Assembly (NCBI RefSeq): GCF_900156695.1
Contig: NZ_FTOM01000001.1
Span: 496,001 to 560,000, forward strand
DNA from: Phaeovulum vinaykumarii
Lineage (GTDB): Bacteria; Pseudomonadota; Alphaproteobacteria; Rhodobacterales; Rhodobacteraceae
Direction: 5' to 3'
Length of the DNA stretch: 64,000 nucleotides
Shown: positions 1 through 64,000 of the stretch, piece after piece
Numbering within the stretch: the first letter of the stretch is position 1
How the letters are laid out: the number at the start of each line of letters is the position of its first letter
Program-made: the position numbers and the translations under genes
Notes under the pieces: model-generated
Seen by the model: only the letters and a program-made list of their open reading frames with translations
What the model was told of the DNA's origin: nothing
Databases searched by the model: none

Positions 1-271
1 CGAAGCATTCCAGCCGGGCGGCGGGATCCTCGGCCCTGGGCTCGGCCTCCCAGGCGGCCAGAAGCTCGTCCATATGGGTCTTGAGCAGGTCGAAGAGCAG
101 GCTCTCCTTGTCGGGCGTATAGAGATAGAGCGCGCCCGCCTGCACCCCCACCGCCCGCGCGATGGCGCGCATGGACACCGCCGCGAAGCCGTGCCGCGAG
201 AAGAGACGCGCGGCCTCGGCGCGGATGCGCGGGCCGGTGATTTCGGAATGCGAGCCGGTCTTGCGTGCCAT
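1..271 (-). CDS. TetR/AcrR family transcriptional regulator, N-terminal part
   Basis: Only the first 90 or so residues lie in the window; the gene runs off the left edge. The start is the ATG at 269-271 (MARKTGSHSEITGPRIRAEA). Residues about 12-60 form a TetR helix-turn-helix: a first helix ending AARLFSRHGFAAVSMRAIA, then a recognition helix region ending GALYLYTPDKESLL, with the usual Y-x-Y/H-F-like end of the DNA-binding domain. The ligand-binding domain is cut off, so neither ligand nor target can be inferred. The gene is divergent from the small lipoprotein at 416, so it could regulate it. Confidence 0.85.
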   Translation of the reverse strand, partial: MARKTGSHSEITGPRIRAEAARLFSRHGFAAVSMRAIARAVGVQAGALYLYTPDKESLLFDLLKTHMDELLAAWEAEPRAEDPAARLECF

Positions 272-415
272 GCGCGCCAGATTAGCGATTGCCCGGCAGG
301 GGACAAGATCGGGCGCGGCGCGGCCTGCCCCAAAGCCGCCCTGAAGGGGCCCCCTTGCCCGCATCCCCCCGGCGCGCCTATACCGAAGGCGCCCCGACCG
401 CATAAGGTGCCCGCC

Positions 416-661
416 ATGTCCCCCCGCCCTGCCCCTATGACCGCTGCCCCGCGGATGCGCGCGCTTCTGGCCGGCGGGCTGATCGGGGCGGCGCTGATGG
501 GCTGTGCGGGGCCGGAAAAGGGGCCCTGGCCGGTGCTGGTGCCGCTTGATGACGTGCTCAGCGCCCCCGAGGCCGAGCCTGTCGATCCCGCGCCCGCGCT
601 CGATGCACGCGGGGCGGCACTGCGCGCGCGCGCCGACCGGCTGCGCCGGCTGGACCCCTGA
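416..661 (+). CDS. small putative lipoprotein
   Basis: An 81-residue protein starting at ATG 416. After a short basic N-terminus comes a hydrophobic stretch (LLAGGLIGAALMGC) ending in a lipobox-like LMGC, so the mature protein would be a lipoprotein of about 50 residues starting at this Cys. The remainder is Pro/Ala/Asp rich with an Arg-rich tail (RADRLRRLDP) and no known domain. No function can be assigned. It ends about 100 bases before hom on the same strand. A longer reading from 74 has no support because its upstream part is antisense to the TetR gene. Confidence 0.65.
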   Translation: MSPRPAPMTAAPRMRALLAGGLIGAALMGCAGPEKGPWPVLVPLDDVLSAPEAEPVDPAPALDARGAALRARADRLRRLDP

Positions 662-757
662 GGCCGCCCCAAGCCCCCCCAGGGCGCCCATCGCGCGTTG
701 CACAAGGCCCCTTTCGGCGCTAAGCCTCGGGCAAGATCACCCGCCAAGGAGCCCCCC

Positions 758-2068
758 ATGCCGAGCCCCACCTCCCCCGCCGTGCGCCCGCCGCTGCGCC
801 TTGGTATCGCGGGCCTCGGCACCGTGGGCATCGGCGCGGTCAAGATCGTGCAGCGCCACGCCGATCTTCTGGCGGCACGCAGCGGGCGGGCGGTGACGAT
901 CACCGCCGTCTCGGCGCGCGACCGCACCCGCAACCGCGACGCGGATCTGTCGGGCTATGAATGGGAAACCGACCCCGTGGCGCTGGCCGTGCGTGAGGAC
1001 GTGGATGTCTTCGTCGAGCTGATGGGCGGCCACGAGGGCCCCGCGCGCGACTCTGTCATGGCCGCCATTGCCGCGGGCAAGGATGTGGTCACCGCCAACA
1101 AGGCGCTTCTGGCGCACCACGGCCAGGAAATCGCCGAAGCCGCCGAGGCCCGCGGCGTCTCGGTGCGCTACGAGGCCGCGGTGGCCGGCGGCATCCCCGT
1201 CATCAAGGCGCTGACCGAAGGGCTGGCCGCCAACGGGCTGCGCCGGGTCATGGGGGTGATGAACGGCACCTGCAACTATATCCTGACGCGGATGGAAAGC
1301 GCGGGCCTGCCCTACGAGACCGTCTTCGAGGAAGCCCGCCAGCTGGGGTACCTCGAGGCCGATCCGAACCTTGACGTCGGCGGCATCGACGCCGGCCACA
1401 AGCTGTCGATCCTGGCCGCCATCGCCTTTGGCACGCGGGTGTCCTTCGATGCGGTCGCGCTGGAGGGGATCGGGCAGATCTCGATCGACGACATCCGCCG
1501 CGCGGGCGACATGGGCTATCGCATCAAGCTGCTGGGCGTGGCGCAGATGACCGGGCGCGGGCTGGAACAGCGGATGACGCCGTGCCTGGTGCCGGCCTCC
1601 TCGCCGCTGGGACAGCTGGAAGGCGGCACCAACATGGTGGTGCTGGAAGGCGACAGCGTCGGGCAGATCGTGCTGCGCGGCCCCGGCGCGGGCGAAGGGC
1701 CCACCGCGTCCGCGGTGATGGCCGATGTGGTCGATCTGGCGCGCGGGCTGCGCCTGCCCACCTTCGGCATTCCGGCCGCCGAACTGGCCACGCCGATCCC
1801 CGCCCAGGCGGCGGCGCCGGCCTCCTATTACCTGCGCATGGTGCTGCTGGACAAGCCCGGCGCGCTGGCCAAGGTGGCCACCGTCCTGGGCGAAGCCGGG
1901 ATCTCGATCTCGCGGATGCGCCAATATGGGCATGCCAGCTCGGAAGCGCCGGTGCTGATCGTCACCCACAAGACCACGCGCGACGCGATCCTGTTTGCCA
2001 TCGCGCAGCTTCCGGCGACCGGCGTCGTGGCGGGCGAGCCCGTCGCCCTGCGCATCGAGGAAGTCTGA
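758..2068 (+). CDS. hom: homoserine dehydrogenase
   Basis: Catalyses NAD(P)H-dependent reduction of aspartate semialdehyde to homoserine, the branch point to threonine and methionine. The 436-residue length is normal for the ACT-containing form. A Rossmann motif GIAGLGTVG is near residues 16-24. The catalytic domain includes TANKALLAHHG and the conserved NGTCNYIL segment, and the C-terminus (about 355-436) is an ACT domain (YYLRMVLLDKPGALAKVA), expected to sense threonine. ATG 758 was chosen because AAGGAG lies just upstream; the longer in-frame reading from 698 has no such site. glpX follows after 171 bases. Confidence 0.95.
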   Translation: MPSPTSPAVRPPLRLGIAGLGTVGIGAVKIVQRHADLLAARSGRAVTITAVSARDRTRNRDADLSGYEWETDPVALAVREDVDVFVELMGGHEGPARDSVMAAIAAGKDVVTANKALLAHHGQEIAEAAEARGVSVRYEAAVAGGIPVIKALTEGLAANGLRRVMGVMNGTCNYILTRMESAGLPYETVFEEARQLGYLEADPNLDVGGIDAGHKLSILAAIAFGTRVSFDAVALEGIGQISIDDIRRAGDMGYRIKLLGVAQMTGRGLEQRMTPCLVPASSPLGQLEGGTNMVVLEGDSVGQIVLRGPGAGEGPTASAVMADVVDLARGLRLPTFGIPAAELATPIPAQAAAPASYYLRMVLLDKPGALAKVATVLGEAGISISRMRQYGHASSEAPVLIVTHKTTRDAILFAIAQLPATGVVAGEPVALRIEEV

Positions 2069-2090
2069 GCGCGCCGTCTTCCGGGCGCGC
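2069..2090 (+). terminator. GC-rich hairpin after hom
   Basis: Directly after the hom stop codon, GCGCGCC and GGCGCGC form a 7-bp stem around an 8-base loop. No T-run follows, so this is at best a weak intrinsic terminator or an attenuating structure before glpX. Confidence 0.3.
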
Positions 2091-2239
2091 GCCCGATGCG
2101 GGACGGGCGGCCAATGCGGCGCGAACCGGCCGATTGTCGCCTCTGCGTCCCTTTGAAACCAAAGCGTTAGCGCAACCGGCGTTGAGCTTCCCGCCGCGAC
2201 GGGGCTAGATGCCCTCAACCGCGATCCGGAGGAACAACC

Positions 2240-3211
2240 ATGTCGCAACCGATTGATTTCAACGACCGCATGCTGTCGCTGGGCCTGGCCCGCGTGTCCG
2301 AAGCCGCCGCCCATGCCTCGGCGCGGCTGATCGGGCGCGGCGACGAGAAGGCCGCCGACCAGGCCGCGGTCAACGCCATGCGCGAACAGCTCAACATGCT
2401 CGACATCAAGGGCGTGGTCGTGATCGGCGAGGGCGAGCGCGACGAGGCGCCCATGCTCTATATCGGCGAGGAAGTCGGCTCAGGCGAAGGTCCGGCGGTG
2501 GATATCGCGCTCGACCCGCTCGAGGGGACGACGCTGACCGCCAAGGACATGCCCAACGCGCTGACCGTCATCGCCATGGCGCCGCGCGGCACGCTCCTGC
2601 ACGCGCCCGACGTCTACATGGACAAGCTGGCCATCGGGCCGGGCTATCCCAAGGACATCGTGAGCCTGGACATGGACCCGGCGACGCGGGTGCGCGAACT
2701 GGCCAAGGCCGGCAAGGTGTCCCCCGAGGACATCACCGTCTGCATTCTCGAACGTCCCCGCCACGAATCCCTGATCGAGGAAGTGCGCTCGACCGGCGCC
2801 TCGATCCGGCTGATCACCGATGGCGACGTGGCCGGCGTGATCCATTGCGCCGAGGCCGAGATCACCGGCATCGACATGTACATGGGGTCCGGCGGCGCCC
2901 CCGAGGGCGTTCTGGCGGCCTCGGCGCTCAAGTGCATGGGCGGGCAGATGTGGGGCAGGCTGCTGTTTCGCAACGATGACGAACGCGGCCGCGCGGCCAA
3001 GGCCGGGATCACCGATCTCGACCGGATCTATGCGCGCGACGACATGGTCACCCGCGACGTGATCTTCGCCGCGACCGGCGTCACCAACGGCTCGATCGTC
3101 AAGGGCGTCAAGCGCGAGCCCAACTTCATCGAGACCGAGACGCTGCTGATGCGTTCGAAAACGGGCTCGGTGCGGCGCATGATCTACCGCAACCCGGTCT
3201 CGCGCCGCTGA
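2240..3211 (+). CDS. glpX: class II fructose-1,6-bisphosphatase
   Basis: Hydrolyses fructose 1,6-bisphosphate in gluconeogenesis (and the Calvin cycle where present; some GlpX enzymes also take sedoheptulose bisphosphate). The 323-residue length is typical. Family signatures visible are VVIGEGERDEAPMLYIGE (metal-binding region, about 55-75), DPLEGTT (about 93-99, metal and phosphate binding) and GSGGAPEGVLAASALKC (about 215-232). A GGAGG Shine-Dalgarno site lies about 8 bases before the ATG. The hom-glpX-recJ order on one strand is common in Rhodobacteraceae. Confidence 0.96.
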   Translation: MSQPIDFNDRMLSLGLARVSEAAAHASARLIGRGDEKAADQAAVNAMREQLNMLDIKGVVVIGEGERDEAPMLYIGEEVGSGEGPAVDIALDPLEGTTLTAKDMPNALTVIAMAPRGTLLHAPDVYMDKLAIGPGYPKDIVSLDMDPATRVRELAKAGKVSPEDITVCILERPRHESLIEEVRSTGASIRLITDGDVAGVIHCAEAEITGIDMYMGSGGAPEGVLAASALKCMGGQMWGRLLFRNDDERGRAAKAGITDLDRIYARDDMVTRDVIFAATGVTNGSIVKGVKREPNFIETETLLMRSKTGSVRRMIYRNPVSRR

Positions 3212-3353
3212 GCGACCGGCGGGCGGGCCGCTCTTTCGCCCCGCCCTGAACCACAGGATATGGAGGTGGCCGCCCTGGCCGCCCCCATGGCTTGCGCCCC
3301 ACCCCCGGACGCGCCCTCTGGAAGGGCGGGCCGGTTTGGTCCATGAAGGGGCC

Positions 3354-5126
3354 ATGCGCCAATCCCCCCTTTCCCCCGATTCCACCCCGGCCTTCCTCGG
3401 GGTCGATTGCTCGCTCGGCGGGCGCCGCTGGATCGGCCCCGGCCTCGAGACCGAACGCCAGGCCGAAGCCATCGCCCAGCGCGCGCGCCTGGCCTTGCCG
3501 CTGGCGCGGGTGCTGGCGCGCTCGGGCGTCCTGCCCGAAACCGCCGAAAGCTATCTCGAACCCCGTCTGCGCGACCTGATGCCCGACCCGCGCAGCCTGC
3601 GCGACATGCAGACCACGGCCGAACGATTTCTGCGCGCGGTGACGCGGCGCGAACGGATCGCCATCTTCGCCGATTACGACGTGGACGGGGGCGCCTCGGC
3701 GGCGCTGCTCCTGGTCTGGCTGCGCGCGATGGGGCGGCCGGCCACGCTCTACATTCCCGACCGCATCGACGAAGGCTATGGTCCCAACGAACCCGCCATG
3801 CAGGCGCTGGCGCGCGATCACGACCTGATCCTGTGCGTCGATTGCGGCACGCTCAGCCACGGCCCCATCGCCGCCGCGCAAGGGGCCGATGTGCTGGTGC
3901 TCGACCACCACCAGGCGGCCGAGACGCTGCCCCCCGCGCTGGCCGTGGTGAACCCCAACCGCCAGGACGAGAGCGGCGATCTGGGCTATCTGTGCGCCGC
4001 CGCGGTGGTCTTCCTGATGCTGGTCGAGGCCAACCGGCAGATGCGCGCACAAGGTCAGACCGGCCCCGACCTGATGGCGATGCTCGACCTCGTGGCGCTG
4101 GCGACGGTGGCGGATGTGGCGCCGCTGGTCGGGCTCAACCGGGCGCTGGTGCGCCAGGGGCTGAAGGTGATGGCGCGGCGCGAACGGCCCGGTCTGGTCG
4201 CGCTGGCCGATGTGGGCCGGCTGACCGAAGCGCCCTCGGCCTATCATCTGGGCTATGTGCTGGGTCCGCGCGTCAATGCCGGCGGGCGCATCGGCACGCC
4301 CGATCTGGGCGCGCGGCTTCTGGCCACCGACGACCCGCACGAGGCCGCCGCCCTGGCCGAGCGGCTGGATGCGCTGAACACCGAACGCCGCGAGATCGAG
4401 ACCCGTGTGCGCGAGGCCGCCCTGGCCCAGGCCGAGGCCCGCGGGCTGGACGCGCCGCTGGTCTGGGCGGCCGCACCCGACTGGCATCCGGGCGTCGTGG
4501 GGATCGTCGCCGCGCGCCTCAAGGAGGCCACCCACCGCCCCGCGATCGTGATGGGGATCGACGGCGACATGGCCAAGGGCTCGGGTCGTTCGGTGCCCGG
4601 CGTCGATCTGGGCCGCGCGATCCAGCGGCTGGCCGCCGAGGGGCTGATCGAGAAGGGCGGGGGCCATGCGATGGCGGCCGGGCTGACGGTCGCGCCCGCG
4701 CAGATCGAGGCCGCCATGACCCGGCTGGCCGAGCTGCTGGCGCGCCAGGGTGCGGGCGCCGGCGGGCCGCGCGATCTGCGTCTGGACGGGATGCTGATGC
4801 CCGGCGCCGTCACGCCCGAGCTGATCGAGGATCTCGAGCGCGCCGGCCCCTTCGGCCAGGCCGCCCCTGCCCCGCGCTTTGCCTTCCCCGCCATGCGCAT
4901 CACCAACGCCCGGCGCATCGGCGCGCAGCATCTGCGATTCTCCTTCGGCGAGATCACCGGCCCCCGCCTTGACGCCGTGGCCTTTGGCGCCTTCGACGGC
5001 CCGCTGGGCCCGGCGCTGAGCCAGCCCGGCGCGGGGCTGTTTCATCTGGCCGGCAAGCTGGAAATCAACAGCTGGGGCGGACGCAACCGCGTGCAACTGC
5101 GCCTCGACGACGCCGCAAGCGCCTGA
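3354..5126 (+). CDS. recJ: single-stranded-DNA-specific exonuclease RecJ
   Basis: A 5'-3' ssDNA exonuclease acting in RecF-pathway recombination and mismatch or base-excision repair. About 590 residues, normal for RecJ. DHH-phosphoesterase motifs are visible: ADYDVDG (about residues 97-103), CVDCGT, VLDHHQA (the DHH signature) and the DHHA1 element near GSGRSVPGVDLGRAI with GGGHAMAAGLTV. The C-terminus carries the OB-like RecJ domain ending GRNRVQLRLDDA. The start is ATG 3354; an in-frame TTG at 3336 would add six residues but has no better ribosome site. Confidence 0.95.
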   Translation: MRQSPLSPDSTPAFLGVDCSLGGRRWIGPGLETERQAEAIAQRARLALPLARVLARSGVLPETAESYLEPRLRDLMPDPRSLRDMQTTAERFLRAVTRRERIAIFADYDVDGGASAALLLVWLRAMGRPATLYIPDRIDEGYGPNEPAMQALARDHDLILCVDCGTLSHGPIAAAQGADVLVLDHHQAAETLPPALAVVNPNRQDESGDLGYLCAAAVVFLMLVEANRQMRAQGQTGPDLMAMLDLVALATVADVAPLVGLNRALVRQGLKVMARRERPGLVALADVGRLTEAPSAYHLGYVLGPRVNAGGRIGTPDLGARLLATDDPHEAAALAERLDALNTERREIETRVREAALAQAEARGLDAPLVWAAAPDWHPGVVGIVAARLKEATHRPAIVMGIDGDMAKGSGRSVPGVDLGRAIQRLAAEGLIEKGGGHAMAAGLTVAPAQIEAAMTRLAELLARQGAGAGGPRDLRLDGMLMPGAVTPELIEDLERAGPFGQAAPAPRFAFPAMRITNARRIGAQHLRFSFGEITGPRLDAVAFGAFDGPLGPALSQPGAGLFHLAGKLEINSWGGRNRVQLRLDDAASA

Positions 5127-5193
5127 AATCGCGCCTCATTTGACCCGCCCGGCGGGGTGTCGAAGAAAGTTGCCGCGGGGCTGAAATTTTCCC

Positions 5194-5222
5194 TTGCACA
5201 GCCCCGCGCGCTGTCCTAAACA
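5194..5222 (+). promoter_or_regulatory. sigma-70-type promoter of tRNA-Glu
   Basis: TTGCAC at 5194-5199 and TAAACA at 5217-5222 are separated by exactly 17 bases and lie about 85 bases upstream of the tRNA. The spacing and the position in an otherwise empty interval suit a housekeeping promoter. Confidence 0.5.
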
Positions 5223-5305
5223 CCGCCTCACGCCAGAGACGGAAACGCTCTGGACGCCAGCGAAAGCGCCCCGCCCGCCGGATCGCCGACGCAAACAAGT
5301 GAAGT

Positions 5306-5380
5306 GGCCCGTTCGTCTATCGGTTAGGACGCCAGGTTTTCAACCTGGAAAGAGGGGTTCGATTCCCCTACGGGCTGCCA
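5306..5380 (+). tRNA. tRNA-Glu (anticodon TTC), CCA encoded
   Basis: A 75-base cloverleaf is readable by eye. The acceptor arm is GGCCCGT pairing with ACGGGCT (first pair a G-T wobble), followed by discriminator G and an encoded CCA at 5378-5380. The anticodon stem is CCAGG/CCTGG with a 7-base loop TTTTCAA giving TTC, and the T arm is GGGG-TTCGATT-CCCC. Integrase remnants begin 89 bases downstream, so the 3' half is the probable integration target of the lost element. Confidence 0.96.
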
Positions 5381-5468
5381 TTTCCTCGATCTCCCTTTGT
5401 TCATTGATTTCCTGGGGACATCTCCTCATATCTCAGGACAAGACTAGGTACACCTGACGCGCGGGAAG

Positions 5469-6020
5469 GTGTCAAACTATCTCATCAAGCAAGACAACGC
5501 GTGGTCCGTGAAGGTCTCGATCCCCGCTGATGTGCAGCATATATTTGGCAAGCGGGCCTTCAAGAAGGCGCTCAAGACAACCGACAAGACCATCGCCATC
5601 GCCCGTAGCGGCCCGCTGATCGCGGAATTCAAAGCCGCCATCGAAGAAGCGCGGGGCAATCCGACGCAACACCTGGATGAGTTCCCCGCCAAGACGCGGG
5701 CACATATTCTGAAGGCCAAGAAGGATCCCGACACCGATCCCGAAGCCATTCTGTGCATGGAGGAGATCGTTCTGGATCGCCTGTTGGCGGCTCATCGGGT
5801 ACCACACCCGGAGCTTTTGCCCGAGAATGCAGAACCCGAGGTCGCCAAGGCGTACAAGGTCGCGACCGGGCGGCTCACCCCTTTCGATGAAGCGCTGGAA
5901 AACTATATCGAGAGCCGGAAAGTCGAACCGAAGACCGCCGACAAGGACCGGCATGCGATCAAGAAATTCGCCGCGAGGGTGCACGCCGTCGAGGACGTGA
6001 ACCGGCAGGCGGTCAAGGCC
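5469..6020 (+). pseudogene. tyrosine recombinase (integrase), N-terminal fragment
   Basis: The reading frame starts at GTG 5469 and opens with a DUF6538-like start of phage integrases (YLIKQDNAWSVKVSIPADVQ, then FGKRAFKKALKTTDK). Around residues 135-180 comes the beginning of the core-binding (SAM-like) domain (LTPFDEALENYIESRKVEPK). The catalytic domain with its R-H-R-Y residues is missing: homology stops near 6020, where sequence of an unrelated gene begins, and the frame closes at 6080 after an unrelated Arg/Ser-rich tail. It lies just downstream of tRNA-Glu, as expected for an integrase next to its attachment site. Not functional as a recombinase. Confidence 0.8.
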
Positions 6021-6487
6021 GCAACTTCGATCCCTCGAAGATCCTCGAAAGCCCGGCGGCGATGCGCGGCCTGCTGCTGACCTACACCGAAAAGGTAATC
6101 GCCCTGGAAGCCGAAGTCGATGACATGCGCGAGGATGTCGAGGCGCACGAACGGCTGACGAAGGCGGACGGATCGCTGTCGATCACCGAGACGGCGAAAA
6201 CGCTGTCGCTGCGCCCGAAAAACCTGTTTCAGTGGTTGTCGCAGAACGGCTGGATCTACAAGCGCCCGAACGGCGGCACGTGGCTGGGCTACCAGACGAA
6301 GTGCAATCAGGGCCTGCTGGAACACAAGACGACGACGGTGCTGCGCGCGGACGGATCGGAGAAGATCACCGAGCAAGTGCGTGTCACGCCGAAGGGGCTG
6401 TCGAAGCTGGCGAAGATCATTCATCCGACTGCCAGCCTCATCGCCTGGCCGAACCGCCGCCAGCCCCGTCCCTACGGCCCTTCTTGA
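6020..6487 (+). pseudogene. phage antirepressor KilAC domain, C-terminal fragment
   Basis: From codon 6020 a different frame reads RNFDPSKILESPAAMRGLLL and then a coiled segment (VIALEAEVDDMRED). The KilAC fold follows: ADGSLSITETAKTLSLRPKN, NGWIYKRPNG, LGYQTKCNQGLLEHKTTTVL and EQVRVTPKGLSKLAKII. The N-terminal Bro/antirepressor domain is missing. An internal ATG at 6062 could still start a polypeptide of 141 residues containing the whole KilAC domain, so expression is possible. It is joined directly and out of frame to the integrase fragment, which marks a deletion junction. Confidence 0.8.
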
Positions 6488-6570
6488 GGAGAGCGGCCGG
6501 GGCTGGCTCATCTCATCAACCCCAAACGCCGCAGCGGAAATGAGGCCGATCAGTCAGCCATCAACCCCGT

Positions 6571-6768
6571 ATGCCGGCGAACCTCTATTCCAAGGGGCTC
6601 GATCTGGCCGATCCGGCAGCGGTCACGCCGATCGGGGCGGGATGCAAGGTGTGCCCGCGCGAGGGCTGTTCGCAGCGCGCCTTTCCGATGCTGGGGCGGC
6701 CTCTGACGGTCGCCCCAAGTCGCGCGCAGTTCGCTCCCTACGCGCAGGCCGCGGCGCAGAGATCGTGA
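6571..6768 (+). pseudogene. ScfR/DUF2083-type regulator, C-terminal fragment
   Basis: This frame encodes LYSKGLDLADPAAVTPIGAG followed by CKVCPREGCSQRAFP, GRPLTV and FAPY. That is the cysteine-rich C-terminal signature of the short-chain fatty acyl-CoA regulator family (XRE N-terminus plus DUF955/DUF2083 C-terminus). The helix-turn-helix and the middle of the protein are absent; an in-frame stop lies 30 bases upstream at 6541. The last 31 bases overlap the 3' end of nrdG on the other strand, so the junction of the scar with the nrd operon is very close to 6740-6770. A 65-residue peptide could be translated from ATG 6571 but would lack DNA binding. Confidence 0.7.
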
Positions 6769-7364
6769 TCGGCGCAGCCTTCCGCGCGGAAAGGTTGACG
6801 GCGCGAGGGCGTCAGGCCGAGCGCCGCCAGCTCTGCATCCATGCGCGCCAGGTCGACGGCGCCTAACAGCGCGGGGTGCACGGTGGTCCGCAGGTCGAAC
6901 GCCACACCGCTGTCGCGCAGCAGGATCAGGCTCTCGCGCGCCTTCGCCCCGCTGCCGCGGGCGCCGGTGATCCGGTCATAGGCATCGAAGGGCGCCTTGA
7001 CGTCGAACCCCACCCAGTCGAGCAGCGGCAAGGCCTGCGCCAGCCGGGCCGGGTAAGGCCCGCCGGTGTGCAGCCCGGTGCGGAACCCCATCGCCCGGAT
7101 GTTGCTGAGCGCCTCCGTCAGACCCTTTTGCAGCGTCGGCTCGCCGCCCGAGATCACGACCCCGTCCAGCAGGCCCCTGCGGCGGATTAGCAGCGCTGCC
7201 ACCTCATCCCAGGGTATCGTGCCCGGTCCGGCGGGGATCAGCGTGGTGTTGTGGCAGTACCGACAGGCCCAGGGGCAACCCTGACAGAACAGCACCGCCA
7301 CCAGTTCGCCGGGCCAGTCGACGCTGGAATGAGGCTCGAGCCCCGCGACCGCGATCTCAGCCAA
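6738..7364 (-). CDS. nrdG: anaerobic ribonucleotide reductase activating protein
   Basis: A radical-SAM activase that installs the glycyl radical on class III ribonucleotide reductase. 208 residues. The 4Fe-4S motif CPWACRYC (Cys-x3-Cys-x2-Cys) is near residues 29-37, followed by GGEPTLQ (SAM-binding GGE) and later FDVKAPFDAYDRITG. The start is TTG 7364, which lies inside the end of the preceding 66-codon gene (8-base overlap), suggesting translational coupling. It is the last gene of the nrd operon. Its 3' end overlaps the ScfR fragment on the opposite strand and no terminator is evident. Confidence 0.92.
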   Translation of the reverse strand: MAEIAVAGLEPHSSVDWPGELVAVLFCQGCPWACRYCHNTTLIPAGPGTIPWDEVAALLIRRRGLLDGVVISGGEPTLQKGLTEALSNIRAMGFRTGLHTGGPYPARLAQALPLLDWVGFDVKAPFDAYDRITGARGSGAKARESLILLRDSGVAFDLRTTVHPALLGAVDLARMDAELAALGLTPSRRQPFRAEGCADHDLCAAACA

Positions 7365-7557
7365 GTCGCGCCTCGGCCTCGTCGAAATAGACGCGTTCGG
7401 CCGCCTCGCCCTTCTTGCCGGTGTTGAAGGAGGCGACGGGGCGGTGATAGCCCATCACGCGGGTCCAGACCTCGCAGCGGGTGCGTTCCTCGTCGTTGAT
7501 CTCGATCTCGTCGGCCAGATCGGATTCCAGATCGGACATGGTCAGGGGCTTGTTCAT
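7357..7557 (-). CDS. detached glycyl-radical domain of NrdD
   Basis: A 66-residue protein with its own AGGAG site 8 bases before ATG 7557. After about 25 acidic residues it reads RTRCEVWTRVMGYHRPV then FNTGKKGEAAERVYF. This matches the end of Thermotoga/methanogen-type NrdD, where RV-x-GY-x-RP holds the glycine that carries the radical (here Gly36). The 670-residue NrdD just upstream ends before this element. The two ORFs are separated by a stop at 7571 and 13 bases. I infer that the working reductase is assembled from two chains, with NrdG activating the small one. A recent frameshift is unlikely because the small gene has its own start, ribosome site and N-terminal extension. Confidence 0.8.
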   Translation of the reverse strand: MNKPLTMSDLESDLADEIEINDEERTRCEVWTRVMGYHRPVASFNTGKKGEAAERVYFDEAEARLG

Positions 7558-7570
7558 CAGGGGGTCTCCT

Positions 7571-9583
7571 TCAGCTTGCTTTGAGTTGGGCGCGTTTCGC
7601 CGCCCGCAGTTCGGCGTCGCAGATCGGGCAGAACTCGTGCTCGCCCGCGATGTAGCCGTGTTTCGGGCAGATCGAGAATGTGGGCGTCACGGTGATGTAG
7701 GGCAGGCGGAAATTCTCCAGCGCCCGGCGGACCAGCTTCTTGCAGGCCTCGGCCGAAGATACGCGTTCGCCCATGTAAAGGTGCAGGACGGTGCCGCCGG
7801 TGTATTTCGCCTGAAGCGGCTCCTGGTGTTCCAGCGCGGCAAAGGGATCGGCGGTCCAGCCCACCGGCAACTGGGTGGAGTTGGTGTAATAGGGCTGATC
7901 CTCGGGCCCTGCCTGCAGGATGCCGGGGAAGCGCTTGCGGTCCTCACGTGCGAAGCGGTAGGTCGTGCCCTCGGCCGGTGTGGCCTCGAGATTGTACATG
8001 TGCCCGGTCTCTTCCTGATAGGCCACCATTCGGGCGCGCAGATGGTCCATGAATCGCAGGGCGAAGGTCTGGCCCCACTTTGTCGAGATATCCTCCGCAT
8101 CGCCGGTGAAATTGCGGATCATCTCGTTCACGCCGTTCACGCCGAGCGTCGAGAAATGGTTCCTGAGCGTGCCGAGATAGCGCTTGGTGTAGGGAAACAG
8201 GCCCAGGTCGATATGACGCTGGATCACCTTGCGCTTGATCTCCAGGCTCGTGCGCGCGATCCCGGCCAGCCGGTCCAGTGCGGCCAGCAGCGCCGCCTCG
8301 TCGCCCTTGTGCAGATGCCCCAGCCGGGCGCAGTTGATGGTGACGACACCCAAGCTGCCGGTCTGCTCGGCCGATCCGAACAGCCCGTTGCCGCGTTTCA
8401 GAAGCTCGGTCAGGTCGAGTTGCAGCCGGCAGCACATCGAGCGGACCATGTGCGGCTCCAGCTCGGAATTTACGAAGTTCTGGAAATAGGGCAGCCCGTA
8501 TTTCGCTGTCATCTCGAAGAGATACCCGGCGTTTTCGCTGTCCCAGGGGAAGTCGGAGGTGATGTTGTAGGTCGGGATCGGGAAGGTGAAGACCCGCCCC
8601 TTGGCGTCACCGGCAGTCATCACCTCCATATAGGCGCGGTTGATCATGTCCATTTCGGACTGCAACTCGCCATAGGTGAAATCAACCTCGCGCCCGGCGA
8701 CAATCGGCACTTGTTCGCGCAGATCCTCGGGACAGGTCCAGTCGAAGGTGAGGTTGGTAAAGGGCGTCTGCGTGCCCCAGCGCGAGGGCACGTTCAGGTT
8801 GTAGATGAATTCCTGCATCGCCTGCCGGACCTGATCGTAGGTCAGGCGATCGCGCCGGACGTAAGGCGCCAGATAGGTGTCAAAGGAACTGAACGCCTGC
8901 GCGCCGGCCCATTCGTTCTGCAAGGTGCCCAGGAAATTGACGATCTGGCCAAGGGCGCTGGACAGATGGGCGGGCGGGCCAGATTCGATGGTGCCGGGAA
9001 CGCCGTTCAGCCCCTCGCGCAGCAGCGTGCGCAAAGACCAGCCCGCGCAATAACCCGCGAACATGTCCAGATCGTGGATATGGATGTCGCCCTCGCGATG
9101 GGCCTGGCCGACCTCGGGCGGATAGATATGCGACAGCCAGTAATTCGCCGTAACCTTGCCGGAGGTGTTCAGGATCATCCCGCCCAGCGAATAGCCCTGG
9201 TTGGCGTTCGCGTTCACCCGCCAATCCGACCGGTCGAGATATTCGTTGATCGAGCGTTCCACATCGACCAGCGTGCGCCGGTCCTCGCGCAGGCGCGCGT
9301 GCTGTTCGCGGTAGACGGCATAGGCGCGCACCGTGGCGATGCAATTGGCCCCGATCAGCGCCTGTTCGACGGCATCCTGAATGTCCTCGATCCCGGGCGC
9401 GCCGCCCGCGTGGCGGTAGGACAGCACGCGCACCACCTGATCGGTCAGACGTTGCGCCTCGGCGGTGTCGAACTCGCCCGTGGACTCGGCCGCACGGGCG
9501 ATGGCGCGCGCGATCCGGCCGGCGTCGAAGGGAACCGTCTGCCCGTCGCGGGTGATCACGGATTTGGGGGAAAGCGCGGTCAT
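7571..9583 (-). CDS. nrdD: anaerobic (class III) ribonucleoside-triphosphate reductase, main subunit
   Basis: Reduces ribonucleoside triphosphates to deoxy forms without oxygen. An N-terminal ATP cone (about residues 1-95) is followed by the ten-stranded barrel domain with NANANQGYSLGGM, GDIHIHDLDM, NLNVPSRWGTQTPFTN, the finger-loop element RSMCCRLQLDL (probable thiyl cysteine) and GVNGVNEM. The protein ends with a metal-site half, CPKHGYIAGEHEFCPIC, then AKRAQLKAS. The usual C-terminal glycyl-radical segment is absent and is encoded by the next ORF. ATG 9583 is preferred because GGAGAC lies just before it; ATG 9598 is the alternative. It follows nrdF by under 20 bases. Confidence 0.93.
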   Translation of the reverse strand: MTALSPKSVITRDGQTVPFDAGRIARAIARAAESTGEFDTAEAQRLTDQVVRVLSYRHAGGAPGIEDIQDAVEQALIGANCIATVRAYAVYREQHARLREDRRTLVDVERSINEYLDRSDWRVNANANQGYSLGGMILNTSGKVTANYWLSHIYPPEVGQAHREGDIHIHDLDMFAGYCAGWSLRTLLREGLNGVPGTIESGPPAHLSSALGQIVNFLGTLQNEWAGAQAFSSFDTYLAPYVRRDRLTYDQVRQAMQEFIYNLNVPSRWGTQTPFTNLTFDWTCPEDLREQVPIVAGREVDFTYGELQSEMDMINRAYMEVMTAGDAKGRVFTFPIPTYNITSDFPWDSENAGYLFEMTAKYGLPYFQNFVNSELEPHMVRSMCCRLQLDLTELLKRGNGLFGSAEQTGSLGVVTINCARLGHLHKGDEAALLAALDRLAGIARTSLEIKRKVIQRHIDLGLFPYTKRYLGTLRNHFSTLGVNGVNEMIRNFTGDAEDISTKWGQTFALRFMDHLRARMVAYQEETGHMYNLEATPAEGTTYRFAREDRKRFPGILQAGPEDQPYYTNSTQLPVGWTADPFAALEHQEPLQAKYTGGTVLHLYMGERVSSAEACKKLVRRALENFRLPYITVTPTFSICPKHGYIAGEHEFCPICDAELRAAKRAQLKAS

Positions 9584-9600
9584 CTTGTCTCCAGACATGA

Positions 9601-12703
<3,103 letters not shown>

Positions 12704-12722
<19 letters not shown>

Positions 12723-13120
12723 TCCGTCCTCCAGAACTCTGCAAGCCCCGCGCGGACGCGGGCGATGTCGGCCTCGGTGCCGGCCAGTTCGAACCGGTAG
12801 AGCACCGGAACGGCGCATTTGCGGGCGATGACCTCGCCCGAGGCCGCGAAGAATGCGCCGAAATTGCGGTTGCCGCTGGCGATCACGCCCTTCAGGCGGC
12901 CGCGGGTGCCGGGATCGTTGAGAAACCGGATCACCTGTTTCGGCACGGCGCCCCGGCCCGTCCCATCGGCATAGGTCGGGCAGATCAGCACGAAGAGGCC
13001 GTCCGGGCGGGGCATCGCATACTCGGCGCGGATCGGAATGCGCGCCGCCGACAGGCCGAGGGCTGCGACGAAGCGCGCGGTATTGCCTGACGCGGAGGAA
13101 TAGAAGACGAGCCCGCCCAT
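12704..13120 (-). CDS. nrdI: NrdI flavodoxin-like RNR maturation protein
   Basis: A flavoprotein that supplies superoxide/peroxide oxidant for assembling the manganese cofactor of NrdF. 138 residues. The FMN phosphate loop is in [16 protein letters not shown] (residues 3-18), and the isoalloxazine-loop regions [16 protein letters not shown] and [16 protein letters not shown] are those of NrdI. It overlaps nrdE downstream by 19 bases and follows nrdH by 5 bases, the standard nrdHIEF order. Confidence 0.94.
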
Positions 13121-13125
13121 CGCCG

Positions 13126-13347
13126 TCAGGCCAGCCGGCCGATCAGGTCGGGGCGGAACCCCGCCCAGTGATCCTCGCCCGCGATGACGACCGGCGCCTG
13201 GCGATAGCCGAGCTCGGTCACGTGGCTCATCGCCGCGTCGTCCTCGGTCAGGTCGATCACCTCAAAGCTCAGCCCACGCGCCTCAAGCGCGCGTGTCGTG
13301 GCCGTGCACTGCACGCAGGCCGGTTTGGAATAGACGGTGATGGTCAT
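13126..13347 (-). CDS. nrdH: NrdH glutaredoxin-like electron donor
   Basis: A small thioredoxin-fold protein that reduces NrdE. 73 residues from ATG 13347, with the NrdH active site CVQC near residues 11-14, QAPVVI (cis-Pro loop) and the family-typical WAGFRPDLI near the C-terminus. An ATG four codons upstream (13359) is also in frame, but GGGGCGAGAG directly precedes ATG 13347 at proper spacing, so the shorter form is preferred. It is the first gene after the cobalamin riboswitch leader. Confidence 0.93.
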
Positions 13348-13401
13348 CTCTCGCCCCATTGTCTGCCGTTTCCGGTCGGGCCTGGGGACACGAGAGCCAT
13401 G

Positions 13402-13421
13402 GCGGCGGGTCAGCCCGCCGC
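13402..13421 (-). promoter_or_regulatory. hairpin between B12 riboswitch and nrdH
   Basis: GCGGCGGG and CCCGCCGC pair perfectly over 8 bp around a 4-base loop, 50-60 bases 3' of the aptamer on the transcript. No U-run follows, so it may act with the riboswitch as an expression-platform structure (Rho-dependent or translational) rather than as a classic terminator. Confidence 0.45.
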
Positions 13422-13469
13422 GGATCGCACACGCACCCCGAGGCCCTCCGCCTCTGGTTGTCGTCGTCC

Positions 13470-13650
13470 GTCACGGCAGGTCTCCTGACTTGCGGGTCTT
13501 TGCTTGGCTGGCCTTCCCGGGACGTGTCCCAGTGGCGTATTCAGCGTCGCTCGCCGCTCACAGTTGCGGGGGCAGCGCCGGATTTGGACCTGACGGGTCC
13601 GCACCGGCTTCCCTCTTTCGTTTCCGAGTCGCCCCGGAAAACCATGACGC
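13470..13650 (-). promoter_or_regulatory. cobalamin (B12) riboswitch
   Basis: Read on the minus strand, the leader has the conserved blocks of a cobalamin aptamer in order: GGGAAGCCGGTGCGG, then AATCCGGCGCTGCCCCCGCA and ACTGTGAGCGGCGAGC (the B12 box region), GCCACTGGG, CGGGAAGGCC, and the closing block GACCCGCAAGTCAGGAGACC with TGCC at 13475-13478. It starts just after a TTGACA promoter and ends about 125 bases before nrdH. Such elements shut off the downstream gene when adenosylcobalamin is present. Here that would turn off the B12-independent reductases, implying a B12-dependent class II enzyme (NrdJ) elsewhere in the genome. Confidence 0.93.
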
Positions 13651-13652
13651 AA

Positions 13653-13690
13653 CCAATAGGCATCGAATCGCGCCACCTGTCAATATGTGG
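13653..13690 (-). promoter_or_regulatory. nrd operon promoter with possible NrdR box
   Basis: On the minus strand TTGACA occupies 13678-13683 and a TATTGG hexamer 13653-13658 (19-base spacer, long). The predicted start falls at the first bases of the riboswitch. Overlapping the -35 is CCACATATTG (13681-13690), 8 of 10 positions of the NrdR core consensus C-W-ATATAT-W-G. A second box, usual for NrdR sites, was not found, so that assignment is tentative. Confidence 0.45.
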
Positions 13691-13724
13691 TATTCTTGGA
13701 CGGCCACTTCACGAGGTGTTGCGC

Positions 13725-13945
13725 CCGGGACGTAGTTCAGCACCGGGGCTAGCCAGCGCTCGGCCTCGTCCACCTCCATGCCCTTGCGGGGCGCGTAATC
13801 CTCGACCTGGTCGCGCTCGACCTTGCCGACGCCGAAAAAATGCTGTCGCGATGACCGATACAGAGACCGGAGACCGAGGAACCGGGCCACATCGCCATGC
13901 TTTCGGTCAGGCTCACCCCGGCCGCCGCCGTCGATCTGCTTCTTT
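13725..13945 (-). pseudogene. metH: 3' remnant of cobalamin-dependent methionine synthase
   Basis: In the minus strand one frame reads [16 protein letters not shown] and continues CIGHRDSIF. After a one-base slip at a run of six T (13836-13841) another frame continues [30 protein letters not shown] and VLNY. These are the last 70 or so residues of MetH, the end of the activation domain. The frameshift and the absence of the remaining 1100 or more residues show a dead fragment. It sits on the same strand immediately upstream of the nrd promoter, so the riboswitch operon has been brought next to a deleted metH locus. Confidence 0.8.
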
Positions 13946-14381
13946 TCGGTTCCGATCCTGTTCGGGCCGGAATGGCGCGCGCCCCCCAACAGCTTGGGTT
14001 CCGGCAATCCGGGCTGAAAGAGACGGCCTGAGGCCAACCAAGGCGCAGGGCCGAAAGGCGACGAGTCCCGCGCTGCGGACCACCATCAGGGAGCGTATCT
14101 CTCTCGTATACGGCGAATGGCAGGTCTGGCGAAAACTGCACAGCGGCGACGCGCACAATGGCGAATACCATCTCTGGCCGACATCGCTCTTCATCCCTCA
14201 CGGCGGCACCCAGTTTGCGCCGATCGCTATCTGCGCATTCCCGCCGCTCGGGCATAGCACAGCGAATCTCTGATGAAAGATCGAGGCGACGGCCGCCCGT
14301 GAGCGCTGCGAATGGCAGCGCTTCCAGATCTTGGCGAGCTGCTTCGCCTCTGCAGCGAACGGCAGCTATCCGCCCAGATCG
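13946..14381 (+). other. no recognisable gene
   Basis: Both strands were read. Several overlapping ORFs of 60-120 codons exist, but none has a ribosome site, recognisable motif or Rhodobacteraceae-like third-position pattern. One plus-strand stretch ([18 protein letters not shown] near 14085) looks protein-like but was not recognised. The interval appears to be decayed sequence between the metH remnant and the excalibur ORF. Confidence 0.5.
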
Positions 14382-14639
14382 TCAGCGCCCCCGACAAATG
14401 CTCTCGCAGGGGACACCGTCCTTGTCCCGATCCAGCCGTCCGCCCCAGCTGCAGTTAGCCAGCAGCCACCGAGCTTCCGCGCAGCTCCCGATCTGCGAGC
14501 CCATCTTCCTGGGGCTACAGGAATAGGAAGACGCCACACGAAGAGGCAAGAGCGGCTCACGCGCGCTGGCGTCGTCCGCAAATGCGTGCACGCGGGTCAT
14601 GCCCAGCACGGCGACTAGAGCGGCGCTCGTCCGGATCAC
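14382..14639 (-). CDS. small secreted excalibur-domain protein (possibly a remnant)
   Basis: 85 residues from GTG 14639. The N-terminus VIRTSAALVAVLGMTRVHAF resembles a signal peptide ending near AFA. The C-terminal 45 residues form an excalibur (calcium-binding) domain: YSCSPRKM, GSCAEARWLLANCSWGG and DRDKDGVPCESIC, containing the DxDxDG loop. One cysteine usual after the first Cys motif (K-x-C) is missing (KMGSQ). In relatives this domain follows a thermonuclease or occurs alone. The surrounding DNA is decayed, so this may be a surviving piece or a small functional gene. Confidence 0.5.
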   Translation of the reverse strand: MIRTSAALVAVLGMTRVHAFADDASAREPLLPLRVASSYSCSPRKMGSQIGSCAEARWLLANCSWGGRLDRDKDGVPCESICRGR

Positions 14640-14667
14640 CTTCGCCCCCTGCGCCAATCCCAAGGCA

Positions 14668-14844
14668 TCACGAAATCGCTCGCCCAGATGCCGCGCCGCT
14701 CGCGCGCGCGATCAAGCGCGCGTAGCGATCCTGCGTGCGCTCTGCAAGCTCGCGCAGGCGGATGCTGCCATGGTGCCCGCACTGTCGGCAGGTGAGGTAG
14801 AGGCGCAGGGTTGAGACGGCGGTGACCCTAGCAGGACGGGCGAA
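14668..14844 (-). pseudogene. degenerate zinc-ribbon-like ORF without a start
   Basis: The minus strand is open from 14844 to a stop at 14668 with no ATG or GTG in a suitable place. It reads LRLYLTCRQCGHHGSIRLRE then LAERTQDRYARL. A Cys-x2-Cys-Gly-His knuckle after a hydrophobic strand resembles the start of small zinc-ribbon proteins found near transposases and phage genes. The family is not recognised and the fragment is probably dead. Confidence 0.3.
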
Positions 14845-15146
14845 CTAAAGCGAATGCTGAACGAAATGAGCGAACGCTACGGCGAACAAGTCGTGCCGCA
14901 AGAAAAAAGCAGCCCCCGTAGGGACGGTAGTTGCCCTTGGCACTTAAGGGAACTTGCGTCAGGCGGCGACGGCGTAGGTGCTGCGGCAAACTTCAAAAGC
15001 GCGGGCACGACCCGACGCGGTGACGCGTGTAAAGCGGCACGACAGCGGCCCGCCGTTGTCTCATTCAACCAGATCGAAACCGGCCAGAAGCGGCGGAGAG
15101 CTTACATCATCCCGGAAACGGTCCAGGAGATGGGGAACAGCTCAGA
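14845..15146 (+). other. no recognisable gene
   Basis: A 453-base plus-strand ORF (from 14854) crosses this interval but has no known motif, continues through the terminator hairpin and runs antisense into the DsrE-like gene, so it is not believed. Nothing else is supported here. Confidence 0.5.
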
Positions 15147-15183
15147 GCGCACCGGGCCGGGGATCGCGCCCCGCCCGGTGCGC
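15147..15183 (-). terminator. strong hairpin after DsrE-like gene
   Basis: A 15-bp stem (GCGCACCGGGCCGGGG against CCCCGCCCGGTGCGC, one bulged base) with a 6-base loop lies 5 bases past the stop of the gene at 15189-15623. No T-run follows on the minus strand. Confidence 0.55.
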
Positions 15184-15188
15184 CTTGA

Positions 15189-15623
15189 TCAGAACGACCA
15201 GACGCGGGTGCCGCTTTCCAGCAGCACTTCGGCCATGGCCGGGGGTTGGGCGACGGTGACGCCGTCCATCAGCGCCTGGGGCGCAAGGCCCTTGCCCGGC
15301 AGATAGAGCGCGCAGACCTCGGCTTTCGCGCCCTTTTCGATCGCGGTTTGCAAGAGCCCCCGCGGACTGGCGCCTTTCGGCGGCTGGGGCGCGGTGGCGG
15401 ACTCGGGGGCGTCCCTGAGCGCGATATCGGCCGCCGCACCGCACAGAAGGATGCGGGTCTCGACCCCGCGATCGAGCGCCTGATGCGTCAGGATCATGCT
15501 CATCAGCTGGGTCTGCGGATCGGCGTCGGTAACCACGGTGGCCAGCTTCCACACATCCTTGGCCAAGGCCGGCGTGCCCGCCAGCATCAGCGCAAGGGGG
15601 ATGATCTTGAGGGTCTTGAACAT
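15189..15623 (-). CDS. exported DsrE-like protein
   Basis: 144 residues with an N-terminal signal peptide (IIPLALMLAGTPALA, cut before KDVW). The mature part has a DsrE/DsrF-like alternation: VWKLATVVTDADPQTQLMSM, ETRILLCGAAADIAL and AKAEVCALYLPGKG. Two cysteines (in LLCGAA and EVCALY) could take part in sulfur or persulfide chemistry, but the family includes proteins of unknown role. ATG 15623 is preceded by AAGGGAGA. The leader is very AT-rich compared with the rest of the window. It stands alone downstream of the NifX-like gene, 163 bases apart, so it probably has its own promoter. Confidence 0.65.
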   Translation of the reverse strand: MFKTLKIIPLALMLAGTPALAKDVWKLATVVTDADPQTQLMSMILTHQALDRGVETRILLCGAAADIALRDAPESATAPQPPKGASPRGLLQTAIEKGAKAEVCALYLPGKGLAPQALMDGVTVAQPPAMAEVLLESGTRVWSF

Positions 15624-15657
15624 GGGCTCTCCCTTTTCGATGCGAATTTCGAACAGG

Positions 15658-15696
15658 GAAAATATAATGTATATCTTTAATATATGAATATGAAAT
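15658..15696 (-). promoter_or_regulatory. AT-rich promoter/operator of the DsrE-like gene
   Basis: A 39-base island of A and T inside GC-rich DNA, containing the inverted repeat TATAT-CTTTA-ATATA (15670-15684), lies 35-73 bases upstream of the start. On the minus strand it also has an ATTC and a GATA spaced about 10 apart, loosely like an ATTC-N8-GAAT site of the sulfide-sensing repressor SqrR. That resemblance is weak. Confidence 0.4.
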
Positions 15697-15786
15697 GCGC
15701 CCTTTCGGAGCCCCTGACGCGAATGTGAGCGCCCCCCCCCTCGCAAGCGCGCCGCGCAAGGCCCCTCGCCCGCGCGGCGCCGGGGC

Positions 15787-16173
15787 TCAGCCGTGATCGC
15801 AGCCGTCCCCGTGGTCATGCCCATGCGTATGGTCGTGCTCGTGCGGGGCGCCGGGCGGCAGGCGGCCTTCCACGAAGGCCTGGGCGGCCGCCACCGGATC
15901 GGGCTCGGACGTGGCCGCGGCCGCGATCCCGCGCATCGACATGCGCCGGGCAAAGCCCTCGCCCACGCTGGCGGCGATGACCGCATCGACCTCGTAGAGC
16001 GGGTGCGGGCCGTCCCCCTTGTAATCGTGCAGCGCCATGCCCTTGGGCAGGTCAAGGCGGCCCACCTCGCGGACGGGCGCGCCCGGCTCGGCTTCGAAAA
16101 GGAAGAACCGGCGCGTGCGCCCGACATGCGAGGTCACGGTCCGGAAGTTCTGGCTGGCGACAGCAATGCGCAT
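15787..16173 (-). CDS. NifX/NifB-C-terminal-like (Fe-Mo cofactor family) protein
   Basis: 128 residues from ATG 16173. The fold signature of the dinitrogenase iron-molybdenum cofactor family is visible: MRIAVASQNFRTVTSHVGRT (strand, then the S-x-H-x-G motif), FFLFEAE, DAVIAASVGEGFARRMSMRG and DPVAAAQAFVEG. The tail is histidine-rich (HEHDHTHGHDHGDGCDHG), suggesting metal binding. Free-standing members often occur away from nif genes with unknown roles in metal-cluster handling; no nif gene is present here. It starts 16 bases after the end of the LprI-like gene, so the two are probably co-transcribed. Confidence 0.75.
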   Translation of the reverse strand: MRIAVASQNFRTVTSHVGRTRRFFLFEAEPGAPVREVGRLDLPKGMALHDYKGDGPHPLYEVDAVIAASVGEGFARRMSMRGIAAAATSEPDPVAAAQAFVEGRLPPGAPHEHDHTHGHDHGDGCDHG

Positions 16174-16189
16174 CTGGGTCTTTCCTGGT

Positions 16190-16696
16190 TCAACGGTGAT
16201 AATTGGCGCCGCGTTCAAGCAGCAGCGTCTGGCCGGCGGTCTGTTGCAACATGCAATCGGCCACGACGACCATGCGCCGGGGCTCGCCGCGCAGCAGCAT
16301 CGAATCGAAGGTGCAGCGCCACTCGGTCCAGTCCTTCCAGGCGTCCTGGATCTCGACCAGATCGTCGGTCAGGCGCGGCGCGCCGCGCGCGATCATGTCC
16401 AGGTGCCGGGCATCCAGCGTCGCGGCATGTTTCATCATCCGGTCATAGGCCAAGGCAAGCTGGTCCTGCCACCATTCGGTTTCGGCATTGATGCACAGGG
16501 CCTTGTCCAGCGGATTGGGGTTGGGCAGCGCCGCCCGACAGGCCTTGGCGGACACGCCGATACAGGCGCGCCGCGCGCTGTCCGACCGCGCCGCCTTCAG
16601 GCAGCTTTCGGTGTCGGGAAAGTCCGCCGGCTCTTCGGCCTGGGCGGCACCGGCCCCGCCCAGAAGCAGGGCGGAAAGCAATAACGTCCGGAACAT
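16190..16696 (-). CDS. LprI-like (DUF1311) periplasmic protein
   Basis: 168 residues with a clear signal peptide (LLLSALLLGGAGAAQA, cut before EEPADF). The mature part has the lysozyme-inhibitor LprI-like pattern: CLKAARSDSARRACIGVSAK, then CINAETEWWQDQLALAYDRM with a long helix, then QDAWKDWTEWRCTFDSM and C-x-L-x2-T-A near the end. Six or more cysteines suggest disulfides. LprI of Mycobacterium inhibits lysozyme; for proteobacterial members the role is not established. It is the first gene of a probable pair with the NifX-like gene. Confidence 0.75.
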   Translation of the reverse strand: MFRTLLLSALLLGGAGAAQAEEPADFPDTESCLKAARSDSARRACIGVSAKACRAALPNPNPLDKALCINAETEWWQDQLALAYDRMMKHAATLDARHLDMIARGAPRLTDDLVEIQDAWKDWTEWRCTFDSMLLRGEPRRMVVVADCMLQQTAGQTLLLERGANYHR

Positions 16697-16856
16697 GTCG
16701 GCATCCTTCGCACATCAGCTGGGCGATCGGCCTGCCGCGGCGGCCACGGGGCGCGCGCGCGAGACAAGGGCGCGACATAGGCGCCGTCCCCGCATGCCGG
16801 GACAGGACACGACCGCTGTATAGAGGCGAACATAGGGCGCCTTGCCAAAATAACAA

Positions 16857-16869
16857 ACATCTTGGATGT
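16857..16869. promoter_or_regulatory. palindromic operator candidate
   Basis: ACATC-TTG-GATGT is a perfect 5-bp inverted repeat in a short AT-rich patch, about 160 bases upstream of the LprI-like gene and 90 bases past the end of the hydroquinone reductase gene. It may bind a regulator of the LprI/NifX pair. The factor is unknown. Confidence 0.3.
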
Positions 16870-16957
16870 ATATTTTGAAATACCTGAGTGCTTCGGTCGC
16901 AGGGCCCGTGCATCAGCCCGTGCACCAGCCCCTGCCCAGCCCCCTGCCCGCGCGCCG

Positions 16958-17923
16958 TCAGTCCGCCTGAACCATCAGCCGCGCCACATGCGCAGGCCCC
17001 GTCGGCACGATGCCGGTCGGGTTGAGCGCCTTGATCGCGTAATAGCCGCGGGTGATGTGGTCCATGTCCACCGTCTCGCGCAGACCCGGCACCGCCAGCA
17101 TCCGCGCCAGATAGGCCGAAAGGCGCGGGTAATCGGCAATCTGGCGGCGGTTGGTCTTGAACAGCCCGTGATAGGCCGCGTCGAACCGGATCAGCGTGAC
17201 GAACAGCCGGATGTCGGTCTCGGTCAGCCGGTCGCCGAAGACGAAGGGCCCCGCCAGCCGCGTCTCGAGCGCATCGAGCGTGGCAAAGACGCCCGCGACC
17301 GCCTCGTCATAGGCGGCCTGGGTGCTGGCGAAGCCGGCCTTGTAGACGCCGTTGTTGAGGCTGTCATAGATCTCGGCGTTCAGCGCGTCGATCTCGGCGG
17401 CAAGGTCTTGCGGATAAAGACGCAGATCCGACGGCACCAGCCCTTCGAAGGCGGTGTCGAACATGCGCAGGATGTCGGCGCTTTCGTTGTTGACCATCAC
17501 GCCCTGCTTCATGTCCCACAGCACCGGCACCGTGGCGCGGCCGGTGAAATGCGGGTCGGCGCGGGTGTAGATCTGGTGCAGATATTCCGCGCCGAACAGC
17601 GGGTCGGCATCGGCCCCCGGTGCACCCCCGAAACGCCAGCCCTGATCGGACATGACCGGATCGACCACCGTCACCGGGATCAGATCGGCAAGGCCCTTGA
17701 GCTTGCGCGCGATCAGCGCCCGCGAGGCCCAGGGGCAGATCAGCGCGACATAGAGCCGATAGCGCCCGGCCTCGGCTGCAAAGCCCCCCGTGCCGGTGGG
17801 ACCGGGGCGGCCGTCGGGCGTGATCCAGTTGCGAAAGCTCGACACCTGGCGCACGAAGCGGCCCTTGTCGTCGGCCTTCTGCACGGGTTTCCAGGCGTCC
17901 TGCCACTTTCCGTCAACAAGCAT
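16958..17923 (-). CDS. glutathionyl-hydroquinone reductase (Xi-class GST)
   Basis: Reduces S-glutathionyl-hydroquinones with glutathione, releasing free hydroquinones. 321 residues. The N-terminal thioredoxin domain carries the catalytic ALICPWASRALIARKL (Cys about residue 64), preceded by the lid segment RYRLY. It continues with DPLFGAEYLHQIYTRADPHF, TVPVLWD, and NNESADILRMF (glutathione-binding E-S), then a helical domain with RLTETDIRLFVTLIRFDAAY. These are YqjG/PcpF-type features. It is the last gene of the four-gene operon, 17 bases after the dioxygenase gene. Confidence 0.93.
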   Translation of the reverse strand: MLVDGKWQDAWKPVQKADDKGRFVRQVSSFRNWITPDGRPGPTGTGGFAAEAGRYRLYVALICPWASRALIARKLKGLADLIPVTVVDPVMSDQGWRFGGAPGADADPLFGAEYLHQIYTRADPHFTGRATVPVLWDMKQGVMVNNESADILRMFDTAFEGLVPSDLRLYPQDLAAEIDALNAEIYDSLNNGVYKAGFASTQAAYDEAVAGVFATLDALETRLAGPFVFGDRLTETDIRLFVTLIRFDAAYHGLFKTNRRQIADYPRLSAYLARMLAVPGLRETVDMDHITRGYYAIKALNPTGIVPTGPAHVARLMVQAD

Positions 17924-17940
17924 GGGATCTCTCTCTTTTC

Positions 17941-18771
17941 TCAGCGGGCGTGGAAGACGAAGGACCGCATCGAGATCGAGCCCAGGTCGATCGCATCGGT
18001 CATGAAGGTCAGATCGTCGCCCGCATCGGCGGCACCGGCGACGGTCAGCGCGGGCAGGTAATGATCGACCGAGGGGTGCGCCATGTCCAGAAGCGGGCCC
18101 AGACGGGCGCGGTCGGTCAGGGCGGCAAGATCGCGGTCACTCAGCCGGTCCGCGAACATCCGGTCGAACTCCAGCGCGAAATCATGGGGTTTCTCCTTCG
18201 CCCCCCAACTGACCGCGCGCAGGTTATGCACCACATTGCCCGACCCCAGGATCAGGACGCCGCGGTCGCGCAGCCCGGCCAGAACCCGCCCGATCTCGAG
18301 CTGATGCGCAAGCCCGCGCGACATGTCCACCGACACCTGAAACACCGGCACATCGGCGTCGGGATAGAGATATTTCAGCACCGTCCAGGCGCCGTGATCA
18401 AGGCCCCATTCGTCATCGGTCTGCGCGTGATGGCGGGCCAGCAGCGCGCCGATCTCGCGCGCCAGATCGGGGGCGCCGGGGGCGGGATAGCGCTGCGCGA
18501 ACAGCGCCTCGGGAAAGCCGTAGAAGTCGTGGATGGTGCGCGGATGGCGCGAGATATCCACCAGCGTGGTGCCCCGGCTCATCCAATGCGCCGAGACGAC
18601 CAGGATCGCCTGCGGCCGCGGCAGGGCCTGACCCAGCGCGCTCCAGGCGCGGCTGTAGGCATTGTCCTCGATGGCGTTCATCGGGCTGCCGTGCCCCAGA
18701 AAGACCAGCGGCATCCGGTCCGAGGGGGAGAGCCTGTCGCGCAGGGCGTCAAGGGTCCGGGGGGAAGTCAT
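17941..18771 (-). CDS. extradiol ring-cleavage dioxygenase, DODA/YgiD type
   Basis: A class III extradiol dioxygenase family member acting on catecholic substrates such as DOPA. 276 residues. The metal ligands are recognisable: FLGHGSPM (first His), SAHWMSRG (His), LDHGAWTVLKYLYPDADVP (His) and the C-terminal HPSVDHYLPAL. The start is ATG 18771; a longer reading to 18810 has no ribosome site. The operon with hydroquinone reductase and DoxX points to handling of quinones or catechols. The actual substrate cannot be told from sequence. Confidence 0.9.
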   Translation of the reverse strand: MTSPRTLDALRDRLSPSDRMPLVFLGHGSPMNAIEDNAYSRAWSALGQALPRPQAILVVSAHWMSRGTTLVDISRHPRTIHDFYGFPEALFAQRYPAPGAPDLAREIGALLARHHAQTDDEWGLDHGAWTVLKYLYPDADVPVFQVSVDMSRGLAHQLEIGRVLAGLRDRGVLILGSGNVVHNLRAVSWGAKEKPHDFALEFDRMFADRLSDRDLAALTDRARLGPLLDMAHPSVDHYLPALTVAGAADAGDDLTFMTDAIDLGSISMRSFVFHAR

Positions 18772-18843
18772 GTCACGCTCCTTTCGGCGAAGGCGGAGCG
18801 CAGGCCGCAAGGGGCGCGGCCTGCGCGAGGGGATCTGCGCGGA

Positions 18844-19266
18844 TCAGGCGAACTGGCCCAGCACCCGGTTCAGCGCGGGAATGCGCAAGGCAGCCCTGCC
18901 GCTGCCCAGAAGCGCGATGGCGATCTGAACCACCGTCCAGAAGACCGGGAATTCCCAGCCGCCGCCCGCACCCGAGAACAGCCAGCCATTGCCGGCATGC
19001 ACCCAGGTCGCGCCCAGAAGGACCGGCACCAGCGCCAGCGCCACCAGACGCGTGGCCACGCCCAGGATCAGCGCCAGCCCGCCCAGCAGCTCGGCCAGGA
19101 TGATCAGATAGGCCAGGAAGCCCGGCAGCCCGAGGCTTTCGAAGAAGCTGACCGTTCCGGCGATGGTGAAGACATTCACCTTCAGAAGGCCGTGGGCCAG
19201 AAACAGCGCGCCGCTCGAGACGCGCAGGAGGGTGGCGGCATGATCGGCAGGGGTCGTGGTGGTCAT
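18844..19266 (-). CDS. DoxX family inner-membrane protein
   Basis: 140 residues from ATG 19266 with four predicted membrane helices: SSGALFLAHGLLKVNVF, FLAYLIILAELLGGLALILG, LVALALVPVLLGATWVHA and FWTVVQIAIALLG. The LAHG-x-LK start of helix one and E-x2-GG in helix two are DoxX marks. Homologues such as E. coli YqjF respond to aromatic/quinone compounds. It lies between the NADP oxidoreductase and the dioxygenase on the same strand. Confidence 0.9.
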   Translation of the reverse strand: MTTTTPADHAATLLRVSSGALFLAHGLLKVNVFTIAGTVSFFESLGLPGFLAYLIILAELLGGLALILGVATRLVALALVPVLLGATWVHAGNGWLFSGAGGGWEFPVFWTVVQIAIALLGSGRAALRIPALNRVLGQFA

Positions 19267-19306
19267 GTCATGTTCCTTTCGAGAGAGGGGATCGGTCGGG
19301 ACGGGC

Positions 19307-19885
19307 TCAGGCGGCGATCTGCCAGTGCGGCGCGATGCCAGTGCCCAGGCCCAGCGCATAGCCAAGCTGGATGTTCAGAAAGCCCAGCGGCTCGAGCGCG
19401 CGGGCATTGCGCAGCGGCCCGGCATCGACCGCGACCAGCCCGATCCCCTCGGCCAGCGCCTTGACCCTGGCGCGCACGCCCGCGTCATCGGCCGCCACGA
19501 AGGTCTGGAGCGGCTGGCCGTCGATCCGCAGGCCGGTGGCGTAATGGCCCGCGAAGATGGTGTTGAAGGCCTTGGCGACCTTAGCGCCGGGCAGAAGGGC
19601 CGCGATCTCCTCGGCGGCCGAGCTGTCATGGCCGACGACAAGGCCCGCGAAATCGGCGCTGATCGGGTTCGACACGTCGATCACCAGCTTGCCGGTGAAA
19701 TCGGCGCGCCCGGCCAGATCGGCGGCGGCACCATAGGGGGTGGCCAGAATGACGATCTCGGCCGCGGCGACCGCCGGGGCCAGGTCGTCGCCATGGCCCA
19801 GCGGCTGGACCTCGTGCCCGGCGGCGGCCAGCGCCCCGGCCAGCCCCGTGCCCACATTGCCCGTTCCGATGATGGCGATCTTCAT
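19307..19885 (-). CDS. NADPH-dependent oxidoreductase (F420 reductase-like fold)
   Basis: 192 residues. A Rossmann start MKIAIIGTGNVGTGLAGAL is followed by VILATPYGA, VIDVSNPIS and VAKAFNTIFAGHYA, the pattern of NADPH-dependent F420 reductase-like proteins (NpdG/YrfF group). In organisms without F420 such proteins are presumed to use flavin or other acceptors. It is the first gene of the operon and divergent from the LysR gene, 133 bases away, so it is the likely direct target of that regulator. Confidence 0.85.
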   Translation of the reverse strand: MKIAIIGTGNVGTGLAGALAAAGHEVQPLGHGDDLAPAVAAAEIVILATPYGAAADLAGRADFTGKLVIDVSNPISADFAGLVVGHDSSAAEEIAALLPGAKVAKAFNTIFAGHYATGLRIDGQPLQTFVAADDAGVRARVKALAEGIGLVAVDAGPLRNARALEPLGFLNIQLGYALGLGTGIAPHWQIAA

Positions 19886-19983
19886 GTGCGTAATCCTTCT
19901 GTGTTCGTTCGGCGGCACCCGCGCCGCCTGTCCTGCAACAGGGATACGGCCTGCACATATTCAACAAAATGGCGAATTATCGG

Positions 19984-19999
19984 ATTGACTATCGTCAAT
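19984..19999. promoter_or_regulatory. LysR-type operator between regulator and operon
   Basis: ATTGAC-TATC-GTCAAT is a perfect 6-bp inverted repeat with a 4-base centre, within the T-N11-A type of LysR boxes. It starts 35 bases before the LysR start and 99 bases upstream of the divergent operon, where autoregulation and activation are both possible. Confidence 0.55.
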
Positions 20000-20018
20000 A
20001 TGTTCTCAATCTGGCGCG

Positions 20019-20915
20019 ATGGATCTTGTCGATGAACTCCGCGCCTTCGTGGCCACCGCGCAGACGGGCTCGTTCACGGCCGCGGCCGACCAGCTGGGCG
20101 TGTCGAACCGGCTGACCTCGAAATACGTGGCCGATCTGGAAGGCCGGCTGGGCGTGCGGCTGCTCCAGCGCACCACGCGGCGCGTCGGGCTGACACCGGC
20201 GGGGGCGGATCTGCTGGCCCGTGCACCCGCCCTTCTGGATGATCTCGACGACCTGCTGGCCGAGGTCTCGGAAGATGCGCGCGGGCTGTCGGGCATGCTG
20301 CGGATCTCGGCGCCGGTGACCTTCGGCGAGATCTATGTCGGCGCCATGCTGGGCCGCTTTGCCGAGGCCCATCCCGGCCTGAAGTTCGATCTGCGCCTGG
20401 GCGACGGCTTCGTCGATCTGGCACGTGAGGGGATCGACCTGGCCTTCCGCATCGGGCGGTCCGAGATGCTCTCGCTCAAGGCGCGCAAGCTGGGCGACAT
20501 CCGCTCGATCGCGGTGGCAAGCCCCGCCTATCTGGCCGCGCATGGCACCCCGCAGACGCCCCAGGATCTGACACGGCACCTGTGCATCGTGGACACCAAC
20601 CGCCGCCAGCCGCGGCGCTGGCGCTTTGCGACCGATACCGCCGAACATGTGGTCGAGGTCGAGGGCCGCTTCCACGTCAATTCGGCACGCGCGGCGGCGG
20701 CGCTGGCCATCGCGGGGCATGGCATCGCGCATGCCCCGCGCTTTGCGCTGACGGGGGCGCTGGCGCAGGGCCAGCTGGTGCCGGTCCTTGAACGATTCGG
20801 CGGGCAATCCAGCCCGATCAGCGCGGTCTATCTGGAAGGCCGCGTCCTGCCGCGCAAGGTCCGCGCGTTGATCGACTTTGCGCTGGCCGATATCGGCCGG
20901 GCCGACCTTCTCTGA
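20019..20915 (+). CDS. LysR family transcriptional regulator
   Basis: 298 residues. The N-terminal winged helix (1-60) reads [54 protein letters not shown]. It is followed by the linker helix and an effector-binding domain starting [16 protein letters not shown], with IDLAFRIG typical of the CrgA-like subgroup. Transcribed away from the NADP oxidoreductase-DoxX-dioxygenase-GST operon, it is the likely regulator. In E. coli the LysR protein YhaJ controls yqjF in response to aromatic breakdown products, a plausible analogue. Confidence 0.93.
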
Positions 20916-21175
20916 GCCCCCCGCAGGCCGAATCCCCCCCCCCGCAAAACGGGGTGAACAAATCGTTCACCGCGCGCGAAACTTGCATGACGAATGCCCG
21001 CGACTTTTCGCAAGAAATCCCCCCGATGCACGTCTTGCGCGCCGGACAGCCGCCACGTTTCAGACCCCGTTCACCCTTTTTCGGGCATCAAGATACCCAC
21101 GGCCGACACGCGTTTCATGCTGCCGCGGCCGGGGCGGCGATGACGAATGCACTTTCGCTTCGGGGGAGATTGGCA

Positions 21176-23392
21176 ATGACCTGGGCACATGAGATCTGGG
21201 CATCGGTGGCGCTGCGGATCGGGGCCTGCATCCTGGCGCTGGGGCTCATGCTGGGGCTGGGCGGCGGCCTGTCGTGGCAGGATTTCGCAGGCTTCCGCGA
21301 CCATATGCAGGATCTGCGCCAGACCCAGATCCCCGCCTTGCGCGACAATTCGGCGGTGGTCGCGCGGGTGGCGTCGCTGCCGCAGGCCTTTGCCGAGATG
21401 CTGGGCGCCGATCAGCCCGAAGGACTTGAGACCGCGCGCCTGGCCGCCGAAGAAAAGGTGGCCGTCTTTGCCGGGCTGAGCGCCAACATGACCGGCCCGC
21501 GCGCCCCCGAGATCGGCGCCCGCCTCGAGGGGCTGTCGGACGATATCGCCGAACTGGCCGCGCTTCGCCGCAAGGAGATGGTCGCCCAGGACATTCTGAA
21601 CGCCGCCCTTCAGGATATCGACGCCGCCGTGGCCACGGTCACGATGGGGTTCAACGATTACAACCCCAAGGACGTGATGCGGCTGCGTTCGGAAATGATC
21701 CGCACGCTGGCGGAAACCGACCTGACCGCCTTCGAGCACCGCGCCAATAAGCTGTCGCAGGCGGGCCAGCGGCTGGCGCAATCGGTTCCACGCAAAAGCC
21801 CGCAGCACCGCGACCGCCTGCTGGCGTTGACCAGCCCCGCACAGGGGCTGGCCGCGATGCGCCGCGGGCAGCTGGCACTGGCGCTGCAAACGCGTGAGCT
21901 GTCCACCCGCGCCCTGCGCAATGTCGAGGCGCTGGCCAGCCTGTCGGCGGCGGCGGGGGATGCCGCGCTCGATCAACTGTCGGGCAAGGCCGAGGGCATG
22001 GCCGCCCATATCGCCCGCGCGATGGTCTGGCTGCAACGGATCATGGCGGTCGGCCTGGTCGTGGTGGTGCTGTCCGTCCTTCTGGTGCGCCGCGGCGTCG
22101 TGGTGCCGCTGCGCAACCTGGCGGCGCGCACCCACCGGCTGGCCGAGGGCGACACCTCGGCGCTTGACGACATGCCCCGCCGCCGCGGCGAGATCGGCGC
22201 GGTTCTCGAGGCGCTGGTGATCTTTCGTGACAACATCCTGGAAAACCGCCGCATGGCCGAGGAAAGCCGCACCGCCGCCGAGACGCGGGCACGCGAACGC
22301 GCCGCCGCCGAAGCTCAGCGCCAGGCCGCCGAGCGTGCCGAGATGGCGCGCGAGGCCGAACGCCAGCGCGCGGCGCTGGAGCGCGAGCGCGCCGAGGATG
22401 CCGAACGCCGCCGCCTGGCCGAAGCCGCCGAGGCCGAGCGCGCCGCCCGCACCGCCGAGCAGGAGGCCGTGGTCGGGGCGCTGGCCGAGGCGCTGCGTCG
22501 GCTGGCGGCGGGGGATCTTTCGGGCCGCATCGAGACGCAATTCCCCGAAGGCTATGAGCGGCTGCGCCACGACTTCAACAACACCATGTCGGTGCTGTGC
22601 GACCTCATCACCTCGATCCAGGGCACGACCGGCAGCATCCGCCGCGAGACCGAGACGCTCAATTCGGCCACCGACGAGCTGGCCCGGCGCACCGAACAGA
22701 ATGCCGCGACGCTGGAGCAAACCGCCGCGGCCATCGCCCAATTGTCCGAAAGCGCCCACGCCGGCGCCGCCCGCGCCCAGGACACCGCCGCCATCGCGCA
22801 CAAGGTGCACGACCACGCCCGGTCTTCGCAGAAGATCGTGGGCGAAAGCATGCGCGCGATGGAGCGGATCTCGTCCTCGTCCGAGGCGATCACGCGGATC
22901 GTGTCGGTGATCGACGATATCTCCTTCCAGACCAACCTCCTGGCGCTGAACGCAGGCGTCGAGGCCGCGCGCGCGGGCGAGGCCGGGCGCGGCTTTGCCG
23001 TCGTCGCCTCCGAGGTGCGGGCGCTGGCCCAGCGCGCCTCCGACGCCGCCAGCGAGATCGGCGCGCTGATCTCCGAAAGCCGCGACAATGTCCGCAGCGG
23101 GGCCGATCTGGTGACCCGCGCGGGCGAGGCCCTGACCAGCATCCTGAGCGAGATCGACCTGATCTCGCAGAACGTCGCGGCGCTGGCCACGGCCTCGAAG
23201 GAGCAATCGAGCGGGATTGCCGAGATCGCCACCGCCACCGCGCAGCTGGACCAGACCACCCAGGCCAATGCCGCGATGTTCATCGAGACCGCAGGCACCG
23301 GCGCACGCCTGGCCGAAGAGGCCGAGGCCCTGGCCGCCGCCAGCGCGCATTTCTGCAACGGCGCAGGCGACCCCGGCCGCGCAGCCGCCTGA
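21176..23392 (+). CDS. methyl-accepting chemotaxis protein
   Basis: 738 residues from ATG 21176, chosen for GGGGGAG 7 bases upstream. Longer in-frame starts (20954, 21140) lack a site. Order: a membrane helix at about 10-35 ([20 protein letters not shown]); a periplasmic helical sensor region to about 280; a second membrane helix ([16 protein letters not shown]); HAMP ([16 protein letters not shown]); a long Ala/Glu/Arg coiled coil (about 350-430); a second HAMP-like stretch ([11 protein letters not shown]); and the signalling hairpin with [20 protein letters not shown] then [18 protein letters not shown]. There is no CheR-docking pentapeptide at the C-terminus. The ligand is unknown. Confidence 0.93.
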
Positions 23393-23618
23393 CACGGGCC
23401 TGCCCTGCCCGCCCATCGCCCGTGCCACCCGTCGCCCGTGCCACCCGTCGCCCGCGCGGCCCGCAGCCCGCAGCCAGAAACGGCAGCACGGGCGCCCGGA
23501 AGATGGGCAGTCCGCAGCCCCCGCCGCCGCGCATTGCTGCACCTGCATCCTTTTCACCGAACCGTCGCGGGACTGAAACCTGATCGGGGCAAGACTGGGC
23601 ACAACAGGAGGTGTGCGC

Positions 23619-24383
23619 ATGTTCTCACTCGCAGGTCAGAAGGCCCTTGTCGTCGGGATTGCCAATGAACATTCCATCGCCTGGGGCTGCGCGCGGGCGC
23701 TGCGGGCCCAGGGCGCGGATCTGGCGGTCACCTGGCTGAACGACAAGGCCGAACCCCATGTCCGCCCGCTGGCCGAAGCCCTGGGGGCCGAGATCGTGGG
23801 CCCGCTCGACGTGACGCAGCCCGGCGCGGCCGAAAGCTTCTTTGCCGATCTGGCCGGTCGCTGGGGGCGGCTCGACACGCTGGTCCATTCCATTGCCTTC
23901 GCCCCGCGCGCCGATCTGCACGGCCGCGTGGTCGATTGCTCGGCCGAGGGGTTCGCGCTGGCGATGGATATCTCGGTGCATTCCTTCCTGCGTCTGATCC
24001 GGCTGTCCGAACCGCTGATGACGGGCGGCGGCACCTGCCTGTCGGTGTCGTTCTTCGGCGCCTCGCGGGTCGTGGCGCATTACAACATGATGGGGCCGGT
24101 CAAGGCGGCGCTGGAAAGCGTGGTGCGTTATGCCGCGGCCGAACTGGGCCCCGCGGGGATCCGGGTGCATGCGCTCTCGCCCGGCCCCCTGGCCACGCGC
24201 GCGGCCTCGGGGATCGACCATTTCGACGAATTGCTCGAAGATGCGGCCCAGCGCGCGCCCACCCATCACCTTTCCACGATCGACGACGTGGGGGCGATGG
24301 CGGCCTTTCTTGCCGCCCCCGAGGCGCGTAACCTGACCGGCGGTATCCACGATATCGACGGCGGCTATTCCATCACCGCCTGA
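23619..24383 (+). CDS. fabI: FabI-like enoyl-[ACP] reductase / SDR
   Basis: 254 residues with AGGAGG 7 bases before ATG 23619. The start LAGQKALVVGIANEHSIAWG is the FabI variant of the Rossmann motif, and VAHYNMMGPVKAALES gives the FabI Tyr-x6-Lys pair. The conserved SYFG region is replaced by SVSFFGASRVV. FabI reduces enoyl-ACP with NADH at the end of each fatty-acid elongation cycle. Because it heads an operon with DUF3141, MaoC-Pta and AckA genes rather than fab genes, a dedicated role in acyl-CoA or short-chain acyl metabolism is possible. A housekeeping FabI may be encoded elsewhere. Confidence 0.85.
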   Translation: MFSLAGQKALVVGIANEHSIAWGCARALRAQGADLAVTWLNDKAEPHVRPLAEALGAEIVGPLDVTQPGAAESFFADLAGRWGRLDTLVHSIAFAPRADLHGRVVDCSAEGFALAMDISVHSFLRLIRLSEPLMTGGGTCLSVSFFGASRVVAHYNMMGPVKAALESVVRYAAAELGPAGIRVHALSPGPLATRAASGIDHFDELLEDAAQRAPTHHLSTIDDVGAMAAFLAAPEARNLTGGIHDIDGGYSITA

Positions 24384-24395
24384 GGAGGCCCCGCC

Positions 24396-27038
24396 ATGCC
24401 CGACGCGTTCGAGATCTTCGACCCCGCCCGCCAGCCCGCGCTGCCCGCCCCCGCACTTGACGCGATGGCCGCGGGGACGCGCGCCTTCGAGGCCGCCCAG
24501 CACGAGATGACCGCGACCGGCGCGACCGCGCGCATCCTGATGCAGGCCGCCGCGCGCCACGGCGAGCGCATCGCCCGCACCCATTCGGCGCGCACGCAAG
24601 CCGGGCTTGGCGCGGCGCGCGATCTCGGCACGGCGATGGGCGCGGCACTGAGCGCGGGACAATTGGGCCTGTTCTGGGCCGATTACCTGCGCGACGCGGC
24701 CGAACGCGCGGTGCTGACAGCCGATGTTCTGCGCCAGCGCGGCGATGTCTTTCTGGAACACGAGGCCGCGGGCTGCCCGCCGGTGCTGGTCTATGACACC
24801 GAAGTGGTGATGGACGGCGCCGACCTGCCGCATCCGGCCAATTACGTGCTGTTGCGCATCCTGCCGCCCGAGGGCGTTGTCGTGAACCCGTGCCGCCGGC
24901 CCTATGTGGTGATCGACCCGCGCGCCGGCCACGGCCCCGGCATCGGCGGCTTCAAGACCGACAGCCAGGTCGGCGTGGCGCTCCGGGCCGGCCACCCGGT
25001 CTATTTCGTGGCCTTCCGGCGCGAACCCGAACCGGGGCAATACCTGTCCTACGTGACCCGCGCCGAAGCCGCCTTCGTGCGCGAGGTGATGCGCCGCCAC
25101 CCCGAGGCCTCGAAACCCGTGGTCATCGGCAATTGCCAGGGCGGCTGGGCGGCGCTCTTGCTGGCGGCCACCAACCCCGACCTGACCGGCCCGGTCGTGG
25201 TCAACGGCGCCCCCGTCGCCCCCTGGGCCGGCATCGTGGGCGAAAACCCGATGCGCTATAACGCGGGCGTTCTGGGCGGAACCTGGATCCCGATGTTCCT
25301 GTCGGATCTGGGCGGCGGGCTCTTCGACGGCGCGCATCTGGTCCAGAACTTCGAGATGATGAACCCCGCGCGCACGCTCTATCGCAAATACACCGACCTC
25401 TTCCGCGATATCGACACCGCCGGCCCGGGCTTTCTGGAATTCGAGCGCTGGTGGGGCGGGTATTTCCTGCTGGCCGAGCCCGAAATCCGCTGGATCGTCG
25501 AACAACTGTTCGTCGGCAACCGCCTGGTCAAGAACGAGGCCCGGATCGAGCCGGGCCGGCCGGTCGATCTCAAGGCGATCCGCGCGCCGATCATCGTCTT
25601 TGCCAGCCACGGCGACAACATCACCCCTCCGCAGCAGGCGCTGAACTGGATCGTCGAGACCTATGCCGATGTCTCGGAAATCCGCATCCGCGGCCAGCGC
25701 ATCCTCTACATGGTGCACGACCGGGTGGGGCACCTGGGCATCTTCGTGTCCTCGCGCATCGCGCGCAAGGAACACACCGAGATGGCCTCGACCCTCAAGA
25801 CCATCGAGGCGCTGGCGCCGGGCCTTTACGAGATGCGCATCGAGGATGTCGAGGAACGCGACGGGCACACCCATTTCACCGTGGGCTTCGCCGAGCGCAG
25901 CTTCGACGATATCCGCGCGCTTGACGACGGGCATGACGACGAACGCCCCTTTGCCGCCGTGGCCCGCGCCTCCGAGGTGCAGGCGCAGGTCTATGACGCG
26001 ATGGTGCGCCCGGTCCTGCGCAGCCTGGTCACCGACAGCGTCGCCGAGATGGGGCGGGCGCTGCATCCCCAGCGGCTGAGCCGGGCGCTGATGTCCTCGC
26101 GCAATCCGGCGACGGGGCCGCTGGCCTCGGCTGCGGAGAAGCTGCGCGAGACCCGCCGCCCCGCCGCCCCCGACAACCCCTTCCTGGCGGCCGAGGCGCT
26201 CTGGGTCGAGACCACCGAACAGGCCATCGACCTCTGGCGCGACCTGCGCGACATGAGCTTCGAGATCGGCTTTCACATGATGTGGGGCAACCCCTGGGCG
26301 CGCGCCTTCGGCCGCTCGCACGAGGCGCGGCGCACGCTCAAGGACGGGGCCGAGCTGCGCGCCCTGCCCGAGGTGACGGCGGCGCTGTTCAACATCGACC
26401 GCGGCGGCTTTGCCGAGGCCGTGATCCGCATGCTGATCCTGCTGGCCGACAGCCGCGGCACCGTGCGCCGCGACCGGCTGGAACGGTCAAGCCGGGTGCT
26501 GACCCGCGATGACCCCTTCCGGTCGCTGGGCGCGGCGCATCGCGCGATGGTCATCAACGAACAGACGTTGATCGCCAGCTACGAGCCCGAGCGCGCCATC
26601 GAGACCTTGCCGCTGCTGCTGAACACCCCCGAGGAACGCCGTCTGGCCGCAGCGGTGGTGCAGTTCATCCCCGGCGCGATCGAGGAAATGTCGCCGCGCA
26701 CGCTCGAGCTTTTGCAACGGTTCCGCGCGGTGCTGGATCTGGGCCCGATCACCGAGGACGTGACCGAAGACCCGCTGGTCGGGGGCTTCGAGGCCGCGCT
26801 TGCAGCCTGGGCCGATCCCGCGCCGGAAATGGAGGCCGAGACGGCCCCTGAGACGGGGCCTGAGACGGGGCCGCACACCGCCGAAACGGCCGCGTCGAAC
26901 GGCGCCGCCCCCACCACGCCCGCACCCGCGGCCCCCGAGCCCGCCACGCCCATCCCGCCCGCGCCCATCCCGCCCGTGTCCCGCAGCCCGCGCAGACCCG
27001 CCGCGCGCAAGCCGCGCCCCAGCTCGGAGGACAGCTGA
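24396..27038 (+). CDS. DUF3141 (PhaC-like alpha/beta hydrolase) protein
   Basis: 880 residues. The N-terminal 100 are helical. From about 100 to 480 is an alpha/beta-hydrolase region: PPVLVYDTEVVMDGADLPHP, YVVIDPRAGHGPGIGGFK, a nucleophile elbow VVIGNCQGGWAALLLAA (G-x-C-x-G, Cys as in PHA synthases), APIIVFASHGDNITPP (Asp) and MVHDRVGHLGIFVSSR (His). The rest is helical with a disordered Glu/Thr/Pro-rich tail. The family has no established function; the Cys-Asp-His triad and operon partners suggest acyl transfer. It starts 12 bases after fabI and ends 1 base before the next gene. Confidence 0.88.
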   Translation: MPDAFEIFDPARQPALPAPALDAMAAGTRAFEAAQHEMTATGATARILMQAAARHGERIARTHSARTQAGLGAARDLGTAMGAALSAGQLGLFWADYLRDAAERAVLTADVLRQRGDVFLEHEAAGCPPVLVYDTEVVMDGADLPHPANYVLLRILPPEGVVVNPCRRPYVVIDPRAGHGPGIGGFKTDSQVGVALRAGHPVYFVAFRREPEPGQYLSYVTRAEAAFVREVMRRHPEASKPVVIGNCQGGWAALLLAATNPDLTGPVVVNGAPVAPWAGIVGENPMRYNAGVLGGTWIPMFLSDLGGGLFDGAHLVQNFEMMNPARTLYRKYTDLFRDIDTAGPGFLEFERWWGGYFLLAEPEIRWIVEQLFVGNRLVKNEARIEPGRPVDLKAIRAPIIVFASHGDNITPPQQALNWIVETYADVSEIRIRGQRILYMVHDRVGHLGIFVSSRIARKEHTEMASTLKTIEALAPGLYEMRIEDVEERDGHTHFTVGFAERSFDDIRALDDGHDDERPFAAVARASEVQAQVYDAMVRPVLRSLVTDSVAEMGRALHPQRLSRALMSSRNPATGPLASAAEKLRETRRPAAPDNPFLAAEALWVETTEQAIDLWRDLRDMSFEIGFHMMWGNPWARAFGRSHEARRTLKDGAELRALPEVTAALFNIDRGGFAEAVIRMLILLADSRGTVRRDRLERSSRVLTRDDPFRSLGAAHRAMVINEQTLIASYEPERAIETLPLLLNTPEERRLAAAVVQFIPGAIEEMSPRTLELLQRFRAVLDLGPITEDVTEDPLVGGFEAALAAWADPAPEMEAETAPETGPETGPHTAETAASNGAAPTTPAPAAPEPATPIPPAPIPPVSRSPRRPAARKPRPSSEDS

Positions 27039-27039
27039 G

Positions 27040-28416
27040 ATGCATATGGTCAACCGGATCTTCGCCGAACTCCAGCCCGGCGAGCGCGCCGAACTGCGCC
27101 GTCTCGTGACCGCCGACGACCTCTATGTCTTTGCCGCGGCGTCGGGAAACCACAATCCGCTGCATCTGCCCGCCCATGACGGTTCGGGCGAAAGCCCGCG
27201 GGTCGCGCCCTCGATGTTCGTGGCCTCGCTGATCTCGGCGGTGCTGGGCACGCGCCTGCCAGGGCCCGGCACGCTCTATCGCCACCAGACGCTCGAGATG
27301 CTGGGCCGCGCCCATGCCGGCGAGGAACTTCTGGCGTCGGTCGAGGTGCTCGAGAAAAATCCCGACGGCACCGTGCGCATGGCCACCGAGGTGACGCGGG
27401 TCGGGGACGGGGCGCCGATCCTGCGCGGCGAGGCCGTGGTCGAGGCGCCCCAGACCCGCTTTGAATGCGCCGACGTGGAACTGCCCGGCCTCATCGTCGA
27501 GCGCCACCGCCATTTCGAGGCGCTGCTGGCCCGCGCCCGGCCGCTGCCGCACATGCCAACCGCCGTCGTCTGCCCCGATGACACCAATTCGCTGGAAGGC
27601 GCGCTTCTGGCCGCGCGCGAGGGGCTGATCACGCCGATCCTGATCGGGCGGGCGGCGGCGATCCGGGCCGCGGCCGAGACCTGCGGGGCCGATCTGTCGG
27701 GCGCCGAAATCCTGGACGTTCCGGGCCCCGACGATGCCGCGGCCGCGCGGGCCTGCGCGCTGGTCCACGAAGGGCGCGCCGCGGCGGTGATGAAGGGCCA
27801 TCTGCACACCGACGACCTGCTGCACCCGATGCTCGACCGCAACGGCGGGCTGCGGATGGGCCGCCGCTTCACCCATGTCTTCGTGATGGATGTGCCGGGC
27901 CTGCCCGAATTGCTGATGGTCACCGATGCCGCGATCAACATCGCGCCCGATCTGTCGACCAAGGTCGACATCGTGCAGAACGCCATCGACCTGGCCCAGG
28001 CGCTGGGGATCGAACCGCGGGTGGGCGTTCTGTCGGCGGTCGAGACGGTCAACCCCGCGATCCAGTCCTCGGTCGATGCGGCGCTTCTGTCGAAGATGGC
28101 CGAGCGCGGACAGATCCGCGGCGGGCTGGTCGAGGGGCCGCTGGCCATGGACAATGCCGTCGATCTGGCCGCGGCGCGCACCAAGGGCCTCAAGGGCGCG
28201 GTGGCGGGGCATGCCAATATCCTGGTCGTGCCGGGGATCGACGCGGGCAACATGCTGGCCAAGCAATTGTCCTTCATCAGCCATGCCGAGGGCGCGGGCC
28301 TGTTGCTGGGCGCCAGCGTTCCGGTCATCCTGAATTCGCGCTCGGACAGCGCGATGTCGCGGCTGGCCTCCTGCGCCGTCGCGGCGCTGCATCACGCCGC
28401 GCGCACCACCGCCTGA
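27040..28416 (+). CDS. bifunctional MaoC-like hydratase / phosphate acyltransferase
   Basis: 458 residues from ATG 27040 (GGAGG 9 bases before; a second ATG follows at 27046). Residues 1-150 form a MaoC/hotdog domain (VTADDLYVFAAASGNHNPLH with the Asn-x-x-H-x2-hydratase-like stretch, then RVAPSMFVASLISAVLG). From about 165 the phosphotransacetylase/phosphotransbutyrylase domain follows: PTAVVCPDDTNSLEGALLAA, VMKGHLHTDDLLHP, GRRFTHVFVMDVPG, VTDAAINIAPDL and GANMLAKQL-like DAGNMLAKQLSFIS. It would convert acyl-CoA and phosphate to acyl phosphate, passed to AckA encoded next. Confidence 0.9.
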   Translation: MHMVNRIFAELQPGERAELRRLVTADDLYVFAAASGNHNPLHLPAHDGSGESPRVAPSMFVASLISAVLGTRLPGPGTLYRHQTLEMLGRAHAGEELLASVEVLEKNPDGTVRMATEVTRVGDGAPILRGEAVVEAPQTRFECADVELPGLIVERHRHFEALLARARPLPHMPTAVVCPDDTNSLEGALLAAREGLITPILIGRAAAIRAAAETCGADLSGAEILDVPGPDDAAAARACALVHEGRAAAVMKGHLHTDDLLHPMLDRNGGLRMGRRFTHVFVMDVPGLPELLMVTDAAINIAPDLSTKVDIVQNAIDLAQALGIEPRVGVLSAVETVNPAIQSSVDAALLSKMAERGQIRGGLVEGPLAMDNAVDLAAARTKGLKGAVAGHANILVVPGIDAGNMLAKQLSFISHAEGAGLLLGASVPVILNSRSDSAMSRLASCAVAALHHAARTTA

Positions 28417-28430
28417 GAAGGGAAACCGCG

Positions 28431-29708
28431 ATGCCCGACGACACCCTGCCGCCGCCGCCCCGCCCCGCAGCGCGCACCGAAAACGGCGACGACCCCCGCG
28501 CCTTCCTGACGCTGAACGCGGGATCGTCCTCGCTCAAGGTCGCGCTTTATGGCGCGCGCGACGATCACCCGCTGGTCACCGGCCAGGCCGACCGCATCGG
28601 CCCCGAGGGCACGCTGACGCTGCGTGACGGCACCGGCCGGGCGCTCGAGATCGCGCCGGGGGATCTGGGCAGCCACGAAGGCGCGCTGGCCTGCGCCATC
28701 GCTTCGATCCGCGCCGATCTGCCGGGGCTGGAGCTGGCCGCCATCGGCCACCGCGTCGTGCATGGCGGGGCCGATTACACCGCGCCGGTGGTCCTGAGCG
28801 CGCCGATCCTGGACGACCTGGCCAAACTTGCGCCCTTTGCGCCGCTGCATCAGCCCCATAACATCGCCGGGGTGCGTGCCGCCATGGCCGCCTTTCCCGG
28901 CGTGCCGCAGGTGGCCTGTTTCGACACCGCCTTCCACCGCGGCCAGCCCTTCGTCAACGACACCTTCGCCCTGCCACACCGCTATTACGAGAAGGGCGTG
29001 CGCCGCTATGGCTTCCACGGGCTGAGCTATGAATACGTCACCGGCGAGGTGGCGCGCATCGCACCGCATCTGATGGCGGGGCGCATGGTGGTGGCGCATC
29101 TGGGCAACGGCGCCTCGATGTGCGCGATCCACCGCGGGCGCTCGGTGGCCTCGTCGATGGGGTTCTCGGCGCTCGACGGGCTGCCGATGGGCACGCGCTG
29201 CGGCCAGCTCGACCCCGGCGTGCTGCTCTACATGTTCGACCAGGAGCACCTGACCACCGCCCAGATGCGCCAGATCCTCTATAACGAAAGCGGGCTTCTG
29301 GGCCTGTCGGGGGGGCTGTCGAACGACATGCGCACCCTCGAGGCCGCCGACACCCCGGAATCCCATCGCGCCATCGACTATTTCGTCTTCCGCGTGCAGC
29401 GCGAGCTGGGCGCCATGGCGGCGGTGATGGGCGGCATCGACGCGCTGGTCTTCTGCGGCGGGATCGGCGAGAATTCCCGCGTCGTGCGCCGGCGCATCTG
29501 CGAACGGCTGGGCTGGATGGGGATCGAGATCGACCACGGGCGCAACGCGCAGGGCGCCACGATCATCTCGTCGGAATTCGCGCGCACCACGGTGATGATC
29601 GTGCCCACGCACGAGGATCTGGTGATCGCGCGGGCCGCGCGCGCGGCCGTCGGGATCGCGGAAGTCGGGATCACGGCGCCGGAGGACGCCGCCCCGACGC
29701 AAGCCTGA
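28431..29708 (+). CDS. ackA: acetate kinase
   Basis: Transfers phosphate from acyl phosphate to ADP. 425 residues; the N-terminus has a 25-residue extension before LTLNAGSSSLKVALY. Other family marks are GHRVVHGG (about 105), FDTAFH, RYGFHGLSYEYV, VAHLGNGASMCAI and FCGGIGENS. It follows the Pta gene by 14 bases and is preceded by AAGGGAA. With the acyltransferase it completes an acyl-CoA to acid plus ATP route. Propionate or butyrate use cannot be excluded. Confidence 0.95.
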   Translation: MPDDTLPPPPRPAARTENGDDPRAFLTLNAGSSSLKVALYGARDDHPLVTGQADRIGPEGTLTLRDGTGRALEIAPGDLGSHEGALACAIASIRADLPGLELAAIGHRVVHGGADYTAPVVLSAPILDDLAKLAPFAPLHQPHNIAGVRAAMAAFPGVPQVACFDTAFHRGQPFVNDTFALPHRYYEKGVRRYGFHGLSYEYVTGEVARIAPHLMAGRMVVAHLGNGASMCAIHRGRSVASSMGFSALDGLPMGTRCGQLDPGVLLYMFDQEHLTTAQMRQILYNESGLLGLSGGLSNDMRTLEAADTPESHRAIDYFVFRVQRELGAMAAVMGGIDALVFCGGIGENSRVVRRRICERLGWMGIEIDHGRNAQGATIISSEFARTTVMIVPTHEDLVIARAARAAVGIAEVGITAPEDAAPTQA

Positions 29709-29764
29709 GCCCCGGCGCGCGCTTTGCGAGGGCAGGGCCGCGTTCCGCATGAGGGGGGAGAGGA

Positions 29765-30631
29765 ATGCAGCATTTCCACGCCACCGACGGCGCCCGCCTG
29801 GCCTTCCGCGACGAGGGCCAGGGACAGCCCCTTCTGGCGCTGGCCGGGCTGACCCGCGACGGGCGCGACTTCGACTATCTGGCCCATCACCTGTCGGGCG
29901 TGCGGCTGATCCGGCTGGACAGCCGCGGGCGCGGCGGTTCGGACTGGACCGGGGCGGACAGCTACACCGTCCCCGTCGAGGCCGCCGACGTGCTGGCGCT
30001 TCTCGATCATCTGGGGTTGGCGCGCGCGGCGATCCTGGGGGTGTCGCGCGGCGGGCTTCTGGGGATGGTGCTGGCCGCGACCGCGCCCCGGCGGGTGTCG
30101 GGGCTGTGCCTGATCGACGTGGGGCCCGCGCTCGAACGCAAGGGCCTCGAGCGCATCGGCAGCTATATCGGCGTGCGCCCGCAGGTCGGATCGCTGGACG
30201 AGATCGCGGACCGGCTGCCCGCGGCGATGCCGGGGTTTCGCCATGTCCCGCCCTTTCGCTGGGCCGAAGAGGCCGTGCGCCATTACGTCGAGACCGATCA
30301 CGGGATCGACCTGCCCTATGACCCAGCGCTGCGGCAGGCCTTTGACGCGGCGATGGCGGCGCCGGCGGTGGACATGTGGCCGCTGTTCGACGCTTGCGCG
30401 GACACGCCGCTGGCGCTGGTGCGCGCGGCCGGGTCGGATGTGCTGTCCGCGGCCACCGCCGACGAGATGCAGCGCCGCCGCCCCGACATGATCCGCGCCG
30501 AGGTGCCCGACCGCGGCCATGTGCCCTTTCTCGACGAGCCCGAATCGCTGGCCGCGATCCGGGCGTGGCTGGCCGCGCTTGATAGTGCCGGAGATCAGGC
30601 CGGAGACGGAAACGCCGAACGCGCGGGCTGA
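29765..30631 (+). CDS. alpha/beta hydrolase
   Basis: 288 residues, GGGGGAG just before ATG 29765. Canonical fold: LLALAGLTRDGRDFDYLA (oxyanion region), LIRLDSRGRGGSDW, nucleophile elbow LGVSRGGLLGMVLAA (Ser about 96), acid in the region after VDMWPLFDACADTP, and His in DRGHVPFLDEPES. Such proteins include esterases and lactonases; the substrate is not evident. It lies 56 bases after ackA and may be a last operon member. Confidence 0.88.
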   Translation: MQHFHATDGARLAFRDEGQGQPLLALAGLTRDGRDFDYLAHHLSGVRLIRLDSRGRGGSDWTGADSYTVPVEAADVLALLDHLGLARAAILGVSRGGLLGMVLAATAPRRVSGLCLIDVGPALERKGLERIGSYIGVRPQVGSLDEIADRLPAAMPGFRHVPPFRWAEEAVRHYVETDHGIDLPYDPALRQAFDAAMAAPAVDMWPLFDACADTPLALVRAAGSDVLSAATADEMQRRRPDMIRAEVPDRGHVPFLDEPESLAAIRAWLAALDSAGDQAGDGNAERAG

Positions 30632-30639
30632 GCCCGCGC
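30621..30639. terminator. hairpin with the stop codon in its loop
   Basis: GCGCGGGC and GCCCGCGC pair over 8 bp and the 3-base loop is the TGA stop of the hydrolase gene. It lies between convergent genes (hydrolase and lepA, 14 bases apart) and could serve both strands. Confidence 0.45.
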
Positions 30640-30645
30640 GCGCCG

Positions 30646-32445
<1,800 letters not shown>

Positions 32446-32633
32446 GGGCGCGCGTATAGCCGTTTGCCGAACGTCCGGGAAGAGGGATTGCGCGGGACGC
32501 GGTGCGCCAGATGCCGGCAAGCGGGGTTTCACGCCGGGGTGATGCCGAAAGGCCGCGGCACCGCTTGCGCTGGGCGGCAAGGGGCGGTTTAGGCTGGGGC
32601 GCGACACCAACCCGCTGCCCGGAGGCAATTCCC

Positions 32634-32822
32634 ATGATCCTGTCCGTTCCCAACATGACCTGCGGCCATTGCAAGGCCGCCGTCGAAGCCGCCATCGAGG
32701 AAGTGGGCGGCAAGGCCGAGGTCAATCTCGAGGACCGCGAGGTCGAGATCTCGGGCCTGCCCGAAGCCACCGTGCTGGCGGCGCTGAAATCGGCCGGCTA
32801 TGCGGCCGAAGTCATCGACTGA
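32634..32822 (+). CDS. CopZ-like heavy-metal-binding chaperone
   Basis: A single HMA domain of 62 residues. The metal-binding loop [11 protein letters not shown] (Cys-x2-Cys near 10-13) is followed by the ferredoxin-like fold and ends [12 protein letters not shown]. It likely carries Cu(I) to a CopA-type ATPase, none of which is in the window. GGAGG lies 8 bases before ATG 32634. It is followed by a cluster of strong hairpins. Confidence 0.92.
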
Positions 32823-32913
32823 GCCGGGCCGCGCCGCCGTTCCGGGCCGGCCCGGACATTTCAGCCGCGCGCCCGTCGCGCCGAGCACCAAGGGGCGCGG
32901 GATGCGCGGGATC

Positions 32914-33006
32914 GGTCTTGCCGGGGCATCGAGCCCCGGCAAGACCGGCCTTTCGCGGCCCCCTCGATGGGGGCGCGAAAGGCTCTCCCCCCCTCGGGGA
33001 GCCGCT
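32914..33006. repeat. three consecutive strong hairpins
   Basis: First, a perfect 14-bp inverted repeat (GGTCTTGCCGGGGC / GCCCCGGCAAGACC, loop ATCGA) at 32914-32946. Second, CCTTTCGCGGCCCCC / GGGGGCGCGAAAGG (one bulge, loop TCGAT) at 32949-32982. Third, GGCTCTCCCC / GGGGAGCC (one bulge) at about 32981-33003. They fill the 300-base gap between the copper chaperone and the dehydrogenase. They may terminate the chaperone transcript or belong to a repetitive palindromic family; other copies were not seen in the window. Confidence 0.75.
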
Positions 33007-33129
33007 CCGCCATTCACAGGCGTCGCATGTCGCTTTCCCACCCTCAAAGGTCGGCTCGACATGTCCCGACCCGCCGCCCTCTGGCACAACCGAAGGGCAA
33101 ATGAATTTCATCCAGCGGGGAATCGGCCG

Positions 33130-35631
33130 ATGAAAACCCATGTCAGAGCCCTTGTCGTCGGCGGCGGCGCCGTCGGCTGCGCCATTGCCTATCACCTGGC
33201 GAAGGCCGGCTGGGACACCATGCTTCTGGAACGCGACGAGCTGACCTCGGGTTCGACATGGCATGCGGCGGGCCTGCTGCCGCTGTTCAACATGAACTAT
33301 GCCACCACGCATATCCACAAATACTCGGTCGATTTCTACAAGACGCTCGAGGCCGAGACCGGCCTCAACGCCGGCTTCTCGATCTGCGGCAACCTGCGCA
33401 TGGCGCAGACGCAGGAGCGGATGGACGAATACATGCTCTATTCGTCGGTCGCCGAGACCGCCGGCGTCTACCACGAATTCCTGACCCCCGCCCAGATCGC
33501 CGAGCGCTGGCCGCTGGTGCGCACCGACGACCTCAAGGGCGCGCTGTTCCACCCGCAGGACGGCTACATCAACCCCGCCGATGTCACCCAGGCCATGGCC
33601 AAGGGCGCCCGCCAGCACGGCGCCACCATCGTGCGCAAGGCGCAGGTGGACAGCTACCGCTGGACCGGCTCGGAATGGATCGTCTCGGGCCGCATGATGG
33701 TCGATCGCGGCGGCATGCTTCTGGCGGGCGAGGAAACCTTCGAGATCCACGCCGAACATGTCGTCACCGCCACCGGCAACCACGCCCAGCGCACCGCGCG
33801 CCTGCTGGGCATCAAGATCCCCGCCATCCCGGTCGAGCACCAATATATCGTCACCGAATCCGACCCCGCGCTGGTCGAATGGCGCAAGGCCGGCAACCCC
33901 GAACACCCCGTGCTGCGCGACGCCGACGCCAAATGGTACGTGCGCGAGGAACGCGGCGGCTGGATCCTGGGCCCCTACGAGCGCAATGCCCCCGCGCGCT
34001 TCCTCTATGACGTGCCCGAAAGCTTCCGCGCCGACCTCTTCCAGCTCGACCTCGAGCGGATCGAGGAAGAATACATGTCCATGATCCACCGGATCCCGAC
34101 CTCGGAAACCGTGGGCATGAAGGACGATTTCAACGGCCCGATCTGCTACACCCCCGACGGCAACCCGCTGGTGGGCCCGGCGCCGGGGCTGCGCAACATG
34201 TGGCTGGCCGAGGGCTTCAGCTTCGGCATCACCGCCGCCGGCGGCACCGGCCATTACCTGGCGCAGCTGATGACCGCGGGCGAGGCCGAGATCGACATGG
34301 CCAGCCTCGATCCCAAGCGCTACGGCAGCTGGATGACCACCGAATATGCCGCGCGCAAGAACGAGGAATGCTACGAGCACGTCTTCATCCTGCACCACCC
34401 CGACGAGGAACGCACCGCCTGCCGGCCGCTGCGCACCGCCCCCGCCTATGATCGCCAGATCGCGCTGGGCGCGCAGATGGGTCAGGTCAACGGCTGGGAA
34501 CGCCCGAACTATTACGGCCCCGTCGATGCGCCCGCCGATTTCGACCACAGCGCGCGCAGCTTCCGCCGCGGTGCGTGGTGGCAATATGCCAGGGCCGAGG
34601 CCGAGGCCGTGCGCGAGACCTGCGGCATCATCGATGCGTCGGCCTTCACCAAGCATCTGCTGCGCGGCCCCGGCGCGACCGCCTTCCTTGACCATTTCAC
34701 CTGCAACAAGCTGCCCAAGGTCGGGCGCATCAACCTGACCTATGCACTGACGGATGCCGGCACCACCCGCACCGAATACACGATCGTGCGGCTGGCCGAG
34801 AACGAATATTACCTGATCTCGGCCGGGGCCTGGACCGACTATGACGCGGATTTCCTGATGAAATCGGCCGAAGACTTCATGGCCGCGGGCGGCGGCTATC
34901 TCGACATCCACGACGTGACCACGCAATGGGGCGTCTATGCGCTGGCCGGGCCCAACGCCCGCGCCCTTCTCAACGAGATCGTCAAGGACGGCGTGCCGGA
35001 GACGGTGCTGTCGAACAAGCGCTTCCCCTGGCTCAGCTGGCGCAACATCGAACTGGGCATGTGCCCGGTGCGCGCGGTCCGCGTGGCCTATACCGGCGAA
35101 CTGGGCTGGGAGCTGCATTTCCCGATCGAATTCGGCCGCTACCTGTGGGATCTGATCTTCTCGGTCGGCGCGAAACACGGGCTGAAGCCGGTGGGCGCGC
35201 GGGCGCAGAACTGGCTGCGTCAGGAAAAATCCTATCGCGCCTTCGGCAACGAACTGGGCCGCGACGCCACGCCCATGGAGGCCGGCCTCGACCGCTTCAT
35301 CGACCTGAGCAAGGACTTCCGCGGTAAGCAGGCGATGATCGACACCGGCATCCGCTCGAAATGCGTCACGCTGCTCATCGACGGCCCCGAGGATGCCGAT
35401 CCCTGGGGCAAGGAGGCGCTGGTGCTGGACGGCGAGAAGATCGGCCGTCTGACCTCGGGCGGCTGGTCGGCAGCCTTCGACAAGCAGATCGGCATGGGCT
35501 ATGTGCGCCCCGATCTGGCCGAGCCGGGCACGAAGCTGAAGGTGCGGATGCTGCGCCAGCTGTTTGACGCCGAAGTGGCCATCGACAGCCCGCATGACCC
35601 CGAGAACCTGCGCATCCGCAAGGACGGCTGA
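33130..35631 (+). CDS. dimethylglycine/sarcosine dehydrogenase-like flavoprotein
   Basis: 833 residues. The N-terminal FAD-dependent oxidoreductase domain (1-400) has ALVVGGGAVGCAIAYHLAKA and LTSGSTWHAAGLLPLF, whose His corresponds to the covalent-FAD histidine of dimethylglycine dehydrogenase. The C-terminal folate-binding GcvT-like domain (about 430-833) includes VRETCGIIDASAFTKHLLRG, YTGELGWELHFP and RQEKSYRAFGNELGRDATPM. Such enzymes oxidatively demethylate N-methyl glycines and pass formaldehyde to tetrahydrofolate. The exact substrate is undecided. ATG 33130 was chosen by homology; the ribosome site (GCGGGGA) is modest. Confidence 0.9.
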   Translation: MKTHVRALVVGGGAVGCAIAYHLAKAGWDTMLLERDELTSGSTWHAAGLLPLFNMNYATTHIHKYSVDFYKTLEAETGLNAGFSICGNLRMAQTQERMDEYMLYSSVAETAGVYHEFLTPAQIAERWPLVRTDDLKGALFHPQDGYINPADVTQAMAKGARQHGATIVRKAQVDSYRWTGSEWIVSGRMMVDRGGMLLAGEETFEIHAEHVVTATGNHAQRTARLLGIKIPAIPVEHQYIVTESDPALVEWRKAGNPEHPVLRDADAKWYVREERGGWILGPYERNAPARFLYDVPESFRADLFQLDLERIEEEYMSMIHRIPTSETVGMKDDFNGPICYTPDGNPLVGPAPGLRNMWLAEGFSFGITAAGGTGHYLAQLMTAGEAEIDMASLDPKRYGSWMTTEYAARKNEECYEHVFILHHPDEERTACRPLRTAPAYDRQIALGAQMGQVNGWERPNYYGPVDAPADFDHSARSFRRGAWWQYARAEAEAVRETCGIIDASAFTKHLLRGPGATAFLDHFTCNKLPKVGRINLTYALTDAGTTRTEYTIVRLAENEYYLISAGAWTDYDADFLMKSAEDFMAAGGGYLDIHDVTTQWGVYALAGPNARALLNEIVKDGVPETVLSNKRFPWLSWRNIELGMCPVRAVRVAYTGELGWELHFPIEFGRYLWDLIFSVGAKHGLKPVGARAQNWLRQEKSYRAFGNELGRDATPMEAGLDRFIDLSKDFRGKQAMIDTGIRSKCVTLLIDGPEDADPWGKEALVLDGEKIGRLTSGGWSAAFDKQIGMGYVRPDLAEPGTKLKVRMLRQLFDAEVAIDSPHDPENLRIRKDG

Positions 35632-35658
35632 GGCCGCCTTCGGCACCGCGCAACACGA

Positions 35659-35686
35659 GCGGGGCGGCCCGGAAGGGTCGCCCCGC
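35659..35686 (+). terminator. intrinsic terminator after the flavoprotein gene
   Basis: GCGGGGCGGCCC and GGGTCGCCCCGC pair over 12 bp with one G-T pair and a GGAA loop, 27 bases past the stop. It also lies past the end of the convergent GH25 gene, so it may act on both strands. Confidence 0.7.
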
Positions 35687-35739
35687 TTGCATGTAGCCCG
35701 TTTGTGTGTCGGCGCCCCGGCATGTCGGCCCGCGCTCAG

Positions 35740-36576
35740 TTACTGGCTGCGGCGAGCCAGCCAGGCCTGCCATTCCTCGGCCGAGCCGGCAAAGGCATTG
35801 AGATCGACATTGCCCGCCACGCCGGGCACGACGCCCGTGCCGCTATATTGCCAGAAGGTCCAGCGCGTGCCCGGATAGCGTTCGGCCGGATCCCCCGCGA
35901 CCGAGCGCAGCCACATCTCGTAGCCGTCGAAATGCTGCAAGTCATTGTCGCGGAAGAAATCTATCGTCGTATAGATCACCGGGCGCGTGCCGTAATGATC
36001 GCCCACGATCGCCAGGAACCGGCGCATTCTGGCGCGGGTCTCGACGGCGGGCGGGCGCAGGCGACAGCTGGGCGAGGTGTGATTCCATTCGATGTCCAGA
36101 ACCGGCGGCAGATCGCCCGCCTTGCGCGGGACATTGCGCAGGAACCAGCGCGCCTGGTCTTCGGGGCTGCGGCAGAAGTAATAGAAATGATAGGCCCCCA
36201 CCGGCACCCCGGCGCGGCGCGCGGCCCGGGCGTTCATCTCGAAGCCGGGGTCCACCCGGTCGCCGCCCTCGGTCGCCTTGAGCCAGGCAAAGGCCACCCC
36301 CGCCGCGCGCGCCCGGCCAAAGTCGATCGGCCCCTGATAGCGCGCCGCGTCGATCCCGTGCACCGGATAGAGATCGGGGCGGTGGCCCTGCCATTCATGC
36401 GGGTCGGTGTCGCCGAACCGCGCGGGGATCCCCGGCGCGCGGTGATCGGCCGCCTGAAGCATCCGCGGATGCATCAGCCCCGGCGGCCCGCCCCGCCCGC
36501 CGCCCGCGCCCCCGCAGCCCGCGACAAGCCCCGCCGCCATCAGCCCGCCCAGCGCCCTGCGCCGCGATAGCTTCAT
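35740..36576 (-). CDS. GH25 lysozyme-like lipoprotein
   Basis: 278 residues. Twin arginines and a lipobox (RRRALGGLMAAGLVAGC) mark a lipoprotein. The muramidase domain begins about residue 70 with VHGIDAARYQGPIDFGRARA and contains FAWLKATEGG, GAYHFYYFCRSPEDQARWFL, the catalytic VLDIEWN (Asp-x-Glu), PVIYTTIDFF and WTFWQYSGTG. GH25 enzymes cleave the MurNAc-GlcNAc bond, so a cell-wall remodelling role in the periplasm is likely. It stands alone. Confidence 0.92.
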   Translation of the reverse strand: MKLSRRRALGGLMAAGLVAGCGGAGGGRGGPPGLMHPRMLQAADHRAPGIPARFGDTDPHEWQGHRPDLYPVHGIDAARYQGPIDFGRARAAGVAFAWLKATEGGDRVDPGFEMNARAARRAGVPVGAYHFYYFCRSPEDQARWFLRNVPRKAGDLPPVLDIEWNHTSPSCRLRPPAVETRARMRRFLAIVGDHYGTRPVIYTTIDFFRDNDLQHFDGYEMWLRSVAGDPAERYPGTRWTFWQYSGTGVVPGVAGNVDLNAFAGSAEEWQAWLARRSQ

Positions 36577-36600
36577 GCCTGTTCCCCCTTCCGTCCCCTG

Positions 36601-36669
36601 GCCTGCCCCACTTGGGCTTTCGCCGGCCTGCCCCCCCCCTTGGGCTTTCGCCGGCCTGCCCCCCCCCCA
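36601..36669. repeat. tandem direct repeat upstream of the GH25 gene
   Basis: The unit GCCTGCCCC..TTGGGCTTTCGCCG occurs twice, with a third partial copy GCCTGCCCC. The units differ only in the length of the C-run between the halves (4 to about 9), suggesting slippage. It lies in the gap between the GH25 start and the next gene on the opposite strand, so it may change spacing in either promoter. Confidence 0.65.
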
Positions 36670-36829
36670 GCGTCGGGCAGAATCGCTGCCATGTCACCCC
36701 GGCGGGGGCTGCGGCCGCGAAATCCCGCGCAGCCCCCGAGACCCTATGCCGCAGGAAAAGCCGTGCTATTGTCTCGAATATCGAAACACCATCACATTGC
36801 TGCCCAAGTTCTCGTCTAGATTGGACCTG

Positions 36830-37870
36830 ATGGACCGGAAGCCTCGCCCCTCCCGCGCCCGCAAGGCGCCCGCGCGCGCCCCCCGCGCCCCCCGTTCGCG
36901 CCCGCGCGAGCTGGGGTTGATGGCGTTGATGATCAGCGCGGTTCTGGCCGGTCTTGCGGGGCTGGCGGCGGCCACCGGCTGGGACGAGACCTGGGCCGCG
37001 CTCGAACGGGTGCCGGCGCAGCTGGTCGCGGTGCTGCTGGCGCTGTCGGGGCTCAATTACCTGCTGCGCGGGCTGCGCTGGCATCTGACCGCCGAGCGGC
37101 TGGGCCTGCCCACGCCGATGAAGGCCAACCTGCGCCATTTCATCGGCGGCTTTGCGCTGTCGGTCACGCCGGGGCGGCTGGGCGAGCTGGTGCGTCTGCG
37201 CTGGATCGCGCGCGAGACCGGATGGCGGGCCGAACGCGCAGCGCCCCTGGTCATCATGGACCGCGCGGGCGATCTGGCGGCGCTGGCGCTTCTGCTGGCG
37301 CTGGCGGCGGGCACGACGGCGGGGGGCGACGCGCGCTCGGCCGAGGCCTTGACCGCGGCGGGCGGCGCGCTGGTCGCGGCAATTCTCGCCACCCATCCGC
37401 GGCTGATTGCCGGCGGGATCGGCGCGACGCATGCCACCTTGCGCCAGATCGCGCCGCCGCTGGCACGCCGCCTTTTGCGCCCCTTTGCGCGGGCGCGGGC
37501 GGCCGCGGCTTCGCTTGCGCGCTTCACCCACGGGCCCACACTCCTGGCGGCGCTGGCGCTGGGGATGCTGGGGTGGCTGGCCGAATCGCTGTCGTTCCAC
37601 CTGCTGCTGGGCGCGCTGGGCGCCGATCTCGGTCTGGCGCGTGCCACGGCGATCTTCGTCTTTGCCACGCTGGTGGGGGGCGCGACCGGGGCGCCGGGGG
37701 GCCTTGGCGGCGCCGAGGCCACGATGGTCGCCCTGCTCACGCTCGACGGCGTCGACATGCCCACCGCGCTGGCCGCCACCGCCCTGATCCGACTGACCAC
37801 GCTCTGGTTTGCGATCCTGCTGGGACTGCTTGTCTTTCCCACCGCCGAGCGCATCTCGAAAGGCAACTGA
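36830..37870 (+). CDS. UPF0104/LPG-synthase-TM-like membrane protein (putative lipid flippase)
   Basis: 346 residues. After a basic N-terminal 28 residues come seven to eight membrane helices (LMALMISAVLAGLAGLAAAT, LVAVLLALSGLNYLLRGLRW, ALALLLALAAG, LLAALALGMLGWLAESLSFH and others). The motifs WHLTAERLGLPTP, FIGGFALSVTPGRLGELVRL and GGATGAPGGLGGAEATMVAL are those of the lysyl-phosphatidylglycerol-synthase membrane-domain family, often next to polyprenyl-sugar genes. It lacks the LPG transferase domain. Its stop abuts the next start (TGAATG), indicating one operon with the DprE-like genes. Confidence 0.88.
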   Translation: MDRKPRPSRARKAPARAPRAPRSRPRELGLMALMISAVLAGLAGLAAATGWDETWAALERVPAQLVAVLLALSGLNYLLRGLRWHLTAERLGLPTPMKANLRHFIGGFALSVTPGRLGELVRLRWIARETGWRAERAAPLVIMDRAGDLAALALLLALAAGTTAGGDARSAEALTAAGGALVAAILATHPRLIAGGIGATHATLRQIAPPLARRLLRPFARARAAAASLARFTHGPTLLAALALGMLGWLAESLSFHLLLGALGADLGLARATAIFVFATLVGGATGAPGGLGGAEATMVALLTLDGVDMPTALAATALIRLTTLWFAILLGLLVFPTAERISKGN

Positions 37871-39178
37871 ATGCGTTGGAAGACCACGGAATATTCCGGC
37901 TGGGGCCGGGCCCTGCGCGCCACGGGCGATCTGGCCCGCCCCGAGCGCCACGCCGAGCTGGACGCGATCCTGACGGACGGGCTCTGCCCGGCGCTGGGGG
38001 CGCGGCGCTCCTATGGCGATGCGGCGCAGAATTCGGGCGGCCGCGCGGTCGAGATGACGCGCCTTGACAGGCTGATCGACTTCGACCCCGCCACCGGCAT
38101 CCTGACCGCCGAGGCCGGGATCGCGCTGGCCGAGATCCTGCGCCTGTTCGCGCCCCGCGGCTTCATCCCCGCGGTCCTGCCCGGCACCGGCCACGCCACG
38201 CTGGGCGGCGCCATCGCCATGGATGTGCACGGCAAGAACCACCATCACGCCGGCAGCTTCGGCCAGCATGTCGCGGAAATCACCCTGCGGCAGGCGGGCG
38301 GCACCGTGACCACCCGCGCAGGCGACGACCTCTTTGCCGCGACCCTGGGCGGGCTGGGCCAGACCGGCATCATCGAAAGCGCCCGGCTGCGCCTGACGCC
38401 TGTGCAGGGCGCCATGATGGAGGTGCACGAGACCCGCGCCCCCCATCTCGACGCCCATCTCGACGCGCTCGAGTCCTCGGGCGCGGAATATGTCGTGGGC
38501 TGGCTCGACGCGACCGCGCGCGGCAAGCGGCTGGGCCGCGGCATCCTCGAGGAAGCGCGCATCGTGCCGCTGCCCGCCGCCTATCGGCCGACGCCCGCCG
38601 CCGTGCCCTTCGAGGCGCCGCGCGCGGCGCTGTCGCGGCCCGTCGTGCGCGCCTTCAACGCCGCCTATTACGCCCGCGTGCCCCGCGCCGGGCGCACGCG
38701 GCTGCGCGCGATGCATGATTTCTTCTTCCCGCTCGACCGGATCGCGGGCTGGAACCGGCTCTATGGCCGCGCGGGCTTTCACCAGTTCCAATGCGTCCTG
38801 CCGCTGGCCGCGCGGGGCGATCTGCGCGCGCTGCTGACCGAGATCGGCGCCTCGGGGCTGGCCTCGCCGCTTGCGGTGCTCAAGCGGCTGGGACCGGGGC
38901 GCGCGGGGATGCTGGGCTTTCCGATGGCGGGCTGGACGCTGGCCGTCGATTTCCGCGACAGCGCCGCGGCGCGAGCGCTGATCGGCCGGCTGATCGCGCG
39001 CACCCGCGCAGCCGGGGGGCGGATCTACCTGGCCAAGGATTCGCTGGCCCAACCACAGGACATCGCCGCCATGTATCCCGATCTGCCCCGCTGGCAGGCC
39101 ATTGCCGCGGCCGCCGACCCGCAGGGCCTTCTGGCCACGGATCTGGTGCGCCGGCTCGAGATGAGGAGCCTTGCATGA
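37871..39178 (+). CDS. DprE1-like FAD-binding oxidoreductase
   Basis: 435 residues. The N-terminal FAD domain matches decaprenylphosphoryl-ribose oxidase: GARRSYGDAAQNSGG (about 46-58), GTGHATLGGAIAMDVHGKNH then HHAGSFGQHV (about 107-135; the HGKNHH region of mycobacterial DprE1), and later the C-terminal substrate domain with LRAMHDFFFPLDRI, FHQFQCVLP and IYLAKDSLAQP. Mycobacterial DprE1 oxidises decaprenylphosphoryl-ribose at C2'. The same step on a polyprenyl-phospho-pentose is inferred here. It overlaps the next gene by 4 bases (ATGA). Confidence 0.88.
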   Translation: MRWKTTEYSGWGRALRATGDLARPERHAELDAILTDGLCPALGARRSYGDAAQNSGGRAVEMTRLDRLIDFDPATGILTAEAGIALAEILRLFAPRGFIPAVLPGTGHATLGGAIAMDVHGKNHHHAGSFGQHVAEITLRQAGGTVTTRAGDDLFAATLGGLGQTGIIESARLRLTPVQGAMMEVHETRAPHLDAHLDALESSGAEYVVGWLDATARGKRLGRGILEEARIVPLPAAYRPTPAAVPFEAPRAALSRPVVRAFNAAYYARVPRAGRTRLRAMHDFFFPLDRIAGWNRLYGRAGFHQFQCVLPLAARGDLRALLTEIGASGLASPLAVLKRLGPGRAGMLGFPMAGWTLAVDFRDSAAARALIGRLIARTRAAGGRIYLAKDSLAQPQDIAAMYPDLPRWQAIAAAADPQGLLATDLVRRLEMRSLA

Positions 39179-39957
39179 CCCTCGCTGCCACTGACACCCC
39201 CACGAACGGCGCCGATGCCCCCGCCGAGACCTGGATCATCCTGGGCGCCAGCTCGGCCATGGCGCGGGCCTTCGCGCGGGCACTGGCCGAACGCGGCGCG
39301 GGGCTGATCCTGGCCGGGCGCGATCCGGCCGATCTGGGCGATCTGGCGCGTGATTGCCGCGTGCGGGGCGCGCGCCTGGCCGAAACCCATCCCTTCGACA
39401 CCCGCGACCCGGCCACCTTCGCACCGCTGATCGCCCGCGCCAAAGCCGAAAGCGGCACGCTTTCGGCCGCGGTCTTTGCCGGCTCGATGCCGGCACAGAG
39501 CGCCCTCGACGCCGATCCCACCCTGATCGCGGGCGTTGTCACCGACAATTTCACCGGGCCGGCCACGCTCCTTGCCCATCTCGTCCCCGAGATCGAGACC
39601 CGCGGCGCCGGGCGCGTCGTCGGCGTGGGCTCGGTGGCGGGCGACCGCGGGCGGCTGGGCAATTACACCTATGGCGCGGCCAAGGCGGGCTTTCACACCT
39701 ATCTGTCGGGGCTGCGCAACCGGCTGGGGCGCGCCGGCGCCCAGGTGCTGACGGTCAAGCCCGGCTTCGTCGATACCGCCATGACCTGGGGCCTGCCCGG
39801 CCTATTCCTGGTCGCGCCGCCCGAACGGGTGGCCGCGGACATCCTGACGGGCCTCGAACGCGGGCGCAACGTGATCTACACGCCGGGTTTCTGGGGCGCG
39901 ATCATGGCCATCATCCGCGCCATCCCCGAGCCGATCTTCAAGACGCTCAAGATCTGA
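39175..39957 (+). CDS. DprE2-like short-chain dehydrogenase
   Basis: 260 residues starting at ATG 39175 inside the end of the DprE1-like gene. An SDR Rossmann fold with WIILGASSAMARAFARALAE, LAGRDP, the Ser in GVGSVAGDRG and the YGAAK catalytic pair in NYTYGAAKAGFHTYLSGLRN. The C-terminus has TVKPGFVDTAMTWGLPG, as in DprE2. DprE2 reduces the 2'-keto intermediate to the arabinose epimer. The fixed pairing with the gene before supports the same two-step epimerase. Confidence 0.88.
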   Translation: MTLAATDTPTNGADAPAETWIILGASSAMARAFARALAERGAGLILAGRDPADLGDLARDCRVRGARLAETHPFDTRDPATFAPLIARAKAESGTLSAAVFAGSMPAQSALDADPTLIAGVVTDNFTGPATLLAHLVPEIETRGAGRVVGVGSVAGDRGRLGNYTYGAAKAGFHTYLSGLRNRLGRAGAQVLTVKPGFVDTAMTWGLPGLFLVAPPERVAADILTGLERGRNVIYTPGFWGAIMAIIRAIPEPIFKTLKI

Positions 39958-39997
39958 CGCCCCGACGCCCCGCTCCCCTGCCCGGCATCGGCGGCCC

Positions 39998-41431
39998 TCA
40001 GCCGCCGAACCATTCCGCCCAGAGACCGGCGGCCCAGAACATCAGGCTCAGCGACACCATCAGCAGCGCCAGCCCCAGCCGGTCGCGCAGGGCAAAGACG
40101 ATCGGGTCATAATCCTGCTTGCCGAACCAGCCCAGCGCCACCATGCGGATCATCCACCAGCCCATCGGCACCATCGCCACCCACATCAGCCAGGTGTCGG
40201 GATAGAGATGCCGCCCCTGCGCCGAGATCGTGTAGAGAAAGAAGATCACCAGCGCCCCGGCCACGCCCAAGCCCGCCACGTTCAGAAGATCGCCACGGTC
40301 GGCCCGCCCGTAGCCGCGCCCCGGCAGCCGCGCATCCGACGTGGCCAGCGTCAGCTCGGTCAGCCGCTTGACGCAACCCAGCGCAATGAAGACCGGAAAG
40401 ACGAAGATCAGCGTATAGATCGACACCGCGATCCCCGCAGCCGCCGCCCCCGCCACCACGCGTTCGGTGTAAAGCGCGGCCAGCGTGGCCACATCGACCC
40501 AGCGCGCGCGCTTGAGGCGCAGCGAATAGGCCAGCGACGTGCCCATGTAGAGCACCACCACCCACAGGAAATTCGCCCCCAGCGTGGCGCCCACCGCCAG
40601 CGCCAGCCCGACAAGGCCCGCCGTCGCCGCCATGCCGTGATCCAGCCGCGCCGTCCCCGCCGCAAAGGGGCGGGTGCATTTCTTCGGGTGGCGCCGGTCG
40701 GCCTCGAGATCCAGCAGATCGTTGACCAGATAGATCGCCGAGGCCGCCGCCGAAAAGGCGACCATCCCCCAGATCACCGAGGCCAGCGCCGCGATGTCGA
40801 AGCGATGCGCCGCGATCAGGGGCAGGAACAGGAGCACGTTCTTGACCCATTGATGCGGCCGGATCGCCGTCCACAGCCCCCTGGGCGCGGCCTTCGCCGG
40901 CAGCGCGATGACCTCGCCGCCCGGCGGCACCGGAATGTCGGCCGCGCGCAGATCGCCCACGACATAGGCGCGCCGCGCCTGCGCCCAGACCGCCCGGTCG
41001 GCCCGCGAATCGCCGGCATAATCGAAGCCGCCCACCCCGAAGGCCGCCACCAGCGCCGCGGCCTTGGCCTCGGCCTTCAGGTTGTGGCCGTCCTCGCTGG
41101 CAAAGACGCGTTCGGAAAAACCGTGCAGGCGCGCCAGTTCCGCCACCAGCCGCCGGTCCGAGGCCGAAGCCAGGATCACCTCGCGTCCCTCGGCCAGGGC
41201 CGCGCGCGCCAGCTCCATCACCGCCGGGTTCACCGGCACGAGGTCCAGCCGCAGCCCCGCAGGCGCGACCAGCGCCGCCTTGAGCCGCGCCGGGCGGGCC
41301 AGATGGCGCAGCGCGGCCAGCGTCGCCCCCGGCGCCCGCGCCAGCCCCGCCCAGAAACATTCGAACAGCAGATCCGACGCCAGCAGCGTTCCGTCCACGT
41401 CCAGGACCAGCGGTACCTTGTCCTCGGCCAT
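39998..41431 (-). CDS. HAD-phosphatase–UbiA prenyltransferase fusion
   Basis: 477 residues. The N-terminal 190 form a HAD domain: LVLDVDGTLLASDLLFE (DxDGT nucleophile), ILASASDRRLV and FDYAGDSRADRAVW. From about 200 to 477 is a UbiA-type membrane transferase: PHQWVKNVLLFLPLIAAHR and YLVNDLLDLEADRRHPKKC (N-D-x2-D-x3-D), then TRPFAAG, with about eight membrane helices. This resembles decaprenyl-phosphate phosphoribosyltransferase (Rv3806c); the attached HAD domain could supply the 5-phosphatase step made by a separate gene in mycobacteria. GGAGGGG precedes ATG 41431. It converges on the DprE2-like gene. Confidence 0.9.
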   Translation of the reverse strand: MAEDKVPLVLDVDGTLLASDLLFECFWAGLARAPGATLAALRHLARPARLKAALVAPAGLRLDLVPVNPAVMELARAALAEGREVILASASDRRLVAELARLHGFSERVFASEDGHNLKAEAKAAALVAAFGVGGFDYAGDSRADRAVWAQARRAYVVGDLRAADIPVPPGGEVIALPAKAAPRGLWTAIRPHQWVKNVLLFLPLIAAHRFDIAALASVIWGMVAFSAAASAIYLVNDLLDLEADRRHPKKCTRPFAAGTARLDHGMAATAGLVGLALAVGATLGANFLWVVVLYMGTSLAYSLRLKRARWVDVATLAALYTERVVAGAAAAGIAVSIYTLIFVFPVFIALGCVKRLTELTLATSDARLPGRGYGRADRGDLLNVAGLGVAGALVIFFLYTISAQGRHLYPDTWLMWVAMVPMGWWMIRMVALGWFGKQDYDPIVFALRDRLGLALLMVSLSLMFWAAGLWAEWFGG

Positions 41432-41442
41432 CCCCCCTCCCC

Positions 41443-42324
41443 CTAGCCTTTCAGCGCAAAGACGCAGCCGTCCGACATCAGCTCGGGCGGGGTCAGGCAC
41501 AGCCCCCGCGCCACCGACCAGGCCGCCAGCACCTTGGGCACATAGCCCCGCGTCTCGGCATAGGGCGGCACGCCCCCGGCCGATTTCACCGCGTTCTCGC
41601 CCGCGTTATAGGCCGCGATCACCATCAGCGGCTCGTGCTCGAATTCGCCCATCAGCCAATCCAGATAGGCCACGCCGCCGCGGATGTTCTGCGCCGGATC
41701 GGTGGCGTCGGTCACGCCGAATCGCGCGGCCGTGGCCGGGATCAGCTGCATCAGCCCCACCGCCCCGGCCGACGAGACCACATCCACCCGCCCCGAGCTT
41801 TCGACCCCGATCATCGCCAGCACCAGCGCCGGCGACACCCGCGTGCCGACCGTGGCGGCCAGGATCTCGCGCCCATGAAGCGCCGCGATCGCCTGCAAAT
41901 CGGCCAGCCGCGGGGCCGGCACGGCGCGCCCGCCGGGGCCCATGGCCAGCGCCGCCAGCGCCTCGGACAACCGGCCCTTCTGCGCCCCGCGCGTGGGCGA
42001 CACGCGCTCCCAATACCAATCGAAGGGCAAGGGCCCCGGCGCTGCGGCCACGGCGGCGGGCGGCGGCGCCTGACTGCCCGCCTCGGGCGGCAGGCCTGCG
42101 CCCACCCGCGGGTGGACGGCCAGCGCACGCGCCTGTTCGGCGGGGTCGATCTGGATGGTGAGTCGCTTCTCGCCGGGCTTCGGAACGCCCACGCGCTTGA
42201 TCTCGGCCATGCCCGGCAGGGCCTGCCCCAGCAGGGCGGCAAGGCACAGCGCAAGCGTCACAGCACGGCCCGGCACACCGGAACCGCGCAGGCGGCGAGG
42301 AAAGGGGGTCATCTGCTCGGACAT
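41443..42324 (-). CDS. lytic transglycosylase (SLT domain)
   Basis: 293 residues with a signal peptide (RAVTLALCLAALLGQALPGMA). The goose-lysozyme-like catalytic domain covers about 150-280: VLAMIGVESSGRVDVVSSAG (catalytic Glu in VESSG), AVGLMQLIPATAARFGV, NIRGGVAYLDWLMGEF, VIAAYNAGENAV and TRGYVPKVLAAW. It cleaves peptidoglycan with 1,6-anhydro product formation. Its end is 12 bases before the HAD-UbiA start on the same strand, so the two may be co-transcribed. Enzymes of this type often open the wall for trans-envelope machines. Confidence 0.92.
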   Translation of the reverse strand: MSEQMTPFPRRLRGSGVPGRAVTLALCLAALLGQALPGMAEIKRVGVPKPGEKRLTIQIDPAEQARALAVHPRVGAGLPPEAGSQAPPPAAVAAAPGPLPFDWYWERVSPTRGAQKGRLSEALAALAMGPGGRAVPAPRLADLQAIAALHGREILAATVGTRVSPALVLAMIGVESSGRVDVVSSAGAVGLMQLIPATAARFGVTDATDPAQNIRGGVAYLDWLMGEFEHEPLMVIAAYNAGENAVKSAGGVPPYAETRGYVPKVLAAWSVARGLCLTPPELMSDGCVFALKG

Positions 42325-42463
42325 CGGTTCTCGGGACCGTTTTGCACATCATGACGCAGAAAGCCCCGAAAAACCAGAAGCCTGCGCCGGGGCGCCCCTG
42401 TCGGCGGCCAAAAGGGCGGCCTTTGCGCAACAGGGCCAGTGGCACCCGGCGCGGTCCGGGGCG

Positions 42464-42479
42464 TTAAGCATTTGTTTAA
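42464..42479. promoter_or_regulatory. possible CtrA-like site upstream of the first pilin gene
   Basis: TTAA-N8-TTAA lies between the divergent lytic transglycosylase and the first pilin gene. CtrA sites usually have a 7-base spacer, so this is only a near match. Confidence 0.2.
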
Positions 42480-42630
42480 AATGATCGCCAAAAAGCGCCG
42501 AGACTGCCCAATTCGAGCCACGATTGAGGGGCCTTATGGCCTCATGCCGCAGCGGTCGGACCAGCCAGCCACACGGACCGCGGCGGAGCGATCGGCAACC
42601 GAAAGCCGCACCATCACAGGAGAGACACCG

Positions 42631-42825
42631 ATGCAAATGTTCAAGATCGTCAAGAAATTCAACGCCGAAGAAGAAGGCGCCGTGACCGTTGACTGGGTCG
42701 TGCTGACCGCCGCCGTCGTCGGCCTGGGCCTGGCCGCGCTGAACGTCGTGCGCACCGGCACCAGCACCGCGTCGAACACGATTTCGGGCGAACTGGCCAA
42801 GACCTCGATCAAGAGCACGTTCTGA
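42631..42825 (+). CDS. type IVb (Flp-like) pilin, copy 1
   Basis: 64 residues with AGGAGA 8 bases before ATG 42631. A basic leader ([16 protein letters not shown]) precedes a hydrophobic helix ([20 protein letters not shown]) and a short polar tail. The leader ends in Gly and the helix begins AVTVD, so a prepilin-peptidase site Gly|Ala with Asp at +5 is inferred; Flp pilins normally have Glu-Tyr at +5/+6, here Asp-Trp. No tad/cpa assembly gene is in the window. It is about 90% identical to copy 2 and followed by its own terminator. Confidence 0.75.
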   Translation: MQMFKIVKKFNAEEEGAVTVDWVVLTAAVVGLGLAALNVVRTGTSTASNTISGELAKTSIKSTF

Positions 42826-42848
42826 TCTCTCCTCACGGAATTCACGCA

Positions 42849-42878
42849 ACGGCCGCGCCTTCTGGCGCGGCCGTTTTC
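42849..42878 (+). terminator. intrinsic terminator of pilin copy 1
   Basis: A perfect 11-bp stem, ACGGCCGCGCC / GGCGCGGCCGT, with a TTCT loop, followed by TTTCGT. A strong Rho-independent terminator 23 bases after the stop. Confidence 0.9.
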
Positions 42879-43175
42879 GTCTGTAATCACCTGTTTCAAT
42901 TAACCAATTCATCGCGTTCAGATCCGCCCCCGCATTGCCTGCGGTGCGGATATCCGCCCCACGATCCCACCCGCAATGGTTGCATTAACGGAAACACAAT
43001 GTTTCCGGGATTGACTGGAAAGGACGGAAATCAGGCCAATCCTGCCCCATTCGGGTCACGTTTCGGGAGCGTTATGTCCCCATGCCGAGACGGAGGGACG
43101 AGCCATCCCGAAGGACCGGCGCGGACCAACCCGGATCTCAGGATCCACAGATACAGATCACCAGGAGCAACTCCG

Positions 43176-43370
43176 ATGCAAATGTTCAAGATCGTCAAGA
43201 AATTCAACACCGAAGAAGACGGCGCCGTGACCGTTGACTGGGTCGTGCTGACCGCCGCCGTCGTCGGCCTGGGCCTGGCTGCGCTGAACGTCGTGCGCAC
43301 CGGCACCAGCTCCGCGTCGAACACGATTTCGGGCGAACTGGCCACGACCTCGATCAAGACCACGTTCTGA
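43176..43370 (+). CDS. type IVb (Flp-like) pilin, copy 2
   Basis: 64 residues, differing from copy 1 at only a few sites (for example AEEE to TEED in the leader, TSTAS to TSSAS, and AKTSIKS to ATTSIKT in the tail). The hydrophobic segment is unchanged. CAGGAG lies 10 bases before ATG 43176. The upstream 140 bases also resemble those of copy 1 (shared blocks such as CCCATTCG, GTCACG, TTATG and CATGCCG), so the duplication included the promoter. Differential regulation or dosage is possible. Confidence 0.75.
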
Positions 43371-43391
43371 TCCCGCGCCAGAGACCTTCGC

Positions 43392-43422
43392 AAAGGCCGC
43401 GTCCCCAAGGGGCGCGGCCTTT
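43392..43422 (+). terminator. intrinsic terminator of pilin copy 2
   Basis: AAAGGCCGCGTCCCC and GGGGCGCGGCCTTT pair over 14 bp with one bulged T and a 2-base loop, ending in TTT. It is unrelated in detail to the terminator of copy 1, so the two ends have diverged or been replaced. Confidence 0.85.
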
Positions 43423-43554
43423 CGAACATCTGGCGCCCCCTGCCCCCCTCTCCCCCGCAAACGCGGGGCCCGGCCGGCCGCCTTCTGCGCGCCGCTCTTG
43501 TCCGCCCGCCCGATCCGCGCGACAAATTCAACCGGGAGCGAGGAGGACATTCCC

Positions 43555-45153
43555 TTGGACAGCTATGACTACATCATCGTCGGCGCCGGCAGCGCCGGCT
43601 GCGTTCTGGCAAACCGGCTTTCGCAGGACGCCCGCCACCGCGTGCTGCTGATCGAGGCCGGGGGCCGCGACACTTACCACTGGATCCACATCCCGGTGGG
43701 CTATCTCTATTGCATCGGCAACCCGCGCGCCGATTGGTGCTTTTCCACCGCGCCCGAGGCCGGGCTGAACGGCCGGTCGCTGCGCTATCCGCGCGGCCGC
43801 GTGCTGGGGGGCTGTTCGTCGATCAACGGCATGATCTACATGCGCGGGCAGGCCGCCGATTACGACGGCTGGGCGCAGAAGGGCTGCACCGGCTGGGGCT
43901 GGGACGACCTGCTGCCGCTGTTCAAGGCCCAGGAAGACCACTACCGCGGTGCCTCGGACCTGCACGGGGCGGGCGGCGAATGGCGGGTCGAGCGCGCGCG
44001 CGTGCGCTGGGACGTGCTCGACGCCTATCTCGAGGCCGCCGCCGAGGCCGGCATCCCCCGCACCGAGGATTTCAACCGCGGCACCAACGAAGGCGCGGGC
44101 TATTTCGAGGTGACCCAGAAATCGGGCGTGCGCTGGAGCACGGCCAAGGCCTTCCTGCGCCCGGCGATGAACCGGCCCAACCTGCATGTGGTGACCGGCG
44201 CCGTCGTCGACCGGCTGGTGATCGAGGAAGGCGAGGCCCGCGGCGTGATCTGGGCGCGCAACGGCCAGCGCGAAGAGGCCCGCGCCACGGCGCAAGTGAT
44301 CCTGAGCGCGGGCGCGATCGGCACGGTGCAGATCCTCGAACGCTCCGGCGTGGGCCGGCCCGAGGTGCTGCGCGCGGCCGGGATCCCCCCCCAGATCGAG
44401 ATCCCCGAACTGGGCGAGAACCTCCAGGACCACCTGCAATTGCGTCTGGTCTTCAAGGTGCAGGGCGTCCCCACCCTGAACGAGATGTCCGCAACCCTCT
44501 GGGGCAAGGCCCGCATCGCGGCGGAATACGCGCTCCGGCGGTCGGGGCCGATGGCGATGGCGCCCTCGCAGGCGGGGATCTTCACCCGCTCGGGCCCCGA
44601 GAAGGCGACCCCCGACCTCGAATTCCACATCCAGCCGGTCTCGCTCGACACGTTCGGCGCGCCGCCGCACCGCTTCCCGGCCATGACCGCCAGCGTGTGC
44701 AACCTGCGCCCCAGCTCGCGCGGGCGGGTGCATGTGACCTCGGCCGATCCCGAGGCGCACCCCGAGATTGCGCCGAATTACCTGTCGACCGAGGCCGACC
44801 GCGATGTCGCCGTCCGCGCGATCGAGCTGGCGCGCCACATCGCTCGCCAGCCCGCCTTTGCGCGCCTCTCGCCCGAGGAATATCTGCCCGGCGCCCAGCT
44901 CACCAGCCACGCGGATCTGGTGAAGGCCGCGGGCGAGATCGGCACCACGATCTTTCATCCGGTCGGCACCGCGCGCATGGGCGCCGACCCCGATGCGGTG
45001 GTCGATCCGCAATTGCGCGTGCGCCGGATCGGGCGGCTTCGGATCGCGGATGCCTCGATCATGCCCACGATCACCTCGGGCAATACCGCGGCGCCCTCGA
45101 TGGTGATCGGGGAAAAGGCCGCGCGGCTGATCCGCGCCGACACGCGGGTCTGA
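43555..45153 (+). CDS. GMC family oxidoreductase (choline/alcohol dehydrogenase-like)
   Basis: 532 residues. The N-terminal ADP-binding [20 protein letters not shown] is followed by [27 protein letters not shown] (GMC signature 1), [16 protein letters not shown] (signature 2) and the C-terminal HPVGTARMG (catalytic His) with [17 protein letters not shown]-dependent oxidation of an alcohol is expected; the substrate is unknown, since no betaine genes are adjacent. TTG 43555 is preferred as start because GGAGG lies 8 bases before it, and upstream codons do not resemble the family. Confidence 0.9.
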
Positions 45154-45170
45154 GACCGCGCCCGCAGGCG

Positions 45171-45203
45171 AAAGGGGCGCCCCGCGAAGGGCGCCCCTTT
45201 GTC
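45171..45203. terminator. bidirectional terminator between GMC gene and RND pump
   Basis: A perfect 12-bp stem, AAAGGGGCGCCC / GGGCGCCCCTTT, with a 6-base loop, flanked by A-run and T-run, lies between two convergent genes and can act in both directions. A 16-base direct repeat (GTCGTTGGCGGGTTCG, two copies) follows at about 45201-45233. Confidence 0.88.
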
Positions 45204-45241
45204 GTTGGCGGGTTCGATGTCGTTGGCGGGTTCGGCGGGCC

Positions 45242-48200
45242 TCAGCCGGCGGCGGCGCGGTGTTCCTCGCGCCTGGCCCAGGCCGCGTCCGACAGCGAGA
45301 TCAGCGTATAGAACATCGGCACCACGAACAGGGTGAACATCGTCCCCATCGTCAGACCCGAGAACATGACGATCCCCATCGCCCGGCGCGCCGCGGCCCC
45401 CGCCCCTTCGGCCAGGATCAGCGGCACCACCGCCAGCACCATGGCCGCCGTGGTCATCAGGATCGGCCGCAGGCGCACCTTTGCGGCGGCCACGATCGCC
45501 TCGCGCCGGGTCAGCCCGTTCTGATGGCGCTGCTGGTTGGCGAATTCCACCATCAAGATGCCGTGCTTGGTGATCAGGCCGACCAGCGTGATCAGACCCA
45601 CCTGCGAATAGATGTTGAGCGTGCCCAGCCCCACGTTCAGCGGCAGCACCGCCCCGAACATGGTCAGCGGCACCGCCATCAGGATGATGAACGGGTCGCG
45701 GAAGCTCTCGAACTGGGCGGCCAGCACCAGATAGATGACCAGCACGGCCGCGCCGAAGACGATCAGGATCGTGTTGCCCTGTGCCACCTCCAGCCGCGAC
45801 TGGCCCGAATAATCGATGAAGAACCCGTCGGGCAGCAGCTCGCGCGCGATCTTCTCGATCTCGGCCAGGCCTTCCCCGGTCGAGGTGCCGGGAATGGGAA
45901 GCGCCGTGATCGTGGCCGAGTTCAGCTGGTTGAACTGCTCGATCGAGGCCGCCGCCACCCCGGTCTCGATCTTGACCAGCGACGACAGCGGCACCATTTC
46001 GCCGCTGGCCGCGCGCACGAAGAACTTGCCCAGTTCCTCGGGGTTGGCGCGGTCGCGCCGCTCGACCTGCGGGATGATGTCATAGCTGTTCGAATCGCGG
46101 TCGAACTGCGCCACGCTGGCGCCGCCGACCAGAAGGCCCAGCGTCGCCCCGATCTGCGAGACCGGCACATTGAGCGCCGCGGCCCGGTCGCGGTCGATGG
46201 TCACGCGCACCTCGGGGGCGTCGAAGGCCAGCGAGTTCTGGACCACGATGAACTTGCCCGACGCCTGGGCGCGGCGCTTGATCTCGTCGGCCAGCTCGAC
46301 CACGCGCTCGGAATCGTGGATCGACTGCACCACCAGCGAGATCGGCAGCCCGCCGCCCGTGCCCGGCAGCGTCGGCGGCGCGAAGACAAAGCCCTGCACC
46401 CCGGCCACGCCGTCAAGCCGCGCCTGGATGTCGCCCTGGATCTCCTTCTGGCTGCGCTCGCGCAGCGCCCAGTCCTTGAGCGCCCAGATATAGATCCCGG
46501 TATTGTCCTGCCCGCCGAAGCCCGCCACCGAGAATTCGGTGCGCACTTCCTCGATGCCCTTGGTCCGCTGCGAGATCGTGTCGGTGTAAAGCGCGGTATA
46601 TTCCTTGGTCGCGTAGCGCGGCCCGTTGAGGAAGGCAAAGAGCGCGCCCTGGTCTTCCTCGGGGGCCAGTTCGGTCGACGTCTTGGTCAGCATGAAGCCC
46701 GTCGCCGCGACCAGCACCACCACCACGAAAGCGGTCGTGCCGCGCATGTCGAGCGAGCCCTCGACGCGCCGGCCATACCAGGCCGACAGCCGGTCCGAGA
46801 TGCGGTCGATCCGGCGCTGGAAGCCGCTGGCCTGCCCGTGGCTGAGAAGCCGCGCCGCCATCATCGGCGTGATCGTCAGCGCGATGATCCCCGACAGCAC
46901 CACCGAACCCGCCAGCGTGAAGGCGAATTCCCGAAACAGCGCCCCCGTCAGACCGCCGGTGAAGCCCAGCGGCGACAGCACCGCCGCCAGCGTGATGGTC
47001 ATGGCAATGACCGGGCCGGTGATCTCCTTCATGCCGCGGATGGCCGCCGCCATGGGCCGCATGCCGTCCTCGATATGGCGGTGGATGTTCTCGACCACGA
47101 CGATGGCGTCATCGACGACAAGGCCGATGGCCAGCACCATGGCCAGAAGGGTCAGCAGGTTGATCGAATAGCCCAGCGCCAGCAGCACCGCCATCACCCC
47201 GATCAGCGACAGCGGGATGGTGACGACCGGCATCACCACCGACCGGACCGAGCCCAGGAACAGCAAGATGACCACGACCACGATGGCCACGGCCTCGGCG
47301 ATGGTCTTGAACACCTCGCGGATCGAGGCCGAGATCGTCTCGGTGGAATCGTAGACCAGTTCGATCGACATGCCCTCGGGCAGGGCCTCGTTGATCGCGG
47401 GCAGTTCCGCCACCACCGCGGCCGCGGTATCCAGCGGGTTGGCCGAGGGCGTCGGGAAGACGCCGATGAAGGTGCCCGGCTGGCCGTTGAAGGTGACGAT
47501 CTCGCCCTCGCCGTCATTGGCCAGCTCGACCCGCGCCACGTCGCGCAGCCGCACCACCGCATCGCCATTGGCCCGGAGCGGCAGCGCGCCAAAGGCTTCG
47601 GGCGTCTGCAAGGTGGACTTGAGCGTGATCGAATGGGCGTAGAATTCGTTTTCGGTCTTGCCCGGCGCTGACAGGAAGTTCGACGCCTGGATCGCGGTCA
47701 TCACCTCGGACGCCGTGACCCCGCGCGCGGCCAGCTTGACCGGGTCGATCCAGACCCGCATCGCATAATTCGACGCACCGATCACGTTGATCTCGGCCAC
47801 GCCGGGAATGGTGGACATGCGCGGCCGGATCACCCGTTCCAGATATTCGGTCAGCTGCTCGGGCGTCATGTTGGGGTTCAGCGCCGCCAGATACATCAGC
47901 GCGAATTGCCGGCCGGTGCCTTTCACGATCACCGGATCCTCGGCGTCGTCGGGCAATTGGCCGCGCACCTGCTGGACCTTGGACAGCACGTCCGTCAGCG
48001 CCACATCGGGGTCGGCGCCCAGCTTCATCTGCACCGACACCACCGAGGCCGAGGGCCGCGACTGCGAGGTCACGTAATCGATGTTCTCGGTCGTGGCGAC
48101 CGCCGCGGCAATGGGCGCGGTGATGAAGCCCTGGATCAGCTCGGGGGCGGCTCCGGGATAGACGGTGGTGATGGTCACCACGGTCTCGTCGACCTCGGGA

Positions 48201-48310
48201 TATTGGCGCACGGGCAGGTTGAAGATGGCCTGCGTGCCCAGCAGCAGCATGAAGGCCCCCAGCACGGTGGCCAGCACCGGGCGCCGGATGAAGATTTCCG
48301 AAAGGCTCAT
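45242..48310 (-). CDS. RND multidrug efflux pump, inner-membrane transporter
   Basis: 1022 residues from ATG 48310; upstream codons of the longer ORF are antisense-like and belong to the adaptor region. Typical HAE1/AcrB-type features: first membrane helix (FIRRPVLATVLGAFMLLLGT), QYPEVDETVVTITTVYPGA, LLTLLAMVLAIGLVVDDAIV (TM4 with proton-relay Asp pair DD), VVENIHRHIEDG, LVGLITKHGILMVEFAN, and the twofold repeat of a six-helix unit. It exports hydrophobic compounds with the adaptor encoded just upstream. No outer-membrane channel gene is present, so a channel from elsewhere is needed. Confidence 0.95.
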   Translation of the reverse strand: MSLSEIFIRRPVLATVLGAFMLLLGTQAIFNLPVRQYPEVDETVVTITTVYPGAAPELIQGFITAPIAAAVATTENIDYVTSQSRPSASVVSVQMKLGADPDVALTDVLSKVQQVRGQLPDDAEDPVIVKGTGRQFALMYLAALNPNMTPEQLTEYLERVIRPRMSTIPGVAEINVIGASNYAMRVWIDPVKLAARGVTASEVMTAIQASNFLSAPGKTENEFYAHSITLKSTLQTPEAFGALPLRANGDAVVRLRDVARVELANDGEGEIVTFNGQPGTFIGVFPTPSANPLDTAAAVVAELPAINEALPEGMSIELVYDSTETISASIREVFKTIAEAVAIVVVVILLFLGSVRSVVMPVVTIPLSLIGVMAVLLALGYSINLLTLLAMVLAIGLVVDDAIVVVENIHRHIEDGMRPMAAAIRGMKEITGPVIAMTITLAAVLSPLGFTGGLTGALFREFAFTLAGSVVLSGIIALTITPMMAARLLSHGQASGFQRRIDRISDRLSAWYGRRVEGSLDMRGTTAFVVVVLVAATGFMLTKTSTELAPEEDQGALFAFLNGPRYATKEYTALYTDTISQRTKGIEEVRTEFSVAGFGGQDNTGIYIWALKDWALRERSQKEIQGDIQARLDGVAGVQGFVFAPPTLPGTGGGLPISLVVQSIHDSERVVELADEIKRRAQASGKFIVVQNSLAFDAPEVRVTIDRDRAAALNVPVSQIGATLGLLVGGASVAQFDRDSNSYDIIPQVERRDRANPEELGKFFVRAASGEMVPLSSLVKIETGVAAASIEQFNQLNSATITALPIPGTSTGEGLAEIEKIARELLPDGFFIDYSGQSRLEVAQGNTILIVFGAAVLVIYLVLAAQFESFRDPFIILMAVPLTMFGAVLPLNVGLGTLNIYSQVGLITLVGLITKHGILMVEFANQQRHQNGLTRREAIVAAAKVRLRPILMTTAAMVLAVVPLILAEGAGAAARRAMGIVMFSGLTMGTMFTLFVVPMFYTLISLSDAAWARREEHRAAAG

Positions 48311-48320
48311 CGCGTGTCCC

Positions 48321-49484
48321 TTACTGACCGTTGGCGGGCGCGTCCGCGCCGTCCTGCGGCGCCGCGTCCTCGCTGGCAGGCGTTTCCCCCGAGGCGGGGT
48401 CGGGGCTGACGCTGTTGTCGATCTTGACCACGGCGCCGGGGTTGAGCTTGTTCTGGCCGGCGTTGACCACGCGGTCGCCCGGCGCCACGCCTTCGATGAT
48501 CTCGACCAGATCACCCGAGCGCCGGCCCAGTTTCACGAACACCTGCGCGACCTTGAGGACGGGGCCGTCCTCGCCCTGTTCCTCGCGGACCAGATAGACG
48601 GAATCGCCGTAGAGGTTCGAGGCCACCACCGTCTGCGGCAGCGCGATCACGCCGGTTTCCTCGGGCAGTTGCACACGCACGCTCAGGAACTGGCCGGGCG
48701 TGATGCGCCCGCCGGCGTTGTCGACCTCGGCGCGGATGGTGACCAGCCGCGAATTGGGATCGACCTTGGGCTCGATGCCGACGATGCGCCCCGAGGCGGT
48801 GATATCGCCCACCTCCGAGGTGACAACGACCTTCTGCCCGCGCGAGATCAGCCCCTTGTCCTGTTCGGGCAGGGTGAAATCGACCCGCATCCGGTCAAGA
48901 TCCTGAAGCGTGGCATAGACGGTGCCGGCGGTGACATACTGGCCGCGCTCGACCTGCGGGATACCGATCACGCCGGCAAAGGGCGCATCCAGCCGCTTGG
49001 TGTCGAGAACCGCATGCAGCTTGGCCACCGTGGCCACCGCCTGATCATAGGCGGCCTGGGCACTGTCGAGCGTGTCGCGGCTCTGCGCGCCCCGGCTCGA
49101 CAATTGCCGCGCGCGTTCCAGTTCGGTGCGCGCCAGCACCAGGGCGGCCTCGGCGGCGGTCAGATCGGCGCGTTCGCTGCGGTCGTCGATCTGGACCAGA
49201 AGCTGCCCCTCGGACACCTTGTCATTGGCCTCGAAGGCAATCTCGGAGACGGTGCCGGCGGCTTCGATGGACAGATCGACACCGGCGGCGGCGTTGGCCG
49301 TCCCGATCGCCTCGAGCCCCGGCGTCCAGTCGATGGGCACGACCGTCGAGGTCGAGACCGTGACCGGCTTGGGCTTCATGTTGGCGAAGATCTGGGTGAT
49401 CATCTGGTCGCGGAACAGGTTGAAGCCGACGACCCCCCCGGCAACGACCAGGACAAGAACGATGACAATAATGCGCTTGAGCAT
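48321..49484 (-). CDS. RND pump periplasmic adaptor (membrane fusion protein)
   Basis: 387 residues from ATG 49484. One N-terminal anchor helix (IIVIVLVLVVAGGVVGFNLF), a biotinyl-lipoyl half (GTVSEIAFEANDKVSEGQLL), a coiled-coil hairpin (AEAALVLARTELERARQLSS to AVATVAKLHAVLDTKRLDAP), a second lipoyl half (FAGVIGIPQVERGQYVTAG), a beta-barrel (VGDITASGRIVGIEPKVDPN) and a membrane-proximal domain, ending in a Pro/Ala/Asp-rich tail. It ends 10 bases before the transporter gene: one operon. Confidence 0.94.
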   Translation of the reverse strand: MLKRIIVIVLVLVVAGGVVGFNLFRDQMITQIFANMKPKPVTVSTSTVVPIDWTPGLEAIGTANAAAGVDLSIEAAGTVSEIAFEANDKVSEGQLLVQIDDRSERADLTAAEAALVLARTELERARQLSSRGAQSRDTLDSAQAAYDQAVATVAKLHAVLDTKRLDAPFAGVIGIPQVERGQYVTAGTVYATLQDLDRMRVDFTLPEQDKGLISRGQKVVVTSEVGDITASGRIVGIEPKVDPNSRLVTIRAEVDNAGGRITPGQFLSVRVQLPEETGVIALPQTVVASNLYGDSVYLVREEQGEDGPVLKVAQVFVKLGRRSGDLVEIIEGVAPGDRVVNAGQNKLNPGAVVKIDNSVSPDPASGETPASEDAAPQDGADAPANGQ

Positions 49485-49982
49485 GATAAACCTCTGACGG
49501 GCCGCGTGGCTCGAACCCGCAGCATCGACTTTTCTGAACCGTGAAGTGTTGTCTTCGGTAAGGAAAGTCAACTCTGCGTGCCCGCCCGGCCCGGATCGGG
49601 GCCAAGCCGCGGCGAATGGGGCGCAGTTTGTGACCTGATTGCCCCCCCCGGCGGCACCCCGGCCCCAACCGCGCGCGGCCGCCTCACCCCCGCCGGGATG
49701 CCCAGCGCGGCGGCAGCCGCTGGCGCTGCGCACGAAACCGGGCGTTAATCCTGCGCTTTCGTCTTGACAGAGGGGCATCCTGGGCACACCTGAAAGCCGG
49801 GGGGAGAGGCAACGAACGCCACCCTGCCCCCGTGCGCGGCGTGATTTCGCCGCGCGCATGGGGCCATTCCGGCCCGCTTCCCGCGGCCCCGGCGGTCGCG
49901 CAACGAACGGACCGAGCGAGCACGAGATGACTTCACGTCCCCCGCGACCCGCCCCGATCCGCGCTGCCCGAGGGCCGCGCGC
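49485..49982. other. divergent intergenic region between RND adaptor and mrp operon
   Basis: About 500 bases without a supported gene. On the minus strand TTGACT (about 49567) lies 80 bases upstream of the adaptor start. On the plus strand TTGACA at 49764-49769 lies 214 bases before mrpA. Neither has a clear -10 hexamer. No regulator gene for the pump is present here. Confidence 0.45.
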
Positions 49983-52829
49983 ATGAGCCTTGGCCTGATC
50001 GTCCTGCTTCCCTTCTTCGGCGCGCTCCTGCCGGGGCTTCTGGTGCGCGCGGGGCGCGATACCGCCGCCATCGGCGCCGGCGCCGTGACCCTTCTGGCCG
50101 CCATCGGCGTGGCGCTGAACGCCCCCGAGGTGCTGCGCGGCGGGGTCGTGTCGCAATCGCTGCCCTGGCTGCCGCAGGCGGGGCTGATGGCCTCGTTCCG
50201 GATGGACGGGCTGGGGCTGATGTTTGCCGGGCTGATCCTGGGGATCGGCCTTCTGATCATCCTCTATGCCCGCCATTACCTGACCAAGCAGGATCCCTTC
50301 GGCAAGTTCCTCAGCTTCCTGATGGCCTTCCAGGGCGCCATGCTGGGCATCGTGCTTTCGGGCAACGTCTTGATGCTGCTGGTCTTCTGGGAGCTGACCT
50401 CGCTCACCTCCTTCCTGCTGATCGGCTATTGGCGGCACCTGCCCGAAGGCCGGCAGGGCGCGCGCATGGCGCTGGGCGTCACCGCGTCGGGGGGGCTGGC
50501 GATGCTGGCGGGCCTGCTGATCCTGGGCCATGTCGCCGGCAGCTATGAAATCGCCGACATCCTGGCCGCGGGCCCGGCGATCCGGTCGTCGGAGCTTTAC
50601 CTTCCCGCGCTGATCCTGATCTGCATCGGCGCCTTTGCCAAATCGGCGCAATTCCCGTTCCACTTCTGGCTGCCGCAGGCGATGGCCGCGCCGACGCCGG
50701 TCTCGGCCTATCTGCATTCGGCCACGATGGTGAAGGCCGGGCTCTATCTGCTGGCGCGGCTCTGGCCGGTCCTGTCGGGGCGCGAGGAATGGGTCTGGCT
50801 GGTGGCGGGCACGGGCCTTCTGACCATGTGCATCGGCGCGGTGGTCGCGCTTTTCAAGGACGACCTGAAGGGCCTCCTGGCCTATTCCACCGTCTCGCAT
50901 CTGGGGCTGATCACCTTCCTCTTCGGTCTGGGCACCAAGGCCGCGGCCTTTGCGGGGGTGTTTCACATTCTCAACCACGCGCTGTTCAAGGCCGCGCTCT
51001 TTCTGGTGGCGGGGATCATCGACCACGCCGCGCATACCCGCGACCTGAAACGGCTGGGCGGGCTGATGCGGCTGATGCCGCTGACGTTCCTGCTGGCGGG
51101 GATCGGCACGCTGTCGATGGCGGGCGTGCCCCCCTTCAACGGCTTTCTCAGCAAGGAGCTGATGCTCGAAGCCGCGCTCGAGGCCGGCCATGCCTTCGGC
51201 CCGCTGATCCCGGTGGCCGCGGGTCTGGCGGCGGCCTTCTCGGTGGCCTATGCCGGGCGCTTCCTGATCCACGGCTTCTTCGGCCCGGTGCGCCACGACT
51301 ACCCCGAATATCCCCATGACCCCGGTCCGGGGCTGGCGATCTCGCCGCTGGTGCTGGCGGGGCTGGCGGTGGCGGTGGGGCTGATGCCCGAACCGATCGC
51401 GGGCGGGCTGGTCCGTCTGGCCTCGGGCGCGGTGACGGGCGCCGAAATCGACACCCATATCGCGCTCTGGCACGGGCTGACACCGGCGCTGGGCGTGTCG
51501 ATGGCCGCGCTGCTGGGCGGGGCGGTGATCCTGGCCGCCTATCGCCCGCTGGCGCGCGGCTGGGCCGCCACCCCCCGCCCCGAGGCCCGGCTGATCTATG
51601 GCCAGATCGAAACCGGCCTGCGCCGCGGCGCGCGCGCGCTGACGGCGTGGCTGCTGAACGGCGCGCTGTCGCGTTATCTGGGCGTGTTCCTGGTGGTCAC
51701 GCTGGCCGCCGGCGTCTGGGCGCTGGGCGGTGCCCCCGGCCCCGAGACCCGCCCCATGCTGGCCGTGCCGCCGGGCGTTGCCGTCTTCTGGGCGCTTCTG
51801 GTGCTGGGCTCGGCCTGCGTCGTGGCCTTTCACCGCACCCGCGTCCTGGCGCTGGTGGCGGTGGGGATCGTGGGGCTGATGGTGTCGATGGCATTCGTCT
51901 ATCTGTCCGCACCCGACCTTGCGCTGACCCAGATCTCGGTCGAGGTGGTCACCGTCATCCTGATGTTGCTGGCGCTGAACTTCCTGCCCAAGCGCACCCC
52001 CGCCCCCGAGGGCGCGGGCCCCCGCGCCTGGCAGATGGGCGCGGGCGTCATCGCCACGCTGACCGGGCTTGGGGCGGGCGCGCTCTCCTATGCGCTGATG
52101 CGGCGCGACTTCGCCTTTGAGCCGATCTCGGATTATCACCTGGCCAATTCGGTGCCGGGCGGCGGCGGCGCCAATGTCGTCAACGTCATCCTGGTGGACT
52201 TCCGCGGCTATGATACCTTCGGCGAGATCACCGTTCTGGGGATCGCGGCGCTGGTCATCTATGCGCTGACCGAATCGCTGCTGGGCGGGCCGGCCTCGCG
52301 GCGGCTGATCGCCTGGACCCCCGATCAGGCCCGCGCCGGCGACCGCCACCCGCTGATGATGGTCGTGGCCTCGCGGGTGATGATGCCGATCGCGGTGCTG
52401 GTGGGCGTCTACATCTTCCTGCGCGGGCACAACACGCCCGGCGGCGGCTTCATCGCCGGGCTGGTGATGGCGATCGCGCTTCTGATGCAATACATGGCCT
52501 CGGGCTTTGCCTGGGCGCAGGCCCGCCAGAAGATCTATTACCACGTGCTGATCGGGCTGGGCGTGCTGATCGCGGGCTTCACCGGCATCGCCTCCTGGGC
52601 GTTCGACCGGCCGTTCCTGACCTCGGCCTTCGGGCATGTGCATATCCCGCTTCTGGGCGATGCCGAGATCGCCTCGGCCATGGCCTTTGACCTGGGCGTC
52701 CTGCTGACGGTGGTCGGCTCGGTCATGCTGGCGCTGGCGTCGCTGTCGCGGATCGCGCGGCGCGCCGGCGGCGAGGTGCTGAGCGGCCTGCCCGCCCCCC
52801 ATGACGATGACGCGGAGGACCGCCGCTGA
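49983..52829 (+). CDS. mrpA: Mrp Na+(K+)/H+ antiporter subunit A (fused MrpAB)
   Basis: 948 residues. The N-terminal part is the NuoL-like antiporter subunit with about 14 membrane helices: GNVLMLLVFWELTSLTSFLL (Glu in TM5), AKSAQFPFHFWLPQAMAAPT (Lys TM7), SAYLHSATMVKAGLYLL, LAYSTVSHLGLITFLFGLGT. After about 600 comes the MrpA C-terminal NuoJ-like domain, and the last 150 residues are an MrpB domain (MMVVASRVMMPIAVLVGVYI and GHNTPGGGFIAGL). This AB fusion marks group-2 Mrp (Pha) systems. The stop overlaps mrpC (TGATG). Confidence 0.95.
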   Translation: MSLGLIVLLPFFGALLPGLLVRAGRDTAAIGAGAVTLLAAIGVALNAPEVLRGGVVSQSLPWLPQAGLMASFRMDGLGLMFAGLILGIGLLIILYARHYLTKQDPFGKFLSFLMAFQGAMLGIVLSGNVLMLLVFWELTSLTSFLLIGYWRHLPEGRQGARMALGVTASGGLAMLAGLLILGHVAGSYEIADILAAGPAIRSSELYLPALILICIGAFAKSAQFPFHFWLPQAMAAPTPVSAYLHSATMVKAGLYLLARLWPVLSGREEWVWLVAGTGLLTMCIGAVVALFKDDLKGLLAYSTVSHLGLITFLFGLGTKAAAFAGVFHILNHALFKAALFLVAGIIDHAAHTRDLKRLGGLMRLMPLTFLLAGIGTLSMAGVPPFNGFLSKELMLEAALEAGHAFGPLIPVAAGLAAAFSVAYAGRFLIHGFFGPVRHDYPEYPHDPGPGLAISPLVLAGLAVAVGLMPEPIAGGLVRLASGAVTGAEIDTHIALWHGLTPALGVSMAALLGGAVILAAYRPLARGWAATPRPEARLIYGQIETGLRRGARALTAWLLNGALSRYLGVFLVVTLAAGVWALGGAPGPETRPMLAVPPGVAVFWALLVLGSACVVAFHRTRVLALVAVGIVGLMVSMAFVYLSAPDLALTQISVEVVTVILMLLALNFLPKRTPAPEGAGPRAWQMGAGVIATLTGLGAGALSYALMRRDFAFEPISDYHLANSVPGGGGANVVNVILVDFRGYDTFGEITVLGIAALVIYALTESLLGGPASRRLIAWTPDQARAGDRHPLMMVVASRVMMPIAVLVGVYIFLRGHNTPGGGFIAGLVMAIALLMQYMASGFAWAQARQKIYYHVLIGLGVLIAGFTGIASWAFDRPFLTSAFGHVHIPLLGDAEIASAMAFDLGVLLTVVGSVMLALASLSRIARRAGGEVLSGLPAPHDDDAEDRR

Positions 52830-53170
52830 TGGAAGTGCTTGTCGCCACCGCCATTGCCGCCATGACCGGCGCGGGCGCCTATCTTGTGCTGCAACGGGAA
52901 AGCTTTCCGGTCGTGCTGGGGCTGGCCATGCTGTCCTATGCGGTCAACCTGTTCCTGTTCTCGACCGGACGTCTGGTCGTGGGCCAGGCGCCGGTGATCT
53001 CGGCCCAGGCCACGGGCTATACCGACCCGCTGCCCCAGGCGCTGGTGCTGACCGCGATCGTGATCTCGTTTGCGATGACCGCGCTCGTGGTGATGCTGGC
53101 GCTTGGCGCCTTTCTCGAGCGCGGGCGTGACACCATCGACCTCGAGGACGACCCGGAGGCCCGGCCATGA
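52829..53170 (+). CDS. mrpC: Mrp antiporter subunit C
   Basis: 113 residues, three membrane helices, homologous to NuoK: EVLVATAIAAMTGAGAYLVL, FPVVLGLAMLSYAVNLFLFS and YTDPLPQALVLTAIVISFAM, then TALVVMLALGAFL. The DPLPQALVLTAIVI motif is the MrpC hallmark. Start and stop both overlap neighbours (1 base with mrpA, 4 bases with mrpD), so the operon is translationally coupled. Confidence 0.95.
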   Translation: MEVLVATAIAAMTGAGAYLVLQRESFPVVLGLAMLSYAVNLFLFSTGRLVVGQAPVISAQATGYTDPLPQALVLTAIVISFAMTALVVMLALGAFLERGRDTIDLEDDPEARP

Positions 53171-54807
53171 ACCACTGGATCATTGCGCCCGTCATCCTGC
53201 CGGCCGTGCTGGGCCCGCTGATCGTGCTCTGGGGGCGGTTCGACATGCTGCTCCAGCGCGTCTTCTCGGGCTTTGCGGTGGGCGCGCTTCTCGTGCTGTC
53301 GGTGGTGCTGTTCGTGTCCACGCTGGACGGCCAGACGCAGCATTACGCGCTGGGCAACTGGCCTGCGCCCTTCGGCATCGAGCTGGTGCTTGACCGGCTG
53401 TCGGCGCTGATGCTGGTGATCGTGGCGGCGCTGGGGGTGCTGGTGCTGTGGCATGCCATCGCCACCGGCTGGGACCGCAAGGGTTGGCATTTCCATTCGC
53501 TGTTCCAGTTCCAGCTGATGGGGCTGAACGGCGCCTTCCTGACCGCCGATGCCTTCAACCTGTTCGTCTTCTTCGAGATCCTGCTGATCGCCTCCTACGG
53601 GCTGATGATCCACGCAGGCGGCAAGGCGCGGCTGGCGGCCGGTCTGCAATATGTGGTGATGAACCTGGCGGGATCGACGCTGTTCCTGTTCGCGCTGGGC
53701 ACGATCTATGCCACGACCGGCACGCTCAACATGGCCGATCTGGGCGCCCGGATCGCGGCGCTGCCGCCCGGTGACGCGGGCCTTGTCCGGGTGGGGGCCG
53801 TTCTCCTGATCCTGGTCTTCGCGCTCAAGGCTGCGCTGGTGCCGCTCCATTTCTGGCTGCCCGACACCTATGCCGGCGCGCCAGGCCCGGTGGCGGCGCT
53901 CTTTGCGGTGATGACCAAGGTCGGCGCCTATTCCATCCTGCGGCTGTCCTCGATCGCCTTCGGGGCGGGGCCGGCCACCGATGGCCTGATGGAGGATCTG
54001 CTCTGGCCCGCAGCCCTGGTCACGCTGGCCATCGGCGCTGTGGGGGTGCTGGGCGCGCGCGATCTGGGCCGCCTGGCCGCCTGGAGCGCGGTGGCCTCGA
54101 TGGGCAACCTCATGGCGGCGCTGGCGCTGCCGGGGGGCGCGGGCGTGGCGCCTGCGCTCTATTACATGGTCCATTCCACCTTTGCCGGGGCGGCGATGTT
54201 CCTGATCGCCGATCTGGTGGCCAGCCGCCGGTCCGAAGGGCTGGGCCTGCATCCGGCCGCGGCAATGGCAGGAGGCGGGCTTCTGGGGCTGATGTTCATG
54301 GCCGCGGCGGTGGCGGCGGCGGGGCTGCCGCCGCTCTCGGGCTTCACCGGCAAGCTGATGATCCTCGAGGCGCTGACCTCGCGGCCCGAATGGCCGCTGG
54401 CCTGGGCGGTGATGCTGGGGGGATCGCTCCTGATGGTGGTGGGCTTTGCCCGCGCGGGCTCGGTCCTGTTCTGGAAGGAACGCGACCCCAAGGCCGCCCC
54501 CGCCGGCGGCAAGACCAGTGCCGACATTCCCGCCGACCCCGACGCGCTGCCCGCCGAAGCCGAGGAACCGCGCGTCCAGACCTCGCTGCCCGCGCCGCGC
54601 GCGCTCAGCCTGACCGCCGCGCCCACGGTTGCCGCGCTCCTGCTGCTGGCGGCGCTGAGCGCGCTGGCCGGCCCGGCGCTGACCTGGGCCGAGGGCACGG
54701 CCGCGCAACTGACCGAGGACACCCGGCGCGAGGCCCATCAGCCGGTGCCGCGCGGCATGGGCGCCCCGCTCGAGATCCCGACCGGGCATGGCGAGGGAGG
54801 GCACTGA
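53167..54807 (+). CDS. mrpD: Mrp antiporter subunit D
   Basis: 546 residues, NuoM/N-like with about 14 membrane helices. Visible: FQLMGLNGAFLTADAFNLFV, FFEILLIASYGLMIHAGG (TM5 Glu), FALKAALVPLHFWLPDTYAG (Lys), VAALFAVMTKVGAYSILRL and GLPPLSGFTGKLMILEA. The C-terminal 90 residues hold a polar Pro/Ala/Glu loop (about 440-480) before a last helix. It forms the proton-pumping part of the complex with MrpA. Confidence 0.95.
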   Translation: MNHWIIAPVILPAVLGPLIVLWGRFDMLLQRVFSGFAVGALLVLSVVLFVSTLDGQTQHYALGNWPAPFGIELVLDRLSALMLVIVAALGVLVLWHAIATGWDRKGWHFHSLFQFQLMGLNGAFLTADAFNLFVFFEILLIASYGLMIHAGGKARLAAGLQYVVMNLAGSTLFLFALGTIYATTGTLNMADLGARIAALPPGDAGLVRVGAVLLILVFALKAALVPLHFWLPDTYAGAPGPVAALFAVMTKVGAYSILRLSSIAFGAGPATDGLMEDLLWPAALVTLAIGAVGVLGARDLGRLAAWSAVASMGNLMAALALPGGAGVAPALYYMVHSTFAGAAMFLIADLVASRRSEGLGLHPAAAMAGGGLLGLMFMAAAVAAAGLPPLSGFTGKLMILEALTSRPEWPLAWAVMLGGSLLMVVGFARAGSVLFWKERDPKAAPAGGKTSADIPADPDALPAEAEEPRVQTSLPAPRALSLTAAPTVAALLLLAALSALAGPALTWAEGTAAQLTEDTRREAHQPVPRGMGAPLEIPTGHGEGGH

Positions 54808-54808
54808 C

Positions 54809-55300
54809 ATGCGCCGCAAGCTGATCCCGCATCCGCATCTGAGCCTTCTGCTGCTGGTCGTCTGGGTCATGCTGCAAAACCGGGTCACACCGGGCAGCGT
54901 GGCCATGGGGCTGGTGCTGGGCCTCGTCATTCCGGTGATGACCGCGCCCTATTGGCCCGACCGGCCGTCGCTGCGCGGCTGGGGACGGATGATCGCCTAT
55001 GCGCTTCTGGTCATGGGCGATATCGTGCGCGCCAATGTCATCGTGGCGGGCATCGTTCTGTTCAAGCGCAACGCCGATCTGCGCCCCGCCTGGGTTGCGG
55101 TGCCGCTCGATCTGACCTCGGCCGAGGCGATCACCACGCTGGCGGGCACCGTGACCATGACCCCCGGCACCGTCTCGGCGGATCTGTCGGCTGACGGGCG
55201 CACGCTGCTGGTCCATTGCCTGCACGCCCCCGACCCGCAATCCGTGATCGACGAGATCAAGGACCGCTACGAACGCCGCCTGATGGAGATTTTCGAATGA
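54809..55300 (+). CDS. mrpE: Mrp antiporter subunit E
   Basis: 163 residues from ATG 54809 with GAGGGAGG upstream (an in-frame ATG at 54788 is inside mrpD and less likely). Two or three N-terminal helices (LSLLLLVVWVMLQNRVTPGS, VAMGLVLGLVIPVMTAPYW) precede a cytoplasmic domain with VAVPLDLTSAEAITTLAGTV, TMTPGTVSADLS and LLVHCLHAP, the MrpE signature. It overlaps mrpF by 4 bases. Confidence 0.94.
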   Translation: MRRKLIPHPHLSLLLLVVWVMLQNRVTPGSVAMGLVLGLVIPVMTAPYWPDRPSLRGWGRMIAYALLVMGDIVRANVIVAGIVLFKRNADLRPAWVAVPLDLTSAEAITTLAGTVTMTPGTVSADLSADGRTLLVHCLHAPDPQSVIDEIKDRYERRLMEIFE

Positions 55301-55566
55301 TCGACCTGGCTCTCGACTTTGCCTATGTCTGCTTCGGGCTGGGCCTTGCCTTCACCGCCTGGCGGGTGGTGCGCGCGCCGGGCATCGTGGACCGGATCCT
55401 GGCGCTTGACACGATGGTCATCAACGCCATCGGCCTGCTGATCCTGCTGGGCATCTCGGAAGACACCGGCGTCTATTTCGAGGCCGCGATCCTGATCGCC
55501 ATGGTGGGGTTCGTCTCGACCGTGGCCTTTGCCAAATTCGTCCTGCGCGGCGACGTGATCGAATAG
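55297..55566 (+). CDS. mrpF: Mrp antiporter subunit F
   Basis: 89 residues, three helices: LDFAYVCFGLGLAFTAWRVV, then RAPGIVDRILALDTMVINAI (family motif G-P-x2-x-DR-x2-ALD) and the final YFEAAILIAMVGFVSTVAFA. It starts inside the mrpE stop (ATGA) and ends 9 bases before mrpG. Confidence 0.94.
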   Translation: MIDLALDFAYVCFGLGLAFTAWRVVRAPGIVDRILALDTMVINAIGLLILLGISEDTGVYFEAAILIAMVGFVSTVAFAKFVLRGDVIE

Positions 55567-55575
55567 GGGGGCGGC

Positions 55576-55980
55576 ATGGAACTGATCTGGGAAATCGCGG
55601 TTTCGGCCTTCCTGGTGCTGGCGGGTATCTTCGCGCTGGTGGGGGCCTGGGGTCTGGTCAAGCTGCCCTCGCCGATGACGCGGCTGCATGCGCCGACCAA
55701 GGCCACCACGCTGGGCGTCGGCGGCGTGCTCATCGCCTCGATGATCTGGAGCATCGGCAGCCACGGCGTGCTGTCCTTCCACGAATTGCTGATCACGCTC
55801 TTCCTGTTCCTGACCGCCCCCATCACGGCGAATTTCATCGCCAAGGCCAACCTGCATCGCGCCGCCCCGCCCGAAGACCTGCCGACCCTGCCCGAGGGCC
55901 AGCTCTGGGCGCATCAAAGCCCCGGCACCGACACGTCGGAGGCCGCCTTCGAGGACAAGGAAACCCACCGCGGCGGCTGA
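55576..55980 (+). CDS. mrpG: Mrp antiporter subunit G
   Basis: 134 residues with GGGGGG before ATG 55576. Three helices: WEIAVSAFLVLAGIFALVGA, TLGVGGVLIASMIWSIGS and LLITLFLFLTAPITANFIAK, with the motif VKLPSPMTRLHAPTKATTLG typical of MrpG. It is the last gene of the operon, which supports sodium/alkali tolerance and pH homeostasis. Confidence 0.94.
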   Translation: MELIWEIAVSAFLVLAGIFALVGAWGLVKLPSPMTRLHAPTKATTLGVGGVLIASMIWSIGSHGVLSFHELLITLFLFLTAPITANFIAKANLHRAAPPEDLPTLPEGQLWAHQSPGTDTSEAAFEDKETHRGG

Positions 55981-56027
55981 TCGCCCCCCCTCCTGCCCCC
56001 TGCCCGGTCCGCTCGGGGCCGCCGGTG

Positions 56028-57221
56028 TCAGGTGCCGAAGCTTGCGCCCACCATCAGGTATTCCGAGGCGATGGGCAGGAACGCCCCCCCGATCGAGCGC
56101 GCCTGCGCCCCCACCGCGCCTTCGCGCAAGACCGGACGGGCAATGCCCTGGGTCTCGATCCCCTCGAGATGACGGCGGGCGGCCTCGATCAGACGCGCGC
56201 GCACATCGGTCGGAAAGCCCCCGTCGATCACCACCGCCTCGAAGTCGATCACCGAACAGACCGCGACCGCCGCCACCGCCAGATGCCGCGCGGTGGCCTC
56301 GATCCAGTCGTCGACCGGACGGCCCAGCCCCTCCCAACCTTCGGTGCCGCGCCAGATCCGCATCGGATCCTCGCCCGCCTCGAGAAGCCGGCGTTCGAGC
56401 AGGTAAAGCGAGGCCTTGTGCAGAAGCTGGTGACCCGGCCGCGCGGTATCGCCCACCGGCAGCGTGCCAAAGGCGCCGGCATTGCCCGTGCGCCCGGCAT
56501 GGACCGCGCCGTTCAGAACCACGCCGCCACCGCAGAAATAGCCAATGAAGACATAGGCGTAATCCGACAGCCCCCGGCCCTGGCCAAAGGCGTGCTCGGC
56601 CGCGCAGGCAGCGGTGGCGTCGTTGCTCAGGAACACCTTGTGATCGGAAATCTCGCCGATGGCGGCGGCAAAGTCGAAATCACGCCAGGCCTCCATCTCG
56701 TGCGGGGAGGCGCGCACCGTGTCGAGCCAGTTCCACAGCTCGAAGGGCACGGCCACGCCGATCCCGGCGATGCGGGCGCGTTCCTCGGCGCTCAGCGTCG
56801 CCTCGATCCGCGGAAGACCGGCGCGCAGGAACCCCATCACCTTGTCGGGCGTGGGAAAGGCATAGGTCGCCGCCAGCCGGGCCCGCATCTTCCCCGCCAG
56901 ATCCACCAGAACCAGGTCGGTCGTGCGCCGCCCGATCTTGAAGCCCAGCGACAGCACGCCCCCCGGCGCCAGCGCCACCGGCGTCTGCGGCTTGCCGAAC
57001 TTGCCGCGCTGGGGCGTGCCGCGCGTGATCAGCCCCTCGGCCTCGAGCCGGCGCAGGATCACCGAAACCGTCTGCGCCGACAGCCGCGTGCGCCGCGCGA
57101 TCTCGACCGAGGCGATCGCGCCGTGGCGCTGGATCACCGACATCACCACGCGTTCGTTGTAGTCGCGCAGGCCGACATGGTTGGCGCCCCCCGTCGGGTC
57201 TCTGATCTCGGCTCCCGGCAT
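56028..57221 (-). CDS. ROK family transcriptional regulator
   Basis: 397 residues. An N-terminal winged helix (about 25-75) reads YNERVVMSVIQRHGAIASVE, IARRTRLSAQTVSVILRRLE, AEGLI. The rest is the ROK sugar-kinase-like fold: LSLGFKIGRRTTDLVLVDLA, GIGVAVPFELWN, LSNDATAACAAEHAF and VFIGYFCGGGVVLNG. The usual ROK zinc motif is absent or degenerate (no clear C-x-C-x4-C after the GH site). It is divergent from frcB, 267 bases away, with a palindrome between, so it is the probable repressor of the fructose transporter. Confidence 0.92.
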   Translation of the reverse strand: MPGAEIRDPTGGANHVGLRDYNERVVMSVIQRHGAIASVEIARRTRLSAQTVSVILRRLEAEGLITRGTPQRGKFGKPQTPVALAPGGVLSLGFKIGRRTTDLVLVDLAGKMRARLAATYAFPTPDKVMGFLRAGLPRIEATLSAEERARIAGIGVAVPFELWNWLDTVRASPHEMEAWRDFDFAAAIGEISDHKVFLSNDATAACAAEHAFGQGRGLSDYAYVFIGYFCGGGVVLNGAVHAGRTGNAGAFGTLPVGDTARPGHQLLHKASLYLLERRLLEAGEDPMRIWRGTEGWEGLGRPVDDWIEATARHLAVAAVAVCSVIDFEAVVIDGGFPTDVRARLIEAARRHLEGIETQGIARPVLREGAVGAQARSIGGAFLPIASEYLMVGASFGT

Positions 57222-57309
57222 GCGCTCTTCTCCCCGACGGCCCCCCTTGCTGTCGCTCCCTGTCTGGGCCGCTATCTGGACCTCAGTCTGGGCGCGCCCG
57301 GTTTTTAAA

Positions 57310-57332
57310 TCAATAATAATTATTTATTGACA
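57310..57332 (+). promoter_or_regulatory. frcB promoter with overlapping palindrome
   Basis: TCAATAATAA-T-TATTTATTGA (57310-57330) is an imperfect inverted repeat (8 of 10 matches) in a sharply AT-rich patch. Its right arm ends in TTGACA (57327-57332), a consensus -35. A repressor bound here would block RNA polymerase, as expected for a ROK regulator. Confidence 0.55.
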
Positions 57333-57488
57333 GATAGGACCGAGTCGGCCTTTCATGAACTGACAAGCGCGGCCCGCGGGGGAGGACCGCAGCGCTTGGC
57401 CGGGCAATGCCGCGCCGCCCAGGGCCGGCCCCACTGCCACGCGACCGACAGCGGCCCGAACCGGAGGGAGATAACGGGAGGAGAGTTC

Positions 57489-58502
57489 GTGAAGACGCGC
57501 GTTGCCGTTCCGGTGGCGCTAGTCCTTGCCCTGGCGGCGCAGTCCGCAGGGGCCGAGGTCTCGGCCTGCCTGATCACCAAGACCGACACCAACCCCTTCT
57601 TCGTCAAGATGAAGGAGGGCGCAACCGCCAGGGCCGCGGCGCTGGGTATCACGCTGAAATCCTATGCCGGCAAGATCGACGGCGACAGCGAAAGCCAGAT
57701 TGCCGCCATCGAGACCTGCATCGCCGATGGCGCCAAGGGCATCTTGCTGACGCCCTCGGACACCAAGGGGATCGTGCCGGCGGTGCAGAAGGCGCGCGAC
57801 GCCGGCCTCCTGGTCATCGCGCTCGACACGCCGCTTGATCCGGTCGAGGCCGCCGTCATGACCTTTGCCACCGACAATTTCCGCGCCGGCGAATTGATCG
57901 GGCAATGGGCCGCGGCGGCGCTGGGCGCGAAGGCGGCAGAGGCGCGCATCGCCCTGCTGGATCTGAACGTCAGCCAACCCTCGGTCGATGTGCTGCGCGA
58001 TCAGGGCTTCCTGAGCGGCTTTGGCATCGATCTGGGCGACCCCGGCAAATGGGGCGACGAGACCGACCCGCGCATCGTCGGCCATGACGTCACCAACGGC
58101 AACGAGGAAGGCGGCCGCATGGCGATGGAAAGCCTGCTGGCGTGCGACCCGTTCATCAACGTGGTCTACACGATCAACGAACCCGCCGCCGCCGGCGCCC
58201 ATGAGGCGCTCAAGGCCATCGGCCGCGAGAACGACGTGCTGATCGTGTCGGTCGACGGCGGCTGCCCCGGCGTGGCCAATGTGGCCGCAGGGGTGATCGG
58301 GGCGACGGCCCAGCAATATCCGTTGCGGATGGCCGCCAAGGGGGTCGAGGCGATCGCCGCCTGGGCGGCCGACGGCACCAGGCCCGCCGCCACCGAAGGC
58401 AAGACCTTCTTCGACACCGGCGTGACGCTGATCACCGACCAGCCGGTTCCGGGCATCGACTCGATCGACGCGAAAGCCGGCGCCGATCTGTGCTGGGGCT
58501 GA
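57489..58502 (+). CDS. frcB: fructose ABC transporter, substrate-binding protein
   Basis: 337 residues from GTG 57489 (GGGAGGAGAG upstream). Signal peptide ([20 protein letters not shown]), then [75 protein letters not shown] and [20 protein letters not shown]. These segments match rhizobial FrcB, the periplasmic fructose (mannose, ribose) receptor, very closely. The upstream GC-poor leader carries the promoter/operator. The partner permease gene is frameshifted. Confidence 0.93.
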
Positions 58503-58583
58503 GCCCCCGCGTCGAAACGCCCCGCGGGGCACAGGGAAAGGCGGGGCCGGGGAAAGCGGGGCGCGGATCGCGGGGGACAGGCC

Positions 58584-59668
58584 ATGACGACCCAGAACAG
58601 CCACGGACCGCCAGGCGATGCGCAGGCTCGGGCCGCCCCGGCACCCCAGATCGCCCGTTTCGCCCCCGAACGCAGCCTGGCGGCACGCCTTCACCGGCTC
58701 CTGCACCAGACCCCCGCCATGGTGCCGCTGATCGTTCTGGTCTCGGCCCTGGCCGTCTTTGCCGCCCTTCTGGGACAGAAGTTCCTGTCGCCCTTCACGC
58801 TGACCTTGATCCTGCAACAGGTGGCCATTGTCGGCATTGTCGGGGCGGCGCAGACGCTGGTGATCCTGACCGCGGGGATCGACCTGTCGGTGGGGGCGGT
58901 GATGGTGCTCAGCTCGGTGGTCATGGGCCAGGTCACCTTCCGCTACGGGATGCCGCCCGTGCTGGGCGTGGGGGCGGGCCTGGCCACCGGCGCGCTGATG
59001 GGGCTGATCAGCGGGCTTCTGGTCGCGCGCATGAAGCTGCCGCCCTTCATCGTGACGCTGGGCATGTGGCAGATCGTGCTGGCGACGAATTTCCTCTATT
59101 CCGCCAACGAGACGATCCGCGCCCAGGACATCGCGCGCGCGGCGCCGCTTCTGCAAGTCTTCGGCCAGTCGTTCCGTCCGGGCGGGGCGGTCTTCACCCA
59201 TGGCGTGGTGGCGATGGTGGCGCTGGTGCTGGGGCTGGCCTATGTGCTGCGCCACACCGCCTGGGGGCGCCATGTCTATGCCGTGTCTATGCCGTGGGCG
59301 ACGACCCCGACGCCGCCGAGCTGGCCGGCGTGCAGGTCGCCCGCGTTCTGGTCGCGGTCTACGTCCTCTCGGGGCTGATCTGCGCGCTGGCGGGCTGGGT
59401 GCTGATCGGGCGGCTGGGCTCGGTCTCGCCCACCGCCGGGCAATTCGCCAATATCGAAAGCATCACCGCCGTGGTGATCGGGGGGATCTCGCTCTTTGGC
59501 GGGCGCGGCTCGATCCTGGGCATGCTGTTCGGGGCGCTGATCGTGGGGGTGTTCTCGCTGGGCCTCAAGATGCTGGGCACCGATCCGCAATGGACCTATC
59601 TGCTGATCGGCGGCCTGATCATCGCGGCGGTGGCCGTCGATCAGTGGATCCGAAAGGTGGCCGGCTGA
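58584..59668 (+). pseudogene. frcC: fructose ABC transporter permease, frameshifted
   Basis: The first frame runs from ATG 58584 with membrane segments typical of RbsC/FrcC (AMVPLIVLVSALAVFAALLG, LVILTAGIDLSVGAVMVLSS, FIVTLGMWQIVLATNFLYSA, VVAMVALVLGLAYVLRHTAW). At GRHVYAV (59268-59290) the sequence TGTCTATGCCG is present twice in tandem (59273-59283, 59284-59294). The extra 11 bases shift the frame, which ends at 59378. The other frame resumes VGDDPDAAELAGVQVARVLV and completes the protein with GGISLFGGRGSILGMLFGAL to 59668. Removing one repeat restores about 357 residues. Transport is probably abolished unless the duplication is a sequencing artefact or reversible slippage. Confidence 0.88.
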
Positions 59669-60444
59669 TGGACCCGATCCTCAAGACCCGCGGCCTGGTC
59701 AAGCGCTATGGCCGGGTGACCGCGCTCGATCATTGCGACTTCGACCTGATGCCGGGCGAGATCCTGGCCGTGATCGGCGACAATGGCACGGGCAAGTCCA
59801 CCCTGATCAAGGCGATCTCGGGGGCGATCCGGCCCGATGCCGGCACGATCACGCTGGAGGGGCGCGAGATGCGCTTCACCTCGCCGCTTGATGCGCGCGC
59901 GGCCGGGATCGAGACCGTCTATCAGAACCTTGCGCTCTCGCCCGCGCTCTCGATCGCCGACAACATGTTCCTGGGCCGCGAGATCCGCAAGCCGGGCTTT
60001 CTGGGCACGGTCCTGCGCATGCTCGACCGCCCCGAGATGGAGCGCCGCGCCCGCGCGAAGCTGACCGAACTGGGGCTGATGACGATCCAGAACATCGCCC
60101 AGCCGGTCGAGACCCTCTCGGGCGGGCAGCGACAGGGCGTGGCGGTGGCGCGCGCGGCGGCCTTCGGCTCGAAGGTGGTGATCATGGACGAACCCACCGC
60201 GGCGCTGGGGGTCAAGGAAAGCCGCCGGGTGCTCGAGCTGATCCTCGACGTGAAGGCGCGCGGCCTGCCGATCGTGCTGATCAGCCACAACATGCCGCAT
60301 GTCTTCGAGGTGGCCGACCGCATCCATGTGCACCGGCTGGGGCGGCGGCTGTGCGTGATCGACCCGCGCAATTACACCATGTCGGACGCGGTGGCCTTCA
60401 TGACCGGCGCGCGCAAACCCCCGGCGGAGGGCGGCGCGCCCTGA
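59668..60444 (+). CDS. frcA: fructose ABC transporter, ATP-binding protein
   Basis: 258 residues, a single ABC domain as in FrcA. Walker A IGDNGTGKSTLIKAISG (about 36-45), Q-loop VYQNLALSPALSIADN, signature LSGGQRQGVAVARA, Walker B VVIMDEPTAALG and H-loop ISHNMPHVFEVAD. The start overlaps the frcC stop (TGATG), so its translation probably depended on coupling and may suffer from the frcC frameshift. No frcK kinase gene follows. Confidence 0.94.
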   Translation: MDPILKTRGLVKRYGRVTALDHCDFDLMPGEILAVIGDNGTGKSTLIKAISGAIRPDAGTITLEGREMRFTSPLDARAAGIETVYQNLALSPALSIADNMFLGREIRKPGFLGTVLRMLDRPEMERRARAKLTELGLMTIQNIAQPVETLSGGQRQGVAVARAAAFGSKVVIMDEPTAALGVKESRRVLELILDVKARGLPIVLISHNMPHVFEVADRIHVHRLGRRLCVIDPRNYTMSDAVAFMTGARKPPAEGGAP

Positions 60445-60465
60445 GCGCGCCCCCTCAGGGCGCGC
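60434..60465. terminator. bidirectional hairpin holding both stop codons
   Basis: GCGCGCCCTGAG and CTCAGGGCGCGC pair perfectly over 12 bp around an 8-base loop. The left arm contains the frcA stop TGA (60442-60444), the right arm the stop of the convergent permease gene (60455-60457). Only 10 bases separate the genes. Confidence 0.6.
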
Positions 60466-62980
60466 GCAGCACGCCTGCGGGCCGCGCCGCCAGCGGGCGC
60501 AGCGCAAAGACCAGCCCGGCGGCCAGATTGGCGCCCGCGCCCCCCGCAACGACCCACAGCGCCGGCCCCAGCGCCGGGCGGAATTCGGCCTCCATCAGCC
60601 GGTCGATGACGACCCAGCCCGCCAGCAGGCCCAGCGCCACCGCCACAACGCCCGCCGCCGCCCCCATCAGCGCCGCACGCAGCGCAAACGACGCCAGGAT
60701 GGTCCGCCGCGAGGCCCCCAGCACCTTGAGAAGCGCCGCCTCGCGGGCGCGCTGGGCCTCGCCGGCCGCGGCCGCCCCGATCAGCACCACCAGCCCCGAG
60801 GCCAGCGTGACCCCGGCCGCAAGGCTGCTGGCCTGCGCCACCTGCCCCAGCGCGCGCGCCACCTGGCCGATGGCCTCGCGCACGCCGATCAGGGTGATGT
60901 TGGGGAAGGCGCGGGTCAGATCGCGCAGAAGGCCCGCCTCGGCCTCGGGGGGGGCATAGATCGTGGCGATGGCGCTGTGGGGCGCGCCGCGCAAGGCCGC
61001 CTCGTTCAGGATCAGCACGAAGCCCAGCCCCGCCGAGGAGAAATCGACCTCGCGCAGCGAGGTGATCGTGGCCTCGATCTCGCGGCCCAGGATATTGACC
61101 GAAAGCGTGTCACCCAGGGCAAGGCCCAGTTCCTCGGCCTGGGCGGCGGCGAAACTGGCCTGGGCGGGGCCGGTGTAATCCTCGGGCCACCATTCGCCGG
61201 CCACGATGCGGGTGTCGGGCGGGGGCGCGGCCGCATAGCTCACGCCGCGATCGCCGCGGACCACCCAGTGATCGCCCGCCACCTCGCGCGCGGGGCGGCC
61301 CTTGAGGCGCGTGACGACCCCGCGCAGCATCGGCGCGGTCTGCACCTTCTCGACCAGCGGATCGCCGGCCAGCCGTTCGGAAAAGGGCGCCAACTGATCG
61401 GGCTGGATGTCCAGCACGAAATAGGCCGGCGCGCGGGCAGGCAGATCGGTCGCCACGGCGCGGCGCAAGCCCCCGTCGATCTGGCCGATCGCGGCCAGCA
61501 CCGTCAGCCCCAGCCCCAGCGCCATGACCACCGCGCGCGCCTCCGAGCGCGGGCCGCCCACCGCCGCGAGCGCCGTGCGCAGGACCGGCCGGCCATCGGC
61601 CAGCCCGCCGCGCGCGGCCCGGCGCGCCAGCACCGCAAGCCCCGCCCCCACGGCCCAGAGAAGCGCCAGCGCCACGCCGACCCCGGCCACCGTGCCCAGC
61701 GCCAGCATCGGACGCGCCGAGAAGAAGGCCGCAGCCCCCGCCAGCGCGCCCAGCAGACCACCCGCCGCTATCACGCTGCCCGCACCGGGCCAGGCCCGCG
61801 CCCCCGGCCCGATATCGCGCAAAAGCGCCGCCGCCGGCACGCCCAGACGCCGCGCCAACGGCCAGAGCGCAAAGAGCGCGGCCACCAGCGCGCCATAGAC
61901 CGCCCCCTCGGCCAGCGCCCTCGGATCGAGCGCGAAATCCAGATCGAACGGCAGGACCGGCGCCAGGAGCGGCGCCGCCAGAAGCGGCAGCCCCGCCCCC
62001 AGCGCCAGCCCCAGCGTCACGCCCAGCGCCGTCATCGCCGCGATCTGGAGGCCGAAGACCGCCCGCACCAGCCCGGCCGAGGCCCCGAGGCTGCGCAGGA
62101 TGGCAATGGTGGCGGTCTTGCGCTCCATCCAGGCGCGCACCGCCGCCGAGATGCCCACGCCGCCCACGCCCAGCCCCGCCAGCCCGACCAGCACGAGGAA
62201 CGTCGCCATGCGGTCGAGGAACCGCTCCGAGCCCGGCGAGGCCCGGCGCGCATCGCGCCAGCGCATCCCGGCGTCGTGAAAGCGCGTCTCGGCAGCGGAT
62301 TTCTCGGCGGCAAGGTCGGCGCCCGGCAGCAGCAGCCGATAGGCCACCTCGTAGAGCGCGCCGGGCCCGATCAGCCCCGCCTCGGCCAGCGCCGCCTCGC
62401 GCACCAGAAGCCGCGGCCCGAAGCCCGAGCCAAAGCCCCCCACACCGGCGCTGTCGGGCTCGCGCAGCAGAACCGCGCGGAATTCGAATTCGGTATCGCC
62501 CAGAAGGAAGCGGTCGCCGGGGGCCAGCTCCAGCCGCTCGGCCAGCACGCGCTCCATCGCGGCGCCGGGGACGCCGTCGCGCGCCGAAAGCGCCGCCTCG
62601 ACCGTCATCGGCGGGTCGAATTGCGCCTCCCCCACCAGCGGCCAGGCGGCATCGACCGCCTTGACCCGCGCCAGCGCCGCATCGCCCGAGGGCAGCCGCG
62701 CCATCGAGCGGAAGGCCGTCACCTGCGAAACCGCGGCGGCGCGGTCCTCCATCCAGGCGCGCTCCTGCGCGTCGGCGTGACGATAGGTGAATTCCAGCTC
62801 GGCATCGCCGCCCAGGATCACGCGCCCCTCGCGCGCAAGCCCGTCCTGAAGCGCGGCGCGCACCTGCCCCACGGCGACGATGGCGCCCACGCCCAGGATC
62901 AGGCACAGCAGGAACACGCGAAACCCGGCCAGCCCGCCGCGCAATTCGCGCGCGGCCAGCCGCAGCGCCAGCGCGCTCAT
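60455..62980 (-). CDS. ABC transporter permease, YbbP/FtsX type
   Basis: 841 residues. Start ELRGGLAGFRVFLLCLILGV with the first membrane helix, a large periplasmic domain (about 45-250), three helices of a first FtsX module (FLVLVGLAGLGVGGVGISAA and neighbours), a central pair of helices, a second periplasmic domain (about 490-690), and a second FtsX module with QASSLAAGVTLASGLVVLIG and REAALLKVLGASRRTILASF. In E. coli YbbP pairs with YbbA and TesA, as here. It overlaps the ATPase gene by 4 bases. Substrate unknown, possibly a lipid or lipoprotein. Confidence 0.92.
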   Translation of the reverse strand: MSALALRLAARELRGGLAGFRVFLLCLILGVGAIVAVGQVRAALQDGLAREGRVILGGDAELEFTYRHADAQERAWMEDRAAAVSQVTAFRSMARLPSGDAALARVKAVDAAWPLVGEAQFDPPMTVEAALSARDGVPGAAMERVLAERLELAPGDRFLLGDTEFEFRAVLLREPDSAGVGGFGSGFGPRLLVREAALAEAGLIGPGALYEVAYRLLLPGADLAAEKSAAETRFHDAGMRWRDARRASPGSERFLDRMATFLVLVGLAGLGVGGVGISAAVRAWMERKTATIAILRSLGASAGLVRAVFGLQIAAMTALGVTLGLALGAGLPLLAAPLLAPVLPFDLDFALDPRALAEGAVYGALVAALFALWPLARRLGVPAAALLRDIGPGARAWPGAGSVIAAGGLLGALAGAAAFFSARPMLALGTVAGVGVALALLWAVGAGLAVLARRAARGGLADGRPVLRTALAAVGGPRSEARAVVMALGLGLTVLAAIGQIDGGLRRAVATDLPARAPAYFVLDIQPDQLAPFSERLAGDPLVEKVQTAPMLRGVVTRLKGRPAREVAGDHWVVRGDRGVSYAAAPPPDTRIVAGEWWPEDYTGPAQASFAAAQAEELGLALGDTLSVNILGREIEATITSLREVDFSSAGLGFVLILNEAALRGAPHSAIATIYAPPEAEAGLLRDLTRAFPNITLIGVREAIGQVARALGQVAQASSLAAGVTLASGLVVLIGAAAAGEAQRAREAALLKVLGASRRTILASFALRAALMGAAAGVVAVALGLLAGWVVIDRLMEAEFRPALGPALWVVAGGAGANLAAGLVFALRPLAARPAGVLRAP

Positions 62981-63687
62981 TGATCCGCCCCCGTTGCGGC
63001 TTCGGCCGGGGCCTCCTCGGGCGCAAGCTGCCCGTCGGCCATGCGCACCACCCGGTCGCAGCGCGCGGCCAGTTCGGGCGCATGGGTCACCAGAACCAGC
63101 GTCGCCCCGTGCCGGTCGCGCAGCGCAAAGATCAGGTCCATGATCGCCGCGCCATTGGCGGCGTCGAGATTTCCGGTGGGTTCGTCGGCCAGAAGGATCG
63201 CCGGGCGCGGCGCCATCGCGCGGGCCAGCGCCACGCGCTGCTGCTCGCCGCCCGACATCTCGGCGGGGTAGTGATGCGTCCGCGCGCCCAGCCCCACGGC
63301 GTCAAGCTCGGCGCGCGCGCGCGCCATCGCATCCCCCGCCCCGGCCAGCTCCAGCGGCAGCGCCACGTTTTCCAGCGCCGTCAGCGTGGGGATCAGGTGG
63401 AAGGATTGGAACACAATGCCCATATTGTCCCTGCGAAAGCGGGCCAGCGCGTCTTCGTCCATCGCGGCCAGATCCCGGCCCAGAACCGAGATGCGCCCGC
63501 CGGTGGGCCGTTCGAGCCCGCCCATCAGCATGAGGAGAGACGACTTGCCCGACCCCGACGGCCCCACCAGCCCGACCGATTGCCCCCGGCCCACCTGCAT
63601 GGAAATCCCGCGCAGCACCTCGACCGGACCGGCGCCCCCCGCCAGCGTGAGGCGCAGATCGTCAAGGGCAAGAACGGGGTCGGTCAT
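62977..63687 (-). CDS. ABC transporter ATP-binding protein, YbbA type
   Basis: 236 residues from ATG 63687. MacB/LolD-like ABC domain: Walker A GLVGPSGSGKSSLLMLMGGL, Q-loop GIVFQSFHLIPTLTALEN, signature MSGGEQQRVALARAMA, Walker B AILLADEPTGNLD and H-loop LVLVTHAPELA. It pairs with the YbbP-type permease. Its ATG overlaps the divergent esterase start (TCATGG shared), which is unusual and means the two promoters lie inside each other's coding region. Confidence 0.94.
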   Translation of the reverse strand: MTDPVLALDDLRLTLAGGAGPVEVLRGISMQVGRGQSVGLVGPSGSGKSSLLMLMGGLERPTGGRISVLGRDLAAMDEDALARFRRDNMGIVFQSFHLIPTLTALENVALPLELAGAGDAMARARAELDAVGLGARTHHYPAEMSGGEQQRVALARAMAPRPAILLADEPTGNLDAANGAAIMDLIFALRDRHGATLVLVTHAPELAARCDRVVRMADGQLAPEEAPAEAATGADQ

Positions 63688-64000
63688 GGCAAGGCTCCTG
63701 AAACGGGGGGACAGGGTTCGATATGGCCCGCGCCGGCGCCAGAACAAGACCGCAGCGGTTGCGCTGGTGCTGGCGGGGCTCTGGGCGGGCCTGGGCGCGG
63801 GGATGGCGGCGGCCGATCCGCTGCGGCTGCTGGCGCTGGGCGACAGCCTGACCCAGGGCTACGGGCTGCCCGCGGGCGAGGGCCTCGTGCCCCAGCTTCA
63901 GGCCTGGCTGCGGGGGCAGGGCCTGGACGTGCACGTCATCAACGCGGGCGTGTCGGGCGACACCACCGCGGGCGGGCGCGCGCGGATCGACTGGGCGCTG
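63686..64000 (+). CDS. tesA: TesA-type arylesterase/lysophospholipase (GDSL), 5' part
   Basis: Cut by the window end after 105 codons. From ATG 63686 the frame has a basic start, a signal-peptide core (VALVLAGLWAGLGAGMAAA) and then the SGNH/GDSL hydrolase: LLALGDSLTQGYGLPAGEG (block I, nucleophile Ser) and INAGVSGDTTAGGRARIDW (block II Gly). The start is not certain: the 22 residues before the signal core are unusually long, but no other ATG, GTG or TTG lies in frame before the core. Pairing with YbbA/YbbP is conserved in proteobacteria. Confidence 0.85.
   Translation, partial: MARLLKRGDRVRYGPRRRQNKTAAVALVLAGLWAGLGAGMAAADPLRLLALGDSLTQGYGLPAGEGLVPQLQAWLRGQGLDVHVINAGVSGDTTAGGRARIDWAL

Follow-up and report, generated by a model that had tools for sequence, protein, structure and literature searches.

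In class III ribonucleotide reductases, the activase NrdG makes a glycyl radical, which moves to a cysteine of the finger loop. The single-chain NrdD/NrdG systems (NrdDh, Thermotoga maritima, 4coi/4u3e) have in common with the locus described here the barrel, the ATP-cone, the double-cysteine finger loop, the Zn site, the radical-glycine loop and a neighboring activase gene. Small stand-alone glycyl-radical domains, phage-encoded ones included, are represented by YfiD (GrcA) of E. coli and Y06I of phage T4, which PMC8683613 (2021) names as the only validated spare parts, both for pyruvate formate-lyase, while allowing that other glycyl radical enzymes may have spare parts too. A reductase made of two polypeptides has likewise been described, in the split class II NrdJa/NrdJb of Pseudomonas aeruginosa, called a unique split reductase of a free-living organism in PMC4520616; that enzyme is B12-dependent, and its split separates no radical site.

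Here, we analyzed a 64,000-nucleotide stretch of the Phaeovulum vinaykumarii genome (NZ_FTOM01000001.1, positions 496,001 to 560,000; the window), for which an earlier note had proposed that NrdD is split into two polypeptides (Table 1). Both ORFs are present at the positions described, on the minus strand, and the 562 positions of PF13597 are shared out between them: positions 2-534 match the large chain (E 5e-177, with a query that started at 9595, one codon short), and positions 532-562 match the small ORF (E 1.2e-7, 31.3 bits against a cut-off of 26.2). The large chain, of 675 residues from the ATG at 9598 or 670 residues from the ATG at 9583 (7571-9583), carries the ATP-cone PF03477 at its N terminus (E 7e-21) and scores 1122 bits against NCBIfam NF006126.

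Table 1. Features of the split class III reductase locus, in window coordinates.
Feature	Position	Strand	Basis
Catalytic chain of class III ribonucleotide reductase (NrdD without glycyl-radical loop)	7571..9598	-	PF13597, PF03477, NF006126
MCCR finger-loop motif of the catalytic chain, candidate thiyl-radical cysteine	8426..8437	-	Sequence
Predicted four-ligand Zn site CPKH...CPIC, entire on the large chain	7619..7669	-	Sequence; alignments A3 and A5
Shine-Dalgarno-like AGGAG of the small ORF	7566..7570	-	Sequence; touches the large-chain stop codon
Separate 66-aa glycyl-radical domain protein	7357..7557	-	PF13597 532-562; dN < dS; relatives
Predicted radical glycine codon, Gly36 of the small ORF, motif RVMGYHRP	7450..7452	-	Aligned column with glycine of fused relatives
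NrdG2-type radical-SAM activase	6738..7364	-	TIGR02495, 184.9 bits (cut-off 131.15)

The radical-glycine loop (RVxGY) lies on the separate small chain, with none on the large chain, where the loop is absent in alignment and the PF13597 match stops at 534. Both this absence and the equivalence of RVMGYHRP to the loop, whose column matches the glycine of fused relatives, had been anticipated in the earlier note. In Thermotoga maritima NrdDh, by contrast, the loop belongs to the one chain, and the finger loop there reads SCCR rather than MCCR. The window's RSMCCRL motif instead resembles NrdDh4, a group characterized in PMC4493059 by MCCR together with a Phe at the position of T. maritima Ile359; a Phe within LFGSAEQ of the large chain is a candidate for that position, judged by sequence. 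Unlike YfiD and Y06I, the small ORF is of the NrdD family, with PF13597 as its only match at E 0.001 and no pyruvate formate-lyase-type domain. It also provides the host with its loop in a single copy, with no counterpart on the large chain, and no further PF13597 match was found in the whole genome of the window. YfiD and Y06I with pyruvate formate-lyase are nonetheless, by analogy, the closest working analogue.

The two genes lie in different reading frames, with 13 bases from the large-chain stop to the small ORF. As had been claimed, the small ORF possesses its own start and ribosome site, with AGGAG 8 bases upstream of the ATG, and its end would overlap nrdG by 8 bases if nrdG starts at the TTG. 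Upstream in the minus-strand cluster are class Ib nrdI, nrdE and nrdF, followed by the class III chain, the 66-aa ORF and the activase. Pairwise comparisons with relatives over 46 codons gave dN < dS in eight of eight cases (dN/dS about 0.17 to 0.46), a pattern of purifying selection that marks the small ORF as more than a chance frame. No sequence relatives of it were found in the PDB at E 1.

This arrangement is far from local. We scanned one genome per species with the small ORF, analyzed the best 80 of at least 578 relatives and built models from these loci; in 74 of these best 80, the small gene adjoins a large one. One relative (L016) is fused and carries two tandem radical domains in one chain, another has only a fragment of the large chain, and four (L012, L022, L072 and L074) show no large chain on the DNA examined. 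The best 80 come from Alpha-, Beta- and Gammaproteobacteria, Omnitrophota and one Actinobacteria bin. Split loci include those of Cupriavidus necator pHG1, C. metallidurans CH34, Bradyrhizobium, Paracoccus ferrooxidans, Cereibacter azotoformans and Sulfuricurvum kujiense, and the separately encoded radical-loop proteins span about 50-100 residues. Relative to the large gene, the small one lies in frame +1 in 47, +2 in 37 and 0 in 33 of 117 locus rows, which contain a few overlapping fetches. A spacing of merely 13 bases is what a local frameshift, an assembly error or a decaying pseudogene of an ordinary single-chain NrdD might leave behind, but we give this explanation almost no weight, given a split common to 74 of the 80 nearest loci, the occurrence of all three relative frames, and a small ORF with its own ribosome site under purifying selection.

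Genome samples at three taxonomic levels gave the frequency of the split. NrdD was present in only one of 150 sampled genomes of the window's family, the window's own, and is therefore rare in that family. In the class sample, 42 of 387 genomes carried NrdD, 34 split (one of them, G465, with only the small part detected) and eight fused; in the phylum sample, 66 of 397 had a match, 19 of them split and the others single chains or a weak partial match (G776). Pooling the class and phylum samples, which share five genomes, 48 of 103 NrdD-positive genomes are split, in agreement with the earlier suggestion of a lineage-wide arrangement. Intact single-chain relatives, which that note would have taken as a sign of a local frameshift, make up the smaller share, and the clade's fused members branch from within split ones.

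PMC2864759 lists NrdDG of C. metallidurans CH34 as Rmet_5137 and Rmet_5139, and the small ORF sits between the two. It also cites work in which nrdDG of Cupriavidus necator H16, a split locus in our analysis, is essential for complete denitrification. Annotation pipelines call a 60-residue protein of this kind an 'anaerobic ribonucleoside-triphosphate reductase'.

Adjacency of the small gene to a truncated nrdD, which the earlier note wished to see checked as an invariable feature, turned out to be common but not universal, with the small gene remote in five genomes. In G754, the small gene and nrdG lie 9.5 kb from the large chain on a single contig, and four draft assemblies (G377, G401, G526 and G236) have their sole small gene and the large chain on different contigs. 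Four further genomes (G208, G388, G514 and G224) each have one adjacent and one remote split-type copy. A prophage origin of these extra copies was considered and set aside: one of the four has a lysin-type neighbor (L154), and a PHROG scan of ten neighbors returned nothing else. The second copy in G307 (L153) is of another subtype and lies on a contig with a phage portal gene.

A different version of the split occurs in two genomes of one genus, G280 and G490, which are among the 48 split genomes. Here the reductase is of the formate type with an MGCR finger loop; a 682-aa large chain ends in TAG, and the next ORF, of 60 aa, has a separate start and carries the motif RRITGYL. The split appears to have arisen here a second time, independently. 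Because the two ORFs share a frame, a single chain could arise by read-through, but this is unlikely because TAG also ends a few other genes nearby (2 of 15 and 3 of 14 ORFs in 20-kb stretches of the two genomes, this gene included). The same question can be put to the family as a whole, in which one chain might still be made by stop-codon read-through, programmed frameshifting or protein splicing. The single TAG between the ORFs of G280 and G490 would fit this, as would the shared frame in 33 of 117 locus rows; however, the frames differ in 84 of the 117 rows, the spacing is not constant, some genomes have the genes well separated, and the small ORF comes with a start and ribosome site of its own, so that we regard production of a single chain as very improbable.

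To compare split and fused forms position by position, we aligned 12 natural single chains with 15 split loci translated across an in-frame TGA, 27 chains in all. The four predicted Zn ligands (C646, H649, C659 and C662 in L003 numbering) are invariant and all lie on the large chain, whereas R710, V711, G713, R716 and P717 lie on the small chain. These positions do not vary between split and fused relatives in alignments A3 and A5. The earlier view of the large chain as ending in half a metal site is thus ruled out by a complete predicted CPxH...CPxC. In single chains, only a few residues separate the last Zn cysteine from the radical loop; the split forms have an added short charged tail on the large chain and an added variable start, ending ...ERxxCEVW, on the small chain. 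Siedow reportedly named Gly-650 as the radical residue of the Cupriavidus necator chain; the computed Gly650 of that chain neighbors the Zn-site histidine, and this assignment would therefore need another look.

A tree of the catalytic cores alone, without radical part or ATP-cone (127 rows: 111 split, 12 fused and 4 large-only), placed fused Acidiphilium (L308) and Actinomyces oris (L087) chains within the split clade, and seven fused alphaproteobacterial chains beside split Sulfuricurvum. A mixture-model tree of 63 rows agreed (96 for the Acidiphilium node, 90 for the Actinomyces pair). Judged from these sequence trees, the split arrangement is ancestral to a large clade and the Acidiphilium and Actinomyces single chains are re-fusions; four changes are needed on the tree, and, its deepest branch being long, the first split may have happened once or more than once. 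These re-fusions tie the two chains to one enzyme.

For a structural view, we used L003, which is 91% identical to the window over the core. AlphaFold2 modeling of its natural in-frame read-through, from a thin alignment of 24 rows, gave a mean pLDDT of 84 and a pTM of 0.78. The linker fell below pLDDT 50 (residues 679-683 and 686-691), and the radical part, in ten-residue blocks from 691, reached 79, 92, 80, 85 and 74, with 92 for residues 701-710. The model can be superposed on class III structures, the radical part included; with Thermotoga NrdD 4u3e, for instance, residues 102-740 align (Z 32.3, rmsd 2.8, 535 residues). Because the modeled chain is tethered via a read-through stop codon, the prediction speaks for the compatibility of the radical part with the barrel, not for binding of a free chain.

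These observations also bear on whether the large chain is a working reductase in this form at all. The small protein could instead be a regulator, an inhibitor or a transient radical shuttle, and sequence cannot tell a transient shuttle from a subunit. Yet the catalytic residues of the large chain are conserved, re-fusion to one chain occurred in two lineages on our reading of the trees, and the H16 locus cited as essential for denitrification in PMC2864759 is a split one; we consider such a role improbable. The reading that we favor, with a probability of roughly 0.85, is a two-subunit class III ribonucleotide reductase with an exchangeable, oxygen-labile radical subunit and phage-borne spare parts, in which complex formation and rescue are what we infer. 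The small protein would dock on the barrel where the C-terminal tail of an ordinary NrdD lies, NrdG, encoded next door, would place the radical on the small-chain glycine, and the radical would then move on to the large chain's finger-loop cysteine to drive catalysis. The loop would, on the evidence of the sequences, work in trans in the cell. More tentatively, a separate radical subunit may make damage cheap to repair, because the glycyl radical is the part that oxygen destroys. Our search of the open-access literature found no description of a class III reductase split at the radical domain, nor of a stand-alone NrdD radical domain in phages. Such a split class III reductase contradicts the uniqueness claimed for NrdJa/NrdJb in PMC4520616.

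Radical domains of this family also occur alone in viral DNA. Scanning IMG/VR with the small ORF and examining up to 5 kb on each side of the best 80 of 146 relatives, we found no catalytic chain at 79 of 80 loci on the DNA examined, which extended at least 2.3 kb upstream in 61 and at least 2 kb on both sides in 48; L194 was the only one with a large chain. A second viral scan gave 34 loci, 33 of them without a large chain and five on contigs already seen. Whole records were then searched for 30 viral contigs (15 to 177 kb, mostly picked for length) and the plasmids pALVIN01 and pAt1. The radical part was present in 32 of 32, and no catalytic part was found in the 30 whole viral contigs or the two complete Allochromatium plasmids, the one extra match (G896, 503-529, E 6.5e-4) being weak and below cut-off. 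No NrdG2 match above cut-off was found in these records, three of which gave weaker radical-SAM matches. A large-chain scan of viral contigs produced seven distant matches and missed the L194 large chain, and is hence weak as a negative. This viral evidence comes from uncultured contigs, mostly fragments, and no stand-alone split-type domain or close relative was found in 50,697 annotated phage records.

The genomic surroundings are those of phages: among 134 neighboring ORFs from 26 contigs, we obtained matches to terminase, portal, head, integrase, endolysin and replication families. Ten neighbors taken singly comprised three terminase large subunits, three replication or methylation proteins, one member of an unknown family and three without a match. 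All ten small proteins tried, the window's included, matched phrog_4132, whose function is listed as unknown and which now receives a likely one.

The phenomenon extends to a second subtype. The phage contig with the portal gene (L153) encodes a 49-aa ORF whose loop, CGEKTEVYSRVTGYFRPV, is that of other NrdD subtypes. Scanning for this subtype gave 26 loci, and among 24 records searched whole, 20 viral ones had the radical part only and four were large phages with a full NrdD. The archaeal virus ANMV-1 encodes a 144-aa protein with its own CxxC pairs and a radical loop; no catalytic part was found in its 38 kb, and no PDB sequence relatives of the protein at E 0.01.

To ask how closely viral and cellular loops agree, we compared 229 distinct regions (142 cellular and 87 viral, none in common). 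Because the search expression itself demanded R-V-G-Y, these residues do not count toward conservation, and five sequences lacking the motif were left out (L103, L104, L116 and L181, with SRSMGF, and L309). Residues outside the expression (RP after GY(H/F), then N, GK, E and R further on) were conserved at 99-100% in both sets. The less common signature xECWTRVMGYFRP, which in cells occurs only in family f75 (five distinct cores), recurs in nine viral cores, which suggests at the sequence level that viral radical domains are matched to their hosts.

That phages carry the small piece alone suggests a replaceable part, and phage or plasmid domains may supply spare or replacement radical subunits to the host catalytic chain during infection or carriage. 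Their occurrence without a catalytic chain or activase would also suit inert scraps, or decoys and inhibitors that act by titrating NrdG or blocking the host chain. We find these roles rather unlikely: residues flanking the loop show the conservation seen in cells, phages making DNA without oxygen profit from more dNTP, not less, and T4 carries Y06I, a spare part for pyruvate formate-lyase validated according to PMC8683613. On balance, we lean toward a view in which the radical site of an essential enzyme has become exchangeable, with host-matched subunits of two or more NrdD subtypes borne by phages, archaeal viruses and plasmids to keep up or take over the low-oxygen dNTP supply.

The split parts radical generation from catalysis in an enzyme where the two were inseparable, and a separate radical subunit in a class III reductase makes the spare-part idea directly testable. 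If the viral reading is true, then, for subtypes in which the host retains a full-length NrdD, the domain on the virus would be the first genuine spare part for any glycyl radical enzyme besides pyruvate formate-lyase.

The class Ib genes nrdI, nrdE and nrdF form a single tight, same-strand cluster with the class III genes of the window, and only 2 bases separate the nrdF stop codon from the nrdD ATG. No class Ib genes were seen close to class III genes in the other bacterial loci fetched around relatives of the large or small chain (L-numbers).

Coordinates of nrd genes and associated features in the window and in fetched loci
Feature	Source	Positions	Remark
tRNA-Glu, then DUF6538 ORF and KilAC antirepressor ORF	window	5306-6487	
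Class III genes, clustered with class Ib genes	window	6738-9598	same strand as nrdI, nrdE, nrdF
nrdI, nrdE, nrdF (class Ib)	window	9601-13120	same strand as class III genes
Tandem glycyl-radical domains	L016, alphaproteobacterial bin	1317-1664	
Large chain	L086, Cupriavidus necator H16	1771-3801	
NrdD large chain	L194, viral	2389-4812	
Interrupted large chain	L311, Thiothrix fructosivorans pTfr153	2423-4209	
Radical domain alone	L312, Allochromatium vinosum, complete plasmid	4986-5195	annotated nrdD
Radical domain alone	L313, A. tepidum, complete plasmid	2460-2645	annotated nrdD

Within its MCCR finger loop, the viral NrdD large chain of L194 carries an insert of ~137 residues that ends in THN before C and gives a weak match to Intein_splicing, below that model's cut-off. 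An 810-residue phage single-chain NrdD (L340, MT835493.1) has a tail running on into a TCPNC stretch, which from the motif we take to be glutaredoxin-like. On pTfr153 the large chain is interrupted and lies in two frames, with the small gene and nrdG both open. In C. necator H16, residue 650 of the large chain is the glycine of the Zn-site HGY, the same number that a 1999 paper (Siedow) reportedly gave to the radical glycine of this chain.

Two copies of the glycyl-radical domain stand in tandem at the end of one chain in L016, and in four reduced alphaproteobacterial genomes (L103, L104, L116, L181) the loop SRSMGFIRP replaces TRVMGYHRP. Eight viral radical-domain proteins (L206, L215, L218, L219, L234, L242, L250, L261) bear a Cys-rich N-terminal module, for which no Pfam match was found in the three tried (L206, L218, L242). 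Two Allochromatium plasmids encode the domain with no catalytic chain; in A. vinosum its gene adjoins a CHAP-domain gene.

In the window, the nrd cluster is adjoined by a tRNA-Glu, a DUF6538 ORF with a presumably integrase-like start and a KilAC antirepressor ORF, a stretch that is likely a phage remnant.
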